Shown: one piece after another, positions 1-64,000 of the stretch
How the letters are laid out: every line of letters begins with the position of its first letter
Numbering within the stretch: position 1 is the first letter of the stretch
Assembly: GCF_040530035.1 (NCBI RefSeq)
Contig: NZ_JBEWCD010000002.1
Span: forward strand, 2,277,793-2,341,792
Direction of reading: 5' to 3'
DNA from: Roseibium sp. HPY-6
GTDB lineage: Bacteria > Pseudomonadota > Alphaproteobacteria > Rhizobiales > Stappiaceae
DNA: 64,000 nt
Translations under genes and position numbers: made by a program
Notes under the pieces: model-generated
The model's input: only the letters and a program-made list of their open reading frames with translations
The model's database searches: none
What the model was told of the DNA's origin: nothing

Positions 1-1025
1 TCGCTGACCGATTGCTGCGCCTGGGCCACCGCCATGCCGTAGCCGGGAACGATGATGACGTTGTCCGCATCGTCCAGGGCAGCAGCCACACCGTCGGCAT
101 CGATGGCGATCTGTTCCCCTTCGACTTCCATTGCCGGTCCGGCTGTATTGCCGAAACCACCGAGGATGACGGAGATGAACGACCGGTTCATCGCCTTACA
201 CATGATGTAGGACAGGATCGCACCAGACGAGCCGACGAGCGCGCCGACAACAATCAGGAGGTCATTCCCGAGCGAGAAGCCGATGGCCGCCGCTGCCCAG
301 CCCGAATAACTGTTCAGCATCGAGACGACGACCGGCATGTCCGCACCGCCGATACCCATGATCAGGTGATAGCCGATAAAGAAGGCCAGCAGCGTCATGA
401 GGATGAGCGTCCAGATGCCGGCTCCGTTGAGGAACAGGATCAGCAAAATGAACGACAGGATCGCGGCGCTTGCATTGAGGGCGTGGCCACCTGGCAGCTT
501 TTCTGCCTTGGATGTGATCTTTCCGGCCAGTTTGCCGAATGCCACGACCGACCCGGTGAAAGTCACCGCACCGATGAACACGCCGAGGAAAACCTCGACC
601 TTCAGGATGGCTTGCTCGGCAGAGGTCTTCTTGGCAAGAATGGCAGCGAAACCTTCGAGTGCCTTGCGCTCTTCGTCGCTCATGGCCAGTACGCGGCCGA
701 GTTCGATATAGGCGTTGAAGCCGACAAAGACAGCGGCAAGGCCGACCAGTGAGTGCATGGCGGCGACCAGCTGCGGCATTTCGGTCATCTGGACGCGCTG
801 GGCGACGTAGTAGCCGATGACGCCGCCGCCGGCGATCAGGATGAGAGACAGCAGCCAGAGACCGGAGCCGGGCCCGATAAGTGTTGCGACAACAGCGAGG
901 GCCATGCCGACGATGCCGTACCAGACGGCGCGTTTTGCACTTTCTTCACCCGACAGGCCGCCGAGCGAGAGAATGAACAAGATAGCCGCGACCACATAAA
1001 CGGCAGTGGTGAAACCAAATTCCAT
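1..1025 (-). CDS. pntB: NAD(P) transhydrogenase subunit beta (partial, 3' end outside window)
   Basis: PntB forms, with PntA, the inner-membrane proton-translocating transhydrogenase that transfers hydride between NADH and NADP+. Reading the minus strand from ATG at 1025 gives an open frame to the window edge (about 341 residues). It begins [18 protein letters not shown], followed by many hydrophobic helices. It then enters the NADP-binding domain III with [18 protein letters not shown], a family hallmark. The start has a strong AAGGAGG ribosome site 6 bases upstream. It lies 12 bases after pntA, so the two are one operon. Only the last ~120 residues are missing, by truncation at the window edge. 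Plus-strand frames over this stretch are shadows. Confidence 0.95.
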
Positions 1026-1037
1026 GGTTCGGCCTCC

Positions 1038-2621
1038 TTAAGACTTCTGGAACATGGCGAGCATGCGCCGCGTGACGAGGAAACCGCCGAAAATGTTTAT
1101 TCCGGCCATGAAGATGGAGAGACCTGCGAGCAGGATGATCAGGAACGAACCTGAGCCCACCTGTAGCAACGCGCCGACAATGATGATCGACGAAATGGCA
1201 TTTGTGACGGCCATCAAGGGTGTGTGCAGCGAATGGCTTACGTTCCAGATGACCTGGAAGCCGACAAAGACCGCGAGAACGAACACGATGAAGTGCTGGA
1301 GGAAACTCGCCGGTGCGACGAGGCCGACCAGCAGCATGAAGAGACCACCGACAGCCAGGAGTGTAACCTGCTGTTTTGTTTGCGCCTTGAACGCCGCAAC
1401 TTCCTGCGCGCGTTTTTCTTCAGGCGTCAGTTCCTTTGGCTTTTCCTTGGCCTTAGCGGCGATCGCCTGAACTTTTGGCGGCGGTGGCGGGAAGGTGATT
1501 TCGCCTTCATGCGTTACCGTTGCGCCGCGAATGACATCGTCTTCCATGTTGTGAACCAACTGCCCGTCTTTTTCGGGGGTGAGGTCCGTCATCATGTGAC
1601 GAATGTTCGTTGCATAGAGACTGGAGGATTGCGCCGCCATGCGGGACGGGAAGTCGGTATACCCGATTATGGTCACGCCATTGTCTGTCACGACCTTCTC
1701 GTCAGTGACAGTTCCCTCGACATTACCGCCACGCTCCGCTGCAAGGTCGATGATGACCGAACCTGGCTTCATGGCCTTGACCATGTCTTCCAGCCAGAGC
1801 TTGGGAGCAGGGCGGTTGGGGATCAATGCCGTGGTAATGACAATGTCCATGTCGGGCGCAAGCTCCCGGAACTTCGCCAACTGCGCTTCGCGGAATTCCG
1901 GAGAGGAGACACTGGCATAGCCGCCGCTCGAGGCGCCGTCCTGCTGTTCTTCTTCAAAATCGAGGTAGACGAATTCCGCGCCCATGGATTCGACCTGTTC
2001 GGCGACCTCCGGGCGAACGTCGAATGCATAGGTAATTGCGCCGAGTGATGTCGATGTACCGATGGCAGCCAGTCCCGCAACACCTGCGCCAACGACCAGT
2101 ACTTTGGCGGGTGGCACCTTGCCGGCCGCCGTGATCTGGCCGGTGAAGAAACGCCCGAAATTGTTTCCGGCTTCGATGACCGCACGGTACCCGGCGATGT
2201 TAGCCATGGAGGAGAGCGCATCCATCTTCTGCGCGCGCGAAATCCGAGGCACCATCTCCATGGCAATGACGTTGGCACCGGTTTCCTTGGCGCCCTCAAG
2301 CCCCTTTTCGTTGCCGCCCGGATTGAAGAAGGAAATCAGGGTCTTGCCTTTCGTCAGGTAACCCATTTCCTTTTCTTCCGGCTGTCGAACCTTCGCGACA
2401 ATGTCCGATTTCTTCCAAAGGCTGGGCGCCGTTTTCACGATTTCTACGCCGGCTTCCTGGTAGGCCTCGTCCGAAAAACCGGCTGCTTTCCCGGCCCCGC
2501 TTTGGACAAGACAGGTGTATCCGAGTTTCTGAAGCTGCTTCGCCGACTCCGGGGTCATGGCCACGCGGGCCTCCCCGGGAAAGACTTCCTTTGGTGTGCC
2601 AATCTTAAGGGCTTCTGACAT
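1038..2621 (-). CDS. pntA: NAD(P) transhydrogenase subunit alpha (undivided PntA)
   Basis: This is the alpha subunit of the proton-translocating transhydrogenase. The N-terminal half is alanine-dehydrogenase-like ([20 protein letters not shown] near the start). A Rossmann NAD site follows ([20 protein letters not shown]), then a charged Ala/Lys/Glu linker and about four C-terminal membrane helices. In some alphaproteobacteria, such as Rhodospirillum, this subunit is split into PntAA and PntAB; here both parts are in one chain of 527 residues. The frame can be extended upstream to 2693, but ATG at 2621 has a GGAG site 6 bases upstream and gives the family-typical start [12 protein letters not shown]. 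It is the first gene of the pntAB operon. Confidence 0.95.
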
Positions 2622-3009
2622 ATGTCGCTCCGAGATGGTGACCGGGACGTGGCCTAAAGAGAGAGAATCCGGCGGTTGCGGCAAAGGATTCACCGCTGCC
2701 CCACGGATCTTGTGTGCCAGTTCGCATATAGAGACGAAAATTTTACTTATGACAAGATGTGTTTGCGAGTGAACCGGAGGGTATTTCGGTGCTGATCCTG
2801 CATAAGCGCGCAGTGGGAGAGTTTGCGAAAACGAGCTCCATTAGCATCGTAGTCTTGCAAGCTGTGTAGAAGATTGGTCGGAATACTCGCAATTCCAACG
2901 ACTTTAGTATTTTTTTCTCACCAGTTCCGTATGTTGTTGATCTGTGTGAACAAGGAAGCACATGAACGATCAGGTAGCGACCTGTGGACGCAGGCCGCTA
3001 CCTGTATGA
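2622..3009. other. intergenic region between pntA and yghU
   Basis: About 390 bases hold the pntA promoter region and the 5' approach to the end of the yghU-like gene. Short open frames occur on both strands but have no ribosome site or recognisable product. I see no hairpin terminator or known RNA. Confidence 0.4.
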
Positions 3010-3882
3010 CTATTCTGCCGCGCTTTCAACGGCAGGCTTTGGTTCCAGATCGTCAGCGCTGTGGCGCTCGTGTACCTGCTCGTGCTCTTCACCCCAGGCC
3101 TTGTTCACTTTTCGCCCACGAATAACAGCCGGCCGGTTATCAATCTTTTCGGCCCACGCCTTCACATTCGTGTAGTCGTCGACGGCGAGGAATTCTGCAG
3201 CATCATACAGACGTCCGAGAACAAGCGCGCCGTACCATGGGAAGATTGCCATGTCGGCGATGGTGTAGTCGTCGCCTGCAATGTAAGGCCGTTCGGAAAG
3301 AGCCTTTTCGAGCACATCGATCTGACGCTTTGTTTCCATGGTGAAACGATCGATCGGATATTCAAACTTTTCCGGCGCATACTTGTAGAAGTGTCCGAAG
3401 CCGCCTCCGAGGTAGGGAGCCGACCCCATTTGCCAGAACAGCCAGTTGAGCGTTTCGGTTCTGGCAGCGGGGTGCTTGGGCAGGAACGCGCCGAACTTTT
3501 CCGCCAGATAAAGCAGAATGGAGCCGGATTCAAAAACACGGGTTGGTGGCGTGGTGCTGCGGTCGACCAGAGCCGGGATTTTCGAATTGGGGTTTGCGCC
3601 GACGAAGCCGCTCGAAAACTGATCGCCTTCGTTGATGCGGATCAGCCACGCATCATACTCGGCCGCCTCGATGCCAAGGGCGAGAAGCTCCTCCAGCATG
3701 ATCGTTACCTTGACGCCGTTTGGCGTTGCGAGCGAGTAGAGCTGTAGGGGATGTTCGCCGACCGGCAGGTCCTTTTCATGCGTCGACCCGGACACGGGAC
3801 GGTTGATGCTGGCAAACTCGCCGCCGTTCGGCTGCTCCCAGGTCCATACTTTGGGCGGCGTGTAGGTTGAGGTCTCACTCAT
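3010..3882 (-). CDS. yghU: YghU-type glutathione S-transferase / disulfide-bond oxidoreductase
   Basis: This is a cytoplasmic glutathione transferase of the nu class (YghU/YfcG), whose members reduce disulfides and organic peroxides with glutathione. The 290-residue protein has the long family-specific N-terminal arm (TPPKVWTWEQPNGGEFASIN). The thioredoxin-like domain contains YSLATPNGVKVTIMLEELL, where the ATPNG loop binds glutathione, followed by the cis-Pro region NSKIPALVD and ESGSILLYLAEKFG. The helical C-terminal domain contains IADMAIFPWYG. Length and motifs match YghU closely. It stands alone on the minus strand, divergent from the methanethiol-oxidase homologue across a 419-base gap. 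The exact substrate cannot be read from sequence. Confidence 0.9.
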   Translation of the reverse strand: MSETSTYTPPKVWTWEQPNGGEFASINRPVSGSTHEKDLPVGEHPLQLYSLATPNGVKVTIMLEELLALGIEAAEYDAWLIRINEGDQFSSGFVGANPNSKIPALVDRSTTPPTRVFESGSILLYLAEKFGAFLPKHPAARTETLNWLFWQMGSAPYLGGGFGHFYKYAPEKFEYPIDRFTMETKRQIDVLEKALSERPYIAGDDYTIADMAIFPWYGALVLGRLYDAAEFLAVDDYTNVKAWAEKIDNRPAVIRGRKVNKAWGEEHEQVHERHSADDLEPKPAVESAAE

Positions 3883-4301
3883 CGGGAAGGCTCTCCGGCT
3901 CGGATCACGTTGGACAGGTCAGCGTGCGTCTCGGCGTAAGCAACGAAACTCATCGCAATGTTACGATTAGATAGGACGCTGAGTGATGTTTGCCTAGAGC
4001 AAGTTTGCGTCGGGAACGGTTTTTTTCCAAGAGGGAAGTTCCGAGCCCTTTCCCTGTTGGTCTGTAACCATCAACGATTTCGTTCATTGTGGCTAAGACC
4101 AAGATTTAATGTCTCTTTTGCTCTCGACCGGCGGATGACGTTAGGGCATTCTGCGTGTATGAGGGCCGGAGGAATAGGTCAATACAGGCATTGGTCCTCA
4201 TAGCAGCAAGATCTTTGAAATCGAGCTCAGGAGAACTTTGCGGGACCAAGAAGAAAAAACAACACCCGTCTTGATAATTGTCGCAATTCAGGGAGGACGA
4301 C
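3883..4301. other. divergent intergenic region, yghU / SELENBP1 homologue
   Basis: This 419-base stretch must hold the promoters of two divergent genes. It is locally AT-richer than the coding DNA. I see no convincing gene, repeat, riboswitch or hairpin. The only clear signal is the GGAGG ribosome site directly before 4302. Confidence 0.35.
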
Positions 4302-5702
4302 ATGAATTTGAGGCCAGATCCGAGTTTTTATCCGACTGCGCAAATGGCAATGGAGGCACCGGTTGAAAAGCTGGCCTTCACATTGATGTTAAGTCCAGAT
4401 TTCAGCAGGCCGGACGGGCTGGCCGTGGTGAATGTCGATCCGGAGAGCGCGGAATACGGCCAGATCGTGCACACGGTCATGATGCCAAACAAGGGAGATG
4501 AATTTCACCATTTCGGCTGGAATGCCTGTTCGTCGGCGCTGTCTCCGCTCACTGGTCATGCCTTTCTTGAGCGGCGCTACCTTATCATCCCAGGCATCAG
4601 ATCCTCCCGGATCTATGTGATCGATGTGAAAGAGCCGCTGCAGGCAAAGATCCACAAGATCATCGAACCCGAAGAAGTTTTCGCAAAAACAGGATACTCA
4701 CGCCCGCACACGATCCATTGCGGACCGGAGGGCGTTTACGTCTCAACGCTTGGCGGCGGTGGGGCCGACGGTACCGACGGACCTCCGGGGATCTTTATCA
4801 TGGACTGCGAAACGTTCGAGATCCTCGGGCGGTATGAGATGGATCGGGGCATTCAGGACAAGCATTACGATTTCTGGTGGAACCTGCCGCGCGACTACAT
4901 GGTCTCGTCAGAGTGGGGCCTGCCTCCACAATTCGAAAACGGAATTGTCGCGGAAGATCTCTTGTCGAACAAATACGGCCACCGGATCCACTTCTGGGAC
5001 CTGCGCGCGCGCAAGAATGTACAGACAATCGATTTGGGTGAAAACCATCAGATGGCGCTTGAAATTCGCCCGGCACACGATCCGGCGAAACAATATGGAT
5101 TTTGCGGTGTGGTTGTTGATACGACCAATCTCCAGGGTTCCATATTTACCTGGTGGCGCAAGGACGATGGGACATTCGAGGCGAAGAAAACCATCACGAT
5201 CGATCCGCAGCCTGCCGACCCGAACGACTTGCCGGAATTGTTGAAGGGATTTTCGGCGGTGCCGCCGCTCGTCACCGATATTGATCTCAGCCTGGACGAC
5301 AAATTCCTCTATGTTGCGTGCTGGGGGACGGGTGAGATGCATCAATATGATGTTTCCGATCCCATGAACCCCACGCTCGCCGGCAAAGTAGAGATTGGCG
5401 GGATCGTGAAGAAGACGAAGCATCCGAATGGAAAGGACTTCGGCTACGGACCGCAGATGGTCGAGATCAGCCGGGACGGAAAGCGGGTCTACTGGACCAA
5501 TTCCCTCTACTCCACCTGGGACGATCAGTTCTATCCGGGTGAGCGTGGCGCTGCCATGGTGATGGCGAATGCGGGACCGGACGGCGGGCTGACGCTCGAT
5601 GAGAAGTTCTGGGTCGAGTTTCCCGAAGGCTACCGCTCTCATCAGATCCGCCTTGAAGGCGGAGACTGTTCGACGGACAGTTTCTGCTATCCATCGGTCT
5701 GA
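4302..5702 (+). CDS. mtoX: selenium-binding protein 1 (SBP56) family, probable methanethiol oxidase
   Basis: Members of the SELENBP1/MtoX family oxidise methanethiol to formaldehyde, sulfide and hydrogen peroxide. The 466-residue product aligns along its length with the family. Marks are DEFHHFGWNACSSAL (the human protein has a closely similar HHSGWNTCSS with its reactive Cys), RSSRIYVIDV, YDFWWNLPRDYMVSSEWG, VTDIDLSLDDKFLYVACWG, GPQMVEISRDGKRVYWTNSL and the C-terminal GGDCSTDSF. A GGAGG site 5 bases ahead supports ATG at 4302; a TTG at 4278 would only add an unlikely leader. No signal peptide is visible, whereas the characterised bacterial MtoX is reported as periplasmic, so this form looks cytoplasmic. 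A small membrane-protein gene follows closely. Family certain; activity inferred. Confidence 0.85.
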   Translation: MNLRPDPSFYPTAQMAMEAPVEKLAFTLMLSPDFSRPDGLAVVNVDPESAEYGQIVHTVMMPNKGDEFHHFGWNACSSALSPLTGHAFLERRYLIIPGIRSSRIYVIDVKEPLQAKIHKIIEPEEVFAKTGYSRPHTIHCGPEGVYVSTLGGGGADGTDGPPGIFIMDCETFEILGRYEMDRGIQDKHYDFWWNLPRDYMVSSEWGLPPQFENGIVAEDLLSNKYGHRIHFWDLRARKNVQTIDLGENHQMALEIRPAHDPAKQYGFCGVVVDTTNLQGSIFTWWRKDDGTFEAKKTITIDPQPADPNDLPELLKGFSAVPPLVTDIDLSLDDKFLYVACWGTGEMHQYDVSDPMNPTLAGKVEIGGIVKKTKHPNGKDFGYGPQMVEISRDGKRVYWTNSLYSTWDDQFYPGERGAAMVMANAGPDGGLTLDEKFWVEFPEGYRSHQIRLEGGDCSTDSFCYPSV

Positions 5703-5719
5703 CCTTGGAGGGGATGAGC

Positions 5720-6361
5720 GTGACGGCCCTTTGGCTGGCCGTCATCGGATCCGGCCTTTATCACGGCCTCAACCCGGGAATGGGATGGCCGCTTGCGGTG
5801 TCCGCCGCTCTCATGGAGCGGCAGACACAAGCGCTTCCGCGGGCACTTTTGTCCCTTGCTGCCGGGCATTTGCTGGCAATGCTGGCGATCCTGTTGCCGT
5901 TCTCGGCAATGATCGTGCTTGTCAGTCTTGAGCGTGAAATTCAGATCGTTGCAGCGTGTCTTGTGATCGGTCTGGGGCTCTACCTGCTCATCACCAATCG
6001 CCATCCGAGGTTTCTCGCAAGAGTATCACCTGCCAAACTTGGTATCTGGTCCTTCCTGGTTGCGATCGCCCACGGAGCTGGTCTGATGCTGGTTCCGATC
6101 TATCTGGGCATTTGCTCAATTCAGGACAGTCAGGGGCACCAGGCTGCCGGGATGCTGATGGCGGCAGACGTTCAAATGGCACTGCTGGTCGCTGTCGTGC
6201 ATACGCTCGCGATGGCGACCGCAGGTGGTCTGCTCGCCTTCGGCGTCTACCATTGGCTGGGTCTTTCGTTCCTGCAAAAGGCCTGGTTCAACCTCGACCG
6301 GGTGTGGGCAGTCAGTCTCGTTCTCGTAGGGGCTTTCGCGCTTTTCTTCGCCCACGGCTGA
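5720..6361 (+). CDS. multi-pass membrane protein of unknown function, co-transcribed with the mtoX homologue
   Basis: A hydrophobic protein of about 213 residues with roughly six membrane helices. Near the N-terminus a histidine motif, GLYHGLNPGMGW, lies at a helix boundary, and a second His-containing helix (LVAIAHGAGLMLVPIYLG) follows. His in membrane helices is common in metal transporters, but I cannot assign a family. A GGAGGGG site at 5707-5713 lies 6-8 bases before GTG at 5720, which I prefer; ATG at 5714 would be too close to it, and TTG at 5705 is also possible. The gap to the mtoX homologue is under 20 bases, so the two are translated from one transcript, suggesting a linked role such as metal or product transport. 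Function unknown. Confidence 0.7.
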   Translation: MTALWLAVIGSGLYHGLNPGMGWPLAVSAALMERQTQALPRALLSLAAGHLLAMLAILLPFSAMIVLVSLEREIQIVAACLVIGLGLYLLITNRHPRFLARVSPAKLGIWSFLVAIAHGAGLMLVPIYLGICSIQDSQGHQAAGMLMAADVQMALLVAVVHTLAMATAGGLLAFGVYHWLGLSFLQKAWFNLDRVWAVSLVLVGAFALFFAHG

Positions 6362-6370
6362 CCACACCCT

Positions 6371-7630
6371 TTAAGACAACAACTTGTCTTCAAAGGGAAA
6401 CTCGGACAGCAGCTCTATCCCCGTCTGCGTGATCAGCACCTGCTGTTCAAGCTTGACGCCTTCGCGGCCGTTGTCTTCACCGATAAAGCTCTCCACGCAG
6501 ATGGTCATGCCCGGTTCCAGCACGCCGTCGTAGCCGGCGTCGGGGAAATCTCCGTGGTGATAAAGATATGGATATTCACCGGTCATGCCGACGCCGTGGG
6601 CGGAAAGATAGTAGCGGTTGGTGTAGTACCGCTCTGGAATATCCCAAGCCTTGTCTGCGTATTCCCGGAAGGTCATGCCCGGAAAAAGGATATCCATATT
6701 GTGATGCACCTGCTCAAAGGCGACCTTGTAGAGATCCTTTTGCGCGGAGCTGGGCCTGTCCGGACCGGCATGAAAGGTGCGGGAAAAATCCGCGTAGTAG
6801 CCGTGGCAGCCGACGACATCCGTGTCGAGCGCGATCAGATCGTTGGGGGCAATCACGCTGGATGAGGTTTCCTGAAACCAGGGATTTGTCCGCGCACCGG
6901 CGTTTAGAAGACGCGTCTCAACATAATCGCCATTCTGCTCGATGATGGACTTGTGGAGCACCGCCCACAACTCTGCCTCAGTCAATCCCGGGCGGATCGC
7001 GTCACGCAGCTTCCCGACCCCGATCTCGGTGGCGCGCAAGGAGGCGATCATGCATTTCATTTCTTCAGGAGATTTGATCGCGCGCGCCATTTCAACGGGT
7101 TGCTGTGCATCGACAATCCCGAGGCCAGTTTCCCGAAGCGCGATGCTCGTGCCGGCATTCAGCCGTTCAAGCCCGACAACTGCCGTTTTGTTGCCCGTGA
7201 GTTTGCGGATGAGATCCGCCATTTCCGTCGCCCATACATTTTCCCGTTCCGCAATATGCGGCCCGGCAGCGACGTAACTGGCCGTGGATGATGTCCTGAC
7301 TTCGTCGATCGTTTCCAGATCCTCCGCCAAATGCCGGCATCCTGTGAACTCGAAGAGAATGCTCTTGTCCGCGGTCAGGAGCAGATAGCGCGATGGCGCG
7401 TTCCGCATGGAAAAGACCTGCATGTTGCGAGCGCCGGTGGCATAGCGAATATTGACCGGATCGGAAAGAATGACGGCATCGACGCCGTATTCCGCCATTT
7501 TCTGGCGTACGCGCGCTTGCCGGTAGGTGCGAACGGCAACGAGATCGATACTGTCGTCTGAAGTGACGCTGTCCAACTGGGCCAGCCCGTCAAGGTCGCT
7601 CCGTTCCGCGTGCCAGTCGAGTTCCGCCAT
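6371..7630 (-). CDS. M24-family metallohydrolase closely related to DMSP lyase DddP (catalytic Asp absent)
   Basis: A pita-bread-fold (creatinase/prolidase-like) protein of 419 residues. The C-terminal half resembles DddP, the M24-type dimethylsulfoniopropionate lyase: VETRLLNAGARTNPWFQET, LEPGMTICVESFIGE and KLEQQVLIT. Metal ligands are all present as D269, D271, D281, H345, E380 and E395. These keep a constant offset of 26 from DddP ligands as I recall them (295, 297, 307, 371, 406, 421). The DddP catalytic Asp (377) falls on G351 (HGVGMTGEYP). A peptidase/hydrolase or a different lyase is therefore likelier than true DddP. ATG 7630 has GGAG 9 bases upstream; the longer frame to 7795 overlaps the divergent LysR gene. 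Confidence 0.8.
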   Translation of the reverse strand: MAELDWHAERSDLDGLAQLDSVTSDDSIDLVAVRTYRQARVRQKMAEYGVDAVILSDPVNIRYATGARNMQVFSMRNAPSRYLLLTADKSILFEFTGCRHLAEDLETIDEVRTSSTASYVAAGPHIAERENVWATEMADLIRKLTGNKTAVVGLERLNAGTSIALRETGLGIVDAQQPVEMARAIKSPEEMKCMIASLRATEIGVGKLRDAIRPGLTEAELWAVLHKSIIEQNGDYVETRLLNAGARTNPWFQETSSSVIAPNDLIALDTDVVGCHGYYADFSRTFHAGPDRPSSAQKDLYKVAFEQVHHNMDILFPGMTFREYADKAWDIPERYYTNRYYLSAHGVGMTGEYPYLYHHGDFPDAGYDGVLEPGMTICVESFIGEDNGREGVKLEQQVLITQTGIELLSEFPFEDKLLS

Positions 7631-7714
7631 GGTGATTAGCTCCGTTTCCGCACAACACGGAATAACCACATTCGTAAGCTGTCCGAAAAGTCTGGAAAAA
7701 CTCTGCCTATTGGA

Positions 7715-7727
7715 TAACCTGAAGTTA
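7715..7727. promoter_or_regulatory. candidate LysR-type operator (T-N11-A)
   Basis: The palindrome ATAAC-CTGAA-GTTAT at 7714-7728 contains a T-N11-A box, the classic binding motif of LysR-type regulators. It lies in the 96-base gap between the M24 gene and the divergent LysR gene and overlaps the LysR start codon, which suits autorepression. Assignment is by motif and position only. Confidence 0.45.
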
Positions 7728-8614
7728 TGGAAAGCTATCGCAAATCCTTGCCGCCGCTTGATACGCTGGTCTTCTTTGAAGCCGCTATGAGGCATCTGAA
7801 TTTTACCGAAGCCGCGGACGAATTGTTTGTTACGCAGGCTGCGGTCAGCAAACGGATCCGGCAGTTGGAAAGCTGGCTGGGCGTTGATCTGTTTGAACGA
7901 ACGGGCCGCAAACTCGTTCCAACGGAGGCGGGCGCGTATCTGGCAGAGAAAACGGGTATGACGCTCGATTATCTCGACTGGGCGCTGCGCACGGTAAAAG
8001 TGCCTGCAAGACCGGTCGTACGCATCGCATCTGTAACGGCACTGGCAACGTTCTGGCTGCAGCCGAAGCTGAGAGAGTTTGCGTTGTCGGATGATGCGTG
8101 CCCGTTCAATCTTGTCACCGCCGACGAACTTGGCGACCTGTTACGGCCCGAGCATGACCTTGTGGTTCTGCACGGCGAGGATCGACTGCCTGGATGGAAT
8201 GCCGAGCTGCTGTTTCCCGAAGACATTGTTCCGGTTGGAACGCCGCGCGTTGTGAAATCGGCTGAAAAGGCATCGCCGGATGGAGCGCCACTGCTTCTGA
8301 ACTTCGCGCGCATGGCCCCCAACTGGACGGATTGGCCTGTCTGGATCCAGAGAACAGGTTGGGCGGAGTTCGACCAATGGCCTGTTCTGGAATGTGCAAG
8401 TTATAATCAGACGATCGGCCGAGCACTCAAGGGCGAGGGCCTTGCTCTTGGCGCTTTGCCCCTCCTGCAAGACGAAATATCATCCGGTTCCCTGGTCGCC
8501 ATGACGAAAAGAATGCACTCAACGGGGAAGGGGTACTTCATTGCCTGGCCCCAGGCACGACCGCTCAGCGATGAGGCGAGGAGATTGAAAAATGCTCTCT
8601 TAAGCGACCCCTGA
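7727..8614 (+). CDS. LysR-family transcriptional regulator (GcvA-like)
   Basis: A 295-residue DNA-binding regulator. The N-terminal winged helix-turn-helix is clear (TLVFFEAAMRHLNFTEAA, then FVTQAAVSKRIRQLE and LFERTGRKLVPTEAG), followed by an effector-binding domain from about residue 95. The TQAAVSKRIRQLE recognition helix and the C-terminal domain resemble the GcvA/AmpR subgroup. It is divergent from the DddP-like M24 gene with only 96 bases between the starts, the usual arrangement for a LysR regulator and its target, so that gene is the best candidate target. The effector is unknown. The start has only a weak GAAG ribosome site. Confidence 0.9.
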   Translation: MESYRKSLPPLDTLVFFEAAMRHLNFTEAADELFVTQAAVSKRIRQLESWLGVDLFERTGRKLVPTEAGAYLAEKTGMTLDYLDWALRTVKVPARPVVRIASVTALATFWLQPKLREFALSDDACPFNLVTADELGDLLRPEHDLVVLHGEDRLPGWNAELLFPEDIVPVGTPRVVKSAEKASPDGAPLLLNFARMAPNWTDWPVWIQRTGWAEFDQWPVLECASYNQTIGRALKGEGLALGALPLLQDEISSGSLVAMTKRMHSTGKGYFIAWPQARPLSDEARRLKNALLSDP

Positions 8615-8659
8615 ACCCTTCCAGAAGGCGCTTACGGACAAAGTTCTTGAATGACAGCT

Positions 8660-9436
8660 TCAAGACGTGATCCCGTAGGTTTTCAGGATCATGCTGTGCG
8701 TTCCGTCTTCGACAAGCGAATTGAAAGCATTTTGCAATTTCTCGACGACCTCATCTGAGGTCTGGTGATGGAGTGCCAGATACAACTGCCCGCGGTCTAG
8801 TTCGTAGACAGTTTCATAGTCGTCCAGATTGGCGCCGAATTGTTGCAATCCCCAGCGCGTGACCTTGGTCTCGTAAGAAATCGCATCGACCCTGCCGGCC
8901 ATCAGCTTCCGGAAGTTCTGTTCGTTTGACAGGACCGCTTCGATCCGGTCGTCCGGAACCCCTTGCGCCCGTAGCAAAAGCTGTCCGACATCGTCCTTTA
9001 CGACACCGATCCTGATGTTCGCCAGGTCATGCACGGTCTTGATTTGCAGCTCACGGCTCTTTTTCGCCGTCAAGCCGACGACGGTTGGCACAAACGGCCC
9101 GACCCACTTGAACAGCTCCTCACGGTCCTGGGTGCGCGTCGTCGAAAAAAGCGCATGCCCCGGCCGTTGCAGCGTGAGGTTATAACCGCGTGCCCAGGGG
9201 AGCAGTTCAATATCGCTGCGATCATGACCTGAATTCGTCCGCCGGAAGATTTCGGCCATGATTTCGACGCTGATCCCACTCAGGCCCGATCCATTCTGAT
9301 AGTTGAACGGGGGATATTCCTCAGTCATGACCTTGAGCGCATTCAGTTCCGAGCGAGCAAATGATGCTCGTCCCAGGGGCAGGGTAGAGAAGGCAGCAAG
9401 GCCGGCGACAACGGATCTCCTCGTCAAGTCTCGCAT
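8660..9436 (-). CDS. periplasmic solute-binding protein, family 3 (amino-acid type)
   Basis: A 258-residue exported binding protein. The N-terminus carries two arginines and a hydrophobic stretch (MRDLTRRSVVAGLAAFSTLPLG), which could be a Tat or Sec signal. The mature part shows the SBP_bac_3 pattern: LKVMTEEYPPFNY at the start, LANIRIGVVKDDVG at the lobe crossover, and VDAISYETKV. No ABC permease or ATPase lies nearby. The gene instead follows the GGDEF-EAL gene by 27 bases on the same strand, so it probably delivers ligand information to that receptor's periplasmic domain rather than serving transport. The ligand is unknown; amino acids or related small polar molecules are typical for the family. 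Confidence 0.85.
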   Translation of the reverse strand: MRDLTRRSVVAGLAAFSTLPLGRASFARSELNALKVMTEEYPPFNYQNGSGLSGISVEIMAEIFRRTNSGHDRSDIELLPWARGYNLTLQRPGHALFSTTRTQDREELFKWVGPFVPTVVGLTAKKSRELQIKTVHDLANIRIGVVKDDVGQLLLRAQGVPDDRIEAVLSNEQNFRKLMAGRVDAISYETKVTRWGLQQFGANLDDYETVYELDRGQLYLALHHQTSDEVVEKLQNAFNSLVEDGTHSMILKTYGITS

Positions 9437-9463
9437 CGGTTGACCCTCGTTCTCCAGGTTGTC

Positions 9464-11893
9464 CTAACCAAATCCGGTGTTTTTGAATGCAACGTCCAAT
9501 GTCGGCGCTGTTGCTGCGTTTGCGCTGCTTTCACGGGAAAGCAGAACGTCCAGGGGCGCTGCTTTTCCAAACAGGAAGCCCTGGCCTGTTTCTACGCCCA
9601 AGTCGACAAGGCACTTGCGCTGGCGTTGGCTTTCAATACCTTCCGCAATGACACTAAGGTCAAGCTTTCGCGCGAGCCCGACAATCGCTTCGATCAGGGC
9701 GGCATTCTTCAAAGAGCGTTCGTTTCCGTTACCTGCGTCGAGACCATCGATAAACGATCTGTCGATCTTCACGATATCGACCGGGAAACGGTTCATGTAG
9801 CTGAGCGAAGAGAAACCGGTACCGAAGTCGTCAAGCGCAAATGCGCAGCCCAGTTGGCGGATGTCTTCAATGAGACCGTCCAGTCCCATGCTGTTCTGCA
9901 TCAAGGTCGTTTCCGTGATCTCGAGCACCAGTTGACCGGGGCGAATGGAATGCGCCGAAAGCTTGCCGGCAAGCTTGGTTGGCAAGTCGGGAAGAAACTG
10001 CGCCGCAGAAAAATTGAGCGCCACATAGCTCGACCGCCACTGGTCCTCAGATTGCAGGCGGTCAAGCGCTTGGAGCCCAAGTTCGAGGACGAGATCTCCA
10101 ATTTCCAGGATCCCGCCGGTCTGTTCCGCCGCGCGGATATACTCCAGCGGAGGAAGTACGCCTCTTTCGGGGTGCACCAGCCGCAACAACCCTTCAAATC
10201 CCACGGGGGTGCCGCTCTTGAGATTGACGATGGGTTGGAAATGCAGCTCGAACCAGTCGTTTTTCAGCGCTTCGGAGATGATCTCCTTTACCTCGAGCTG
10301 CTGCGCTGCCTCTTTGCCGAACTGCTCGTTGAAAACGCAAAAACCGTTGCGTCCGCTGTTCTTCTGCCGATACATCGCAACATCCGATGCCTTGAGAAGC
10401 TCCTCCGCACTTTTTGCGTTCTCCGGGTAGAACGAGATGCCGACGCTGGCGGAAATTTGCAAAGTTCGGCCGCCGAGGTCAATCGGCCGGTTCAGGGTCC
10501 GGTTGATCTTGGTCGCAAGGTCAACAGCGCGTTTTTTGGTAGATTCGCACGACAACATTATTGCGAATTCATCGCCACCGAAACGGCCGAAACTGTCGCC
10601 TTCGTCCAGCAGCTGTGCAACTTCCCGGGTCACGGATTGCAAGACACGGTCACCTGCAAAGTGACCCAGGTTGTCGTTGACCCACTTGAAACGGTCGAGA
10701 TCGAAAAACAGCACCGCAATATCTGCCTCGCCATCGCTGTTTTCGATTGCGGCATTCAGTCGGTCTGCGAAGCCTTCCCGATTCAATAGTCCCGTCAGGA
10801 AGTCCGTGCGCGCCTGCCGCAGGATCTTGGCCTCAGCCGCCTTCAACTTGCTGATATCCGTCATGACTGAGAGCGAGCGCCGACCGGCCGAACTGTCGTC
10901 GAAGTCCTTGGTTTCGGTGATCAGGACATCAAGGCGTGTTCCGTCCGCCTTTTGAAACACCGAGGTGACCTCAAGGGTCTCGTTCTTTCCAACCGAGAGC
11001 ATTCCGCGGTTCGTCAGATAACCGTCTTTGAAGTCCTCGTGGATGAACTCGGAGAACCTGCGCCCGATGACCTGCTTTCGGCTGTAACCGGTCGCGTGAA
11101 GCCAATAATCCGAAACCTTGATGATCCGGTCTTTGCTGTCGATCGAATACAACATGACCGGCGTGTTGTTGTAGAGAAACGCCAGCCGCTTGTTCGCCTT
11201 GATCAGCTGCGCTTCGTCCTGATCCAGACTGTCCTGCATTTCGTTGAAGGCGTTTGTAACCCGGCCCAACTCGTCCGAAGACGTCCAGTCGACTTTCTTT
11301 CGCGTTCCCGTGCGATGCGTCGTCTCAATGGCAGCATTCAGGCGCGTCAGAGGCCTGGAGATCATGAAACGGTTGGCGATCAGTGCGGCCACGAGGACCG
11401 AGATCGTGGACACGATAAACAGGATCGCGGATTTGCCGACCTCCCGTATAGCCGCATTGCTTATGTGATCGGACATGAACCGGATGCGCAGCGTACCCAC
11501 AAGGTGATCCGTGCCGTCGACCGAATGCGTGATTTCCTTGGAAAAGAGCGCTTCTTCAGTCCCGGGCATCGTGTGCAGGTTTTCGCTGTTGGTGACGTGC
11601 GTGAGGCTTTTGCCCTTATCGTCCAGGATTTCGATGCTGAATATGTCGCGGTCATTTGCGATCGCCCCAGCCCATTTTCTCAGATTTTCGTAGTCGAAAT
11701 CCCAGAGAACCTTGCTGAGGGCCTTGCTGTTGGCTTCCAGAAAAACACGTTTTTTGGCGAGCATTTCGCCTTCCAGAGTGTCCTTCGTGATGATGAAAAA
11801 GGTTATGAGCAAGGGACCGTTTACAGCTATCAAGGCCGCAAACATGATGGCGAGAAACTTCCGCTGCGTTGATGTCTTAATCAGTCTCAGCAT
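9464..11893 (-). CDS. membrane-bound HAMP-PAS-GGDEF-EAL cyclic-di-GMP enzyme
   Basis: An 809-residue inner-membrane signalling protein. It has a helix at about 12-34, a periplasmic sensor at 35-155, a second helix at 156-176, HAMP at 177-230, PAS at 235-348, GGDEF at about 360-520 and EAL at about 540-790. The cyclase site is intact (GRFGGDEFAIML; GGDEF at 439-443). The usual inhibitory RxxD site is not conserved; DEGD sits there. The EAL domain has EGL in place of EAL but keeps ITET, DDFGTGFSS, KIDRSFI and AEGIES, so it may still hydrolyse cyclic-di-GMP. Net activity cannot be told. It is the first gene of an operon with the binding protein downstream, its likely sensory partner. The long plus-strand frames across it are shadows. 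Confidence 0.92.
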   Translation of the reverse strand: MLRLIKTSTQRKFLAIMFAALIAVNGPLLITFFIITKDTLEGEMLAKKRVFLEANSKALSKVLWDFDYENLRKWAGAIANDRDIFSIEILDDKGKSLTHVTNSENLHTMPGTEEALFSKEITHSVDGTDHLVGTLRIRFMSDHISNAAIREVGKSAILFIVSTISVLVAALIANRFMISRPLTRLNAAIETTHRTGTRKKVDWTSSDELGRVTNAFNEMQDSLDQDEAQLIKANKRLAFLYNNTPVMLYSIDSKDRIIKVSDYWLHATGYSRKQVIGRRFSEFIHEDFKDGYLTNRGMLSVGKNETLEVTSVFQKADGTRLDVLITETKDFDDSSAGRRSLSVMTDISKLKAAEAKILRQARTDFLTGLLNREGFADRLNAAIENSDGEADIAVLFFDLDRFKWVNDNLGHFAGDRVLQSVTREVAQLLDEGDSFGRFGGDEFAIMLSCESTKKRAVDLATKINRTLNRPIDLGGRTLQISASVGISFYPENAKSAEELLKASDVAMYRQKNSGRNGFCVFNEQFGKEAAQQLEVKEIISEALKNDWFELHFQPIVNLKSGTPVGFEGLLRLVHPERGVLPPLEYIRAAEQTGGILEIGDLVLELGLQALDRLQSEDQWRSSYVALNFSAAQFLPDLPTKLAGKLSAHSIRPGQLVLEITETTLMQNSMGLDGLIEDIRQLGCAFALDDFGTGFSSLSYMNRFPVDIVKIDRSFIDGLDAGNGNERSLKNAALIEAIVGLARKLDLSVIAEGIESQRQRKCLVDLGVETGQGFLFGKAAPLDVLLSRESSANAATAPTLDVAFKNTGFG

Positions 11894-12256
11894 GGAGTAA
11901 GAATACCCCGGTTGCGGTAAACAAAGTGCTTCTCTTATGGTTGAGAAGTGTTGCGTATTGTCTATTCTATCGCTGCGTATGTTGTTATTTTTCAGCAGCT
12001 ATCAGCACAAAACATAGCCTGATTCGCCTAATCGAATTCAAAATACATTTTGATAATTGCAGGCAAACGAAACGAATGCTGTCTTCCTGGCACATTCTTC
12101 TTGCAACGCAAGAGCTGAGTATTCCCTTTATTGTCAGTTACTTGTCCTGCCGCTATGGTGAGCCACGCGGTTTTTGCGCACGGGTAAACCGTGCTTGAAG
12201 GCATTCAGCGGCTTTTGCTTTTGCGGCTGTCAGCTCCTGATTACAATTGGCATCGG
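11894..12256. other. intergenic region
   Basis: This AT-rich 363-base stretch separates the start of the GGDEF-EAL gene from the end of the universal stress protein gene. It should hold the GGDEF-EAL promoter. A short inverted repeat GCACGG/CCGTGC lies at 12178-12194 but lacks a T-run on the relevant strand. No gene or known RNA is recognised. Confidence 0.35.
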
Positions 12257-12691
12257 TCAGTTCCGCACGATGTAAACGGAACACTCCGAGTGTCTTGCAA
12301 CGCGGGCAGCGTTTGGACCGAGCAGAAACTCTTTCAGATCGGGCTTATGTGCGCCAATGACGATCAGGTCGGAGCCTGCCTGTTTGGCTGCCTGCAGAAT
12401 TTCCTCATAAATCGAACCCGCCGCGACGATATGACGAATATCCTTGTTGCGCTCCTCACCAAGCACCTTGCTGACCATAGCCGTCAGCGCGTCCTTGGTC
12501 TTTGAAACCATTTCGCCCTGAAAATTCTCGTCGAAGTAGGAGTTCACAAGCGTCACGCCATAGTTTGGAACCACCGTTATGACATCGAGTTGCGCGCCGT
12601 CGAGGCGCGCGATCTTGTCGCCGGTCTCGAGAACCCGGATATCGTCCTCATGGGAAACGTCGACCGCACACAACACTGACTTGACCGTCAT
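12257..12691 (-). CDS. universal stress protein (UspA family), TRAP-associated
   Basis: A 144-residue single-domain universal stress protein. The core shows VKSVLCAVDVSHED at the N-terminus and the ATP-binding-type signature VIGAHKPDLKEFLLGPNAARVARHSECSVYIVR, close to the G-2x-G-9x-G-S/T pattern. Its start overlaps the stop of the TRAP permease gene by four bases (ATGA), so it is translationally coupled. Universal stress proteins encoded with TRAP transporters, such as TeaD of the ectoine transporter TeaABC, bind ATP and modulate uptake. By that precedent this one probably tunes the upstream TAXI transporter. That role is inference. Confidence 0.88.
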   Translation of the reverse strand: MTVKSVLCAVDVSHEDDIRVLETGDKIARLDGAQLDVITVVPNYGVTLVNSYFDENFQGEMVSKTKDALTAMVSKVLGEERNKDIRHIVAAGSIYEEILQAAKQAGSDLIVIGAHKPDLKEFLLGPNAARVARHSECSVYIVRN

Positions 12692-15315
12692 GCCGCCACT
12701 CCTTTCTCGCGACCAACGCGTGCGCGCTGGATCAGATAGACCAACACCAGAAGCAGAAGGCCGGGGATATAGATAAGCTCCTTGGGAAGCTGTTCGACCT
12801 CGATTTGAGCCGTCTTCGCAATAACCGGGTCGTCGGCGTAGAAATCAAAATCTCCCAGCTCTTCGAAATAGGGCGTGCCGGGGAACGGTTCGTCGATTTT
12901 CAGAACGCCATCCTCATCCAATACAGTAAGGCCGAGAGCCTCGAGCCTGGCTTCACCGCCTGTTTCTGAACCGGGTTTCACCACGATTGTCTTTTCGGTG
13001 GTGTTTCCTGTGTCGAAATCGGGTCCGCTTACCGTGACCCGGATCTCCTGACCCGCCGGTGCGTTTCCGACAGCCTGCACGAACTGTGACGGCTCGATCT
13101 GCTCGAACGGGGGTTGGATACGGTTCATGAAGAAATCTGGCCGGAACAGGATGAATGCAATCAGCACCAGCGCGACACTTTCATAAATCCGGCTTTTTGT
13201 TACGAAATAGCCCATCGTGCCCGCGGTAAAGACGAGGATCGCTATCGTCGCCACGAAGAAGACGAGCGTCCCCTGAAGCCAGCCGACATCGATCAAAAGC
13301 AGGTCCGTGTTGAAAATGAACATGAAGGGGAGGGCGATCGTTCGCAGCGAATAGAAGAAGGCCGTGAATCCCGTTCGGATCGCATCGCCGCCGGAGACGG
13401 CCGCCGCGGCAAAGGACGCCAATCCGACCGGTGGCGTCACATCCGCCATTATCCCGAAATAGAAGACAAATAGGTGAACCGCGATGAGCGGCACGATCAG
13501 GCCGGACTGGGCGCCCAGCTCAACCACGACACCTGCCATCAGCGATGACACCACGATGTAGTTCGCCGTTGTCGGCAGTCCCATGCCAAGCACAAGCGAC
13601 AGCAGGCCGACAAACATCAGCATGAGCACAAGATTGCCGCCCGATACGAATTCGACCAGATCGGCCATGACCTGACCGATACCGGTCAGCGTAACGGTGC
13701 CGACGATGATGCCGGCGGTGGCCGTGGCCAGTCCGATGCCGATCATGTTGCGGGCGCCGTCGATCATGCCGTGGACGAGATCGTTGACACCTTCCTTCAG
13801 CTCATTGAAGGTTTCGCTTTCCCCGCGGAAGATCGCCTTGATCGGGCGCTGGGTCAGCAGGATCACAAATAGAAGCGCGGTTGCCCAGAAGGCGGAAAGA
13901 CCCGGCGATTTCTGCTCGATCATGAGGAAATAGACGAGCACGACAATCGGCAGCAGATAATAGAGGCCCGCCTTGTAGATCTCGGAGATTTCCGGAAGTG
14001 TGATTTCCTTCTGGTTGGGATCGTCCGGATGCAGGTCATCGACAGTCGCTGCAAGCTTCAAGAGAGCCAGGTAAGCGACAAAGACGAGGACGGCCAGGAT
14101 CCAGCTCGCGCCTTCAGGAACGGCTGCAACGATCCAGCCGACCGGGAATTTCACGCCGTAACAAAGTGCGGCGAAACCGGCGAAGAAGAAGAACATGCCA
14201 AGCACGGTGCGCAGCGTCGAAACGGTTTTGTGCCCGATGGTGGGCATGTTCCGCTTCACGGCTTCAAGGTGAACGATATAGACCAGCGCGATGTAGGAAA
14301 TGACGGCCGGCAGGAAGGCGTGCGTAATCACGTCGACATAGGAAATACCGACATATTCGACCATCAAAAAGGCCGCAGCGCCCATGACGGGTGGCATGAT
14401 CTGTCCGTTGACGGATGATGCGACTTCAACGGATCCGGCTTGCTCGGATGAAAAGCCGACACGTTTCATCAGGGGAATGGTGAAAGTGCCGGTGGTCACA
14501 ACGTTTGCGATCGAAGAACCGGAAATCAGACCGGTTGCGGCAGAACCGACGACAGCGGCTTTCGCAGGTCCACCCTTCAGGTGACCGAGCGCGCCGAAGG
14601 CCATCTGGATGAAGTAGTTTCCGGCACCTGCCTTGTCGAGCAGAGCACCGAAGAGAACAAAGAGGAACACGAACTTGGTGGAAACGCCGAGCGCTATGCC
14701 GAAGACACCTTCCGACGTGATCCACATATGGCTCATGGCTTTCTTCAGCGAGGCGCCCTTCCAGCGAATGACCTCTGGCACCCATTCCGATGAACCGAAG
14801 AAGACGTAAAGCAGAAAAACGGTGGCGACAGCTGCCATGGCCGGACCGAGCGCCCGCCGCGCCGCCTCAAACAGAACAACGATGCCGGCAAGCGCGAACC
14901 ATTTGTCCATGTCATCGGCAAGACCGCCGTTGTTGACGATTTTTTCGTAGAAAAAGAACCCGTAGAGGGCGATGAACGCGCCGAAGAGGGCGAGGATCCA
15001 ATCCTGTATCGGGATGTAATGGCGCGGGCTGCTCCGCAGCGCCGGATACGCCATGAATGCCAGGAACATTGCAAACGCAAGGTGAAACTGGCGGCTGTTG
15101 TTGATCAGGTCCCCCGGCAGAACGTAGTAGGCGATCGGGGAGGCCAGCAGAACCTGAAAGACTGACCAGGCAAAGGCGACGGCGGCGAGCAACAGGCCAA
15201 CACTGCCGGCCGGATTGCGGGATCCGGAATCAGAAGCAGCGACCAGTTCCTGAAGTTCTTCTTCGGAAAGACCTCGTCTCGTGTCCTGATTGTTTGCTTG
15301 GTTTTGGTCCGCCAT
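12688..15315 (-). CDS. TRAP transporter, fused 4TM/12TM permease (TAXI type)
   Basis: An 875-residue membrane protein in which the small and large TRAP permease subunits are fused, as is usual for TAXI systems. After a polar N-terminus come the DctQ-like helices, then the DctM-like core with AAVVGSAATGLISGSSIANVVTTG, MPPVMGAAAFLMVEYVG and GLPTTANYIVVSSLMAGV. The C-terminal ~130 residues form a soluble extension between the last helices (MNRIQPPFEQIEPSQFVQAV onward), as in permeases with a DUF3394-type tail. It imports a carboxylate-type solute driven by an ion gradient, using the TAXI binding protein encoded upstream. Downstream it overlaps the universal stress gene by four bases. Confidence 0.93.
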   Translation of the reverse strand: MADQNQANNQDTRRGLSEEELQELVAASDSGSRNPAGSVGLLLAAVAFAWSVFQVLLASPIAYYVLPGDLINNSRQFHLAFAMFLAFMAYPALRSSPRHYIPIQDWILALFGAFIALYGFFFYEKIVNNGGLADDMDKWFALAGIVVLFEAARRALGPAMAAVATVFLLYVFFGSSEWVPEVIRWKGASLKKAMSHMWITSEGVFGIALGVSTKFVFLFVLFGALLDKAGAGNYFIQMAFGALGHLKGGPAKAAVVGSAATGLISGSSIANVVTTGTFTIPLMKRVGFSSEQAGSVEVASSVNGQIMPPVMGAAAFLMVEYVGISYVDVITHAFLPAVISYIALVYIVHLEAVKRNMPTIGHKTVSTLRTVLGMFFFFAGFAALCYGVKFPVGWIVAAVPEGASWILAVLVFVAYLALLKLAATVDDLHPDDPNQKEITLPEISEIYKAGLYYLLPIVVLVYFLMIEQKSPGLSAFWATALLFVILLTQRPIKAIFRGESETFNELKEGVNDLVHGMIDGARNMIGIGLATATAGIIVGTVTLTGIGQVMADLVEFVSGGNLVLMLMFVGLLSLVLGMGLPTTANYIVVSSLMAGVVVELGAQSGLIVPLIAVHLFVFYFGIMADVTPPVGLASFAAAAVSGGDAIRTGFTAFFYSLRTIALPFMFIFNTDLLLIDVGWLQGTLVFFVATIAILVFTAGTMGYFVTKSRIYESVALVLIAFILFRPDFFMNRIQPPFEQIEPSQFVQAVGNAPAGQEIRVTVSGPDFDTGNTTEKTIVVKPGSETGGEARLEALGLTVLDEDGVLKIDEPFPGTPYFEELGDFDFYADDPVIAKTAQIEVEQLPKELIYIPGLLLLVLVYLIQRARVGREKGVAA

Positions 15316-15460
15316 GAAAGTTCCCCATCTTTCGGCTCTTGTTTTGAGCCGCTGCCCACTGGTTTCGGGTCTTCAGGGCCTCTCCGGCCCTCGAAATCAC
15401 ATGTCGTGCAATTGAAACGCACCTGAGCCTTTCAGACGGCTTCTTCCGGCGCAAAAGGAT

Positions 15461-15486
15461 GGGTCCGGAGAAATGTCTCCGGACCC
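15461..15486 (-). terminator. hairpin in TRAP operon (probable attenuator)
   Basis: A perfect 10-base-pair stem, GGGTCCGGAG / CTCCGGACCC with a 6-base loop, lies between the binding-protein stop (15501) and the permease start (15315). On the minus strand it is followed by a short CCTTTT. It probably reduces read-through or protects the upstream message, giving more binding protein than permease. Confidence 0.6.
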
Positions 15487-15500
15487 TGAATGAATGTGGC

Positions 15501-16469
15501 TTAGTTGATCCAGCCTTGTTCTTTGTAATATTTGGCAGCGCCAGGATGCAGCGGTGCGGACAGGCCGTCAGCGACCATCTCTTCCGGCTTCAGGTTGGCA
15601 AACGCCGGATGCAGCTTCTTGAACGCGTCAAAGTTCTCGAAGACCGACTTGACCAGCGTGTAGACCGTGTCGTCCGCAACGTCTGCAGAGGTGATGAAAG
15701 TCGCGCCCACACCGAAGGTATTGGTGTCGCCGTCGTTACCTCTGTACATGCCGCCCGGAATGGTCGCCGTGCGGTAGTAGCTGTTGTCGTCGACGAGTTT
15801 CGAGACAGCGTCACCACCAACATTCACCAGAACGGAATCGCAGGCGGTTGTTGCTTCCTGGATCGAACCGGACGGATGACCAACCGTGTAGACCATGGCA
15901 TCGATCTGGTTGTCGCAAAGCGCTGCGGACTGTTCGGCTGCTTTCAGCTCGGTCGCCTGTGCGAAGTCGCCGGTGGTCCAGCCCATGGCGTCCATCAGGA
16001 CTTCCATCGTGCCGCGTTGACCTGAGCCGGGGTTCCCGATGTTGACCCGTTTTCCTTTGAGATCCTCAAAGTTCGCGATGCCGGAATCGGCGCGTGCCAC
16101 AACAGTGAACGGCTCCGGATGCACCGAGAAGACCGCGCGAAGGTTCTCGAACGGGCCTTTGTCTTCGAACTTCGAAGTCCCGTTAAAGGCGTGATACTGC
16201 CAGTCGGACTGCGCCACACCGAATTCCAGTTCGCCTTCGCGCACGGTGTTGATGTTGTAGACCGAGCCACCGGTGGATTCGACGGAGCAGCGGATGCCGT
16301 GGTCTTTCCGGCCCTTGTTGACCAGCCGGCAGATCGCGCCGCCTGTCGGGTAGTAGACGCCTGTGACACCACCGGTACCAATCGTGATGAATTCTTCAGC
16401 CGATGCTGCACCGGTAAATGCAATGCTGGATGCCAGGACGGCACCTGCAAGATTCATTTTCATCATCAT
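15501..16469 (-). CDS. TRAP transporter solute-binding protein, TAXI family
   Basis: A periplasmic binding protein of about 322 residues. A signal peptide ([20 protein letters not shown]) precedes the TAXI hallmark [27 protein letters not shown]. Further family blocks are [36 protein letters not shown] and a C-terminal [16 protein letters not shown] proteins usually bind glutamate or other carboxylates; the ligand here is unknown. The frame opens with TTG at 16502, but the run of ATGs starting at 16469 fits the signal peptide and an AGGGA ribosome site. It lies 53 bases after an RpiR regulator gene and before the fused permease, forming one operon. Confidence 0.93.
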
Positions 16470-16522
16470 TTGACTAGGCTTCCCTCTTGTTAAAATTCTC
16501 AAGTCAAGCGTGGTTCACCACC

Positions 16523-17392
16523 CTAGACATTTTCAAACTCATCGAGCAAGCGATTATACTTGTCGACCTCCTGGATCCTTGCGTCTGCTTCGGATCCGGC
16601 TCGCGCAACCAACATGCCTGTTATTGTTTCTATGAGCACAAGCGTGGCTGCGTAAGACGAAAAAAAGTGTGGACTTTCAGTGCGTTGAATGAAGTGAAAG
16701 TCGGCATATTGCAGGCCGGGAAAGGCTCGGCTGTCCGTCAGAACAACCACCTTGGCACCGCATCCGGACGCAAGTTTGGCCGCCCTGACCGAGCGGTGTG
16801 CGTAAGGATGCTTGGAGATGATCAATACCGTGTCTTCCGCCCCCAGAGCGGCAAGGGTGCTGCCCAAAGTGGTTCCGTTCCGGCCGGCGACCAGCCAGCG
16901 GTCGTCAAACCACTTTGCCAGGTAGGCGAAGTAATCCGTGAAGCCGGCCGAGGCGAGCGCGCCGATGAGAACGATCTTCCGTGAAACGGCAAGCCGGTCG
17001 ACGACGGTCTCGAGCGTTGCAGGGTCGATGTCCGCGACGAGGCCCTGGATATTGTCGATGCAGGCTGCAACCTGGCGCGGCAGCAACGGTTGATCCACGT
17101 CGCTGCGAAGACGCCGGGCTTTGTCCTGAAAACTGTCCTGCTCGCGTTTGCTGAGCTCAAATCGCGCCTGTTCCCGAAGCGCTTCATAGTCTGAAAAGCC
17201 GAGCGCCCTTGCCAGTCTGGTATAGCTTGCCGGGCTGACGCCGCTTGCGCTCGCAACGGATCTCAAGCTTCGTGTCGCTATTTCCACTTGATTTTCAGCT
17301 ATATAGTCGGCAGCAATGCGAAGAGTTTCACTCAGCTCAGCATAACTGGCCGAAATTGCCGTGCGGATTTGGGGCTGCGAACTTGCTACCAT
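16523..17392 (-). CDS. MurR/RpiR-family transcriptional regulator
   Basis: A 289-residue regulator with an N-terminal helix-turn-helix of the RpiR type (AADYIAENQVEIATRSLRSVASASGVSPASYTRLARALG, roughly residues 28-70). A C-terminal SIS domain spans about 125-260 (KIVLIGALASAGFTDYFAYL, TVLIISKHPYAHRSV, VVVLTDS). SIS domains usually bind phosphosugars, so finding this regulator in front of a TAXI carboxylate transporter is a little unusual. It is the first gene of the minus-strand rpiR-TAXI-permease-usp operon. A GAAACA-N2-TGTTTC palindrome 41 bases upstream of its start is a plausible operator, which would make the operon autoregulated. Confidence 0.9.
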   Translation of the reverse strand: MVASSQPQIRTAISASYAELSETLRIAADYIAENQVEIATRSLRSVASASGVSPASYTRLARALGFSDYEALREQARFELSKREQDSFQDKARRLRSDVDQPLLPRQVAACIDNIQGLVADIDPATLETVVDRLAVSRKIVLIGALASAGFTDYFAYLAKWFDDRWLVAGRNGTTLGSTLAALGAEDTVLIISKHPYAHRSVRAAKLASGCGAKVVVLTDSRAFPGLQYADFHFIQRTESPHFFSSYAATLVLIETITGMLVARAGSEADARIQEVDKYNRLLDEFENV

Positions 17393-17432
17393 TTGTTTAC
17401 TGTTTCATTTGTTTTTTGCCTTGTCAAACCCT

Positions 17433-17446
17433 GAAACAAATGTTTC
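17433..17446. promoter_or_regulatory. candidate RpiR operator palindrome
   Basis: GAAACA-AA-TGTTTC is a perfect 6-6 inverted repeat. A related half site (TGTTTCATTTG) lies at 17401-17411, about 30 bases nearer the gene. Both sit upstream of the RpiR start at 17392, in the gap shared with the divergent lysE gene. AT-rich repeats with GAAA/TTTC arms are common for RpiR regulators. Confidence 0.45.
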
Positions 17447-17723
17447 GCTGGCGCGACTTTTGAAAGTGAAGCGACCACTCCCCAATGACCTTTCACTGCT
17501 GTCCCGCATGTGCTTTGGCCGTTGTAATCGCAGGCAGCGTTGTCGCTCGAGCCTGGCCTGTTCATTATTGGAAAAAGAGTGATGATGACTGTCTGTCAGC
17601 GGGAACGAGATCAATCATTCTCCGGATTGAAGAGGCATTCAGGTCCGTGGCTTTGCGCCTCGCAGGGGCTTGATCTTTTTGGGCACACTCGCCAAACCTT
17701 CCTGAGAAACGGGGGAGCTAGCC
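17447..17723. other. intergenic region before lysE
   Basis: This is the remainder of the 331-base divergent region between the RpiR and LysE genes. Short open frames have no ribosome site or recognisable product. Nothing further is supported. Confidence 0.35.
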
Positions 17724-18350
17724 TTGATACCCATTGAAGTGTTGAGTGTCTTTTTCGTTGCCGCGGTCGCGCTTGGCCTTGCGCCGGGGCCGGACAACAT
17801 CTTTGTACTGACACAGTCGGCGCTTCATGGCCGGTTTGCCGGCCTGTTGGTCTCACTTGGCCTGTGCACGGGGCTTGTCGTGCATACCGTCGCGGTCGCG
17901 TTTGGTGTCGCCGCGATTTTTGAAACATCTGCGTTGGCGTTCACGGTTCTGAAGGTGGTGGGCGCCGGTTACCTGCTTTTTCTCGCCTATCAGGCCTTTC
18001 GCGCCGGAAGCGCTGAATTACCGAAAGGCGACGGACCGGTCCTGTCGGGATTTGCGCTTTACCGGCGCGGCATCGTTATGAATGTCACCAATCCCAAGGT
18101 CGCAATATTTTTTCTGGCCTTTCTGCCACAATTCGCGGACCCCGCACGAGGGTCCGTTCCGCTTCAGATCCTGGTGCTGGGTGCACTCTTCATCGTGGCA
18201 ACAATTCTGGTGTTTGGTGCAGTGGCTTTGGGCGGCGGCTTGCTCGGAAGCTATCTCCGGCGCTCGACAAAAGCTCAGATCTGGCTCAACCGCCTGGCGG
18301 GAACCGTCTTTGTCGTGCTGGCCGCCCGCCTTGCCATCGCAGAGCGTTGA
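17724..18350 (+). CDS. LysE/RhtB-family amino-acid exporter
   Basis: A 208-residue inner-membrane exporter with about six helices. The LysE signature GLAPGPDNIFVLTQSALHGRFAG follows the first helix. LKVVGAGYLLFLAYQAFR marks the second hydrophobic pair, and MNVTNPKVAIFFLAFLPQF is the conserved NPK motif region. Members export amino acids or homoserine-lactone-like compounds; the substrate cannot be told. Translation probably starts at TTG 17724, which has GGGGGAG 6 bases upstream, and no nearby ATG or GTG fits as well. It runs convergently into egtD, with a hairpin between them. Confidence 0.9.
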   Translation: MIPIEVLSVFFVAAVALGLAPGPDNIFVLTQSALHGRFAGLLVSLGLCTGLVVHTVAVAFGVAAIFETSALAFTVLKVVGAGYLLFLAYQAFRAGSAELPKGDGPVLSGFALYRRGIVMNVTNPKVAIFFLAFLPQFADPARGSVPLQILVLGALFIVATILVFGAVALGGGLLGSYLRRSTKAQIWLNRLAGTVFVVLAARLAIAER

Positions 18351-18365
18351 TCGCGCAACAGAACT

Positions 18366-18397
18366 GCCTGGAGGCGCTACGAAGGCGGTCTCCAGGC
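18366..18397. terminator. inverted repeat between convergent lysE and egtD
   Basis: GCCTGGAG and CTCCAGGC form an 8-base-pair stem around a 16-base loop that can pair further internally. It lies in the 65-base gap between convergent genes, where a shared terminator is expected. No strong T-run follows on either strand. Confidence 0.4.
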
Positions 18398-18415
18398 AAA
18401 GCGCGTTTGTTCAGT

Positions 18416-19363
18416 TCAGATCGCCTGCAGGACGTAGACAGAAAACCAGGATTGCGCATCGCGGTGCTCGTCCAGGATCCGCCAGCCGCTCCTGTTGGCT
18501 ATTTCAGCGAATGCGGCCGCGTCATATTTGTGCGAGTTTTCCGTGTGGATGGTTTCACCTTCCTGGAAGGGAATCACGGCGTCACCGATCTGCACGGACT
18601 GGTCCGCAAGGCTTTCAAGATGCATTTCAATGCGGCTTTCCGATGCGTTCCAGACGGCTCTATGGACGAAACGTTTCAGCTCGAAAGTACCTGAAAGATC
18701 CCGGTTGATCCGTTGCAGCAGATTAAGATTGAAAGCTGCTGTCACGCCGGAGGGGTCGTCATACGCTTCCAGAAGGACCTTTTCCTCCTTTGGCCTGTCG
18801 ACACCCACAATCATCGTGGCATCGGGCATGGCCTCCCGGACGGATTGTAGCAGCAAGGTAGCTTCGTCCTTTTCGAAATTTCCGATCGTGGAGCCGGGAA
18901 AAAATACCAGAACCGGTAACTCGGGCAGCAAGGGGAGCTTGCCGAGAGGTTGGGTGAAATCGGCTGCAACGGGTATCACGGCAAGGGAAGGGTAGGCGCG
19001 GCGAACACGATCGGCGGCATCTTTCAGGTGATTGGCCGAGATGTCAACCGGCATATAGACCGACAGGTCCGGAAAGGCGTCGAGCAAAAGGTTCGTCTTT
19101 CGGCTCGATCCGCTGCCGAGTTCCACCATAGCGCCGCGCGCTCCTGGGAGGCGCGCGAAATTGCGTGCGTGTTTTTCCAAAAGAGCAAGTTCGGTGCGCG
19201 TTGGATAGTAAGCATCCAGCTCCGTGATGGCTTCAAACAGATGCGAACCGACATCGTCATAGAGCCACTTGCTGCTGATGGTTTTCCGCGGCGCCTTGAG
19301 ACCTGCCAGGATATCGTTCCTGAATTCAGTCACCTGATCTACAGGGGGAACATGTTTGGTCAT
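18416..19363 (-). CDS. egtD: L-histidine N-alpha-methyltransferase, ergothioneine biosynthesis
   Basis: EgtD trimethylates histidine with S-adenosylmethionine to hercynine, the first step of ergothioneine synthesis. The 315-residue protein shows the family pattern: SSKWLYDDVGSHLFEAITELDAYYPTRTE near the N-terminus, VELGSGSSRKTNLLLDAF as the cofactor site, and PVLVFFPGSTIGNFE. The C-terminal part has FVHRAVWNASESRIEMHLES, typical of EgtD. It overlaps the end of egtB by four bases (ATGA), so the pair is translationally coupled. Product concentration is expected in the cytoplasm, where ergothioneine acts as a thiol antioxidant. Confidence 0.95.
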   Translation of the reverse strand: MTKHVPPVDQVTEFRNDILAGLKAPRKTISSKWLYDDVGSHLFEAITELDAYYPTRTELALLEKHARNFARLPGARGAMVELGSGSSRKTNLLLDAFPDLSVYMPVDISANHLKDAADRVRRAYPSLAVIPVAADFTQPLGKLPLLPELPVLVFFPGSTIGNFEKDEATLLLQSVREAMPDATMIVGVDRPKEEKVLLEAYDDPSGVTAAFNLNLLQRINRDLSGTFELKRFVHRAVWNASESRIEMHLESLADQSVQIGDAVIPFQEGETIHTENSHKYDAAAFAEIANRSGWRILDEHRDAQSWFSVYVLQAI

Positions 19364-20625
19364 TGGTCTGCTGCCAGTCTGAGCCCCAGCATTTGCCAGC
19401 GCTGATGTGGATAGAAAAAGGTTCGATAAGAAGAACGCATTTGAAGCTTCGGGGTTGCGCAGGAGCCACCGCGCAGAACCATCTGGTTCACCATAAACTT
19501 GCCGTTATATTCACCGATCGCTCCCTCGGGCGGCCGGAAGCCCGGATAAGGCGAAAAGGCGCTGCTGGTCCATTGCCAGACATCTCCCCAAAGACCTTTG
19601 CGTTGACCGATCGGTACGTAGCTGCCACTTTCAAGGAAGTTTCCGTCAATCTCAGTTGGCTCCGCCGCAGCTTCCCATTCGGCTTCCGTTGGCAGGCGGT
19701 GTCCGCTCCAGCGCGCAAAGGCTTCGGCCTCGTAGTAGCTGACATGAACAACGGGCGCGTTCAGGTCGACAGGACGCGGGCCCTGAAGGGTATAGGTCCA
19801 CCACTGGCCGTCCTGCTGCCACCAGTAAAGGGGCGAATCCCAGCCGTTTTGCTCACGCACCGCCCAGCCTTCCATCAGCCAGAGCGTTTGGGTCTCGTAG
19901 CCGCCGTCATCCATGAAGGCGATCCAGTCCCCGTTGGTCACTGGCCGGTCGGCAAGTTTGTAGGGATTGAGCCAGACCTTGTGTCTGGGGCCCTCACAGT
20001 CGTAGGCAAATCCGGTCCCGTCGTGCCCTATCTCAACAAGGCCACCGTCATAGGACGTCCAGCTGCGCTCCGGCGGTGTCCCGACGACGGCAGGCTGGGG
20101 CGTAATGTAGGTCGGCAGGAGCGGGTTGTATGAAAGGGCATGCAGGAGGTCGGTCACGAGCAGCTCCTGGTGCTGCATCTCGTGATGACATCCCAGCGTT
20201 AGCAGAGCGTTCAACTGATCCTGCTCAAGCGTGAACCTGTCGTAGATCAGTGCTTCGCGCAGCGCGTCTTCGACATGGGCGCGATAGGAGGTGACCTCGG
20301 TCACGCTGGGTCTGGACAAGAGGCCACGTTTCGATCGCGTATGCCTTGGGCCAGCCTGCACATAATACGAATTGAATAGAACGGCGAACCTGTCGTCTTT
20401 GGGATGGTAGCCGGGCAGATGCGGTTTCAGGATAAATTCTTCAAAAAACCACGTCGTGTGCGCCAGATGCCATTTGGGCGGGCTGGCGTCTTCCATCGAT
20501 TGAAGCCCCATATCTTCGTCGCTGAGCGGGGCGGTAAGTTTTTCCGTCTGTGTCCTTGTTGCGTAGAAAAAATCCAATAGATCAGAAGCGGAGGATGTGT
20601 CGCTCCGTTCGTCCAGGTAAGTCAT
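19360..20625 (-). CDS. egtB: ergothioneine biosynthesis protein EgtB (iron-dependent sulfoxide synthase)
   Basis: EgtB joins hercynine to a thiol donor (gamma-glutamylcysteine or cysteine) with oxygen at a non-haem iron. The 421-residue protein has an N-terminal DinB-like domain with probable iron ligands H56 (WHLAHTTWF), H148 and H152 (CHHEMQHQE). A C-terminal formylglycine-enzyme-like domain follows (VTNGDWIAFMDDGGY, GHRLPTEAEWEAAA, VLRGGSCATP). ATG at 20625 has GGAGGG 6 bases upstream and gives MTYLDERSD. The longer open frame to 20751 adds a basic, unlikely leader. The thiol donor cannot be read from sequence, and no egtA is present. It is the first gene of egtBD. Confidence 0.94.
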   Translation of the reverse strand: MTYLDERSDTSSASDLLDFFYATRTQTEKLTAPLSDEDMGLQSMEDASPPKWHLAHTTWFFEEFILKPHLPGYHPKDDRFAVLFNSYYVQAGPRHTRSKRGLLSRPSVTEVTSYRAHVEDALREALIYDRFTLEQDQLNALLTLGCHHEMQHQELLVTDLLHALSYNPLLPTYITPQPAVVGTPPERSWTSYDGGLVEIGHDGTGFAYDCEGPRHKVWLNPYKLADRPVTNGDWIAFMDDGGYETQTLWLMEGWAVREQNGWDSPLYWWQQDGQWWTYTLQGPRPVDLNAPVVHVSYYEAEAFARWSGHRLPTEAEWEAAAEPTEIDGNFLESGSYVPIGQRKGLWGDVWQWTSSAFSPYPGFRPPEGAIGEYNGKFMVNQMVLRGGSCATPKLQMRSSYRTFFYPHQRWQMLGLRLAADQ

Positions 20626-21077
20626 GTATTTCCCTCCACGAGGGCATCGGCAAGATTGCCTTCCACCGGCCCTGTGACTGCCACCAAGCGACCTGAACGT
20701 AGGAAACAAAGTTGGCATTCCAACGTTGGGAAACGCACCACACCGGTGCAAAAATGCGCTAATAACGTGGCAATACGCTTGGTGTTTAAGAAAATCACCA
20801 TGATTTCAGAAATCATCGAAATTCGCTCCTGATTAGCGTTAAATCAGCAATTCGTTGATATTCGGCGGGTTTTCTTGCCGTGTGGCGCGGGACTTGCGCG
20901 CCTCGCCTGAGCCTGAATTTAGAAAAGTGTTCCTGACAGCTGCCTGTCAGGATTGCTTAGGTCTTCCCTTCACAAACGTGTGAGGCGCGAAAAATTCACC
21001 CCTGAGTTTTCTCCCGGCACTCTTCTGCAATCCATGCGACGAGGTTTAATTCCAAAGGCACAGGAAGTACGTTGACG
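20626..21077. other. intergenic region upstream of egtB
   Basis: This stretch carries the egtB promoter region and no gene I can support. Its one clear structure is the 22-base inverted repeat at 20931-20952, annotated separately. Confidence 0.4.
20931..20952. promoter_or_regulatory. 22-base perfect inverted repeat (lux-box-like)
   Basis: TCCTGACAG and CTGTCAGGA form a perfect 9-base inverted repeat around CTGC. The core CTGACAG-N4-CTGTCAG resembles the shape of LuxR-type operators. No LuxR or LuxI gene is in the window, and no T-run follows, so a terminator is unlikely. It lies about 305 bases from the egtB start and about 220 from the TetR start. Confidence 0.4.
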
Positions 21078-21121
21078 AATTAGGTCAATTGTCCTAATTG
21101 GAAATAGGTCGTTCGTCCTAA
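21078..21121. promoter_or_regulatory. twin palindromic operators upstream of the TetR gene
   Basis: Box 1 at 21078-21099 is AATTAGG-N8-CCTAATT, a nearly perfect palindrome with core CAATTG. Box 2 at 21105-21120 is TAGG-N8-CCTA with core CGTTCG. Both share the arm AGGTC/GTCCT, lie 25-26 bases apart centre to centre, and end 53 bases before the TetR start. This is the usual picture of an autoregulated TetR promoter. Confidence 0.65.
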
Positions 21122-21173
21122 ACTCTCAAGCCGGCAGTCGACCCGTTAGAGTTGTGACGTTGCAGGAGTGCCC

Positions 21174-21776
21174 ATGAAAGCCGAAGCCACACGGCAAAAA
21201 ATCGTCGAAAGAGCGGATGAGCTGATTTACGCAAAGGGATTTGGCGAGACGTCTTTTGCCGATATCGCCGGCGCTGTCGGCATTTCGCGCGGCAATTTCT
21301 ACTATCACTTCAAATCCAAGGACGAGATCCTGGACGCGGTTATCGAGAAACGGCTGGCGGACCGTGAACAGCTTCTCGCAATCTGGGGCGAGACATCTGA
21401 CGATCCGCTCAAACGCATCGAATGTTTCATCAAGATCGTCGTCGTGAACCAGACCAAAATCATGGCCTATGGTTGTCCGGTCGGCACGCTGACGGCTGAA
21501 CTTGCCAAGATCGATCATGGATCGGGAGCAAAGGCCAACGAGATCCTCGCCCTGTTCCGGGACTGGCTGACCCGGCAGTTTCTTGAGCTTGGCTGCGGCG
21601 ACGAAGCGTCTGCGCACGCCCTTCATGTGCTCAGCTGGAGCCAGGGCGTTGCCACACTGGCGCAAGCCTTCAAGGACGAAGCCTTCGTTCGCCGTGAAGT
21701 GGAACAGATCCTCAGCTGGGCCGAAGCGGCCAAGAAACAGGCTGACCATGCGCTGAAGGGTGCTTCAGGTCGCTGA
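21174..21776 (+). CDS. TetR/AcrR-family transcriptional regulator
   Basis: A 200-residue repressor. The helix-turn-helix is clear in the N-terminal 50 residues (TRQKIVERADELIYAKGFGETSFADIA, then AVGISRGNFYYHFKSKDEIL). The C-terminal ligand domain carries a Cys-Pro motif (AYGCPVGTLTAEL) seen in one subgroup of TetR regulators. ATG at 21174 has GCAGGAG 5 bases upstream; GTG at 21168 lies inside that site. Two palindromes just upstream suggest autoregulation, and the YciI gene follows after 33 bases and is probably a target. The ligand is unknown. Confidence 0.9.
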   Translation: MKAEATRQKIVERADELIYAKGFGETSFADIAGAVGISRGNFYYHFKSKDEILDAVIEKRLADREQLLAIWGETSDDPLKRIECFIKIVVVNQTKIMAYGCPVGTLTAELAKIDHGSGAKANEILALFRDWLTRQFLELGCGDEASAHALHVLSWSQGVATLAQAFKDEAFVRREVEQILSWAEAAKKQADHALKGASGR

Positions 21777-21809
21777 CAAATTTTGCAAATCGGCATCAAG
21801 GAGAAAAAG

Positions 21810-22097
21810 ATGTTTGTCGTCACACTGACTTTTGCTGACAACAAGGTGAGGGCGGGCGAGCTTATGGAGGGGCACAAGGACTGGATCACAAAAGGCTTTG
21901 ATCAGGGCCTCTTTCTGATGGTTGGCAGCCTTCAGCCGAACGCGGGCGGCGGTATCATCGCTCACAATACGACACGCGAAGACCTGGAAGCCTTTATCGC
22001 TGGAGACCCCTTCGTGGCCGAACAGGTCGTCAAGGCACAAATCCTTGAAATCACCCCCGCACGCATGGACGAGCGTCTGCAGTTTCTGGCGGCATAA
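21810..22097 (+). CDS. YciI-like protein
   Basis: A 95-residue protein of the YciI family, small ferredoxin-like-fold proteins related to dienelactone and muconolactone enzymes, mostly of unknown function. The pattern MFVVTLTFADNKVRAGELMEGHKDWI, a central LMVGSLQPNAGGGII and DPFVAEQVVKAQILEI is typical, including the invariant His in HKDW. ATG at 21810 has AAGGAG 6 bases upstream; the TTG at 21783 is not needed. It lies 33 bases downstream of the TetR regulator, in one transcript that ends at the strong hairpin at 22138. Its substrate is unknown; a role in detoxification under TetR control is a guess. Confidence 0.85.
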   Translation: MFVVTLTFADNKVRAGELMEGHKDWITKGFDQGLFLMVGSLQPNAGGGIIAHNTTREDLEAFIAGDPFVAEQVVKAQILEITPARMDERLQFLAA

Positions 22098-22137
22098 GGC
22101 TCCGCAGAATCACAAGCCTCGGCCAGGTCAGAATGAA

Positions 22138-22162
22138 AAAAGCGCCCGGAAAGGGCGCTTTT
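22138..22162. terminator. bidirectional rho-independent terminator
   Basis: AAAAGCGCCC / GGGCGCTTTT form a perfect 10-base-pair stem with loop GGAAA. A-run and T-run flank the stem, so it can stop transcripts from both the YciI gene (ends 22097) and the convergent metG (ends 22188). Confidence 0.9.
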
Positions 22163-22187
22163 GTGTTTGCTTTATCCGGCCCGGCCT

Positions 22188-23708
22188 CTACTGAACCCGC
22201 GGAAACAGCGGCTGGATGTCGCCGAGTTCGGTGCCGCCGGGCAATCTGTCCAATTCCGGTTTCCAAGGACGCGCGACATCGGTCACGTTCAGCATGGCAA
22301 GCGCCTTGCCGGCGGATACCGGAATCACCTGTTGCAGCGCTTCCATGACGATGCGCAGGCAATCGAGGCCGACATAAACAACGGTGCGGGCGCGGTCCTG
22401 GGTTTCTTCGGACTTGAAGAGTGTCCAGGGGGCCTGCTTGTCGAAATAGTTGTTCATCTCCGCTGCGGCGTCGATGATGGACTGCATCCGCGCCGGAATG
22501 TCGGCCAGATCGATCCATTCACCCATACCCGCGGTCGCTTCCAGCACGGACTGTCGCAAGGCCTCGTCTTCCGGCGTGAGCGCACCCTTGACCGGGAGCT
22601 TGCCGTCGAACTTGGACTTGGCGAACTTGGCGGCGCGCGAGAGCAGGTTGCCGAGCTTGTTGTTCAACTCACTCTCGTAGGTCTGTGCGATCAGCTCAAC
22701 CGAGATCTGGCTGTCGCTGTCCGCGCGCATGTGGCGGGCAAGATACCAGCGCAGCGCATCAACACCGAGCTTGTCCATCACCTCGATCGGATCGACCACG
22801 TTGCCGATGGACTTCGACATCTTGACCCCGCCGGCTCCGACCCAGTGGCTGTGCACGGAGAGCTTTTTCGGCAAAGGCAGATCGGCGGCCATCAGCATCA
22901 GCGGCCAATAGACGCCGTGCGGCTTCAGAATGTCCTTGCCGATCATGTGTTCGCAAACGGCCCACCAGTCCTGGTAGCCGTCATCCGGCCAGTTGATGTT
23001 GGTCAGGTAGTTGGCGAGTGCGTCGAACCAGACATAGGTGACGAAATCAGTGTCGAAAGGCAGTTCGACCCCGAGGGTCACACGGGATTTCGGCCGTGAA
23101 ATGCACAGATCGTCAAGCGGTTCGGCGAGCATCTTCTTGAGCTCGTTCTTGAACGGCTCGGGCTGCACGAAATCCGGATTGTCGTCGATGTGCTTCAAGA
23201 GCTTCTCGCGGAACGGTTCCATCTTCAGGAAGTAGTTGGTCTCGTCCGTCTGCTCGACCTTCATCGTCGGATGCAGCGGGCACTGTCCGTCCTCGTTGAG
23301 GTCGCTCTCTTTCTTGAACTCCTCGCAGCCCTTGCAGTAGATGCCGGTATATTGCTTCTTGACGATCAGGCCTTTGTCGAAGATGCGTTGCTCCATCTCC
23401 GCGACAGCCTTCTTGTGGCCTTCGCGGCTGGTACGCACGAAATAGTCGAATTCAACGCCGAGCTTCTCGAACACATCCCGGAACTCCGCACAGCGCATGT
23501 CGAGATATTCCTCGACCGGCATGTTGAGGTCCTGCGCGGCTTCCTGGTTTTTCTGGCCATGCTCGTCAACACCGGTGGAGAGCTTGAGCTCATATCCGAG
23601 AGCCAGGCGGTTACGCTTGAGGATGTCGGCCATGATGGACGTGAAAGCGTGACCGATATGCGGAGAACCGTTGACGTAATAGATCGGGGTCGTGATGTAG
23701 CTTTTCAT
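22188..23708 (-). CDS. metG: methionyl-tRNA synthetase
   Basis: The 506-residue class I synthetase charges tRNA-Met. It has the HIGH motif at 17-20 (SPHIGHAF), the KMSKS motif (VKMSKSIGNVVDP) and a zinc knuckle of the C-x2-C ... C-x2-H type (YCKGCEEF, QCPLHP). The anticodon-binding helical domain follows (NNYFDKQAPWTLFK). There is no C-terminal tRNA-binding domain, as in short bacterial forms. The zinc knuckle differs from the usual alphaproteobacterial enzyme I remember, which lacks this CxxC pattern, and the usual neighbours (holB, tatD) are absent. It may therefore be a second or replaced copy. The gene is on its own, convergent with the YciI gene. Confidence 0.93.
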   Translation of the reverse strand: MKSYITTPIYYVNGSPHIGHAFTSIMADILKRNRLALGYELKLSTGVDEHGQKNQEAAQDLNMPVEEYLDMRCAEFRDVFEKLGVEFDYFVRTSREGHKKAVAEMEQRIFDKGLIVKKQYTGIYCKGCEEFKKESDLNEDGQCPLHPTMKVEQTDETNYFLKMEPFREKLLKHIDDNPDFVQPEPFKNELKKMLAEPLDDLCISRPKSRVTLGVELPFDTDFVTYVWFDALANYLTNINWPDDGYQDWWAVCEHMIGKDILKPHGVYWPLMLMAADLPLPKKLSVHSHWVGAGGVKMSKSIGNVVDPIEVMDKLGVDALRWYLARHMRADSDSQISVELIAQTYESELNNKLGNLLSRAAKFAKSKFDGKLPVKGALTPEDEALRQSVLEATAGMGEWIDLADIPARMQSIIDAAAEMNNYFDKQAPWTLFKSEETQDRARTVVYVGLDCLRIVMEALQQVIPVSAGKALAMLNVTDVARPWKPELDRLPGGTELGDIQPLFPRVQ

Positions 23709-24203
23709 CCAAACGCTTTCGAATTTTCGGGGCCTTGCCGGAAGACGCGCTGAAACGTTTTCCGCATGCTGCAGCGTGCCCGTGAATGGGACCGCAGCTA
23801 TATTTCACACTCAAGGGATCAAGGAAAGCCCCGGGTCGGGTTTCTGACATCAATGTGGGGTTCCCGGGCTGGAAGGCAATGCTCCGGTATTGCCGGCTTT
23901 GACTGTCATTCGTGCACCGGCTCGCACGGGGGAAACTCCGACGGGGACGACAAAACGGTGCGAATTCCGAATTCTCACAACAAAGGCTGATTGTTTCCCG
24001 CCGTGTCATCCCTGCGAAGGCAGAGATCCGGTATTCTCCTGTCTGACCGTCTTGTTCAATTGCCGTCCAAACGGAGTGTTGGGTCCCGGCTTTGCTGCTG
24101 ACGCGCCGAACCGGGACGACAACCCGAGAGTGCCCCATCTTGGTCCACCGGGCCAAAGTGGCGCTCCCATTCATCAGGCAGCGAGTACGCGGACCAAACG
24201 CCG
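23709..24203. repeat. intergenic region with decayed palindromic repeats
   Basis: No gene is supported in these 495 bases. Two pieces look like copies of a palindromic intergenic element: TGTCATCCC...GAGATCCGG at 24003-24036 and GGTCCCGG...CCGGGACGACA at 24080-24122. They can pair with each other as a long imperfect hairpin. A more decayed piece lies near 23857-23915. Translated, such elements give the familiar spurious peptide RISAFAGMT, which appears here on the minus strand. Confidence 0.6.
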
Positions 24204-25199
24204 CTACCCGATCACCCATATGCCCGCGAGAACGAAGAGAGCCAAAAACACCGTTTGCGTCACCAGCATCCAGATCGCCGGGCCGCCGACTTCAAGAAGT
24301 TTCGGGATCGACGTTTTCATGCCGACTGCCGCAATCGCCGCCAGCAAGGCCCAACGGGACACCTGACCGGCCAGTTCCTTGGCCGTTTCGGGTATGAGGC
24401 CGAAGGAGTTGATGGCCGCCAGGATCAGGAAAGCGACCACGAAAAGCGGCATGAGCGGTGGCCGGGCGGATCCGACTTCGCTCGCACTGCGCAAGATCAG
24501 GGCGGCTATGAGAACGAGAGGCGCCAGAAGCGTCACCCGGATCAGTTTGACGAGTGTTGAAAGATCGCCTGTTTCGTTCGAGATCGAGAAGCCTGCTCCG
24601 ACCACCTGCGCAACATCGTGAATGGTTCCGCCCAAAAAGACGCTGGTTGCATCGACCGAGAGGCCGAGGCTCGCGGTTAGGATTGGATAAAAAATCATGG
24701 CGAGTGTCGACAGAACGGTCACGGTAATGACCGTGAAGGCAAGGTCGCGTTCGGCGTTTTCCCGCTTTGGAAGTATCGAACCGATCGCCATTGCGGCAGA
24801 CGCACCGCAGATCGCGACAGCGCCGCCCGACAGAAACGAAAACAGCCGGTCTTTTCCGAAAAAACGTCCGATCAGCAGGGAAAAGCCGATGGTTGCGAGG
24901 ACACCAAGAATGACCAGCAGCAGAAACGGCAGCCCTAGCGCCTGGACCATATCTATGCTGATCCGCACGCCGAGCAAAGCGACACCGATGCGCAACAGCG
25001 TACGTGCCGCGAATGCGATTCCGTCTGACGTGCGCGGCTCCTCTGACAGGAAATTGAGGGGCATGCCGAGCAGGATCGCCATCAGCATGGCAGGCGCGCC
25101 ATAGTGCTCATTCAGAAACTGGGCGGAGATGGCGACAAGGCCGGCAATTGCAATGCCGGGAAAAAGCTGATTTGCCCGGCTCTTTAAAGCTTTGATCAT
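24204..25199 (-). CDS. YeiH/UPF0324-family membrane protein (putative sulfate/sulfonate exporter family)
   Basis: A 331-residue protein with about ten membrane helices. It matches the YeiH family (PF03601): LFPGIAIAGLVAISAQFL, MAILLGMPLNFL, LLRIGVALLGVRIS, the Gly/Ala-rich GGAVAICGASAAMAIGSIL, and FLGGTIHDVAQVVGAG. A few members have been linked to export of sulfonated or sulfur compounds, but the family is mostly uncharacterised. It ends on the minus strand and lies just downstream of the MauG-like gene (11-base gap), so the two may be co-transcribed. About 2 kb beyond begins the proposed sulfonate operon, whose sulfite product would need an exit route. That link is speculation. Confidence 0.85.
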   Translation of the reverse strand: MIKALKSRANQLFPGIAIAGLVAISAQFLNEHYGAPAMLMAILLGMPLNFLSEEPRTSDGIAFAARTLLRIGVALLGVRISIDMVQALGLPFLLLVILGVLATIGFSLLIGRFFGKDRLFSFLSGGAVAICGASAAMAIGSILPKRENAERDLAFTVITVTVLSTLAMIFYPILTASLGLSVDATSVFLGGTIHDVAQVVGAGFSISNETGDLSTLVKLIRVTLLAPLVLIAALILRSASEVGSARPPLMPLFVVAFLILAAINSFGLIPETAKELAGQVSRWALLAAIAAVGMKTSIPKLLEVGGPAIWMLVTQTVFLALFVLAGIWVIG

Positions 25200-25210
25200 G
25201 AGGGTCCTGT

Positions 25211-26533
25211 CTACGGTCGGTCGACCGGAAGACCGCTTGGTACGCTCTCTGGTATGCCAAAGGGCGGTTCGGAAACGGACCTTGTACCCGTCAGTGCCTT
25301 CAAGAAGGCGACGAGGTCTGCGATTTCACGGTCGGTGAGGGATATTGGCTCGATATCCCTGAAGCGAGCATGTCTTGCCATTTCGCGTTTGTCGTTGAAG
25401 ACCACGAAATCAATAGGTTCCAGCCACGGTGCCTCCGGGAGGTTTGCCATATCCGGTTGCCAGCTTTCAAGCATCGCGTGTGAGTCCAGATGATGACGGA
25501 CAATGCCTTCAAGTGTCGGGTAGGCACCGTTGTGTCCATAAGGAGCCGTCAGTTCAACGTTTCGCAACATGGGCGTGCGGAACCGGTAGGCGTCCTCGAG
25601 CCTGTCGCTTTCACCCATGCGCCCCACATCGCGCACCATCGGGTCAAACCGCCGGGTGCGGCCCGGACCGAACGGCGGCAGGCCGAGCGCGTGGAATTTC
25701 TGATCGCTGAGAAGTTGGCCGGAATGGCAGCTCGCGCAGTTGGCCTTGCCGTAGAAGAGGTCCAGTCCGCGTTTCTGCTCAGCCGATAGTGCGTTGTCGT
25801 CGCCGGAAAGAAACTGGTCGAACGGGCTGTCGAAGCTTGTCCACTCAATGGCCTGGAAAGCCGCGAGGGCGTTGGCGATTTCTGAAATAGTGACCTGTGC
25901 GGGCTCTTCGATATGATCAAAGGCCTCGACGAACAACTTTCCGTATTCCGGGATGACCCGGACCCGTTTGGCCAGAATCGGCCAGGACGCATCAATCCGG
26001 TCGTGAACAGCGCCGGCGATTTCGTTTTCCTTCGGGTTGCCGGCCATCTCGAACTGGGCGACCAACGGGAAAATGGCCTGGGCCCCCAGCAGCGTTTCGA
26101 GCCCCTCGGGCAACCATTCTTCTGCGGGTGAATTGAAGCCGTTCTCATAGTCATCGGAAATCGAAAGGCGGCCGTCGTGAAACAGGGTGTGAAGCTCTTT
26201 TGCGCCTAGGTTCCAGAGGCCTGGAGCATTTCTCGGAATCCGTTTCTTAATCCTGTTTTCAGCGACGAGGGCGGTCCGGTGCCGTCCAAGACCTTCGCCG
26301 CCTTCACCGATCCCGAGAGAAAGCCCGTCACCGGTCCCAAGAGACGGATGATGGCAGGTCGCACAGGCAATATTCCTGTTTCCCGAGAGAATCCTGTCGT
26401 AAAAGAGGAGTTGGCCGAGTGCGGCCTGCTTCTTGTCGAATGCGATGAAATCGTCTTCGTTCAGGGGAGGCGGCAGGTCTGCTGCAAGTGCTGGAGCGGA
26501 CAGAAAAACAACGAGTGGGATTGAACGAAACAG
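25211..26533 (-). CDS. MauG/CcpA-like dihaem cytochrome c peroxidase family protein
   Basis: A periplasmic dihaem protein of about 440 residues. Two CXXCH haem motifs are visible: NIACATCHHPSLG near the N-terminus and ANCASCHSGQLL in the second half. The typical second-domain block FRTPMLRNVELTAPYGHNGAYPTLEGIVRHH is present. This is the MauG/cytochrome c peroxidase pattern; MauG-like genes often assist copper or quinone enzymes. A signal peptide (LFRSIPLVVFLSAPALAA) starts exactly at 26533, but no ATG, GTG or TTG lies in frame near it. CTG at 26533 is the only plausible start, one base from the divergent Sel1 gene's ATG. The frame is open up to 27025, but that part mirrors the Sel1 gene. Confidence 0.8.
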   Translation of the reverse strand: MFRSIPLVVFLSAPALAADLPPPLNEDDFIAFDKKQAALGQLLFYDRILSGNRNIACATCHHPSLGTGDGLSLGIGEGGEGLGRHRTALVAENRIKKRIPRNAPGLWNLGAKELHTLFHDGRLSISDDYENGFNSPAEEWLPEGLETLLGAQAIFPLVAQFEMAGNPKENEIAGAVHDRIDASWPILAKRVRVIPEYGKLFVEAFDHIEEPAQVTISEIANALAAFQAIEWTSFDSPFDQFLSGDDNALSAEQKRGLDLFYGKANCASCHSGQLLSDQKFHALGLPPFGPGRTRRFDPMVRDVGRMGESDRLEDAYRFRTPMLRNVELTAPYGHNGAYPTLEGIVRHHLDSHAMLESWQPDMANLPEAPWLEPIDFVVFNDKREMARHARFRDIEPISLTDREIADLVAFLKALTGTRSVSEPPFGIPESVPSGLPVDRP

Positions 26534-27016
26534 ATGAAGAAGACGCTGACCGCCGCCCTGATCGGATGTGCTCTTATGGCGGTACCGGCCAAGGCCGAAA
26601 TTGAAGCCGCCCGCGACCTGATGGAGGCCGGACAATTCGAGGAGGCGCGCAAGGAGCTTTGGCCGGCCGCGCGCTCCGGCAATGCGGATGCCGAGGAACT
26701 CATCGGCGTCATGTACGCCATGGGGCTCGGCGTTGAGCGGGACGATCAACGGGCTTTCGAGTGGTATCTCAGGAGTGCCATGAAAGGGCACCCGGGCGCT
26801 CAATCCGGGATCGGCTGGTACTACGAAGTCGGCAGAGGCATGCCCGCACCGGATCTCGTGCGCGCCTACATGTGGTACACGCTGTCGGCGATCGGGGGCG
26901 ACCCCGACGCTGCGATCTCGCTGGAGGAGGTTGTGAAGAAAATGACCAAGGAAGAGATCGAAAAGGCGCATATTCTGGTCGATGATTACAAGGTCTGGAT
27001 GTATCCGTTCCGGTGA
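26534..27016 (+). CDS. Sel1-repeat secreted protein
   Basis: A 160-residue exported protein with a clear signal peptide (MKKTLTAALIGCALMAVPAKAE). Two to three Sel1-like repeats follow: ARDLMEAGQFEEARKELWPA, then NADAEELIGVMYAMGLGVERDDQRAFEWY, then HPGAQSGIGWYYEVGRG. Sel1 repeats are helical protein-interaction scaffolds in the periplasm or envelope. The start has no good ribosome site (GGGAUUGAACGAAACAG precedes the ATG). It begins one base from the presumed start of the divergent MauG-like gene, so its promoter must lie inside that gene. Partners unknown. Confidence 0.85.
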   Translation: MKKTLTAALIGCALMAVPAKAEIEAARDLMEAGQFEEARKELWPAARSGNADAEELIGVMYAMGLGVERDDQRAFEWYLRSAMKGHPGAQSGIGWYYEVGRGMPAPDLVRAYMWYTLSAIGGDPDAAISLEEVVKKMTKEEIEKAHILVDDYKVWMYPFR

Positions 27017-27037
27017 GGTTTCCACCCGGTTTGTTTG

Positions 27038-27072
27038 ACATCCCGGCCAAGCGTAACGCGAGCCGGGGTCAG
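27038..27072. repeat. palindromic intergenic repeat (same family as at 24003 and 48451)
   Basis: TTTGACATCCCGGC...GCCGGGGTC is an imperfect hairpin with arms CCCGGC/GCCGGG. Its sequence pattern, TGACATCCCGGN...GAGCCGGGGTC, matches the elements near 24003-24122 and 48451-48495. It lies between the Sel1 gene and the convergent dctP gene. Confidence 0.5.
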
Positions 27073-27220
27073 AGCGCTACAACAAAAGTGATTGCGCTCA
27101 GCAACCCTCGCTGCGTGTTTTCCAGTGCCGGATCTCGGCATAAGCCGCGTCCGGAATGACGAAAGCAGGGAAAATTGCGAACGCGCCCGGCCTCGGCCGG
27201 ACGCGTCTGGTCAACTAACC

Positions 27221-28279
27221 TTAGTTCAGGTCGGCGTCGCGTGCGCCGTTGATGTCGGTTTCAGCTGCCTGGACGGCTTCTTCCAGAGCACCGAAGATCT
27301 CACCACCGCGGGCGACATTCGACTTGAACCAGTCATAGACCGGAGAAGCGGCTTCCTTGAAGGCAGCCTTTTCTTCAGGCGTCGGCACATAGAGATCACC
27401 GCCACCGGCGACAAAATCTTCGTAAGCCTGGATGGACTTGCGCTTCGGCGAAGCGAACGTTGCCTGCTGAAGGGCATAGAAGCCGTCCACAACGACACGG
27501 CGCATGTCTTCCGGCATGGAGAGGAACTTCTCGTTGCTCATCCACCACAGCGCGCCCATGTAGGCGTGGCCGTCAAGCGTGACATATTGCAGGCCGGCAT
27601 CCGGGAACTTCATGCCCATGATGTCGGTGATGCCGTTCTTGGAGCCTTCGACAACACCGGTCTGGAAGGAGGTGAACAGTTCCGGCCACGGAATCGGCGT
27701 CGGAGAGGCACCGAGTGCCTTGACCAGTTCCTGCGGAAGGTCAGCTACAACGGTCCGGATCTTCAGGCCTTCCATGTCGGCAGGAGCTGCTACACGGCGC
27801 TTCGTATTGGCAAAATTCCGCCAGCCACCGGTGTTGCCGACCGTCATCAGGCGGATCGTGTTGTCGGAATCTTCAAGAGCCATGCCGCGCATGGTCCGGA
27901 CGAAGTCACCGGAAAGAACGTGCTCGGCGATACGGTCGTCGGACATCATGTAGGGCAGGTCGAGAACCTGCACATACGGGAAGATGCCCGAGGCACCGCC
28001 CGAGGTGGAGATGTAGATGTCGATGGCACCGCCTGCGACACCCTGAAGACATTCCGCGCCGTTCGAGCAGAGCTGTGTGCCAATGAAGAGTTCAACTTCG
28101 ATCGCGCCGTTGGATGCGGCTTCCACGAAGTTCTTGAAAACGACAAGACCGTCATAATCCTCGTCGTTCTCGTTGGAGTTTGCAGTTGCGCGCAGCGTGT
28201 AATCTGCGGCAACGGCACTCAATGACGATCCGGCAAGCATTGCCGCGACAGTGAGTGTTTTAAGGGCAGATTTGAGCAT
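27221..28279 (-). CDS. TRAP transporter solute-binding protein (DctP family), SMO-linked
   Basis: A 352-residue periplasmic binding protein with signal peptide (MLKSALKTLTVAAMLAGSSLSAVAA). It has the DctP core: IEVELFIGTQL, IDIYISTSGG, LKIRTVVADLPQELVKALGASPTPIPWPELFTSFQTGVVEG. R175 in LKIRT is the family's conserved ligand-anion arginine and could equally hold a sulfonate. C71 and C77 are close enough for a disulfide. It closes the six-gene minus-strand operon, 27 bases after dctM. By context it should capture the substrate of the monooxygenase, possibly sulfoquinovose or its glycerol glycoside; this is inference, as DctP proteins bind many organic acids. Confidence 0.9.
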   Translation of the reverse strand: MLKSALKTLTVAAMLAGSSLSAVAADYTLRATANSNENDEDYDGLVVFKNFVEAASNGAIEVELFIGTQLCSNGAECLQGVAGGAIDIYISTSGGASGIFPYVQVLDLPYMMSDDRIAEHVLSGDFVRTMRGMALEDSDNTIRLMTVGNTGGWRNFANTKRRVAAPADMEGLKIRTVVADLPQELVKALGASPTPIPWPELFTSFQTGVVEGSKNGITDIMGMKFPDAGLQYVTLDGHAYMGALWWMSNEKFLSMPEDMRRVVVDGFYALQQATFASPKRKSIQAYEDFVAGGGDLYVPTPEEKAAFKEAASPVYDWFKSNVARGGEIFGALEEAVQAAETDINGARDADLN

Positions 28280-28306
28280 CAGGTACCTCCCATATTAAGC
28301 TCAAGA

Positions 28307-29797
28307 TCAGTTGGCAAATCCGGTCAATCGAGGGATCGTCATCGAAAGTGCCGGTATGTAGGTGATCAGGAAGATCACCGCGATTTCTACCGCCAGGAAC
28401 GGCAGAATAGCCTTGGCGATGGTTTCAACCCTTTCCTTTGAAACCGACGCTGCAACAAATAGGACCAGTCCCATGGGCGGTGTCGCCAGACCAATGGTCA
28501 GGTTCACGCTCATGATGATCGCAAAGTGAATGGGATCAACGCCCAATTCCACAAAGATTGGCCCGAGGATCGGTCCGAGAATGATGATCGCCGGGCCCGC
28601 GTCCAGGAACATGCCGACGATGAACAGCAGCAGGTTGATCAGGAACAGCAGGATTAGCGGGTTTTCAGACAGCGACAGCACGAAATCCGCCATGATCTGC
28701 GGTGCGTAGCTGAGGCTGACAACGGTCTTGAACGCCATGGCAGCTCCCACCAGCAGCAAAACCACGGCAGACGTGATCCCGGCTCTGTTCAAGATGCCGG
28801 GAATTTCCTTCACCTTGATGGAGTGCAGCACGAAAAAACCGATAATCAGGGCGTAGGCCACAGCAACTGCCGCGGCTTCCGTCGGCGTGAACACACCGAT
28901 GAGAATGCCGCCAAGAATGATGATCGGCGTCTGCAGCGGGGCAACGGCCTTCTTGCATACCATTCTGAAATCGTCTGAAACGGCTCCGCGCAGACCCATC
29001 AGAATGAAATGCGAAATGCCCAGAAGCGCGACGAATAGGATTGCCGTTGTGCCGCCAGTGAGCTCGAGCGATGTCTGACCGACAATGCCGAAAGCGATGG
29101 CAATCAGCACGGATGCAAGGTTGATCCTGAGCAGGGCAAACGACACCCAGTACTCAACAGTCGCCATTTTCTGACCCGGGTTCACGATCCTCTGGGCCTT
29201 GGGCAGATCGTACTTATCCGCCATGAGACGGACGACGAGCATGAGGCCGACGCCGACCATCACGCCGGGCACGATGCCGGCGAGGAAGAGCGCAGCCACG
29301 CTCTCACCCATGACATAGGCGTAAATGATCATGATGCCGGACGGCGGAATGATCGGCCCGATGACCGAGGAGGCTGCCGTAACAGCCGCGGCGAACCGGC
29401 GGGTATAGCCCTGTTTTTCCATCGCCGGGATCAGCATCGAGCCAAGCGCAGATGTGTCGGCAACGGCCGAGCCGGAAAGGCCTGCAAAGAGCATCGAAGA
29501 CAGGATGTTCACGTGCGCCAGACCGCCGCGCAGGTGTCCCATGAGCGCCTGGCTGAATTCCACAAGTCGGGTCGTGATGCCGCCTTTGTTCATCAGCTCG
29601 CCGGCGAGCATGAAAAATGGAATCGCCATCAGAGGAAAGCTGTCCATGCCGTTGTAAACGTTACGGTAAAGCAACGTGATGTCGCGTTCTTGTCCGCTCA
29701 TCCACAACAGGATGCCCGGTGCTGCGAGCAGACCGAAAAAGACCGGCAGGCCGATCATCAGGAAGAACAGGAAGACGGGGAGGAACCAGATCAGCAT
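28307..29797 (-). CDS. dctM: TRAP transporter large permease subunit (DctM)
   Basis: A 496-residue inner-membrane protein with about twelve helices, the ion-coupled transport subunit of a TRAP system. Marks are LAGELMNKGGITTRLVEFSQALMGHLRGGLAHVNILSSMLFAGLSGSAVADTSALGSMLIPAM, IGPIIPPSGIMIIYAYV and, near the C-terminus, VNLTIGLATPPMGLVLF. It starts on the last base of dctQ (coordinates share 29797), so the two are translationally coupled, and dctP follows 27 bases on. It belongs to the operon headed by the flavin monooxygenase. Confidence 0.94.
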   Translation of the reverse strand: MLIWFLPVFLFFLMIGLPVFFGLLAAPGILLWMSGQERDITLLYRNVYNGMDSFPLMAIPFFMLAGELMNKGGITTRLVEFSQALMGHLRGGLAHVNILSSMLFAGLSGSAVADTSALGSMLIPAMEKQGYTRRFAAAVTAASSVIGPIIPPSGIMIIYAYVMGESVAALFLAGIVPGVMVGVGLMLVVRLMADKYDLPKAQRIVNPGQKMATVEYWVSFALLRINLASVLIAIAFGIVGQTSLELTGGTTAILFVALLGISHFILMGLRGAVSDDFRMVCKKAVAPLQTPIIILGGILIGVFTPTEAAAVAVAYALIIGFFVLHSIKVKEIPGILNRAGITSAVVLLLVGAAMAFKTVVSLSYAPQIMADFVLSLSENPLILLFLINLLLFIVGMFLDAGPAIIILGPILGPIFVELGVDPIHFAIIMSVNLTIGLATPPMGLVLFVAASVSKERVETIAKAILPFLAVEIAVIFLITYIPALSMTIPRLTGFAN

Positions 29798-30387
29798 CAG
29801 TCAGCCCCCGCCATGTCAGCATCCGGAATGGCCGGCAGGCGATCGTCGCCGCCAACGATTGAAATCACGCTTCGAAGAATGAGCTCAATGTTCACCAGGG
29901 TGAGGAGAACGACCCCAACCAGAAGCGACATCATCATCCAGCTTCTCGGCACGCGGATCCATTCCGTCAAGGTGAAATTGCCCGGTACATAGAGGGACGC
30001 GGTCGCAAACTTGCCGCCGAAGCCGGTCACCTCTGCATAGCCGATCTGCACGGCGATCACGAGAACAAGGAGCGAGATAAGCAGCAGAAAGAGCGAGAGA
30101 AGCCGTCCAATGGCTTGGGGCAGCGCATGACCGAGCATGTCGATCGCCACGAACCCGCCGCGCCGGAAGGCGGTTGGCGCCATGAGCCCGGTCATCCACA
30201 ACATGCAAAAACGCGCCGCCTCGTCAGGCCAGGGCAGCGCGTTGTTGAACACGTATCGGAAAACAACCTGAATCAAGATCGCAATGACCATCAAGGCCAC
30301 CGCAACGATGCCTATCGCCCGGCCTATCCGCAACAGCTGCGAATTGACGTAGGCGAGCGGTGCAAGAACCGCCAGCAATGCCCCCAT
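29797..30387 (-). CDS. dctQ: TRAP transporter small permease subunit (DctQ)
   Basis: A 196-residue protein with four membrane helices. The DctQ signature FRYVFNNALPWPDEAARFCMLWMTGLMAPTAFRRGGFVAID is present, followed by a long loop and a fourth helix (MMMSLLVGVVLLTLVNIEL). The C-terminal tail is polar. It lies 58 bases after the flavin reductase and overlaps dctM by one base, forming one operon with the monooxygenase genes. Confidence 0.92.
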   Translation of the reverse strand: MGALLAVLAPLAYVNSQLLRIGRAIGIVAVALMVIAILIQVVFRYVFNNALPWPDEAARFCMLWMTGLMAPTAFRRGGFVAIDMLGHALPQAIGRLLSLFLLLISLLVLVIAVQIGYAEVTGFGGKFATASLYVPGNFTLTEWIRVPRSWMMMSLLVGVVLLTLVNIELILRSVISIVGGDDRLPAIPDADMAGAD

Positions 30388-30445
30388 ACGGGCTCCTCCC
30401 TAGTACTTCTTATCCGACCGGGCGATTCCGTCCGACCGTGTGCTC

Positions 30446-30961
30446 TCATTCTGGAGCGATTTGTCCGAGTTTGCCTGCAAAAAAAGTCAGCGCCTCCCCG
30501 TGGCGCATTTCTGCCTGCATGACCTGACCCAAGACTATCAGGTGATCGCCGCCTTCATAAGCAGCAAAACGCTTGCATTCGAAACGGGCAAGGCAATGCT
30601 CGATCAGCGGCACACCGTTTTCATCGATGGTGTGCGGCAGCTGGTCGAAGGCGTGTGCATTGCGCACAAAGCCGTTGCATACCTCAGCCTGATGATGACT
30701 GAGAACATGAATGGCGTAGTTTTCTGCCGTTTCGAAATACTGGAACCGGCGCGAACCTTTGTCCGGCATCCAAAGAACAAGCGGCGGATCAAGCGAGACG
30801 GACGAAAAGCTGTTGGCGGTAATGCCGACGGGTCCGTCATGTGACCCTGTGGTGACGACGGTCACCCCTGTGGCAAAACGGCCGAAGGCGTCGCGCAGGA
30901 GCCGGGTGTTTTCGGTATGCGGTTCAAAGGTAACGGGATGATTGGCATTTTGCATGGTCAT
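30446..30961 (-). CDS. smoA: NAD(P)H:FMN reductase (SmoA-like partner of the monooxygenase)
   Basis: A 171-residue flavin reductase of the HpaC/RutF type. The flavin-binding core reads LRDAFGRFATGVTVVTTGSHDGPVGITANSFSSVSLDPPLVLWMPDKGS, followed by YAIHVLSHHQAEVCN. Such enzymes supply FMNH2 to two-component monooxygenases, and one is encoded two genes upstream. Its start overlaps the stop of the aldo/keto reductase by one base (TGATG). The order monooxygenase, aldo/keto reductase, flavin reductase matches the sulfo-SMO genes smoC, smoB, smoA of Agrobacterium, which desulfonate sulfoquinovose. The family is secure; the SmoA role is inferred from context. Confidence 0.72.
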   Translation of the reverse strand: MTMQNANHPVTFEPHTENTRLLRDAFGRFATGVTVVTTGSHDGPVGITANSFSSVSLDPPLVLWMPDKGSRRFQYFETAENYAIHVLSHHQAEVCNGFVRNAHAFDQLPHTIDENGVPLIEHCLARFECKRFAAYEGGDHLIVLGQVMQAEMRHGEALTFFAGKLGQIAPE

Positions 30962-31851
30962 CAGGGTACCTCGTTTCCAAGGGCGGCTTCATAGAGCCGG
31001 TACCAGGTTTCACGATCAAGGGTGACTTTCAGCGCGTCCGAGATTTTCGCGATGCGGTCAGGGTTGTTCGTTCCCATCACCGGCAGCAGTTTTGCAGGGT
31101 GAGCGAGAAGAAACGCGACCGCGACGGCAGACCTGTCGACGCCAAATTGCGCGGCAATCTCGTCAAGAACTTCACCGAGTTTCCCGCTTCCGGAGACTAA
31201 GGCGCCGCCGCCGAGCGGGGACCATGCCATGAGCTTGGTGCCAAGACGCTGATGAAAGGCAAGATCGCCATTCGTGAACGGAGAAATCTCCGCCAGCGAT
31301 ATTTCAATCTGGTTCGTCACGAGCGTGTTGGACATGGCGGATTGCAGCAACTCCCAGTCCCACGGACGGAAATTGGAAACGCCGATGTTTTTCACCTTGC
31401 CGCTTTTGACCAGATTGTCGAGCGCAGCGCCGGTCTCATGGTGATCCATGAGTGGGTCCGGACGGTGAATGAGCAACAGATCGATCGTTTCAATCCCCAT
31501 GTCGCTCAGCGAATTTTCAACCGATCTGTCGATATGCGCGCGCGACGTGTCGTAGTATTTCACCTTCGCATCCGCGTATCGGCCAACCGGGGCGACGATG
31601 TCGCACTTCGTGACGATCTCCATGCTGTTGCGCAGGGACGGATTGGCTTTCAACGCGCCGCCAAGAACTGCTTCAGCAGCGTAGCCACCATAGATGTCAG
31701 CCTGGTCGAACGTGGTGATACCCTGGTCCAGGCACAGTTGGATTTTCTTTTCCACATATGCGGGCGACGTGTCCGCATCGTCGCCGAGCCGCCACATGCC
31801 ATAGATCAGACGGGAAAATTCCAGAGTGTCGGAGAGTTTGACACGTTCCAT
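30961..31851 (-). CDS. smoB: aldo/keto reductase (SmoB-like, proposed 6-oxo-glucose reductase)
   Basis: A 296-residue TIM-barrel aldo/keto reductase. The catalytic tetrad is visible: Asp and Tyr in TFDQADIYGGYAAE, Lys in EIVTKCDI, His in LLLIHRPDPL. The C-terminal cofactor region contains LPVMGTNNPDRIAKISDAL. In the sulfo-SMO pathway, SmoB reduces 6-oxo-glucose, the product of sulfoquinovose desulfonation, to glucose with NADPH; this role fits the neighbours. ATG at 31851 overlaps the monooxygenase stop by one base (TAATG). The frame runs on to 32082, but that would lie inside the monooxygenase gene. A general aldo/keto reductase of another sugar pathway remains possible. Confidence 0.72.
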   Translation of the reverse strand: MERVKLSDTLEFSRLIYGMWRLGDDADTSPAYVEKKIQLCLDQGITTFDQADIYGGYAAEAVLGGALKANPSLRNSMEIVTKCDIVAPVGRYADAKVKYYDTSRAHIDRSVENSLSDMGIETIDLLLIHRPDPLMDHHETGAALDNLVKSGKVKNIGVSNFRPWDWELLQSAMSNTLVTNQIEISLAEISPFTNGDLAFHQRLGTKLMAWSPLGGGALVSGSGKLGEVLDEIAAQFGVDRSAVAVAFLLAHPAKLLPVMGTNNPDRIAKISDALKVTLDRETWYRLYEAALGNEVP

Positions 31852-33005
31852 TAGCGGCGGACTCCATTGCCAAGCGGGGTTGCAGGTGTTTCGGCCGGAA
31901 CGCGGCCATAGGCGTGGGGCAGGGAGCAGGTCTTCAGGTTCGGTAAGACGCGCGCCCCGAAATGCTTTGCCTCTTCGATGTGCGGGTAGCCGGAGAAGAT
32001 GAACGCGCGAATGCCCATCTTCTGGTAGGCCTCGATTTTCGACATGACCTGGTCGGCAGAGCCGACAAGCGCGGCACCACATCCGGACCGGGCCCGGCCG
32101 ACACCTGTCCAGAGGTTCGACTCTATGTAGCCGAATTCGTCTGCAACTTCCCGGTTCTTTGCCTGATGGCTGACGCCGAGCGACTTTGCGTCGAGGGCGC
32201 GTTCACGAATGGCCGTACCCTGAACGTCGTCCAGCTTCGAGACGATATAGTCGGCATATTCCTGCGCTTCTTTTTCCGTGTCTCTGACAATCATGTGGAC
32301 GCGCAGGCCGTAATCGAGTGTGCGGTCGTATTTCTCCGCAACCTCGTTAACCGCCTTCATGCGGCCTTCAAGTTCCTCGATCTTTTCAGGCCACATCAGG
32401 TAGACGTCGCAGTGCTGTCCGCACAGCTCAAGCGCCGCCGGAGAGTAACCGCCGAAATAAAGCAGCGGGCCGCCCGTCTGATAGGGTCTTACCGGATCTG
32501 TCGTTAAACCCTTGAAGTTGTAGATTTCGCCTTCGTAGTTGATCTCATCCTGTGTCCATGCCTGTTTCAGGATTTCGACAACTTCGCGCGAACGCTGGTA
32601 GCGGTATCCGCTGTCGGCCTGTTCCCCCGGAAAGTCCGAAGAAATGATATTGACCGTCAGCCGGCCTTCCAGCATGTGGTCGAGCGTTGCGATCGTACGG
32701 GCAAGCATGATCGGCTGCATTTCTCCGCAGCGCACAGCTGCAAGCAGATTGATTTTCTCCGTGATCGGCGCGCAGCCGGCAACGAAAGAGAGCGTGTCCT
32801 GACCGACCTGATAGGACGACGGGCACAGGATATTGCGAAAACCTTGTTCTTCCGCGGTTGTCACAATCTCCGAGCAATGCTTCCAGGACGAGCGCAAGTC
32901 ACCTTCCGGAAACCCCAGAAACTGGTAGTCGTCCGAGCACAACGCGGAGAACCAGGAAACTTCCGCTGCATCGAGGTCCGGAGATGTCACTGGGACAACA
33001 GTCAT
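31851..33005 (-). CDS. smoC: FMNH2-dependent (luciferase-like) sulfonate monooxygenase, SmoC-like
   Basis: A 384-residue bacterial-luciferase-like monooxygenase related to the alkanesulfonate monooxygenase SsuD. Blocks are FRNILCPSSYQVGQDTLSFVAGCAP, INLLAAVRCGEMQPIMLARTIATLDHMLEGRLTVNIISSDF, GYRYQRSREVVEIL, GPLLYFGGYSPAALEL and ALVGSADQVMSKIEAYQKMGIRAFIFSGYPHIEEA. SsuD-type enzymes release sulfite from sulfonates using FMNH2 and oxygen. The two genes downstream encode an aldo/keto reductase and a flavin reductase, as in the sulfoquinovose cluster smoABC, which favours a sulfoquinovose substrate over simple alkanesulfonates. It heads the six-gene operon that ends with a TRAP transporter. Substrate is inferred, not seen. 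Confidence 0.72.
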   Translation of the reverse strand: MTVVPVTSPDLDAAEVSWFSALCSDDYQFLGFPEGDLRSSWKHCSEIVTTAEEQGFRNILCPSSYQVGQDTLSFVAGCAPITEKINLLAAVRCGEMQPIMLARTIATLDHMLEGRLTVNIISSDFPGEQADSGYRYQRSREVVEILKQAWTQDEINYEGEIYNFKGLTTDPVRPYQTGGPLLYFGGYSPAALELCGQHCDVYLMWPEKIEELEGRMKAVNEVAEKYDRTLDYGLRVHMIVRDTEKEAQEYADYIVSKLDDVQGTAIRERALDAKSLGVSHQAKNREVADEFGYIESNLWTGVGRARSGCGAALVGSADQVMSKIEAYQKMGIRAFIFSGYPHIEEAKHFGARVLPNLKTCSLPHAYGRVPAETPATPLGNGVRR

Positions 33006-33184
33006 TCATTTTCTCCCTGGAGCCGCCTGCACTGGTTCTGACGCAGGTCGCGGGCTCTAACTCATTCAAATCGATCTGTTTTCAGCAGCTGGACCGCGAA
33101 CGATCGGGGTGATTTCGGATCTGGGTTTCGTTTGATTTCGAACGGGTTCACTTTACCGTCGATTTATTCTTGCTTATCATCCGC

Positions 33185-33200
33185 ATTGATGTAAATCAAT
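33185..33200. promoter_or_regulatory. candidate GntR operator between smo operon and regulator
   Basis: ATTGAT-GTAA-ATCAAT is a perfect 6-base inverted repeat, followed at 33203-33210 by a related half site, GTATCAAT. It lies 36 bases before the GntR start and about 180 bases from the monooxygenase start, in the only intergenic gap between the two transcripts. Confidence 0.5.
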
Positions 33201-33236
33201 AGTGTATCAATTTAAAAGCCAGGCCGCCCGAACGCC

Positions 33237-33947
33237 ATGCAATCATCGTCGCAGACCTCAAATGCGCTGCCGCTCTATTTGCAGATCAGTGAGCTTCTGA
33301 TCAGGGATATTGCCGCCGGACGACTGATCGATGGAGAGCGTCTGCCACCTGAACGCGACATGGCGGATGAATTGGGTATTTCCATCGGAACGCTCCGAAA
33401 GGCGCTTGCCGACCTTACGGAGAAAGGCTTACTCGAACGGGTCCAGGGTTCGGGGAACTACATACGCCAGGGCCGTACTCAGCAGAGCATCTACGCGATG
33501 TTCCGGCTGGAGCTCCTGAGCGGAGGCGGTTTGCCACGGGCTGACATCCTGAGCACGGAGCGTCTGCGGAAGCCGGACGAGTTTCCTGAGTTCGGCAAAA
33601 GTCCGGAAGGCACGCGGATCCGCAGGTTGAGATATCTCAACGATGTCGTGATAGCCGTCGAGGAAATCTGGCTTGACGGTGATGCGGGTTTTGTGAAACG
33701 AGACCTGCTTTCGGACTCCCTTTACAGGTTCTACCAGAAGCATCTCGGATTCTGGATCACGCGCGCAGAAGATCGTGTGACGATAGGAGAGGTGCCAGAC
33801 TGGGCTCCGCAGGATTTCACACTTGTGCCGGGGACAGTCACGGGTTTCATCGAGAGGTTCAGCTGGTCAGACCGGCCGGAACCGGTCGAATATTCACGCA
33901 CCTGGTTCGACACGAACAGGGCGCATTACGTACAGCGGTTGAAATAG
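33237..33947 (+). CDS. GntR-family regulator, HutC/UTRA subfamily
   Basis: A 236-residue regulator. The N-terminal winged helix is classical: LYLQISELLIRDIAAGRLIDGERLPPERDMADELGISIGTLRKALADLTEKGLLERVQGSGNYI. The C-terminal UTRA domain (about residues 90-235) contains RIRRLRYLNDVVIAVEEIWLD and EYSRTWFDTNRAHYV, where the effector binds. UTRA regulators usually sense sugars, sugar phosphates or amino-acid breakdown products. It is divergent from the monooxygenase operon and co-directional with the Gfo/Idh gene 36 bases downstream. It is therefore the probable local regulator of both arms, with an effector such as sulfoquinovose or a pathway intermediate. Confidence 0.9.
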   Translation: MQSSSQTSNALPLYLQISELLIRDIAAGRLIDGERLPPERDMADELGISIGTLRKALADLTEKGLLERVQGSGNYIRQGRTQQSIYAMFRLELLSGGGLPRADILSTERLRKPDEFPEFGKSPEGTRIRRLRYLNDVVIAVEEIWLDGDAGFVKRDLLSDSLYRFYQKHLGFWITRAEDRVTIGEVPDWAPQDFTLVPGTVTGFIERFSWSDRPEPVEYSRTWFDTNRAHYVQRLK

Positions 33948-33983
33948 GCGGGCCGCAAGAAGCCCGCCGTGAAGGAGACTTGG

Positions 33984-35108
33984 ATGCCTGCGAAGGTAAG
34001 ATATGGTGTTATCGGCTGCGGAATGATGGGACAGGAGCATCTGCGTAACATCGCGCTGCTGCCGGACACCGAGGTCACAGTAATATTTGAGCCCGACGCA
34101 GAGATGTCGGCGAAAGCCGCCGAGATCACCCCGTCGGCAAAATTCGTCTCCTCCGTCAGCGATCTCCTTGAGGTGGAGGAGTTGGACTGCATCCTGATTT
34201 CCAGTCCGAACCACTGTCATGTCCCGCAGATGCAGGAGATCCGACAAAAACGCCCGTTGCCGCTGCTTGTTGAAAAGCCGCTGTTCACGGACCCGAAGGA
34301 ACAGGCGGAACTTGAAGCATTCAAGGCGGCTTACCCGGCACCGATCTGGGTCGCGATGGAATACCGTTATATGCCGGCAATTGCCGCATTGATCGATCAG
34401 GTTGACGATGCGACGGGCGGCATCAAGATGCTGACGATCCGCGAGCACAGGTTTCCGTTCCTTGAAAAAGTGGGTGCCTGGAACCGGTTCAACCGCTACT
34501 CCGGCGGCACGTTTGTTGAAAAGTGCTGTCACTTTTTCGATCTGATGCGGCTGTTGATGAAATCCGAGCCGGTTCGCGTGATGGCGTCCGCCGGGCAGGA
34601 CGCGAATCACAAGGACGAGGTCTACGACGGCGAACAGCCTGACATTCTCGACAATGGCTATGTGATTGTAGACTTCGAGAACGGCGCGCGTGCATTGCTC
34701 GATCTGTGCATGTTCGCTGAAGGCTCGAAGTATCAGGAAGAGGTCGTCGCGATCGGGCCACAGGGAAAAATCGAGGCATTTGTTCCCGGTCCCAGCCGCT
34801 TCTGGCCGGAAGATCTAGGCGAGCCACCCGTCGCGCAGCTTGTCGTTTCGCCGCGCAACCCGAAAGGACCGCGCAGCATCGATATCCCTGTAGATCCGGC
34901 ACTGCTCGATGCAGGAGACCACAACGGGTCCACGTTTTATCAGCATGAACGTTTCGTGGCAGTTGTGCGCGGTGAAATCGCGTTGCCGGAAGTCTCCCTT
35001 GAAGACGGGTGGCGCGCTGTGGAAATGGGCCTGGCCGCTCAGCAATCCGCGCGTTCAGGTCAGGTTGTTTCGCTCTCTTCTCCTGGCGTTTCTTCGGTTG
35101 CCTGCTGA
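33984..35108 (+). CDS. Gfo/Idh/MocA-family protein; candidate NAD-dependent sulfoquinovosidase (GH188-like)
   Basis: A 374-residue protein with an N-terminal Rossmann domain (RYGVIGCGMMGQEHLRN) and the Gfo/Idh/MocA motif LLVEKPL. Its catalytic region reads NRYSGGTFVEKCCHFFDLMRLLM, with Lys and His in the usual places. Most relatives are sugar dehydrogenases. Some, including GH109 and the GH188 sulfoquinovosidases, use bound NAD+ to cleave glycosides. No GH31 sulfoquinovosidase is present here, and the gene lies next to sulfo-SMO-like genes, so a GH188-type role is attractive but unproven. ATG 33984 has AAGGAG 6 bases upstream. It follows the GntR gene and ends before a strong terminator. Confidence 0.75.
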   Translation: MPAKVRYGVIGCGMMGQEHLRNIALLPDTEVTVIFEPDAEMSAKAAEITPSAKFVSSVSDLLEVEELDCILISSPNHCHVPQMQEIRQKRPLPLLVEKPLFTDPKEQAELEAFKAAYPAPIWVAMEYRYMPAIAALIDQVDDATGGIKMLTIREHRFPFLEKVGAWNRFNRYSGGTFVEKCCHFFDLMRLLMKSEPVRVMASAGQDANHKDEVYDGEQPDILDNGYVIVDFENGARALLDLCMFAEGSKYQEEVVAIGPQGKIEAFVPGPSRFWPEDLGEPPVAQLVVSPRNPKGPRSIDIPVDPALLDAGDHNGSTFYQHERFVAVVRGEIALPEVSLEDGWRAVEMGLAAQQSARSGQVVSLSSPGVSSVAC

Positions 35109-35170
35109 GGACTTCAGTGTTGCACAGGTGTCAGCAGGCGCGTTGAATATAGTGTAATCAAGAGATTAGA

Positions 35171-35202
35171 CGGACCGGCGCGAATGCGGACGCGCCGGTC
35201 CG
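35171..35202. terminator. bidirectional terminator hairpin
   Basis: CGGACCGGCGCG and CGCGCCGGTCCG form a perfect 12-base-pair stem with an 8-base loop. It separates the Gfo/Idh gene (ends 35108) from the convergent small secreted-protein gene (ends 35209). Flanking T-runs are short. Confidence 0.75.
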
Positions 35203-35208
35203 CATTTG

Positions 35209-35646
35209 CTACCACCGATCGACGGGCCGCACGATGGGGGCTGTATTCGTGCTGAAACCGTTTCGTCCGCGGCGCAAATTGAATTCACGTATTGCGACTT
35301 TGTATTCGCGACCATTGTGGGTGTTTTTGCACTGCTGTGTGCGAAGTGCGAGGTTGTTCGGCACGCCCTTGTGGTTCTGAACCAAAACACAGAACAAATC
35401 GTAGCGGCCATTTAGCTCCACGTGCCGCCTTGCTCCCTGTGCGACAACGATCTGGCGATGGCGATTGAAACCGTTATCGAACAACAGAAAATTGCAGTAC
35501 TTGGCATTGCCGCCGGGTGTCTTTGTGCTTTCGCAGAAAAAGGTTTCGGCTTCTGCCGCTGAAGGTGCGAAAGTTACTGCGAGCAGGGCGAGACCTGCGC
35601 CACTCAACAAGGCTCTCAAAGCGAATTTTCCGGGCATCATTGTCAA
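35209..35646 (-). CDS. small secreted protein of unknown function
   Basis: A 145-residue exported protein that I do not recognise. An N-terminal signal peptide (ALRALLSGAGLALLAVTFAPSAAEA) is followed by a basic mature chain with four cysteines: C in FFCEST, KYCNF, LFCVL and QQCKN. These could form two disulfides in the periplasm. The C-terminus is rich in Arg and Asn. Three possible start codons cluster at 35646 to 35637. It is a single gene, convergent with the Gfo/Idh gene and divergent from the SH3 protein gene. No function is proposed. Confidence 0.7.
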   Translation of the reverse strand: MTMMPGKFALRALLSGAGLALLAVTFAPSAAEAETFFCESTKTPGGNAKYCNFLLFDNGFNRHRQIVVAQGARRHVELNGRYDLFCVLVQNHKGVPNNLALRTQQCKNTHNGREYKVAIREFNLRRGRNGFSTNTAPIVRPVDRW

Positions 35647-35859
35647 AACCTCCTAGCCTTACAGGCCTTTGAAATCTGTGTCATGCTGCTGTGAGAACGA
35701 ACTTAGCGCGGTGTGTTTTCCATGACCTGTGACGCTGGACACAGGCAAAAATTGCTGCGAAAGATTGGTTCCGTAATTCGGATTGCATACTCTGAAAAGA
35801 TAACCAGAAGCTGCATTCGTTATTGAAGATAAAGCATTTTCCGCCTTTGGGAGGGCCAG

Positions 35860-38550
35860 ATGCGCAAGATTCTTTCGGTCATTTTGTCATCAGCATTGAT
35901 CGCACAAACAGTGCTGGTCCATGGGGCATATGCCGCGCCGGCGGTCACAACGGCCAATGTGAATTTCAGGCAGGGCCCGGGCACAGGTTTCGGATCCCTG
36001 GGCACGGTGCCCAATGGAACACAGGTCGAGCTTGAAAACTGTGATGACACCGGTGCCTGGTGCACGGTCAGCTACAACGGTCAGAACGGCTTTATCAGCG
36101 GACAGTATCTTCAATTGACCGAACCGGAACAGACAACGGGGTGGCCGCGGTCTTTTGAAACAGACGGCGGTGCGACCCTCGTTCTGTATCAGCCGCAGTT
36201 CACGGCCTGGGACGATTTCAAGTCGCTCAAGGCGCTGGTGGCTGCCGAGTATGTCAAAGACAAGGATGCGCAGCCGGTCTTTGGGGTGATCGGGGTCAGC
36301 GGCGAAACAGTTGCAGACCCGGCGAACGGCGAAGTTGCGGTCAGCAATATTCGCGTTACGGAACTGGATTTTTCAGCCCTTGACCGGGCTTCGCTCACAG
36401 ATCTCACGCTGCAGGTCGGCAAGATCATGCCCACCGGAACCATTACGGTAAAAGAGGACAGGATCACGGCGGGTCTCGCCGAATATCAGCGCATGGAGGA
36501 CGTGAATGGTCTCAATTCCGAAGCGCCTCCGATTTTCATCTCAACCGAGCCAGCGATCCTGGTTCAGACCGAGGGCGCGCCCATCCTGGCGCCTGTAAAA
36601 GGGGACCAGGGCTTGAGTTTCGTGGTCAACACCAACTGGGACGTCTTGAAGATCGACGATACGGAGGAATTCTATCTCCGCGACGAAAAATCCTGGCTGA
36701 TGACCAAGGATGTCTCCAGCGGCTGGGAAACGGTTTCGGCGCTGCCGGATCTTATTACCCACCTGCCCGAAGACGACAACTGGTCTGAAACCCGCGAGGC
36801 GATCCCGCCGCAGCCGTTCCCTGACGACAAAGCGCCGAAAGTTATCTATTCCGATAAGCCCGCCGAAATGATCGTTTTCGAAGGTGAGCCGAAGCTTGAG
36901 CCTGTCGAGGGTACCAATCTTGAATGGGCATCCAACACGGACAGCGATGTCTTTTTCCTGAAGACCACGTCAACCTGGTACATTCTGGTTTCGGGACGCT
37001 GGTTCAAATCGGCCTCGCTCGACGGACCGTGGGTATTCACGACGCCAGACATGCCGTCCGATTTCCTGAATATTCCGGAAAATGCACCCTATTATTCCGT
37101 GAGATCCTCCATTCCGGGCACATCCGAAGCGTCGCAGGCACGCCTCAAGGCGAGCATTCCGACGACAGCCCGCGTGGAAGTCGGGTCCGTCAGCGCCGAT
37201 ATCGCCTATGCCGGTGATCCGGAATTTGAGCCGATCGAAGGAACCTCAATGTCCTACGCGGTCAACACGAACGACCAGGTCATTCAGGTTGGCGCGAAAT
37301 ATTACGTTCTTCAGAACGGTGTCTGGTTCGTCGGTGACAGCCCGGAAGGGCCATTTGTCGTGGCAACGTCTGTGCCCGACGAGATTTACACGATCCCGCC
37401 ATCGTCTCCGGTCTACAACACCACATATGTTCGCGTTTACGAAACCGAACCCAACGCGGTCTGGTACGGCTACACAATGGGGTATGTAACCGGCTTCCTT
37501 GCCTGGGGCGTCTTTGTCTATGGAACCGGGTGGTACTATCGCCCGTGGTACCGGCCGGGCATCCGACCGATCTATTTTCCTCGCCTGGTGACCTACGGCA
37601 TCGGTGCCTTCTATAACCCTGTTCGGGGCGTTTATGGACGCTACGGTTATGCGTATGGCCCAAGGCGCGGCATTGCCGGGGGTGGTATCTACAATCCCCG
37701 CACCGGTGGTTACATTCGCGGCGCGGCAATCAGCGGCCCACGCGGCAGCGCGGGTTTCATAACCGCCTACAATCCGCGCACCGGCAACCGTATCGTTGCT
37801 GGAGGTGCCCGCGGAATTTACGGATCATGGGGCGGCGCAGCTGTGTCCGGGCCGCAATGGTCGCGCACCCGGGATATTCAAGCCGATGCGGTGCAAAGGT
37901 GGAAACAGGATGGAAATCTCGGACGTGTCGCCAGCCTTGATCGGCGCAACGATGTCTTTGCCGGCCGTGACGGTTCGGTCTACCGGCGCGACGGCGAAAA
38001 CTGGCAGAAGTTTGAAGGTGGCCGCTGGGGAGACGTAGCAGCTCCGTCGCGCGAGAATTTGCAGAACCGTTTGGGCGAGATCGGTACCGGCGCCGCGATT
38101 GGGGCCGGGGCAGAGGCTGCGATTGCAAACCGTCCGGCGGGCGACAGATTGCAGAACCGGCCGAATGCCGGGCAGGGCAATCTCCAGAGACCACAGAACC
38201 TTCCCGCGGGCCAACGTCCGAACGTGAATCGTCCGGCGAACCAGCCGGACACACAACGACCGAATGTTCAGCGGCCTGCACAGCAACCCAATGTGCAACG
38301 ACCGAACGTGCAACGCCCTGCGCAGCGGCCGGCAACCCGTCCGGCTCCGCAGACACGGCCCGCGCCAGCCCACCTGAACAGGGACAGGAAAGCCCGCAAT
38401 GCCGGCAACCGACAGGTCAACCGGCAACGCAACGTTCAGCGGACAAGACCTCAGCAGACACGTCCGAAACAGAGCAGGCCGCAGCAGGCGCGTCCGAACC
38501 GTGGGGGCGGCAACGTCAAGCGCCGGGGCGGTGGGCACCGCAGGCGCTGA
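35860..38550 (+). CDS. large secreted SH3-domain protein with three internal repeats and a basic low-complexity tail
   Basis: An 896-residue exported protein. After a signal peptide (MRKILSVILSSALIAQTVLVHGAYA) comes a bacterial SH3 domain at about 28-86 (ANVNFRQGPGTGFGSLGTVPNG), of the type that binds peptidoglycan peptides. Residues about 223-305, 327-408 and 443-519 are three copies of an ~80-residue module with a shared pattern: Pro-rich lead, EG-P-LEPVEGT, then N-T-D and W. A hydrophobic Gly/Tyr/Trp stretch (538-565) is followed by YGRYGYAYGPRRG repeats. The last ~150 residues are Asn/Gln/Arg/Pro-rich (RPNVQRPAQQPNVQRPN). It looks like an envelope or surface protein; function unknown. A single gene with its own promoter. 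Confidence 0.85.
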   Translation: MRKILSVILSSALIAQTVLVHGAYAAPAVTTANVNFRQGPGTGFGSLGTVPNGTQVELENCDDTGAWCTVSYNGQNGFISGQYLQLTEPEQTTGWPRSFETDGGATLVLYQPQFTAWDDFKSLKALVAAEYVKDKDAQPVFGVIGVSGETVADPANGEVAVSNIRVTELDFSALDRASLTDLTLQVGKIMPTGTITVKEDRITAGLAEYQRMEDVNGLNSEAPPIFISTEPAILVQTEGAPILAPVKGDQGLSFVVNTNWDVLKIDDTEEFYLRDEKSWLMTKDVSSGWETVSALPDLITHLPEDDNWSETREAIPPQPFPDDKAPKVIYSDKPAEMIVFEGEPKLEPVEGTNLEWASNTDSDVFFLKTTSTWYILVSGRWFKSASLDGPWVFTTPDMPSDFLNIPENAPYYSVRSSIPGTSEASQARLKASIPTTARVEVGSVSADIAYAGDPEFEPIEGTSMSYAVNTNDQVIQVGAKYYVLQNGVWFVGDSPEGPFVVATSVPDEIYTIPPSSPVYNTTYVRVYETEPNAVWYGYTMGYVTGFLAWGVFVYGTGWYYRPWYRPGIRPIYFPRLVTYGIGAFYNPVRGVYGRYGYAYGPRRGIAGGGIYNPRTGGYIRGAAISGPRGSAGFITAYNPRTGNRIVAGGARGIYGSWGGAAVSGPQWSRTRDIQADAVQRWKQDGNLGRVASLDRRNDVFAGRDGSVYRRDGENWQKFEGGRWGDVAAPSRENLQNRLGEIGTGAAIGAGAEAAIANRPAGDRLQNRPNAGQGNLQRPQNLPAGQRPNVNRPANQPDTQRPNVQRPAQQPNVQRPNVQRPAQRPATRPAPQTRPAPAHLNRDRKARNAGNRQVNRQRNVQRTRPQQTRPKQSRPQQARPNRGGGNVKRRGGGHRRR

Positions 38551-38608
38551 GGCTGCTTTTGACGGAACAAATGCCGCAGCTTTGAGACCACAAGGTGAGC
38601 GCTGTCGG

Positions 38609-39070
38609 TCAGATTGGAAGGTCGCGGGAATCCGCGATCGCTTCCATCGTCATGTAGGACGTCACCGTATCCAGATCGATTTTCTCGATAAGACGCTGAT
38701 AAACGCGGTCGAACGCGTTCATATCCTCCGCAACGACCTTCAGCATGTAATCGTAGTCACCGGCTACACGGTAAAAGTCGATCACATTGGGAATGGCGGA
38801 AACTTCCTGCCTGAAGTTTTGAAGCCAGTCCTTGGAATGATGACGGGTGCGGATCATCACAAAGACCGTAAGGTTGAGGCCGAGACGCGCCGGGTCGAGC
38901 CTGATCGTGTGACCTTCGATAAGTCCGCTTTCGTAAAGCGTCTTAAGGCGGCGCCAACAGGCATTTTGCGAAAGGCCCACGATATCGGCGAGTTCGCGTT
39001 GCGACAAACGCGCGTCCCGCTGCAGCGCACGCAGCAAAGACCTGTCAATTTGATCGAAAGACTTTTCCAT
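38609..39070 (-). CDS. Lrp/AsnC-family transcriptional regulator
   Basis: A 153-residue regulator. The N-terminal helix-turn-helix reads FDQIDRSLLRALQRDARLSQRELADIVGLSQNACWRRLKTLYESGLIEG. The C-terminal RAM/effector domain includes VIDFYRVAGDYDYMLKVVAEDMNAFDRVYQRLI. ATG at 39070 is preferred over TTG at 39076, though neither has a good ribosome site. It is divergent from the aminotransferase-amidotransferase pair, with about 100 bases between starts, the usual arrangement for an Lrp regulator and its amino-acid-related target. The ligand is unknown. Confidence 0.92.
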   Translation of the reverse strand: MEKSFDQIDRSLLRALQRDARLSQRELADIVGLSQNACWRRLKTLYESGLIEGHTIRLDPARLGLNLTVFVMIRTRHHSKDWLQNFRQEVSAIPNVIDFYRVAGDYDYMLKVVAEDMNAFDRVYQRLIEKIDLDTVTSYMTMEAIADSRDLPI

Positions 39071-39174
39071 TCGCAATCAAATGACACACAAAATGTCAGT
39101 TCGCAAAGGTTTTAGGTGAAGTTTACCAAGTCAGTTTGGTCATATGATTGATTCGAAGGATTTCGGAGATACTT

Positions 39175-40641
39175 ATGACACACGTGACAGGAACCGCACT
39201 CGATCATTTCAAGCAGTCACTCGAAGGTCCGCAGTTGATTGAGCGGTTGCGTGCTGGGCTTATTGGAGAAGGCGCAAGCATTGCGGGACCGATGGGCGAA
39301 TGCGAGCTGATTTACGCCGACTACGTGGCGTCTGGCCGGGCTCTCCGTCAGGTGGAGGAATTTGTCCTGGAAGAAATCCTGCCGGTCTACGCCAATAGCC
39401 ACACAGAGGCGTCCTATTGCGGCAGCGTCATGACCCGGATACGTGAGGCGGCGCGCTCTGAGATTGCACGCATTTGCAATGCAGACGACCGTTTTGAGAC
39501 GGTTTTCTGCGGCTCAGGCGCAACCGCGGGCCTTAATCGTCTGGTTCATCTTCTCGGCGTGACGGATGCGGTTGAGCGAGGGGAAAACCCGCTGGTGATC
39601 TTGGGTCCCTACGAGCACCACTCCGACATTCTGCCGTGGCGTGAAAGCGGAGCCGAGGTCATGGAACTCGGCGAAGACGCAGCGGGTGGTCCCGATCTAC
39701 GAGAGCTGGAGGCCGTGCTTGCCGCGGCAGAGAGAGGGCGACTGATCGTCGGGGCCTTTTCGACGATGTCCAACGTTACCGGCATCGTGACCGATGATCA
39801 GAAGGTCACACGCATCTTGAAAAAGTATGGCGCTCTGAGCGTTTGGGATTGCGCCGGCTCCGGTCCTTATCTTCCCATTAATTTGCAACCCACCCAAAAC
39901 GCTCAAAAGGATGCGGTAGTCGTGTCGCCGCACAAGTTCATCGGCGGACCGGCGTCTTCGGGCATCATGATCGTTCGGAAAGACGCCGTGCGCAGAACGG
40001 CTCCGGTTTTTCCAGGCGGAGGCACTGTGCGCTTCGTGTCGCCCTGGGGTCACGATTATGCTGAAAACATTTCGGCGCGCGAGGAGGCGGGAACGCCGAA
40101 TGTCATCGGAGACATCCGGTCGGCACTGGCCTTCCAGGTCAAGGAGGCTATCGGTCAGCGGGTCATGGATGCACGAAACGCAGCCTGGCGCGAAAAAGCA
40201 CTCGCTGTCTGGAATGAGAACCCGGCAATTGAGATTATGGGGAATCAGACCGCAAAACGTGTTTTGCCCGTGTTTTCGTTCCGGATCCGCGATCTCGAAC
40301 GTGGCGGTTACATTCATCAGCAACTCGTCACGCGAATGCTGTCCGATGCCTATGGGATACAGGCGCGTGGCGGTTGCGCGTGCGCCGGGCCCTATGCGCA
40401 TCGCCTGCTCGGTATCGGGCCGGAAGAGTCGCACGCACTGCGCGCGGGCATTCTGTCCGGGGAGGAACTTAAGAAACCCGGATGGACACGGCTGAATTTT
40501 TCCGTTCTGCTGACTGAAGAAAAGGCCGGTAAGATCATCGCGGCGGTCGACGAACTTGCGCGCAATCCTTATCCGCTCGCGGACGGATATGCCTGCGATA
40601 AGGAAACGGCGCGCTTTAGCGTCGCCAAGGCCGCTGCATAG
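39175..40641 (+). CDS. class V aminotransferase-fold PLP enzyme (cysteine-desulfurase-like)
   Basis: A 488-residue PLP-dependent enzyme of the class V/cysteine desulfurase fold. Typical parts are YADYVASGRALRQVEEFV, ANSHTEASYCGSVMTRIREAAR, FCGSGATAGLNRLVHLLG, FSTMSNVTGIVTD, VWDCAGSGPYLPI and the PLP lysine region VVVSPHKFIGGPASSGIMIVR. It is longer than SufS/IscS-type enzymes and ends with a Cys-rich piece (GGCACAGPYAHRLLG). ATG at 39175 has GGAG 6 bases upstream. A class II amidotransferase gene follows after 14 bases, so both act together, and an Lrp gene is divergent. The reaction could be a C-S lyase or aminotransferase; I cannot decide. Confidence 0.85.
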   Translation: MTHVTGTALDHFKQSLEGPQLIERLRAGLIGEGASIAGPMGECELIYADYVASGRALRQVEEFVLEEILPVYANSHTEASYCGSVMTRIREAARSEIARICNADDRFETVFCGSGATAGLNRLVHLLGVTDAVERGENPLVILGPYEHHSDILPWRESGAEVMELGEDAAGGPDLRELEAVLAAAERGRLIVGAFSTMSNVTGIVTDDQKVTRILKKYGALSVWDCAGSGPYLPINLQPTQNAQKDAVVVSPHKFIGGPASSGIMIVRKDAVRRTAPVFPGGGTVRFVSPWGHDYAENISAREEAGTPNVIGDIRSALAFQVKEAIGQRVMDARNAAWREKALAVWNENPAIEIMGNQTAKRVLPVFSFRIRDLERGGYIHQQLVTRMLSDAYGIQARGGCACAGPYAHRLLGIGPEESHALRAGILSGEELKKPGWTRLNFSVLLTEEKAGKIIAAVDELARNPYPLADGYACDKETARFSVAKAAA

Positions 40642-40655
40642 GAAGGTAATTCAAC

Positions 40656-41444
40656 ATGTGCCGGTGGGCAGCCTGGAGCGGAGCTCCAAGATATCTGGAA
40701 GAAGTGATCTGCGATCCGGCGCATTCTCTGATTGACCAAAGCCGCAACGCGCTATCTTGCAAGACTGCGGTCAACGCCGACGGTTTCGGTGTTGCCTGGT
40801 ACGGCGACCGTGAGACGCCTTGCCTCTACAAGGATGTCCGTCCCGCCTGGTCGGACCCGAACCTTCTTCAAATCGCAAGGCATATCCGGTCCGGACACTT
40901 TCTTGCGCATGTGCGCGCGTCGACCGGGACTGCGACCACCAGGGACAATTGCCATCCGTTCACGCATGAGCGCTGGACATTTATGCACAACGGTCAGGTC
41001 GGGGGATACGACAAGGTTCGCCGGCGTCTCGACAATATGATCCCGGACGACCTTTACAGACATCGCATGGGCGGGACAGACAGTGAGTGCCTGTTTCTGA
41101 TCGCGCTCGCCTATGGACTTAAGCTGCACCCGCGCGCCGCGATGGCTCGCGCGGTTCATGAAGCTGAAGCGCTGTCCCGATATGCAGGGGTAACACCCCA
41201 CATGCGTTTTGCGTCGGCCTGGTCGGACGGCACAACCCTTTACGCCGCGCGATACGCGTCTGACAAGTTTGCCCCGACGCTCTATTTTCGCGAATTTTCA
41301 GACGGGGTCATGGTTGTCTCAGAACCCTTGGACGAAGCCCCCGATTGCTGGGTTGAAGTGCCGCAAGGCCATATGATCGAAGTCCGCGACGGACGCGTGA
41401 CAACCCTCGCATTTCATAGCCGCGAAGAGCTTGCCGAAGCCTGA
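40656..41444 (+). CDS. class II glutamine amidotransferase (EgtC/YafJ-like)
   Basis: A 262-residue Ntn-hydrolase. The nucleophile Cys2 sits in MCRWAAWSGAPRYLEEVI, the EgtC/YafJ-type start. Further motifs are DGFGVAWYGD, RSGHFLAHVRAST, NCHPFTHERWTFMHNGQVG and GTDSECLFL. Such enzymes hydrolyse gamma-glutamyl amides; EgtC removes the gamma-glutamyl group in ergothioneine synthesis. The gene follows the PLP enzyme by 14 bases and must act with it. Since egtBD occurs elsewhere in the window, an EgtC role is possible, but YafJ-like hydrolases of unknown substrate are just as likely. Confidence 0.85.
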   Translation: MCRWAAWSGAPRYLEEVICDPAHSLIDQSRNALSCKTAVNADGFGVAWYGDRETPCLYKDVRPAWSDPNLLQIARHIRSGHFLAHVRASTGTATTRDNCHPFTHERWTFMHNGQVGGYDKVRRRLDNMIPDDLYRHRMGGTDSECLFLIALAYGLKLHPRAAMARAVHEAEALSRYAGVTPHMRFASAWSDGTTLYAARYASDKFAPTLYFREFSDGVMVVSEPLDEAPDCWVEVPQGHMIEVRDGRVTTLAFHSREELAEA

Positions 41445-41634
41445 GCCTTGGCACCGTCAGGCTGCAGGAAACACCGTCTTCCGACGAGGTCAAGGCGGAC
41501 TGCTGAGCGCGGCTTATGCAGCGGGTTTCGTAGCTTAACGTAAAGATTACAAAGCCTTAATTTGTACGTTGGCAAACCATAACCAAATTCTCCGCAGGGA
41601 CAGATTGTCATGAGACATATGGAGAATAGTCGGG

Positions 41635-42750
41635 ATGGTAACCTATGCTGCCGCGACAAGTGCGCCGGAAGATTATAACGAAAATTCAGCACATCGGCTG
41701 AAAGACATCGACGAGCACGGCGAGTTGCTTCGGGAACTCGCGCTTCGCACATTCCATATTGCCGAAACGCCAAAAGTGGCCGATTTCGGCTGTGGTCCGG
41801 GACTGTGCAGCTTGAAGGCTGTTCGTCCGGTACTGGAGACCTGGGCTGGTGAGGCTCCCAGGAAACAGCTTTCGGCGTGTTTCGCGGACCTTCCGGGAAA
41901 CGACTGGGGCGTGTTGCGCGAAACGGTATTCGGGCAACAGGGCCTGGTTTCCGGTCACAATGTGCCGCAGATCGAAATGCTGGCCGGTGACTTTTACAAC
42001 CAGATGCTGTCCGGCGAATCCGTCTCGTTGGCAATCTCCTTTTTTGCCACCCACTGGCTTCGCAATCCGGTCTATTTGCAGTCTCAGAACGCTTTTTGGT
42101 TTTCCGATCTGCAAGCGCACCAATACCAGCGTCTGAGACAGGTTGCGATGGCGGACTTTGCCCTCTTCGTCAAGAAACGCGTCAATGAACTCGTCCCCGG
42201 AGGCAGCTTGCTCGTTTCAACCTTGGGATCTTCCTCAGCGGAAACGGCACCGAATGGGATCGTTCCCTCAAACAACGTGGTGGTTCCGTTTACCAGGGAA
42301 GTCCTTCAGGACATGGTGGCAGACGGGATACTGGATCAGGTTTTCCTGAACAACTTTCTCTTTCCTGTCTGGTACCTTACCAAGGAAGACGCCAGGCAAG
42401 CGATCCTGCAGAACGAGGAACTGGCGGCGAGCTGCGACATAGAACTTGTTCAGGTGAGATCGCGCTCGCGCGAAGACAGCGATCCATACGCCCGCTTTCT
42501 GGATCAGCCGGAGGTCTATGCACGAAAGAAAACGCTGTCGGACCGGGCCATTCTTCAGACCACGCTCGAGGAAAACGTCTTCCGCCGGTGCGTACAGTCG
42601 CCCGAAGAGCTTCGGCAGCTTTCCGAGGAGTTTTTCGCCCGTATGGAACGAGCGATCCTCAGCGACGTTCTTGCCGGTCCATACCGGCGTCATATCGAGC
42701 GCAAACGTATTCTGACGGTTGTTTTGAGAAAGAAGCTGATGACGTGCTGA
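41635..42750 (+). CDS. SABATH-type SAM-dependent carboxyl methyltransferase homologue
   Basis: A 371-residue methyltransferase whose motifs match the SABATH family best known from plants (salicylate, jasmonate and indole-acetate methyltransferases). They are YNENSAHRLKD, DFGCGPGLCSLKAV (50-63), FADLPGNDWGVLRE (83-96), GDFYNQMLSGESVSLAISFFATHWL (118-142), and NELVPGGSLLVSTLG. In plant enzymes these positions bind SAM and line the substrate carboxylate. A bacterial homologue is uncommon but known. The gene stands alone, 190 bases after the amidotransferase; GGAG lies 10 bases before ATG 41635. Its acceptor is unknown; a carboxylic acid is expected. Confidence 0.8.
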   Translation: MVTYAAATSAPEDYNENSAHRLKDIDEHGELLRELALRTFHIAETPKVADFGCGPGLCSLKAVRPVLETWAGEAPRKQLSACFADLPGNDWGVLRETVFGQQGLVSGHNVPQIEMLAGDFYNQMLSGESVSLAISFFATHWLRNPVYLQSQNAFWFSDLQAHQYQRLRQVAMADFALFVKKRVNELVPGGSLLVSTLGSSSAETAPNGIVPSNNVVVPFTREVLQDMVADGILDQVFLNNFLFPVWYLTKEDARQAILQNEELAASCDIELVQVRSRSREDSDPYARFLDQPEVYARKKTLSDRAILQTTLEENVFRRCVQSPEELRQLSEEFFARMERAILSDVLAGPYRRHIERKRILTVVLRKKLMTC

Positions 42751-42822
42751 CAAGAGAGGTATTCGGTTGAGCCGCATTGAGGATCTGCCTGTCGTCTCCG
42801 TAAACGAGCGATCAGGCGATCC

Positions 42823-43188
42823 TCAGCTTTCGATCCAATGCCAGGCCGTTTCAATCTCGTCGGTCGCGAAATGCATCTCTTGTATTCCCGCAAACTTGGC
42901 GAATGTCGCGTCAACAGCGACAAACGCAGCGATCAATTTGCTGTCTGCGACGATGGCCACTTTTTGCAGATGCGCCATGTGTGTCAACGCCCATTTGACG
43001 TCGGTTGTTGCGGCTTCGACCGACAGGGACACATGATCGCCAAGGACTGCGAGGACACTGATCCTGTCGTGTTCCTCGATCAGGTCTTCTGCAACGGCAA
43101 TCAGTTCCTTCTCCTGCTCGATGTCGATCTTGCCCGTGATCTCGACACCGAGAACCGGACCGTTGCTGCGGGGGAGGATCGTGTACAT
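42823..43188 (-). CDS. SpoIIAA-like (STAS-related) protein
   Basis: A 121-residue cytosolic protein of the SpoIIAA-like/STAS type: GPVLGVEITGKIDIEQEKELIAVAEDLIEEHDRISVLAVLG, followed by VSLSVEAATTDVKWALTHMAHLQKVAIVADSKLIAAFVAV. Members of this family (PF11964) occur in stress and lipid-related settings, but the role is unclear. ATG at 43188 has a GAGGAAGG ribosome site 5-6 bases upstream; the upstream in-frame start at 43230 is weaker. It is convergent with the methyltransferase gene. Confidence 0.8.
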   Translation of the reverse strand: MYTILPRSNGPVLGVEITGKIDIEQEKELIAVAEDLIEEHDRISVLAVLGDHVSLSVEAATTDVKWALTHMAHLQKVAIVADSKLIAAFVAVDATFAKFAGIQEMHFATDEIETAWHWIES

Positions 43189-43318
43189 GGCCGCCTTCCT
43201 CTGTTGCGTTTCACCGAGCGTCTTCAGCACTAAATGCTAGAGCACCAGGCGCAACCATAGCAAGCAGGGGACACGACAAATTGGAGGAGCGGTCACCTTC
43301 CGGTATCTGCGCTGAGGA

Positions 43319-43939
43319 TTACGCAGTCCCTTCTTTCAAGCTGGAAATAATGGTCTGAGTGTTTCCGTCGACAATGTCCCGGATTTGCGATGTGAGGTCC
43401 GAAACGTCGGTACGTGAACGCCCGTAAGTCATATTGAACTCGTGAAATTCGACACTTTGGGGTGGCATCAACTGATGCTGCAAAATCGTCTCGAGCTTGT
43501 CGAAGGCCTTGGCGAGGCAGGCCTCCGGTGTTTCAGCTTGCGCGTATTCGTCCCAGAGCGCGAGCATGTCTGCGCCGAGGTCTTCAGGAAGCTCGCGGCA
43601 AAGGATCAGAAAGTCCCGGCGTTCGCGTTCCTCACGATCATCACCTTCCTGCTGCAACGGTGCTGGCACGTCGCCGGATATCGCTTCGCCGAGATCATGT
43701 ATCACACACAGTTTGACCAGCTTCAGAAGATCAATTCCGGCCAGTTCTCTTTCGAACAAGAGGACCATGAGAGAGAGCCGCCAACTGTGTTCGGCGGTGC
43801 TTTCCGGTCGTCCCTGGCGCGTTGAGCCGGAACGCAGGGTGTCTTTAAGTCTCTCGCTTTCCTGCAGGAAAGCGAGGATCCCCTCGAGCCGGGGATGAGG
43901 GATGGCTGCCGGCGCGGCTGCGAGATCGCTTTTGGTCAT
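43319..43939 (-). CDS. HD-domain phosphohydrolase (YfbR/HDDC2-like)
   Basis: A 206-residue protein with an HD metal-dependent phosphohydrolase domain: the metal His in STAEHSWRLSLMVLLFE, the HD pair in LVKLCVIHDLGEAISGDVP, and a third part LEDLGADMLALWDEYAQAETPEACLAKAFDKLET. YfbR/HDDC2 relatives hydrolyse deoxynucleoside monophosphates. The N-terminal 30 residues are not typical of this family. The gene is followed downstream on the same strand by the SpoIIAA-like gene across 130 bases. Confidence 0.85.
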   Translation of the reverse strand: MTKSDLAAAPAAIPHPRLEGILAFLQESERLKDTLRSGSTRQGRPESTAEHSWRLSLMVLLFERELAGIDLLKLVKLCVIHDLGEAISGDVPAPLQQEGDDREERERRDFLILCRELPEDLGADMLALWDEYAQAETPEACLAKAFDKLETILQHQLMPPQSVEFHEFNMTYGRSRTDVSDLTSQIRDIVDGNTQTIISSLKEGTA

Positions 43940-43987
43940 GGTGCAGATACTAGCGATCTGTTTGAGGATTGCGACGGTCTGAATATT

Positions 43988-44560
43988 TTATTCAGCGGCA
44001 ACCGTGTCATCGCGCACCAGACGTGCGTACCGGCCATCGGAAAGCGCGAGACGGGATATCCGGATACGGCTTTGCGGGATGGTGAGTTCCGCAAATTCGG
44101 CACGCTCGGTCTGATAGACAATGTCCGGTCCGAGCGGCTCGAACCAGCCCTTTTCATCGAGCGTGTGCTCGACTTCGCGTATGCTTTGCGATGCGAACCG
44201 CCACAATGGTTTGTCCATCAGTTCGGCGACCGGTACGTGCCAGTTTTGGGTGCGCTTGGGAGACGCGGCAAGCAGCCGGTGTGTCAGGTCGCATACAAGA
44301 TGCACTGGTGTGGAGGCAAAGGAGACAAGCTCCAGGAGAGCCCGGTCCGAAACTGTTTCCGGGCGTGCGCGCAGCAGGCGCGTGATCTTGCGCCGGTCTG
44401 TTTCGTCCGGTTCCAGCACGCCGCTTTCCCATCTGGAGATCCGGCTTTGCGACACTCCCAGATCTGCTGCCAAAGCCTGTTGTTTGACGCGGTTCAGAAC
44501 CCTCCATCTGCGCAGGGAAGGGCCAAGGCTGGATTGTAGTACTGCGGTCTCTTCCGTCAT
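43988..44560 (-). CDS. XRE-family helix-turn-helix regulator
   Basis: A 190-residue regulator with an N-terminal XRE-type helix-turn-helix (LRRWRVLNRVKQQALAADLGVSQSRISRWESGVLEPDE, about residues 16-53). The longer C-terminal part (residues about 75-190) has a pattern ending LTIPQSRIRISRLALSDGRYARLVRDDT, resembling a PAS/MmyB-like ligand domain. It reads toward the HD-domain gene, with the start at 44560 next to a small gap before the VOC gene. Targets unknown. Confidence 0.85.
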   Translation of the reverse strand: MTEETAVLQSSLGPSLRRWRVLNRVKQQALAADLGVSQSRISRWESGVLEPDETDRRKITRLLRARPETVSDRALLELVSFASTPVHLVCDLTHRLLAASPKRTQNWHVPVAELMDKPLWRFASQSIREVEHTLDEKGWFEPLGPDIVYQTERAEFAELTIPQSRIRISRLALSDGRYARLVRDDTVAAE

Positions 44561-44638
44561 GACGCTATCATAGCGTTATTCATCGAGCCATGGGAGTGCA
44601 TCAGGTGGTGGATTTCGGGGACGGCTCTTGGACGCAAT

Positions 44639-45049
44639 TCAAGGCGCCTTGAAGGCCCGGCTCGAAATCTGGATGGCATTGCCGTCCGGATCCTTCGCGT
44701 TTGCAAATTCATAACCGTCTGCCTGGTGGATTGTCCCGAATTTCAGACCTTTGTCCGCGCAAGCGCTGCTGAAAGCGCCGACGTCTTCCACATCAAAGAC
44801 AAGCTTTAGGGAAACCTGCCCGAGTTTCTGGGCCTTTCCGGCCTTGTGAAGCAGAAGCCGGGCACCGCCGTCTTCCATGAAGAGCTCGGTGAGCCTGTCT
44901 TTTGGTGCCGTCATCACCTTGAAGCCGAAAAAGAACGCATAAAAAGAAGCGCTCATTTCCACGTCGCGCACGTAGAGAATGATCCGATTGATGCCGAGGG
45001 CCGGCGATTGGCGTTGATTTGGTGCTGCCAGCCCTTCCGTTGCGCTCAT
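44639..45049 (-). CDS. VOC/glyoxalase-fold protein
   Basis: A 136-residue vicinal-oxygen-chelate-fold protein (glyoxalase/bleomycin-resistance/dioxygenase superfamily): GINRIILYVRDVEMSASFYAFFFGFKVMT, LTELFMEDGGARLLLHKAG, VFDVEDVGAFSSACADKGLKFG and YEFANAKDPDGNAIQIS. It may bind a metal and a small molecule, but no specific activity can be read. Its start overlaps the GFA gene by four bases (ATGA), so the two are translationally coupled. Confidence 0.88.
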   Translation of the reverse strand: MSATEGLAAPNQRQSPALGINRIILYVRDVEMSASFYAFFFGFKVMTAPKDRLTELFMEDGGARLLLHKAGKAQKLGQVSLKLVFDVEDVGAFSSACADKGLKFGTIHQADGYEFANAKDPDGNAIQISSRAFKAP

Positions 45050-45483
45050 TTTCTCAGTTCGCCTTGCGTAAAAGCGATCGAAGGATCGGATGAGTGCTCG
45101 ACTTTGTCACCTTCGATGGAAACCCAGTCGTGTTTGCGGTGCTCGTAAACGGAAAACCTCGGACTTGGAAAGTCCGGGTCCGCGAAAGCACCGACCGGGA
45201 CGGCGATGACGCCGGGCCAGCCCTCGATCACGAAAGCAAGCGTAGAGCCGCAAACCGGGCAGAAGCGATAGGTCGCGACATGCCCGCTGTCGCAATCCCG
45301 CTTCCACTCTGAATAGTTGCCGGAAAGGGTCACCTGATCGTCGGGCCAGCGCGCCTGCAGACCAAAGGCACTGCCGGTTCGCTTTTGGCATTCAAGGCAA
45401 TGGCAGGCGGAAACGCGTACCGGTGTACCTGTACAGACCACACTGAGTTGTCCGCATCTGCAAGACGCACTTCGCTTCATCAT
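45046..45483 (-). CDS. GFA-family zinc protein (glutathione-dependent formaldehyde-activating-like)
   Basis: A 145-residue zinc-binding protein of the GFA/CENP-V family. Cysteine pairs are visible: CRCGQLSVVC near the N-terminus, CHCLECQKRTGSAFG, and YRFCPVCGSTLAFV. The name is historical; most members have no proven formaldehyde activity. Of two adjacent ATGs, 45483 has GGAG 7 bases upstream, and the frame upstream to 45516 is not needed. It overlaps the VOC gene by four bases, so the two are one unit. Confidence 0.86.
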   Translation of the reverse strand: MMKRSASCRCGQLSVVCTGTPVRVSACHCLECQKRTGSAFGLQARWPDDQVTLSGNYSEWKRDCDSGHVATYRFCPVCGSTLAFVIEGWPGVIAVPVGAFADPDFPSPRFSVYEHRKHDWVSIEGDKVEHSSDPSIAFTQGELRK

Positions 45484-45562
45484 TCGCCGGCTCCCACGCT
45501 GCCTTTCCAACAGCAAAGCACCTGGCGGCGGGAGAATTCAATAGGGGTCGTGTCGAACACAC

Positions 45563-46189
45563 CTATCGATATTTTTCAATAAAGGCATCAATCGGCAGGT
45601 TTCTGAAGTCGGGCAATCGTTCGCGCAATTGCGGGTGGGTCCAGTCCCACCAGGAGATCTCCATGAGCGCTTCTTCCTGCTTTTCGGTGAACCGCCGCTT
45701 GAGCGTCCTGGCTGCCACGCCGCCGACCACGGTGTAAGGCGGAACGTCTTTGGCGACGACCGCGCCGGCGGCGACAATGGCGCCTGTACCTATGGAAACG
45801 CCGGCAAGAACGGTCGCATTGTGCCCAATCCAAACATCATGTCCGATGGTGACCCAGTCATCTTTGCGCCATTGAAAGAAATCGGCGTCGTCGTCTCCCA
45901 GGTCATAGGCGGCAGCGCGATAGGTGAAATGGTGCTGTGAGGCGCGCCATGTGGCATGGTTGCCCGGATTGATGCGCACACGGCGGGCAATCGAACAGAA
46001 TTTGCCGATCGTCGTCCAGACGACATCACCTTCCTGAACGATATAGGAATAGTCTCCCATCTGGCTTTCGCGCATCTCGGTGCGCGCACCGACCTCCGTC
46101 CAGATGCCCAGGTCGCAATTGAGCACCTTCGCCTCAGGGTGAATGTTCGGAGCTTCGGTGAGGGAAGACTTCTGTGTTGGCGCAGACAT
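45563..46189 (-). CDS. hexapeptide-repeat acyltransferase linked to phosphonate metabolism
   Basis: A 208-residue left-handed beta-helix transferase. The hexapeptide-repeat core reads VLNCDLGIWTEVGARTEMRESQMGDYSYIVQEGDVVWTTIGKFCSIARRVRINPG, and DDWVTIGHDVWIGHNATVLAGVSIGTGAIVAAGAVVAKDVPPY contains the usual catalytic-region His. Its pattern matches the phosphonate-metabolism acyltransferases (TIGR03308 type) that occur with phn genes. ATG 46189 is chosen because it gives MSAPTQKSS; the frame to 46309 adds an unlikely leader. The start faces phnC across a regulated gap, so it and the phn operon probably share PhoB control. Confidence 0.8.
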   Translation of the reverse strand: MSAPTQKSSLTEAPNIHPEAKVLNCDLGIWTEVGARTEMRESQMGDYSYIVQEGDVVWTTIGKFCSIARRVRINPGNHATWRASQHHFTYRAAAYDLGDDDADFFQWRKDDWVTIGHDVWIGHNATVLAGVSIGTGAIVAAGAVVAKDVPPYTVVGGVAARTLKRRFTEKQEEALMEISWWDWTHPQLRERLPDFRNLPIDAFIEKYR

Positions 46190-46462
46190 GGCGAGTCCAT
46201 CTGTTGTCGATTTTGGGAGCTGTGTTTTAGCGGGGACCGGGGTCGTGTTCGTGAAGGTTTGATAACAGCGGTATGACGGATATTGCTTTTTTGTCGGGTC
46301 TTGCGGCACGTAATTGATTTCATACCGTGCTTTTGGTGGAACAACGCCACCGCGAAAACTCTGATGGTTGGGCGTAGAAGTGGTGCCGCGGAAAGGCCGT
46401 AGTGCTCTCGCAAAGCTTCGGAATTTTAGTTATCCAGCTAACTCAGGAAAAGCAGGAAGCTC

Positions 46463-46527
46463 TTCATGTCATTGAATTGACATGAATTTTTAGCCTCACC
46501 GTTAAAAACTTGTCATGTATTTGTAAT
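46463..46527. promoter_or_regulatory. two PhoB-box-like sites, phn divergent region
   Basis: Site 1 (46466-46483) is ATGTCAT-TGAA-TTGACAT, two 7-base repeats 11 bases apart; it also sits in a 9-base inverted repeat, TTCATGTCA-N6-TGACATGAA (46463-46486). Site 2 (46510-46527) is TTGTCAT-GTAT-TTGTAAT, again 7-4-7. The 11-base repeat period and the TGTCAT core fit PhoB boxes. They lie 56-120 bases before phnC and more than 270 bases from the acyltransferase start. Confidence 0.7.
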
Positions 46528-46582
46528 CGAGCAGTGGCTCTGTCCCCCGGGCGCTTAAGGCAAGAACGGACAGGGCTAACGC

Positions 46583-47416
46583 GTGATTCAGTTTCAGGAC
46601 GTCACCAAGGTTTTCGGATCTCGGACTGCGGTAAACAAAGTCAGTTTTAATATCGATGAACCGCAAATGGTCGGCATTATCGGCCGCTCGGGTGCAGGAA
46701 AGTCGACCTTGTTGCGGATGATCAACAGGCTGACCCCGGCCTCCGGCGGGGAGATCTTGTTCGAGGGCCGCGACATATTGCGTCTGAAAGGCGCCATGAT
46801 GCGCCGCTGGCAGCGCGATTGCGCAATGGTGTTCCAGCAGTTCAACCTCGTGCCGCGCCTCGACGTTGTCACCAACGTCATGCTCGGACGTCTCAACGGT
46901 CACGGAACGCTCAAGAGCCTCTTCAACATTTTCAGCGCTTCGGATGTCGCCGATGCACTCGCTGCGCTCGATCGTCTCGGCATCGTTCAGGAAGCGACCA
47001 AACGCGCCGAGGAATTGTCAGGCGGACAGCAGCAGCGTGTCGCTATCGCGCGCGCACTGATGCAGCAGCCGCACATGATTCTTGCCGACGAGCCGATTGC
47101 ATCGCTTGACCCCATGAATGCGAAAATCGTCATGGACGCGCTGCGCGAGATCCACGAACGCGACAACAAGGTCGTGATCTGCAACCTGCACACGCTCGAC
47201 ACCGCGCGCACCTACTGCGACCGGGTGATCGGAATGCGGGACGGTTTCATCGTCTTTGATGGCAAACCGGAAGAACTCACGACCGGTGCAGCCCGTGAAA
47301 TCTACGGGGCAGATGAGAGCTTCAACGAGGCAGCAACATCCACTGCCATTGATGCCGGTCGCGCCGTTACCCAGAAATCCGCCGGTGCGATGACCCCGGC
47401 GGCAGCGGCGGTCTAG
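46583..47416 (+). CDS. phnC: phosphonate ABC transporter ATP-binding protein
   Basis: A 277-residue ABC ATPase. Walker A ([12 protein letters not shown]), the Q-loop ([10 protein letters not shown]), signature [15 protein letters not shown], Walker B ([13 protein letters not shown]) and the H-loop (VICNLHTLD) are complete. It matches PhnC. The start is GTG at 46583 with no perfect ribosome site. It is the first gene of phnCDEE and is preceded by two PhoB-like sites, so it is expected under phosphate starvation. No C-P lyase gene lies in the window. Confidence 0.95.
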
Positions 47417-47471
47417 TCCGCTTGCGCACCTTTAAACGTCATCTGATCCAGACCCTCGGGGAGTGTCCCAA

Positions 47472-48389
47472 ATGAAAATCGTTTCCAAAGTTGCTGCGCT
47501 TGCTGCTGTCAGCATGATCGCTCTCAATGCGTCCGTTGCCGGCGCCGAAGAGATCACCGAGTTCCGTATCGGTATCCTGGGTGGCGAAAACGCCTCTGAC
47601 CGTCTGCGCGCCTATGAGTGCCTTGAGCAGAAAACGGCCGACCTTCTCGGTGTTCCGGTCAAGCTCTTCGCACCTGCCGATTACAACGGCGTAATCGAAG
47701 GCCTGCTCGGCGGTAACCTTGACCTTGCCTGGCTCGGTGCCTCCAGCTACGCCAAGGTTTACCTGACCGATCCGGAGGCAGTCGATCCGGTTCTGGTCAA
47801 GGTCAATGTTGACGGCGGCTATGGCTACTACTCCATCGGTTTTGCCCGCAACGACAGCGAAATCAACTCGCTGGAAGACATGAAGGGCAAGGTCTTCGGT
47901 TTTGGTGATCCGAACTCCACATCCGGATACCTGATCCCGTCCATCGCTATTCCGCAGGAAGGCTACTCGATGGAAGCCGGCGACTATTTCGGCGACGTCG
48001 TCTTCACCGGTGGTCACGAGCAGACCATCGTTGCCGTATCCAACGGTGACATCGACGCAGGCGTGACATGGGCTGACGGTCTCGGCGAATGGGAAGACGG
48101 TTACAACTCCGGCGCTCTGCGCAAGGCATCCGATGCTGGCCTTGTCGACATGACCGAACTGCGCCAAATCTGGCAGTCTCCGGTGATCCCGGAAGGCCCG
48201 ATCGTTCTGTCCAAGAAGCTGCCGGAAGACGTCAAAATCAAGATGACCGGCCTGATCGCGTCCTTGAATTCCATTGATCCGGATTGCGCCTACAACATCG
48301 CCGCCGGTGAGACCAAGGGCTTCATGCCGATCACGCACGAAGCTTACGTCAACATCGTCGAAGCCCGTAAGGCCAAGAACAAGAACTAA
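47472..48389 (+). CDS. phnD: phosphonate ABC transporter substrate-binding protein
   Basis: A 305-residue periplasmic phosphonate-binding protein. A signal peptide (MKIVSKVAALAAVSMIALNASVAGA) precedes the PhnD pattern: FRIGILGGENASDRL, VKLFAPADYNGVIEGLLGGNLDLAWLGASSYAKV, KVFGFGDPNSTSGYLIP, FTGGHEQTIVAVSNGDIDAGVTWADG. These carry the phosphonate contacts in the family. ATG at 47472 has GGGGAG 8 bases upstream. It is the second gene of the phn operon, followed by a hairpin that may limit read-through to the permease genes. Confidence 0.95.
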   Translation: MKIVSKVAALAAVSMIALNASVAGAEEITEFRIGILGGENASDRLRAYECLEQKTADLLGVPVKLFAPADYNGVIEGLLGGNLDLAWLGASSYAKVYLTDPEAVDPVLVKVNVDGGYGYYSIGFARNDSEINSLEDMKGKVFGFGDPNSTSGYLIPSIAIPQEGYSMEAGDYFGDVVFTGGHEQTIVAVSNGDIDAGVTWADGLGEWEDGYNSGALRKASDAGLVDMTELRQIWQSPVIPEGPIVLSKKLPEDVKIKMTGLIASLNSIDPDCAYNIAAGETKGFMPITHEAYVNIVEARKAKNKN

Positions 48390-48405
48390 GGTTCAGTCGA
48401 ACCTG

Positions 48406-48432
48406 AACACGGGCCGGACGCCGGCCCGTGTT
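48406..48432 (+). terminator. hairpin after phnD (attenuator/terminator)
   Basis: AACACGGGCCGG and CCGGCCCGTGTT form a perfect 12-base-pair stem with loop ACG, followed by T-rich bases. It lies 17 bases after the phnD stop and before phnE, where it could reduce transcription into the permease genes or stabilise the phnCD message. Confidence 0.75.
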
Positions 48433-48450
48433 TGCTTGAGGCCCGGCGCT

Positions 48451-48495
48451 GACTGTCATCGCCGTTGATGCAGAGCTCAGAGCCGGGATCCTGTG
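48451..48495. repeat. palindromic intergenic repeat
   Basis: GACTGTCATCG...GAGCCGGGATCCTG matches the family of elements near 24003-24122 and 27038. It lies in the 273-base gap between phnD and phnE and has partly decayed arms. Confidence 0.5.
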
Positions 48496-48662
48496 CTCAC
48501 AAGACTGACGTCTCAACGGGAATGTTGTTGCACTTTTAGTTGCCGGGTCCCTGCAGCGGTATGCGCTCGCGGCAGCGGTCGCAGTGCGACAAGACCAAAA
48601 TCTCACTGCGCAGCATTGCGTTGCTGACACGCGAAAACTGTTTCACAGAAGGCTCCTCGAAC

Positions 48663-49511
48663 ATGGCCGTTGCCGCTCTCGAACAGGAAATCCTGATACT
48701 GCGCAAACGCCGCCAGCTTTACTCGTTGATCGGGTTGCTGCTGGTTGTTGCGGTGCTTGTTTCCGGTTTCTCGAAATCCAACGAGATGAATTCCGGCGGC
48801 TTCCTGCAAGGGCTTTCGAAGTTTTTTGACTATCCAGGTGAAATTGTCGCCGAAGCCTGGCAGGCCGGGCCCGCGTTCTTCGGGCTTATTTTGACCTTTG
48901 TCCCCGCGATGCTGGAGACGCTGAACATCGCCGCGGTCGCGACGCTCTTAGGCGGTGCGATGGCGGTAGTGCTTGCAATGGCTTCGACGCGTAACGTTGA
49001 CAGTTGGGGACCACTCATCCCGGTCGTCCGCCGCATCATGGACATCACAAGGGCCTTTCCCGAACTGATCATCGCGCTGTTCCTGATTTTTGTTCTCGGG
49101 TCCAGCCCCGTTCCAGCGATGATCGCGGTCGCGATCCACACGGCAGGGGCGCTCGGTAAACTCTTTTCTGAAGTCAACGAGAACATAGACCGAAAGCCGA
49201 TCGAAGGATTGTCTGCCTGCGGCGCGAGCTGGCTGCAGCGCATTCGCTACGCCGTGATGCCCCAGGTGGCTCCAAACTATCTGAGCTACTTTCTGCTGCG
49301 TCTTGAGATCAACGTTCGTGCATCTGCCATTCTCGGCTTCGTCGGCGCGGGCGGCATCGGACAGGAACTGCGCCGGACAATCGGTTGGGGGCAGGGCGCA
49401 GGGGATGAGACAGCTGCAATCTTCGTGCTTCTGTTCTGCACCATCATGATGATCGACCAGGTCTCGTCCTACCTGCGTGGCAAACTCGTCGGCTCTGGCC
49501 GGGCGCATTGA
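48663..49511 (+). CDS. phnE: phosphonate ABC transporter permease (first PhnE)
   Basis: A 282-residue permease with about six helices. The EAA-type loop reads EGLSACGASWLQRIRYAVMPQVAPNYLSYFLLRLEINVRASAILGFVGAGGIGQEL, and the family pattern ITRAFPELIIALFLIF precedes it. ATG 48663 gives the natural start MAVAALEQEILILRKRRQLY; the frame to 48540 has no start with support. It overlaps no gene, but the second permease follows within 12 bases. Two PhnE genes are usual in alphaproteobacterial phn operons. Confidence 0.93.
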   Translation: MAVAALEQEILILRKRRQLYSLIGLLLVVAVLVSGFSKSNEMNSGGFLQGLSKFFDYPGEIVAEAWQAGPAFFGLILTFVPAMLETLNIAAVATLLGGAMAVVLAMASTRNVDSWGPLIPVVRRIMDITRAFPELIIALFLIFVLGSSPVPAMIAVAIHTAGALGKLFSEVNENIDRKPIEGLSACGASWLQRIRYAVMPQVAPNYLSYFLLRLEINVRASAILGFVGAGGIGQELRRTIGWGQGAGDETAAIFVLLFCTIMMIDQVSSYLRGKLVGSGRAH

Positions 49512-49522
49512 GGAACTTCATA

Positions 49523-50860
49523 ATGGCTGTCGACACACTCAATGAACCGGTCTTCGACCGAGAAACCGTGTTCCGCAATGTTCGCCGCCGGGCCTGGATA
49601 ACCATCGGCGCACCTTTGGCGATCGTTCTTTATCTGGCATACACCTGGTTTGCCTTTGGCGTACCGGATCTGCTCGCAAAAGCGCAGCCCGAAAGGGCGG
49701 TAATTCTGGCGACTGACAGTGTCGCCTACAAGGTTCATGTCACCAAGCTCCTGCGGCGCGACATCATGGAAGTCGCCATCGAAGGCGAGCGCCGGGCGAC
49801 CTACGGCCAGGAAGATCTGCCGGAGTGGGTCGAAGTCGACGGGACAGATGCTAGTGTCGACCTCGGCGACGGCTATGAAGTCACGATCACCGGCAAGGTG
49901 ATGGAGTTCTTTGTTCCCGACTATGGAAACATCAAGGTCACCGCAACGAACAACGGCGTCACCACCGAATTGCCGCCGGGTCCCGTTCCGGAGTGGTTGA
50001 AAGACGATCCGAGAAAGTTCGACGCACGCCCGACGCTGGACCGGCGTGTTCAGGTAACAAAGACAAAGATCGAGGTGCACAACTATTTCGGAGGATGGGA
50101 GAATTTCTGGTTCTCATTTCAGTCGGAGCTGCACGGCATGCCCTTCAGCCAGCTTTGGGCACTGGCGCTTTCGAATGAACGCATAGATCCGTCGCAGTCC
50201 AATATGTCGCTGATCATGCACGACTTTCTCGGAAATCCTGACTGGCAGCATGGCGAGGTGTTCACGGCTCTGTTCGAGACGATCATGATGGCCGTTCTCG
50301 GCACGCTCATCGCCGCCCTCGTCGGATTGCCGCTGGCTTTTCTGGCTGCGCGTAATTTCACGCCATCCATCATCTTGCGTTTCGGCACACGGCGTTTGTT
50401 CGATTTTCTCCGCGGTATCGATATGCTGATTTGGTCGCTGATCTTCATTCGCGCCTTTGGGCTCGGTCCGCTGACCGGTGCCCTTGCGATTGCCTTTACC
50501 GACACCGGCACACTGGGCAAGCTGTTTTCCGAAGCATTGGAGAATATCGATAACAAACAGGTCGAAGGTGTCAGGGCAACCGGAGCCAGCCAGATTCAGC
50601 GCTATCGATTTGGTGTCATTCCCCAGATCCTGCCGGTTTTCGTGTCTCAGGTTCTTTACTATCTGGAATCCAATACGCGATCCGCGACCGTCATCGGGGC
50701 ACTCGGGGCGGGCGGCATTGGCCTGATGCTCGTTGAGACCATGAAGACGTCCCGCGACTGGGAAAACACCAGCTACATTATCATTCTCACGATTGTGGTC
50801 GTGATCATGATGGATCAGGCCTCGGGATGGCTGCGGCGCAAACTCATCGAAGGCAGGTAG
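49523..50860 (+). CDS. phnE: phosphonate ABC transporter permease (second PhnE, with periplasmic insert)
   Basis: A 445-residue permease, much longer than the first PhnE. After the first helix (ITIGAPLAIVLYLAYTWFAFG) comes a soluble, probably periplasmic insert of about 190 residues (roughly residues 55-245), then the standard permease core with LRGIDMLIWSLIFIRAFGLGPLTGALAIAF and the EAA loop (EGVRATGASQIQRYRFGVIPQILPVFVSQVLYYLESNTRSATVIGALGAGGIGLML). ATG 49523 has AGGA 8 bases upstream. It closes the phnCDEE operon. Confidence 0.92.
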   Translation: MAVDTLNEPVFDRETVFRNVRRRAWITIGAPLAIVLYLAYTWFAFGVPDLLAKAQPERAVILATDSVAYKVHVTKLLRRDIMEVAIEGERRATYGQEDLPEWVEVDGTDASVDLGDGYEVTITGKVMEFFVPDYGNIKVTATNNGVTTELPPGPVPEWLKDDPRKFDARPTLDRRVQVTKTKIEVHNYFGGWENFWFSFQSELHGMPFSQLWALALSNERIDPSQSNMSLIMHDFLGNPDWQHGEVFTALFETIMMAVLGTLIAALVGLPLAFLAARNFTPSIILRFGTRRLFDFLRGIDMLIWSLIFIRAFGLGPLTGALAIAFTDTGTLGKLFSEALENIDNKQVEGVRATGASQIQRYRFGVIPQILPVFVSQVLYYLESNTRSATVIGALGAGGIGLMLVETMKTSRDWENTSYIIILTIVVVIMMDQASGWLRRKLIEGR

Positions 50861-50933
50861 CAGGCCGTTTGTAAGTGGATTGCCTGCGGCTTTGAGCGTT
50901 GCGTTTTGCCAGCCTTCGTGATTCGGTGTGTGC

Positions 50934-51476
50934 ATGCAGGATGTACCGGGCACGCAGGCAAACATCGGATTGCTGATCATTGATGTGCAGAAGGGTTTTG
51001 TCAGCCCCACGACCACGCACATTCCGGCAATCGTCGAAGAGCTGCAGGAAGCTTATGCTCATGTCGCGGCTTCAAGATTTATCAATCGGCCTGACTCGCC
51101 GCATCAGCGGTTTCTCGGCTGGAAGCGCTTGCTGCCGGACACTGAAGAAACCGAGCTCGCCTTCACGCCTTCATCGCAGGCCTTTGTTTTTGAAAAGCCG
51201 CAATATTCGGCGGTTTCGTACGATTTGCTGCGGTGGGTCCATCTCAATCGGCTTTCGGAAGTTCACCTGTGTGGCATCGACACCGAGGTTTGCGTGCTCA
51301 CCTCGGCAACGGCGTTGTTCGAGATCTCCATCAAACCGGTCGTGCTTGCGTGGGCTTGCGCGTCCGGTGGTGATAGGGAAGGTCATACCGCCGGGCTCAT
51401 TGCACTCCGCCGGCTTATCGGCCGCGACAATGTCTGGGCGGATGCAACAGGCAAAAGTCAGCTCAGCACCGAATAG
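50934..51476 (+). CDS. isochorismatase-family cysteine hydrolase
   Basis: A 180-residue hydrolase of the isochorismatase/nicotinamidase fold. The catalytic Asp is in ANIGLLIIDVQKGFV and the catalytic Cys in LCGIDTEVCVLTSATALFE. The middle region (FEKPQYSAVSYDLLRW) carries the usual Lys equivalent. Substrate is unknown; nicotinamidase or ureidoacrylate-like roles are possible but unproven. The frame opens with GTG at 50928; the ATG at 50934 is preferred, though its ribosome site is weak. It is a single gene after the phn operon. Confidence 0.85.
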   Translation: MQDVPGTQANIGLLIIDVQKGFVSPTTTHIPAIVEELQEAYAHVAASRFINRPDSPHQRFLGWKRLLPDTEETELAFTPSSQAFVFEKPQYSAVSYDLLRWVHLNRLSEVHLCGIDTEVCVLTSATALFEISIKPVVLAWACASGGDREGHTAGLIALRRLIGRDNVWADATGKSQLSTE

Positions 51477-51622
51477 TCAGGATTTTGTGAGGGAAGGTAC
51501 GGTTTTTGCCGTTCGCCGGCGGATGTATGGGGTTAAGTCCCGCGTCATCCCTTTTTTGCCGCATTTCCGTCGTGCGATGGTCACAGCATCGAAATGACGA
51601 TTCAACGCTCTTGGAGGGGCAC

Positions 51623-52822
51623 ATGCCGTCAACAGGCTGGAAGAGACTGGCAGCACTCACGCTCGGATCAGGACTGATACTGACCGCCCATTCCGGAAGC
51701 GCATTGGCGATTGAAAGCTGCGTTGCCTCGCTTAAGAAAGAGGCGGTTTCAGCGGGCGTTCGCCCCGACATCGCCGATCGCATGCTGAAAAACGCCTCGT
51801 TCGATGAAAAGGTCATCAGGTTCTCGACGTCGCAGCCGGAGTATAAAACCGAGATCTGGGACTATATGGCCTTCCTCGTTGACGCAGAACGCATCAAGGA
51901 CGGCAAGAAAAACCTGAAGAAGCATCGCAAGACACTGAGCGCGATCGAACAGCGCTATGGCGTCAACCGCCACGTGGTTGTCGCGGTCTGGGGCATCGAG
52001 AGCGACTTCGGCCAGTTCAAGGGTGACTTTTACACTCCGCACGCGCTCGCAAACCTGGTTTGTGCGGGCAAGAGACGGCAGAAATATTTCAGGGGCGAAT
52101 TGATCAAGACGCTTCAGATCGCCTCGCGCGGTGACGTTCCGGTCGGTGATTTCCAGGGCTCCTGGGCAGGTGCCTTCGGACAGACCCAGTTCATGCCCAG
52201 CACCTATAACAGTCTTGCCGTCGATTTTGATGGCGACGGTCGCAAGGATCTCGTCAATTCGGTGCCGGACGCCCTGGCATCAACCGCAAACTTCCTGAAG
52301 AATGCCGGTTGGCGGGAGAGCCGCGCGTGGGGCTATGAGGTCACGGTACCGGCCGGATATTCCGGACCAACCGGACTGAAAAAGCGTTCTGCATTGTCGA
52401 CATGGGGACAGCGCGGCCTGAAGAAAGTTGGCGGAGGTAATCTTTCGGGCAAGACCGAAGCAGCTTTGATCCGCCCGGCAGGTGCAAACGGCCCTGCTTT
52501 TCTGGTGACGCGTAACTTCAACGCCTTGCGCTCATACAACGCGTCGACCTCCTATGGCCTGGCGATTGCCCTTTTGTCGGAACTCGTTTCCGACGGCGAT
52601 CCGTTCGCGACACCCTGGCCCACCGATAATCCGGGACTTTCCCGGGCTCAGCGGCTGGAATTACAGAAATTGTTGAACAAGAACGGTTTCAATGTCGGTG
52701 AACCGGATGGGAAGGTCGGCCCGCTGACCCGGGCGGGAATTCGCAAGGCCGAAGCCAAATACGGGTTGCCCGTCACCGGGCGGCCGTCCTGGAATGTCTA
52801 CTCGGCTCTTGGCGGCAAATAG
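51623..52822 (+). CDS. membrane-targeted lytic murein transglycosylase B with peptidoglycan-binding tail
   Basis: A 399-residue exported enzyme. A signal peptide (MPSTGWKRLAALTLGSGLILTAHSGSALA) is followed by an MltB/SLT_2-type lytic transglycosylase domain: catalytic Glu in VVAVWGIESDFGQFKGDF, and FQGSWAGAFGQTQFMPSTYNSLAVDFDGDG. A PG_binding_1 module ends the protein (LSRAQRLELQKLLNKNGFNVGEPDGKVGPLTRAGIRKAEAKYG, about residues 335-395). The enzyme cleaves glycan strands of peptidoglycan with anhydro-muramic ends. ATG 51623 has GGAGGGG 3-8 bases upstream; the earlier frame is not a gene start. Confidence 0.94.
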   Translation: MPSTGWKRLAALTLGSGLILTAHSGSALAIESCVASLKKEAVSAGVRPDIADRMLKNASFDEKVIRFSTSQPEYKTEIWDYMAFLVDAERIKDGKKNLKKHRKTLSAIEQRYGVNRHVVVAVWGIESDFGQFKGDFYTPHALANLVCAGKRRQKYFRGELIKTLQIASRGDVPVGDFQGSWAGAFGQTQFMPSTYNSLAVDFDGDGRKDLVNSVPDALASTANFLKNAGWRESRAWGYEVTVPAGYSGPTGLKKRSALSTWGQRGLKKVGGGNLSGKTEAALIRPAGANGPAFLVTRNFNALRSYNASTSYGLAIALLSELVSDGDPFATPWPTDNPGLSRAQRLELQKLLNKNGFNVGEPDGKVGPLTRAGIRKAEAKYGLPVTGRPSWNVYSALGGK

Positions 52823-52960
52823 CCGTTTGATCCGGTTTAAGGGGAGCCCGGACGTTCTGTCGCATTCTGAGTTTGCGTGATTTCCGCGTTTTGCAGCATT
52901 GTTTTGTTGCACTGCGAAAAATCGCATCGCAATATACGCCGCAAATTTTGGAGAATTGCG

Positions 52961-53602
52961 ATGTCCGGTCGAATATTGACAGTTGCTCAGCAAAAGGGCG
53001 GGTCCGGCAAAACCACGCTTGCAGCCCATCTTGCTGTTGCACTTGCCAAACAATCGGGCGAACCGGTCGCCATTCTGGACGTCGATCCACAGGGTTCTCT
53101 TGGGACCTGGTTCGAAGCGCGCGAGCAAAATCTCGGCGAGGATGAAACAGGTCTGGAGTTTCGCACGGCATCCGGATGGGGAGCGCGGCGTGAGGCCAGA
53201 TCATTGGCGCGTTCTCATGGCTATGTCGTGGTTGATACACCGCCGAAAACGGACACGGACGCCAAACCGGCAATCGATGCAGCTGACTACGTCATTGTAC
53301 CTGTCCAGCCGACGCCTGTTGACCTTTGGGCAACCTCGCAAACGATCGAGCTTGCCGCGCGGGAAAGCACACCCGCGCTGCTTGTCCTCAATCGCGTTCC
53401 CCCACGCGCTTCTTTGACAGGCGAAATGGCGGAGGCGATCGCCGAATCCGGGTATGACACACTGGAAACACGCCTTGGAAACCGGACAGTCTTTGCCTCC
53501 GCAATGGGCAAGGGTTTTGCCGTGACTGAAGACGCTCCGTCCAGCAAGGCGTCGCAGGAAGTCGCCGCTTTGATTGATGAACTGGTCGCCAGGATCGGCT
53601 AG
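52961..53602 (+). CDS. ParA/MinD-like ATPase (orphan)
   Basis: A 213-residue ATPase with a deviant Walker A (ILTVAQQKGGSGKTTLAAHLAVAL), switch-like block (VAILDVDPQGSLGTWFEAR), and VVVDTPPKTDTDAKPAIDAADYVIVPVQPTPVDLWA. Such proteins position DNA, plasmids or protein clusters. No ParB, centromere-like repeat or plasmid gene is near, so it is an orphan ParA of unknown cargo. ATG 52961 has GGAG 6 bases upstream and gives MSGRILTVAQQKGG; the longer frame to 52877 is spurious. Confidence 0.9.
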   Translation: MSGRILTVAQQKGGSGKTTLAAHLAVALAKQSGEPVAILDVDPQGSLGTWFEAREQNLGEDETGLEFRTASGWGARREARSLARSHGYVVVDTPPKTDTDAKPAIDAADYVIVPVQPTPVDLWATSQTIELAARESTPALLVLNRVPPRASLTGEMAEAIAESGYDTLETRLGNRTVFASAMGKGFAVTEDAPSSKASQEVAALIDELVARIG

Positions 53603-53696
53603 CGACCTGAACAGGACCGACTGATACAATTTTATGCCTTGTCCTTGTCACGTTCCGGTGCCTTGATAGAAGAAATCTCGGTCCGGGAGGACAGGC

Positions 53697-56600
53697 ATGT
53701 TTCTTTTTTCTAAGTTTTTCAATCCAGAACGGTCATCTTCAGTGTTTCATATCAACCGATTGCCCACCCTTTTCTTCAGTCTGATTCTGTTGGGTGCTAC
53801 TGCGCTTCAAGGTCCCGCGGCGTATGCGCAGGAAAAACGCATCGTCACAATCGATGATGCCGATTTCTTTGGCGGTGACTACAGAACGGTCAAGGATGTT
53901 GATCTGGAAGGATGCAAATCCGCGTGCCTTCAGGACAACCAGTGCCGTGCCTTCACGTACAATACATCCGCGAGCTGGTGCTTTCTTAAGTCCGATTTTG
54001 GTCAGTTGCAGGGGTTCAGCGGCGCAATTGCGGGCCGGGTCGTCGAAGTACAGGCGCCGCGTGCCGATCTCAGCACGGATCGCCGGGCAGAGCTGACGTT
54101 TCTCTCCCGCGAGCGGTTGGAGAACGCGGAAACATATTCGCAAAGTCTCGCAAACGCGCGCCGTGTTGCGGGCGCCACTGTCGAGCAACTGCGTGCAGAC
54201 GGGCTTGCGGCTCTCAGAAACAGGGACGGGCTACTTGCCGAAGCTGATTTTGTAAGACTGATAAAACTGGAACCCGGCGATTTCGACGCCTGGACCCAGC
54301 TCAGCGCGGCCTTGCTCCTTCAAAATCCTGATAACTGGCGGGAAAGGGAGACCAAGCAGAAAAACGCGATCTCGGCGTCGATCAACACTTATCTGCGTGC
54401 CATCGATCCTCAGGAACGAGCCCTGGCACTCGACCTGATTGCGCGATCCTTGGTCCGCCGAAGCGAATACAAACCTGCGATCAAGGCGCTCAGGGCTGCA
54501 CTTGCTCTTGAAGAAAACGATGCCCTGCGCAAACGCTACGACGAACTTGTGGCACAGCACGGATTCCGGATCGTCGATCATCAGGTCGATTCCGACAGTG
54601 TTTCTCCGAGGATCTGTCTTGTCTTTTCCCAGAAACTTCCGGTTGGCGAGGACCTTCGTCCATATGTCAACGTCAGGGGCTCGGGTACTGTTTCAATTGA
54701 AGCGGAGGGAACGCAGATCTGCGCGGACGGATTGGAACACGGTGCCCGCTATCAGGTAACCGCCCGGTCCGGGCTGCCCGCGGCCGACGGCGAAAAGCTG
54801 GAGAAGACTGCGGAGCTTTCAATCTATGTGAAAGACAGGTCTCCGTCGGTTCATTTCCTGAGCCGCTCATATGTTTTGCCGTCCGGTGGAACGCCAACGA
54901 TACCAATCGTTTCAGTCAATACGACCGAGATCGAAACGGCCATTTATCGTGTCGGAACCAGGTCGGTCGCCGATGTACTTCGCGACAACCGGTTCCTGCG
55001 CCAGCTCGATTCCTGGCAGGCAGAGCGGATCGAGGAGGAACTTGGCGAAAAAGTCTGGTCCGGTATCCTGGAGAGCGAGAACCTTCTCAATCAGGACGTG
55101 ACGACTGCTTTTCCCGTTGCCGAGACCGGGATCGAACTGAAGCCCGGCATTTATGCCATGACGGCGCGTTCGAAACTCGATAGTCAAAACAGATGGGGCA
55201 CGCTGGCGACCCAGTGGTTTCTGGTCTCGGATCTCGGCCTGACGGCGCTGTCCGGTGACGACGGCATCGCCGCAAACATCCGCTCGCTGTCAACGGCAAA
55301 AGCAATTGAAGGCGTGTCCGTAAAATTGTTGGCTGTAAACAACGAAATTCTCGCTGAAACGCAGACCAACGAAGCGGGTTTCGCCGAATTTGCCGCCGGC
55401 CTGACACGTGGTCGTGGTGGGCAAGCGCCGGGTGTTCTGATAGCGGAAACAGACAGTGGCGATTACTCGTTCCTGGATTTGCGCAAACCAGCGTTCGATT
55501 TGTCCGACAGAGGGGTGGAAGGCCGCCCTGCACCTGGACCGCTTGACGTCTTTGCCTGGACCGATCGCGGGATCTACAAGGCAGGCGAGACGGTTCATGC
55601 ACAGGCATTGCTGCGCAACGCAGAGGCAGTTGCCCAGGAAGACTTTCCGCTGACATTCGTTTTCACTAGGCCGGATGGTGTTGAGCACGCCCGCTTTACC
55701 GTGACGGACAGCGGCCTTGGCGGCCACTTGCAGGACCTGGACCTGAGTTCATCTGCGCAACAAGGCATCTGGTCCTGGCAAGTCTTCGCCAACCCCAAGG
55801 GCAGCGCACTCACACAAACAACATTCCTTGTCGAAGACTATCAGCCGGAGCGCGTTGACTTTGAGCTGAAAACGGATGCAGGCGCCTTCAGTCGGACCGT
55901 TCCGACACCGGTTTCTCTGGACGCCAGATTTCTCTATGGCTCCCCGGCCAGCGGTCAGACGCTCGAAGGGGATATTATTGTCCGTCCCGTGCGCACGTTG
56001 AAAGACTATCCGGGCTATCTTTTCGGGTTGGAAAACGAAGAGTCTTATTCACAGCGCGGTGCACTGCCATCGGGCTTGAAAACGGATTCAGATGGCAAGC
56101 TCTCCTTTGAAGTGTCACTGCCTGATTTGCCGGAAACCACTGCGCTTTACGACGGTGAACTTGTGGCGCGGCTTGTGGAAGCAGGCGGACGCTACGTGGA
56201 ACGTGATCTGGATCTCGCCGTCGCGCTCGATGGGCCGCGCATAGGGATAAAACCTGCATTCGATGGAGGAGTTGACGAGGGCGGCCCGGCGGCCTTTTCG
56301 GTAGTCGTTGTCGGTGCCGACGGTAAATCTCAGGACGCAACAGGCTTGTCGTGGACGCTGTCGAAGGTCAATCGCAGATACCAGTGGTACAGGCTGGACG
56401 GACGATGGTCTTTTGAACCCATTACAACGTCGGAACGCGTAGCCAGCGGTGAACTTGATCTTGAAGCGTCAAAACCGGTGCAGCTTTCGCTTCCGGTTGA
56501 ATGGGGTGAATACCGGCTCGATGTTTCTGGAAGCGGTGCGCTGCAGGCCGCATCGAGCTTCACGTTCAATGCAGGCTGGTATTCGGCGGATGCGACTTCT

Positions 56601-59234
56601 GACACGCCAGATTATCTTGAGGTTGGCCTGGACAAGGCCAGCTATCGCCCCGGCGAAATCGCAAAGCTGCGTCTGAAACCGCAGATGGCCGGTATTGCGG
56701 TTGTCAACGTTGTCTCGGGTGGTTTGCTTGCAAGTCAGACTGTCGAGGTATCTGCAGAAGAAACCGAAATCGATATCCCGGTAAGTGATGACTGGGGAGC
56801 TGGTGCTTATGTCACTGCGAGCCTCTACCGTCCGATGGATATTGAGCAAAAACGCATGCCCTCCCGTGCCGTTGGTCTGTCCTGGTTGACAGTCGACCCG
56901 GAAGAGCGCGTGCTTGCCGTTGAGATGTCGGCTCCAAAGCGGATCCTTCCCGAAACCACATTGAACGTTCCTGTGCGGCTGAGCGGTCTTGAAGCGGGCA
57001 CACAAGCCTATCTGACGATTGCCGCCGTTGATGTCGGCATTCTCAACCTGACGAACTTCAAGACCCCGGACCCGGACACCTGGTACTTCGGTCAGCGGCG
57101 TCTGGGAACGGACATAAGGGATCTCTACGGGCAGTTGATTGACCGGATGGCCGGGACGCAAGGCCGCGTCCGGTCAGGAGGTGATGCGGTGGCCTTGCGC
57201 CTTGAGTCACCTCCTCCGGATGATGAGCCGGTGGCGCTGTTCTCTGGTCTCGTGGACGTGGGAACGAATGGGGAGGCCGTGGTTTCCTTTGAAGTTCCGG
57301 CATTCAATGGCGCGCTGCGGCTTATGGCGGTGGCCTGGACGAAGGAGGGTGTCGGACACGCCGAGCAGGACGTTGAAGTGCGCTCGCCGGTGGTCCTGAC
57401 GGCAAGCGCGCCGGCATTCCTTGCGCCTGATGATACGTCTCGCCTCGCTATCGAAATCAACAACGTTGACGGGGCAGCGGGGACCTATGAGCTCGAAGTA
57501 TCAGCTGCCGACGGCTTGTTCATAGGCGACACGTCGAGCGAGGTTCGCTCGCTTGAGATCGGTGAGGGTGAAAAAGCCGTCGCCCTGGTGCCGTTGCGGG
57601 CCGGATCTGTTCCGTCAGAGAGCGAGCTTGTTGCGGCCCTGACCGGTCCTGACGGGGCAACCACGATCAAGCGGGTAGCACTGGACATCAAGGACACGCA
57701 GCCGGAAGTGGTTCGAAGGTCATCGTTTCAGCTTGCTGCCGGCGGAAGCCTTACGCTCAGCGCCGACACGCTCGATGGTTTGCGAGCGCAAACGGTCGAC
57801 GTGACACTCACGGCCGGAGGTGCTGCGAGCATCGATCTTGCCGGGTTGCTCTCAGCTCTCGACAGGTACCCATATGGCTGCACCGAGCAGACAACCAGCC
57901 GCGCACTTCCCTTGCTTTATCTCAGCGAAGTTGCCGAAGCAGCCGGTCTTGGCGGTGACGATGCCATTCGAGAGCGCGTCGTTAAGGCGATCGCCGCGGT
58001 TCTTGCAAATCAATCCTCGTCCGGCGAGTTCGGTTTGTGGAACAGCTATGGGGGAGGCGACATTTGGCTTTCAGCCTATGTCACCGACTTCCTGACGCGT
58101 GCGCGAGAGAAGGGATATCAGGTTCCCGATCTCGCTTTCACGACAGCGCTCGATAACCTGGAAAACCGGCTTGCCTATGCGTCCGATTTCCAGAATGGCG
58201 GTGAAGGTATTGCTTATGCGCTTTATGTGCTTGCGCGAAACGGTCGCGCCTCAATGGGCGATCTGCGGTACTACCTCGATGCCAAACTGCAGGACTTCGC
58301 GACGCCGCTGGCAAAGGCGCAGGTCGCAGCCGGACTCGCGCTCTACGGTGAACGGGAACGGGCAGTGACAGGCTTCAGCGCGGCGCTTAGCGCACTGCCG
58401 GATGATCGGAAGCAGTCATACAGAAGCGATTACGGATCGCGTTTGCGCGACAGTGCGGCGGTCACGGACTATATCGTCTCAGCTTCTGTCGGAACGCGCC
58501 TTCAGGACGAATCCGTCGAGTTGTTGAAATCAGCACAGGCGCAAACCGCGAACCGCTCGACCCAGGATATGGCCTGGTTGTTGTTGGCAGCACAGGCGTT
58601 GAACGAGTCGGCCGATGAGGCCCGGATTTCAATTGATGGAACCGAAACACCTGGTCGCCTTGCCTGGTCGCTCAAAGGCGGTGACGTTGAAGCAGGCCCG
58701 GTTCGCGTAACGAATAATGGAACGTCTGCGACAGACCTGCTTGTGTCGGTCGTGGGACAACCTGTTGTGCCTGAACCCGCAGGAGGCCGGGACTATTCCA
58801 TTGAACGCGTGATCTACGATCTGGACGGCAATGTGATTGATTCGTCAGCCGTCCCGGTCAACACGCGTCTGGCGGTCGTTGTCACCGTGCGAGCGCTGAC
58901 GGATCAACCAGCGCGGCTCATGGTGGTCGACAGGTTGCCGGCCGGTCTTGTCATTGACAACCCGCGGCTTGTCCGCTCCGGAGATCTCGGCGGTCTTGAG
59001 TTCCTTTCAACAATTGATCGTCCGGAACATGCAGCGTTTCATGCAGACCGGTTCGAGGTCGCGGTAGATCAGACCCGGCAAAGCGGGAAAGAGTTGACCT
59101 TCGCGTATCTTGCTCGCGCGGCTACGCCAGGCGAATTCGCACATCCGCCTGCCTCCGTTGAGGACATGTATCAGCCGGACCGCCGGGCGATCTCGCAAAC
59201 AGGCCGCTTCAACATACTTGGCCCTGTCAGGTGA
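53697..59234 (+). CDS. bacterial alpha-2-macroglobulin family protein with N-terminal PAN domain
   Basis: An 1845-residue exported protein. A signal peptide ending AYAQ precedes a PAN/Apple-like domain (DADFFGGDYRTVKDVDLEGCKSACLQDNQCRAFTYNTSASWCFL). The body has macroglobulin domains, the MG/bait region and a thioester domain with GCTEQ at 1394-1398 (YPYGCTEQTTSRALPLLYL), so the thioester Cys1395 is present. Bacterial A2Ms trap attacking proteases in the periplasm. It overlaps pbpC by four bases (GTGA), the usual pairing of a bacterial A2M with PBP1C, a peptidoglycan repair enzyme. The signal has no lipobox, unlike E. coli YfhM. GGAGG precedes ATG by 6 bases. Confidence 0.95.
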   Translation: MFLFSKFFNPERSSSVFHINRLPTLFFSLILLGATALQGPAAYAQEKRIVTIDDADFFGGDYRTVKDVDLEGCKSACLQDNQCRAFTYNTSASWCFLKSDFGQLQGFSGAIAGRVVEVQAPRADLSTDRRAELTFLSRERLENAETYSQSLANARRVAGATVEQLRADGLAALRNRDGLLAEADFVRLIKLEPGDFDAWTQLSAALLLQNPDNWRERETKQKNAISASINTYLRAIDPQERALALDLIARSLVRRSEYKPAIKALRAALALEENDALRKRYDELVAQHGFRIVDHQVDSDSVSPRICLVFSQKLPVGEDLRPYVNVRGSGTVSIEAEGTQICADGLEHGARYQVTARSGLPAADGEKLEKTAELSIYVKDRSPSVHFLSRSYVLPSGGTPTIPIVSVNTTEIETAIYRVGTRSVADVLRDNRFLRQLDSWQAERIEEELGEKVWSGILESENLLNQDVTTAFPVAETGIELKPGIYAMTARSKLDSQNRWGTLATQWFLVSDLGLTALSGDDGIAANIRSLSTAKAIEGVSVKLLAVNNEILAETQTNEAGFAEFAAGLTRGRGGQAPGVLIAETDSGDYSFLDLRKPAFDLSDRGVEGRPAPGPLDVFAWTDRGIYKAGETVHAQALLRNAEAVAQEDFPLTFVFTRPDGVEHARFTVTDSGLGGHLQDLDLSSSAQQGIWSWQVFANPKGSALTQTTFLVEDYQPERVDFELKTDAGAFSRTVPTPVSLDARFLYGSPASGQTLEGDIIVRPVRTLKDYPGYLFGLENEESYSQRGALPSGLKTDSDGKLSFEVSLPDLPETTALYDGELVARLVEAGGRYVERDLDLAVALDGPRIGIKPAFDGGVDEGGPAAFSVVVVGADGKSQDATGLSWTLSKVNRRYQWYRLDGRWSFEPITTSERVASGELDLEASKPVQLSLPVEWGEYRLDVSGSGALQAASSFTFNAGWYSADATSDTPDYLEVGLDKASYRPGEIAKLRLKPQMAGIAVVNVVSGGLLASQTVEVSAEETEIDIPVSDDWGAGAYVTASLYRPMDIEQKRMPSRAVGLSWLTVDPEERVLAVEMSAPKRILPETTLNVPVRLSGLEAGTQAYLTIAAVDVGILNLTNFKTPDPDTWYFGQRRLGTDIRDLYGQLIDRMAGTQGRVRSGGDAVALRLESPPPDDEPVALFSGLVDVGTNGEAVVSFEVPAFNGALRLMAVAWTKEGVGHAEQDVEVRSPVVLTASAPAFLAPDDTSRLAIEINNVDGAAGTYELEVSAADGLFIGDTSSEVRSLEIGEGEKAVALVPLRAGSVPSESELVAALTGPDGATTIKRVALDIKDTQPEVVRRSSFQLAAGGSLTLSADTLDGLRAQTVDVTLTAGGAASIDLAGLLSALDRYPYGCTEQTTSRALPLLYLSEVAEAAGLGGDDAIRERVVKAIAAVLANQSSSGEFGLWNSYGGGDIWLSAYVTDFLTRAREKGYQVPDLAFTTALDNLENRLAYASDFQNGGEGIAYALYVLARNGRASMGDLRYYLDAKLQDFATPLAKAQVAAGLALYGERERAVTGFSAALSALPDDRKQSYRSDYGSRLRDSAAVTDYIVSASVGTRLQDESVELLKSAQAQTANRSTQDMAWLLLAAQALNESADEARISIDGTETPGRLAWSLKGGDVEAGPVRVTNNGTSATDLLVSVVGQPVVPEPAGGRDYSIERVIYDLDGNVIDSSAVPVNTRLAVVVTVRALTDQPARLMVVDRLPAGLVIDNPRLVRSGDLGGLEFLSTIDRPEHAAFHADRFEVAVDQTRQSGKELTFAYLARAATPGEFAHPPASVEDMYQPDRRAISQTGRFNILGPVR

Positions 59235-61372
59235 TCAGGCGGGCAATGGCTCGGATTGCGAAAGGCTGGTCGCGCCTCTGGCGGCCAGCCCTTGTCACTG
59301 CTGCGTGTCTCTTGGCACTGGCGGGGGCAGGAGCATGGAAAGTTCAGCGTGACATCGACCGGTTGGCTCCGTTGCCTCAAGTAGCCGATTTGCCCCTGTC
59401 GGTGGTCGTTCTGGATAGAAATGACCAACTGCTTAGGGCGTTCACCAGCAAGGATGAAAAATGGCGGCTTCCGGTGGAGCTGGCGGACGTGGATCCCCTT
59501 TATGTGGAAATGCTGCTGGCCTTTGAAGACAAGCGCTTTTTTGATCATGGCGGCGTCGACGTCCGTGCATTCCTGCGGTCGCTTGTCCAAAGCCTGCACC
59601 ATGGCCGGGTCGTCTCCGGTGGTTCGACCCTGACAATGCAGGTCGCAAGGCTGTTGCACGAACGCCCGACCAAGAGCGTCCGGCGCAAGTACGAACAGAT
59701 CCTCACGGCCTTTAAACTGGAACGCACTTTTAAGAAGCGGGATATACTTCGGTTCTATTTGCTCAGAGCACCATTTGGCGGAAATGTCGAAGGCATTCGG
59801 GCCGCGAGCCTGACCTGGTTCGGGAAGGAGCCGGGGCGATTGACGGCCGCAGAGGCAGCATTGCTCGTTGCCCTGCCACAAAGCCCGGAAGCGCGGCGGC
59901 CCGACAGGTTTGGCGATAACGCTCGCAAGGCACGCAACAGGGTTCTTGCACGCGCTGCAGCGGCTGGTGTCATTTCAAAAGGCGAAGCCCAATCGGCGGC
60001 TGCCGAACCGGTCCGTACACGGCGCTATGACATGCCTCTGCTTGCGGCCCACGAAAGCCGGCATGTCCGGAACACATTTCCGGCACGCACCCATCATCGT
60101 CTGACGCTCGACAAAGCACTCCAGGCGACTTTGGAGGCGCAGGCGCGCAGACGTGCCAATGCGCTCCCTTCGCCGGTATCGCTTGCGATAATCGTGGCCG
60201 ACCATAGTAGTGGCGACATTCTGGCAAGGCTCGGGTCTCCGGATCTTCTGGATGAGACGCGCCTAGGTCATGTCGACATGACTCGTGCGATCCGCTCACC
60301 GGGGTCGACGCTCAAACCCTTTATCTACGGGCTGGCGTTTGAAGAAGGGATTGGCGTGCCGGAAAGCCTGATCGCTGACAAGCCGACAAATATCGGTGGG
60401 TATCAGCCGACAAATTTCGACCGTGCCTACCAGGGAACGGTGACATTGCGCGAAGCGTTGCAGCTTTCCCTGAACACGCCGGCGGTCCAACTGCTGGAAT
60501 CGGTGGGGCCAGCCCGCCTGATGGCGCGTTTGAAACGTGGCGGCACGCGGCCCGTTCTTGAAAAGGGCAGGTCCTTCGGTCTTGCCATTAGCCTTGGCGG
60601 CCTCGGGCTCACGTTGAAGGACCTGGCACAGGCCTATGGCGCGCTGGCGAGCGGGGGGGCGCCCGTTCGTTTGAAAACATGTCGCGCGAATTGTCCGGAA
60701 GACGTCTGGACCGCCGGTACTTTGCATATGCTGTCGCCAAAGTCGGCAGGGATGGTCACGGACATCTTGAAAGGCATGCCTCAGGCGCGCGGTGCCGAGA
60801 CACAGCAGATCGCCTATAAGACGGGTACTTCCTACGGTTACAGGGACGCCTGGGCCGTAGGGTTTGACGGACGCCATGTGGTCGCCGTTTGGGTGGGGCG
60901 CATGGATGGGTCCCCAGTCCCGGGGCAAACCGGTCAGAAAAACGCCGTGCCGCTCCTTTTCGAAGTCTTTCAGAAACTGGGACCTAACCGGGTGCCTTTG
61001 CCCAACACCACTTCCGATCTTCCCACGGCATGGCAATCAAGCGTGCCGCCATCCTTGAAGTTTGCCCGGACTTCGTCACACCGGTTCGCGTCAGACAGTG
61101 TTGAGGCACTCTCAATTGCCTATCCTCCAAACGGTGCGGAATTGGATCTTGGTCTCACGTCAACAGAGCGTGGTTGGCATTCGGCCCAGCCTCTTGTTGT
61201 GAAATTCAAGGGTGGTGTCGCACCTTATGCGATCCTCGTGAACGGACGTCCGCATCAGACGGACTACGGGCAATATCAACTGGTGCTGCAACCTGAGGCT
61301 CCAGGATTTACCAACGTGACGGTCATGGACGCCAAGGGCGAAAGCGCTGCCGTCTCTATCAAGATGCGATAG
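59231..61372 (+). CDS. pbpC: penicillin-binding protein 1C
   Basis: A 713-residue inner-membrane bifunctional peptidoglycan synthase. A short N-terminal anchor (PALVTAACLLALAGAGAW) is followed by a GT51 glycosyltransferase domain with catalytic Glu99 in LLAFEDKRFFDHGGVD and LTMQVARLL. The transpeptidase domain has SPGSTLKPF (active Ser359 and Lys362) and YKTGTSYGYRDAW. A C-terminal biPBP_C-type beta domain follows (about residues 620-710). It may start at GTG 59231 (overlapping the A2M stop) or at ATG 59246. PBP1C paired with an alpha-2-macroglobulin is thought to repair breaches in the wall made by attackers. Confidence 0.95.
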   Translation: MIRRAMARIAKGWSRLWRPALVTAACLLALAGAGAWKVQRDIDRLAPLPQVADLPLSVVVLDRNDQLLRAFTSKDEKWRLPVELADVDPLYVEMLLAFEDKRFFDHGGVDVRAFLRSLVQSLHHGRVVSGGSTLTMQVARLLHERPTKSVRRKYEQILTAFKLERTFKKRDILRFYLLRAPFGGNVEGIRAASLTWFGKEPGRLTAAEAALLVALPQSPEARRPDRFGDNARKARNRVLARAAAAGVISKGEAQSAAAEPVRTRRYDMPLLAAHESRHVRNTFPARTHHRLTLDKALQATLEAQARRRANALPSPVSLAIIVADHSSGDILARLGSPDLLDETRLGHVDMTRAIRSPGSTLKPFIYGLAFEEGIGVPESLIADKPTNIGGYQPTNFDRAYQGTVTLREALQLSLNTPAVQLLESVGPARLMARLKRGGTRPVLEKGRSFGLAISLGGLGLTLKDLAQAYGALASGGAPVRLKTCRANCPEDVWTAGTLHMLSPKSAGMVTDILKGMPQARGAETQQIAYKTGTSYGYRDAWAVGFDGRHVVAVWVGRMDGSPVPGQTGQKNAVPLLFEVFQKLGPNRVPLPNTTSDLPTAWQSSVPPSLKFARTSSHRFASDSVEALSIAYPPNGAELDLGLTSTERGWHSAQPLVVKFKGGVAPYAILVNGRPHQTDYGQYQLVLQPEAPGFTNVTVMDAKGESAAVSIKMR

Positions 61373-61915
61373 TCGCCTGACCAAAACCAAAGTTCAGCTG
61401 CAGAGCTACGCGGAAAAGCAAAGCAAATTCGGTGTTCGTATGCAGCGCGCTTTCTGGTCTTCGACTTTGACCCGACTGAAGGACCCTGAAGCCTGGTCAG
61501 TGATGCGGCCCAGTGGGCTTCAATCTGTCCGGTGGGCTCCGATTGGTGGGGGCGATTCCCGGATAGCCTGACGTCGATTCCATGTGTCTTAAACAATCTG
61601 TTAAGGCTGTTACACTGGCGATTTCGGTTCGCTAGGCCACTCTTTTCCTAACAGTTTCTAAACATCGGCCCTGGTTTTGTGACATTCGCGCAACACCGGT
61701 TTTTGAAAACAGCACCAGAACCACGGGTGGAGCGCATTCTGTGTTGAACCGGGAAAGCGGATGCGTATGGTCATGGTGCGAGCGGCTTCGAGCCGCACTG
61801 GTTTGCACGCCTCGGACATCCAACCTCCGGTCGGAAGCAAACGCAGAGTAAATTCGCGGGGACAAATGGCGCTTCTGTTTGAGTGCCGATTGATATGACT
61901 GATTGGAGGTCAGAA
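61373..61915. other. intergenic region pbpC / porin, including a porin-tail remnant
   Basis: About 540 bases separate pbpC from the porin. They contain the porin-like piece at 61425-61455 (listed separately), and probably the porin promoter and leader. A strong GGAGG lies just before the porin start. No other feature can be supported. Confidence 0.5.
61425..61455 (+). pseudogene. remnant of a porin 3' end
   Basis: This 31-base stretch differs from the end of the intact porin gene (63089-63119) at only two positions. It encodes KFGVRMQRAF, against KFGVRMQRTF at the porin C-terminus, but then reads through Trp instead of stop. No upstream porin coding sequence is visible in the same frame. It suggests an earlier tandem porin copy or recombination at the locus. 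Confidence 0.7.
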
Positions 61916-63121
61916 ATGAAACTCAAGGGCTTGATGCTCGGCGTGGCAGCTGCTGCTACCGCTACCACCGCTCAGGCAGCCGATCTTCCGGTTGCTCCGG
62001 AGCCGGTTGACTACGTTCGCGTCTGTGACGCTTACGGCTCTCGCTTCTACTACATCCCGGGCACTGAAACCTGCCTGCGCGTTGGTGGCCGTCTGCGTAC
62101 GCAGTTCATCGCCAACAACGTTTTGGAAGATGGCCCGTGGGGCGATCGTGACTCTGACGGTTACGAGTGGCTGACACGCGGCTACGCTTACCTCGATGCC
62201 CGTAACGCCACCGAATTCGGCACTCTGCGTGCCTATGTCGGTCTGCGCATGGACATCACCAATGGCGTAAGCGGCTTCAAGCTCGACGCTGGTTACATCC
62301 AGTGGGGCGGCCTGACAGCTGGTTACCTCGGTTCAAACTTCAACATCTACACCGGTCAGACATTCATGGGTGTTGTCACACGTGACTGGTCAGACTCCAC
62401 CGTCAACCAGCTCGCTTACACTGCTGCTTTCGGCAACGGCTTCTCCGCAACGATCGCTGTTGAAGATCGTTCCGGCCGTGAAGTCGGTGCATACGGCGGC
62501 ACGCGTGCTCCTGACCTCGTTGCTGCACTCGGCCTGTCCCAGGGCTGGGGTTCTGCACAGCTCTCCGGTGCTCTGCATCAGGTTTACCCAGATGCAGCGT
62601 TCAACAGCACGAATGCTTCTGGTGACGAAGACAGCTTCGGCTGGGCAATCGGCGCTGGTGTGAACGTCAACCTGCCGTTCGCCAACCCTGGTTCGAACAT
62701 CTACTTCCAGGGCTTCTACGCTGACGGCGCTCTGTCTTACATCGGTAACGGCATCACCAGTCTTTCAGTCGTAAACTCTGCGACAGGTGCGACTGTTGGT
62801 TCCGTATCTGATTACGGTGGAAACGGTGACACAAGCACTGGCTACTCCCTGTCTGCTGGTGTTTACATTCAGGCAACTCCGACCATCGGCCTTGCAGTTG
62901 ACGGCTCTTATGCACACGTCGATCAGGAAGATGTCTTTGGAACGGCTGATGCGGACATCGACCGTTGGGCAATCGACGGTTCGGTACAGTGGGAGCCAGT
63001 CTCTGGCTTCGTCATGGGTGCTGACGTCGGTTATTCCAATTCAAGCGCGGATGTCAGTGGTGTAGACATTGACGATCTGGACGAACTGAAGTTCGGTGTT
63101 CGTATGCAGCGCACTTTCTAA
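61916..63121 (+). CDS. alphaproteobacterial porin (Porin_2 family)
   Basis: A 401-residue outer-membrane porin. The signal peptide (MKLKGLMLGVAAAATATTAQAADLPV) is followed by the family-specific VCDAYGSRFYYIPGTETCLRVGGRLRTQF, with two Cys that are conserved in Porin_2 proteins. The body alternates short beta strands and loops (LRAYVGLRMDITNG, GLTAGYLGSNFNIYTG), and the C-terminal strand ends KFGVRMQRTF, with a terminal Phe as expected for outer-membrane insertion. ATG 61916 has GGAGG 6 bases upstream. The gene is strongly codon-biased compared with its neighbours, as expected for an abundant protein. It is terminated by a strong hairpin. Confidence 0.95.
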   Translation: MKLKGLMLGVAAAATATTAQAADLPVAPEPVDYVRVCDAYGSRFYYIPGTETCLRVGGRLRTQFIANNVLEDGPWGDRDSDGYEWLTRGYAYLDARNATEFGTLRAYVGLRMDITNGVSGFKLDAGYIQWGGLTAGYLGSNFNIYTGQTFMGVVTRDWSDSTVNQLAYTAAFGNGFSATIAVEDRSGREVGAYGGTRAPDLVAALGLSQGWGSAQLSGALHQVYPDAAFNSTNASGDEDSFGWAIGAGVNVNLPFANPGSNIYFQGFYADGALSYIGNGITSLSVVNSATGATVGSVSDYGGNGDTSTGYSLSAGVYIQATPTIGLAVDGSYAHVDQEDVFGTADADIDRWAIDGSVQWEPVSGFVMGADVGYSNSSADVSGVDIDDLDELKFGVRMQRTF

Positions 63122-63146
63122 TCAAATCTCTCAAGAGGTTTGATGG

Positions 63147-63172
63147 AAAACCCGGCGGAAACGCCGGGTTTT
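63147..63172 (+). terminator. strong rho-independent terminator after the porin
   Basis: AAAACCCGGCG / CGCCGGGTTTT form a perfect 11-base-pair stem with a GAAA tetraloop, followed by CTTTTTT. It lies 26 bases after the porin stop. The symmetrical A-run would also serve the convergent hydrolase gene (ends 63271). Confidence 0.93.
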
Positions 63173-63270
63173 CTTTTTTCGTTTCAGCGACAAGTCCGAG
63201 ATTTCAACTTGGTGCAAGATGCACGGACATCTCGATTGCGTTTTTCAAGCCGGTTTCAACTGGATCGTTC

Positions 63271-64000
63271 TTATAGCTGCGCCAAAAATCCAGCGATCGC
63301 CTCATGAGTGGCCGCTTCCCACAAAACGGGAGCATGACCCTGTCCCGGGATCGTAATCAAACACGCGTTTGGGTGTTTATCGACCATCTTTTTGCAAGTG
63401 TCCGCGCTTAGAAGATCCGAATGCTCTCCGTGAATCACCATGACCGGCCTATCTGAGAGTTTCTCATAAAGGGGCCACAGGTCGGGAGCGGGCGCGGCGT
63501 CGTCGAGGCTGGCCAGTTGGTGTGCCAGGGCCGGATCATAGTCCATTACAACCTTGTCGTTTTGTTCCGAGGCAAGTTGACCGGCAAGCTTCAGCCATTC
63601 CGGCTTGGTGAATGCCGGGAACTGGTGTCCGATTGTATGCTCGAGGTTTTGCGCAACTTCTTCTTTTGATCCGCTCGTCATGTTGCGTCCGAGGGTCGCT
63701 GCGATTCTGTGTATCGCGCGCATTTCGATGTGGGGACCTATATCGTTGAAAATGACGGCGGCCATGCGGTCTGCAGAAAATCTGTAGCTCATCGCAAGCG
63801 CATGCAGTCCGCCGCGAGACGTCCCGAGCACTGCAAAACGGGTTAAGCCAAGACGCTCGATCGCAAGCGCAATGTCGTTTTCTTCGATGGGCAGAGCGTA
63901 GTTTCGCCAGTCCTTGTCCCAATCGCTTTTGCCCCGTCCACGATAGTCGAGCGCGATCACGCGATGATTTTTTGAATGAAGAAACGCAGCTATATCATTG
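63271..64000 (-). CDS. alpha/beta hydrolase (partial, 5' end outside window)
   Basis: A hydrolase of the alpha/beta fold; its 5' end lies beyond the window because the frame is open to the edge (NDIAAFLHSKNHRVIALDYRGRGKSD reading inward). The nucleophile Ser is in AVLGTSRGGLHALAMSY, the acid region is PVMVIHGEHSDLLS, and the catalytic His is in ITIPGQGHAPVLWE. The oxyanion-side Asp/Arg pattern DYRGRGKSDWD is typical. Substrate is unknown. It is convergent with the porin. Confidence 0.85.
   Translation of the reverse strand, partial: NDIAAFLHSKNHRVIALDYRGRGKSDWDKDWRNYALPIEENDIALAIERLGLTRFAVLGTSRGGLHALAMSYRFSADRMAAVIFNDIGPHIEMRAIHRIAATLGRNMTSGSKEEVAQNLEHTIGHQFPAFTKPEWLKLAGQLASEQNDKVVMDYDPALAHQLASLDDAAPAPDLWPLYEKLSDRPVMVIHGEHSDLLSADTCKKMVDKHPNACLITIPGQGHAPVLWEAATHEAIAGFLAQL

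Follow-up and report, generated by a model that had tools for sequence, protein, structure and literature searches.

In the 64,000-nucleotide stretch of DNA analyzed here (the window), from a marine, Roseibium-like bacterium, we identified a gene cluster that, with a probability of about 0.85, constitutes a full sulfo-SMO operon acting on sulfoquinovose (SQ) glycosides, in which the TRAP system DctPQM imports sulfoquinovosyl glycerol or SQ. SQ is the sugar that plants and algae build into their sulfolipids. TRAP systems import their substrates at the expense of an ion gradient. The proposed pathway starts in the periplasm, where DctP would capture sulfoquinovosyl glycerol (or SQ); driven by such a gradient, DctQM would carry this cargo into the cell. 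In the cytoplasm, SqgA, with NAD+ as a catalytic cofactor, would free SQ; SmoC, using O2 and FMNH2 from SmoA, would cut the C-S bond to yield sulfite and 6-dehydroglucose, and SmoB would convert 6-dehydroglucose to glucose. Both divergent units are probably governed by a GntR/UTRA protein acting through a conserved box located between them.

Gene organization and conservation

The minus-strand genes smoC (31851..33005), smoB (30961..31854), smoA (30446..30961), dctQ (29797..30387), dctM (28307..29797) and dctP (27221..28279) form one operon; gntR (33237..33947; PF00392 and PF07702) and the Gfo/Idh gene sqgA (33984..35108) are located on the plus strand. These eight genes had all been called in the first-pass annotation; each is present at its position, and Pfam confirmed the family of each. 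The single minus-strand operon described in that annotation also stands, but its 1-base overlaps hold only for smoB/smoA and dctQ/dctM: smoC and smoB overlap by 4 bases, and gaps of 58 and 27 bases separate smoA from dctQ and dctM from dctP, respectively.

Shared gene order in related genomes, which the same annotation had suggested looking for, was found in many of them. Wherever smoC, smoB, dctM and dctP occur together in a census locus (84 of 84), they are on the same strand in this order; therefore, the arrangement is not due to chance. The same order was observed in further records, among them Ruegeria TM1040, Ruegeria THAF33, Salipiger, Paracoccus seriniphilus, Roseivivax, Roseicitreum and Rhizobium SL42. 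A Qingshengfaniella record, whose gene table is incomplete, has SmoC, TRAP and GntR genes, with no SmoB, SmoA or SqgA annotated nearby. Of the 140 census loci with SmoC, 137 contain a homologue of the GntR/UTRA regulator.

Predicted desulfonation enzymes

The smoC product (384 aa; PF00296) is predicted to be an FMNH2-dependent SQ monooxygenase. It scored 690 bits against the PDB chains 7olf/7oh2, which we take to be SmoC structures. A general alkanesulfonate scavenger of the SsuD/SfnG type shares the LLM superfamily with this protein; the top NCBIfam model is alkanesulfonate monooxygenase (242 bits, under its cut-off of 518), and the 7olf/7oh2 chains were deposited under the names methanesulfonate sulfonatase and alkanesulfonate monooxygenase. 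Nevertheless, the window protein reached only 187 and 176 bits against alkanesulfonate monooxygenases and 102 bits against dimethylsulfone monooxygenase, a comparison by score on which SsuD/SfnG identity was rejected, and the same operon holds SmoB and a sulfoquinovosidase. A scavenging role unrelated to SQ is thus very improbable, and the greater closeness to SsuD or SfnG that the first-pass annotation had named as a reason to drop its reading was not observed.

The aldo/keto reductase (AKR) SmoB (297 aa), the predicted 6-dehydroglucose reductase, scored 420 bits against 7bbz/7bby, presumably SmoB structures, and 206 bits against the next AKR. The motifs FDQADIYGG, VTKC and LLIHRP, which we understand to carry the Asp-Tyr-Lys-His tetrad of AKRs, are all present, in keeping with the intact tetrad noted earlier. 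The nearest PDB entry to SmoA (171 aa; PF01613), a protein with no close solved relative, is the flavin reductase 4xhy (154 bits); based on its family and its position in the operon, SmoA would be the flavin reductase that supplies FMNH2. The sulfo-SMO reading of the first-pass annotation stands, and on firmer ground than was claimed for it.

A predicted sulfoquinovosidase of family GH188

The Gfo/Idh protein, left uninterpreted in the first-pass annotation, is by sequence a GH188 NAD+-dependent sulfoquinovosidase (SQase), SqgA, predicted to fill the role of GH31 enzymes. It scored 365 and 358 bits against the SqgA entries 8qc2 and 8qc3, respectively, 535 bits against 8zn9, and 54 bits against the next Gfo/Idh relative in the PDB. 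The eight published SQ contacts of ArSqgA, Lys107, Tyr136, Arg166, Leu170, Lys172, Glu189, His193 and His321, are all conserved in the window protein as K98, Y127, R156, L160, K162, E179, H183 and H313, according to a mapping made by hand from the pairwise alignment, in which Glu163 has no certain counterpart. The only GH31 protein found in the genome with PF01055 (L315) does not look like an SQase; all its scores are below cut-off (alpha-glucosidase MalA, 266 bits; alpha-xylosidase, 238 bits; PRK10426, presumably the YihQ model, 155 bits against a cut-off of 553).

Inspection by eye of the SqgA N-terminus revealed no signal peptide, which is consistent with a probably cytoplasmic location. 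Since the family is also NAD+-dependent, the glycoside should enter the cell intact. The importer might instead take up free SQ, with SqgA acting on other or minor glycosides; no SqgA match was found in the 21 kb examined of the Photobacterium DctP cluster described below, and some relatives may serve free SQ. We regard this alternative as possible but less likely, in view of the features of SqgA just given and its presence in 82 of the 85 DctP-bearing SmoC loci.

The TRAP importer and its association with SmoC

All three TRAP components are present according to Pfam: the small membrane subunit DctQ (PF04290), the large membrane subunit DctM (PF06808, with TIGR00786 above its cut-off) and the solute-binding protein DctP (PF03480), whose predicted ligand is sulfoquinovosyl glycerol or SQ. 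The nearest DctP paralogue in the same genome is only 30% identical. R175 of DctP, which we take to be the conserved anion-binding arginine of TRAP solute-binding proteins, is found in every one of the 172 clade sequences and aligned to an Arg in 4p47 and 4ngu. A search for residues that occur only in SQ-linked DctP gave no such signature: those of the clade are shared by the Pacificitalea relative.

In a census of 345 genomes of one family, presumably Rhodobacteraceae, SmoC was found in 147 genomes, the DctP clade in 123 and both in 94, with the two genes at most 7.04 kb apart in 89 of these 94. SmoC was present in 94/123 genomes with DctP versus 53/222 without it (odds ratio 10.3; Fisher 1.6e-21, with species that are not independent); these 53 are among the 147 SmoC genomes. 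Beside SmoC (140 loci), the TRAP set occurred in 85 loci and a match to the ABC reference in 20. The replacement of the ABC importer by a TRAP system, as first proposed, is therefore no oddity: in the surveyed family, no other importer recognized beside SmoC is as common. SmoC was within the stretch examined in 61 of 80 named DctP loci, and in a plasmid collection, 10 of 10 records with a DctP at least 67% identical also carried it.

DctP beside other SQ pathways

The association extends beyond SmoC. Among the 29 DctP genomes without SmoC, 25 carry an SQ-isomerase-type (SftI/SqvD-type) gene, one of these evidently being the query's own genome, and in 20 of the 25, the isomerase is at most 6.6 kb from DctP. 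An isomerase of comparable score was found in 0 of 131 control genomes, with weak matches (30-32%) in four; at a threshold of E 1e-60, the plasmid collection contained no match. Ten of the 19 named DctP loci that lack SmoC have SqgA, and all 10 also have the isomerase and an aldolase; the kinase of one SmoC-less locus best matched sulfofructose kinase (204 bits; next, 160 bits). Additionally, a sulfo-EMP cluster of the YihS type in Photobacterium DA100 includes a DctP (43% identical) along with a YihS homologue (704 bits) and an SLA reductase above the curated cut-off; the top NCBIfam model for this isomerase is D-mannose isomerase (500 bits, under the cut-off of 600). In the loci examined, SqgA is the only gene common to the SMO and isomerase sets once the TRAP genes and the adjoining MauG and TPR genes are set aside. 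Because one importer family adjoins three SQ chemistries, SQ or its glyceryl glycoside is the likely ligand. This genomic association supports the earlier suggestion that DctP binds a sulfosugar, and it points to a widespread sulfosugar importer, as a prediction.

There are exceptions. No SmoC, isomerase or SqgA was found in four of the 123 DctP-clade genomes (G432, G608, G706 and G715), two of which are only 70-74% complete. In nine of the 19 SmoC-less loci, SqgA and the isomerase are both absent from the stretch examined: two (L055 and L086) carry SmoB or SmoA on short contigs, four (L016, L063, L089 and L094) are pieces of 5-13 kb, and three (L018, L060 and L085; 17-21 kb) have none of the tested SQ genes. 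Among more distant relatives, the 14 kb examined of Pacificitalea (L014; DctP 48% identical, with the signature residues of the clade) contain no SQ genes, and G532 (49%) lacks SqgA. In favour of the link, an SqgA-type gene (51%, one in-frame stop) lies 6 kb from the DctP of G592 (50%).

The last three loci of the nine and Pacificitalea, as TRAP sets without SQ genes in the stretch examined, would fit a system in which the sulfo-SMO enzymes are correctly identified, SQ enters elsewhere, and DctPQM imports a C4-dicarboxylate, a sugar acid or another sulfonate. Source annotations often label DctP of this clade a C4-dicarboxylate-binding protein, TRAP importers have been proposed for other sulfonates (see below), and 55 of the 140 SmoC loci lack this DctP. 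Nevertheless, the TRAP clade tracks SQ catabolism across two otherwise largely distinct gene sets, and a Marinovum-type ABC solute-binding protein occurs in 0 of 85 DctP loci versus 14 of the 55 others. A different cargo is therefore improbable, and we retain the sulfosugar as the predicted one.

Conserved neighbours and the intergenic box

A di-haem MauG/cytochrome c peroxidase family gene (25211..26620, minus strand, start uncertain; PF03150) and a small TPR/SEL1-type gene (26534..27016, plus strand), both conserved beside TRAP genes, lie next to dctP. The MauG-family gene occurs in 50/85 SmoC loci with DctP versus 4/55 without it, and the TPR/SEL1-type gene in 52/85 versus 0/55. A YeiH-type putative sulfate exporter (24204..25199, minus strand; PF03601) also accompanies the cluster in Ruegeria TM1040, Salipiger, Rhizobium SL42 and Roseicitreum; yet just 10 of the 140 census loci contain it, with no DctP association (6/85 versus 4/55), and its role in the SQ pathway is only possible.

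The smoC-gntR intergenic region contains a conserved operator-like box (33170..33217, strand unassigned), whose anchor was found in 174 of 194 such regions. The exact sequence 5'-TTGAT-n4-ATCAA-3' occurs in 88 of the 194 (79/145 TRAP loci and 9/49 others), against an expected count of 0 by mononucleotide shuffling. This box may serve as a GntR operator or may be a site of the FNR/FixK-like kind.

Probable exchange or loss of the importer

Transporter type was mapped on a quick SmoC tree (143 rows, one of them a long outgroup row); the TRAP label requires 34 changes on it, and at least seven on well supported branches; thus, repeated exchange or loss of the importer is probable. A DctP tree with 126 rows (thinned from 173 at 93% identity; likewise a quick tree with one long outgroup row) places the eight isomerase-pathway rows among the SMO-linked rows (six changes, at least two forced). 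We consider it reasonably likely that this is a dedicated TRAP family for SQ and SQ-glycerol, swapped as a module among sulfo-SMO, SftI/SqvD-type and YihS-type sulfo-EMP pathways, accompanied by the MauG-family and TPR proteins, and a principal route of SQ uptake in many marine Alphaproteobacteria. Should DctPQM be the importer, many marine bacteria would take up SQ by a TRAP system, as opposed to the ABC system of Agrobacterium; the dctP clade would be a pathway-independent marker of SQ use, useful in metagenomes, and proteins now often named for C4-dicarboxylates would receive a new label.

Comparison with known systems

SQ has been described as among the largest organosulfur pools (PMC12890257). 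A TRAP importer for SQ was not found in the literature text covered, including passages of PMC11659671, PMC11968277, PMC6278857, PMC12133307, PMC12421959 and PMC10507020; an earlier mention elsewhere is possible. The TRAP importers proposed for taurine and sulfolactate (PMC10507020, in whose available text SQ appears in the reference list only) and for isethionate (PMC6386719) would also serve sulfonates, but small and non-sugar ones, and DctP scored only 96 bits against the isethionate-binding protein 8t9t.

The SQ-induced cluster of the hybrid sulfo-EMP pathway of Vibrio mediterranei has 10 genes (PMC13372026), as does the Photobacterium DctP cluster, and the isomerase comes at the same point in the gene order of both. 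The SQ chemistry of the Vibrio pathway differs from that of the window, and the passages available name no TRAP importer; by analogy, its transporter may be a TRAP system.

In the sulfo-SMO clusters of the Roseobacter clade, GH188 is reported to be near-universal (PMC10755693), and SqgA is common to both; the transporter is unnamed in the available text of that work, whereas here it is a TRAP system whose association was counted. The sulfo-SMO pathway of Agrobacterium combines SmoABC with an ABC importer and a GH31 SQase (as described in PMC9594981). The window shares with it the predicted chemistry of SmoC, SmoB and SmoA, with SmoC and SmoB sequences close to the chains that we take to be SmoC and SmoB, but has a TRAP system and the GH188 enzyme SqgA in place of the ABC importer and GH31.

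Enzymes of the cluster

The eight genes of the cluster, in a genome of ~7.0 Mb, lie where the first-pass annotation had placed them, apart from small corrections. They belong to the Pfam families LLM monooxygenase, aldo/keto reductase, flavin reductase, DctQ, DctM, DctP, GntR-UTRA and Gfo/Idh/MocA. The top PDB chains for SmoC were 7olf and 7oh2 (690 bits; depositors' names, methanesulfonate sulfonatase and alkanesulfonate monooxygenase), which we take to be the SmoC structures from the sulfo-SMO work; alkanesulfonate monooxygenases followed at 187 and 176 bits, and dimethylsulfone monooxygenase reached 102 bits. For SmoB, the best chains were 7bbz and 7bby (420 bits), labelled aryl-alcohol dehydrogenase in the PDB record and presumably SmoB structures, while the next aldo/keto reductase scored 206 bits. 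For SmoA, a flavin reductase of family PF01613, the PDB comparison gave no closely related solved structure.

The divergent Gfo/Idh protein and the predicted cargo

Sequence comparison relates the divergent Gfo/Idh protein to SqgA, the NAD+-dependent sulfoquinovosidase of family GH188. It scored 365 and 358 bits against 8qc2 and 8qc3, the accession codes given for SqgA in PMC10755693, and 535 bits against 8zn9, whose record names no function. Among the residues touching sulfoquinovose (SQ) that Kaur et al. report, Lys107, Tyr136, Arg166, Leu170, Lys172, Glu189, His193 and His321 (their numbering) are identical in our protein. These residues were mapped by hand via an alignment, the published number being the chain position minus 13 for all eight; under this offset, there is no Glu at the position matching Glu163. 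The N-terminus, MPAKVRYGVIGCG, contains no signal peptide as judged by eye, which suggests that hydrolysis should be cytoplasmic, with the glycoside taken into the cell. On this basis, sulfoquinovosyl glycerol would most likely be the cargo of the importer.

Distribution of the TRAP form

In the plasmid collection, SmoC with at least 75% identity was found in 11 records, 10 of them with the TRAP set (DctP, DctQ and DctM); the eleventh, from Marinovum, has an ABC sugar importer in its place. In one of the 10 TRAP records, from Qingshengfaniella, SmoB, SmoA and SqgA are absent from the annotation near SmoC. Outside this count are 18 other plasmid records with SmoC relatives below 60% identity, of which Sphingobium alone was inspected and has an MFS gene nearby.

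SmoC is present in 147 of 345 genomes of family f25, which is probably Rhodobacteraceae, in 17 other genomes of 346 in the window's order (at least 76% identity in 16 of the 17), and in 21/385 and 24/398 of the genomes drawn from the class and phylum, respectively, with the window's genome counted in both. A census of 140 of the 147 f25 loci, reaching ~9 kb to either side wherever the contig was long enough, found DctP of the window's clade in 85, SqgA in 133, SmoB in 135, SmoA in 124 and GntR in 137. Marinovum-type ABC proteins occur in 20 of the 55 loci without DctP, including the substrate-binding protein in 14; the other 35 have neither DctP nor these proteins within ~9 kb on each side. 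As a contig end lies within 5 kb of SmoC in 10 of the 55, "no importer recognised" does not equal "no importer". Five sulfo-SMO loci without TRAP genes (L198, L202, L219, L221 and L226) share a neighbour family, c28, behind the smo genes, accompanied in some by c39, c27 or c38.

Association of the DctP clade with SQ pathways

Were the TRAP set an SQ importer, it would be expected to track SQ catabolism and not SmoC as such. The closest named relatives of the window DctP are from Roseibium (99% and 96% identity), which points to Roseibium or a close relative as the host. The clade (DctP with at least 67% identity) is present in 123 of the 345 f25 genomes, and two further genomes have DctP at 49-50%. 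SmoC is present in 94 of the 123 and absent in 29. Both genes lie within 7.04 kb of each other in 89 of the 94; in the remaining five they are on separate contigs, with SmoC ~3 kb or less from a contig end in four. The Fisher value for this co-occurrence is only descriptive, because species are not independent samples.

Of 80 named DctP loci, 61 have SmoC within the sequenced stretch and 19 do not. SqgA is present in 10 of the 19, and all ten carry an SftI/SqvD-type isomerase and a LacD-type aldolase; five also have a PfkB kinase, and part of the ten have a DeoR regulator, 2-hydroxyacid dehydrogenase, epimerase and aldehyde dehydrogenase. An isomerase survey of 160 f25 genomes covered all 29 in which DctP occurs without SmoC, plus 131 controls (DctP and SmoC together in 45, SmoC only in 26, neither gene in 60). 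The isomerase was found in 25 of the 29 (45-100% identity, with E no higher than 1e-126; the match at 100% is evidently the genome from which the query came), within 6.6 kb of DctP in 20 of these 25; no control reached this level, with four weak matches of 30-32%. Thus, 119 of the 123 DctP genomes contain one of the two SQ pathways. SqgA is likewise missing in the other four, two of which are incomplete.

The remaining nine named loci have neither SqgA nor the isomerase within the stretch examined. SmoB or SmoA is still present in L055 and L086, and L016, L063, L089 and L094 are fragments of 5-13 kb. In L018, L060 and L085 (17-21 kb), SmoC, SqgA, the isomerase and the other SQ genes looked for are all absent, which speaks for the rival reading that the TRAP set beside the sulfo-SMO enzymes imports a substrate other than SQ. 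These three loci slightly lowered our confidence, now about 0.85, that this is a sulfo-SMO cluster whose TRAP set would import SQ or its glycoside, and slightly raised that in the import of another substrate, which we still regard as improbable.

DctP signature and conserved neighbours

The motifs NTGGWRN, R175, WPE, GVVEGxKNG and LDGHAYM and two cysteines are invariant or nearly so in 172 members of the DctP clade, and K214 occurs in 154 of them. The signature is also present in the Pacificitalea relative (48% identity), and so either this protein may bind a related ligand or the signature may be broader than SQ. Pacificitalea and genome G532 (DctP 49%) have none of the SQ genes tested, and speak against a simple rule that equates DctP with SQ. 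In genome G592 (DctP 50%), by contrast, DctP and an SqgA-type gene lie 6 kb apart.

A MauG-family di-haem gene and a divergent TPR gene (25211-27016) are conserved beside the TRAP genes, in sulfo-SMO as well as isomerase-type clusters. The former is found in 50/85 SmoC loci with DctP versus 4/55 without, and the latter in 52/85 versus 0/55; they occur in nine and ten, respectively, of the ten isomerase-type loci. It is the TRAP genes, not SmoC, that these two genes accompany. Between smoC and gntR, a conserved box (33170-33217) with consensus TTGCgTAGCA-n-tTgATGTagATCAATaGTGTATCAATTTT is found in TRAP sulfo-SMO loci, less often in non-TRAP ones; none of the seven isomerase-type loci examined shows the composite pattern of the box. 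Downstream of the cluster, a YeiH-type putative sulfate exporter (24204-25199), which could export sulfite or sulfate, has counterparts near four related plasmid clusters and in only 10 of the 140 census loci.

Elsewhere in the same genome (L315, contig C5), a GH31 enzyme adjoins a dehydrogenase-like gene and a gene that looks DctM-like by eye; another DctP lies ~3 kb away. The nearest models for the GH31 enzyme are alpha-glucosidase and alpha-xylosidase, every score being below the cut-off.

Comparison with known systems

The isomerase matches a single NCBIfam model, sulfoquinovose isomerase SftI (279 bits, below the cut-off of 700), and nothing in the PDB. Sulfofructose kinase 7ag6 is the top PDB match of the PfkB kinase (204 bits, against 160 for the runner-up), and the aldolase scored 310 bits against 8tnf, 141 against tagatose-bisphosphate aldolase and 65 against YihT. 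The isomerase, aldolase and kinase had no match at E 1e-15 across the 140 SmoC loci. The review PMC9594981 assigns SqvD isomerase, YihV and YihT to PF02952, PF00294 and PF01791, and reports that hybrid sulfo-EMP clusters exist.

At E 1e-60, the sole non-alphaproteobacterial DctP relative in the plasmid collection is that of Photobacterium sp. DA100 (43% identity). It provides a third setting for this type of importer, a cluster of ten genes that encode DeoR, a PfkB kinase (39% identity to that of the isomerase-type locus), sulfolactaldehyde reductase (508 bits; cut-off, 348), an epimerase, a membrane protein (TauE-like by eye, with no NCBIfam match), a YihS homologue, a class II aldolase, DctQ, DctM and DctP. 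The YihS homologue scored 701-704 bits to YihS chains (next, 137), and in NCBIfam it fits D-mannose isomerase best, at 500 bits, short of the cut-off. According to PMC13372026, a ten-gene cluster of Vibrio mediterranei AbY-1905 is induced more than 20-fold by SQ, and deletion of its isomerase gene abolishes SQ use. The isomerase is the fifth locus tag there, as in Photobacterium when counted from dctP. The text of that paper mentions SQ transport but no TRAP genes, so the correspondence between the two clusters is only suggestive. Many Vibrio have named homologues of the Photobacterium DctP, among them V. gigantis, a species to which PMC13372026 assigns the hybrid pathway.

A TRAP importer for SQ was not found in the literature searched, which took in only part of the relevant Roseobacter work. 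GH188 in sulfo-SMO clusters has already been published (PMC10755693), and TRAP importers have been proposed for isethionate (PMC6386719) and for taurine and sulfolactate (PMC10507020). Sulfo-SMO, GH188 and TRAP are each already known.
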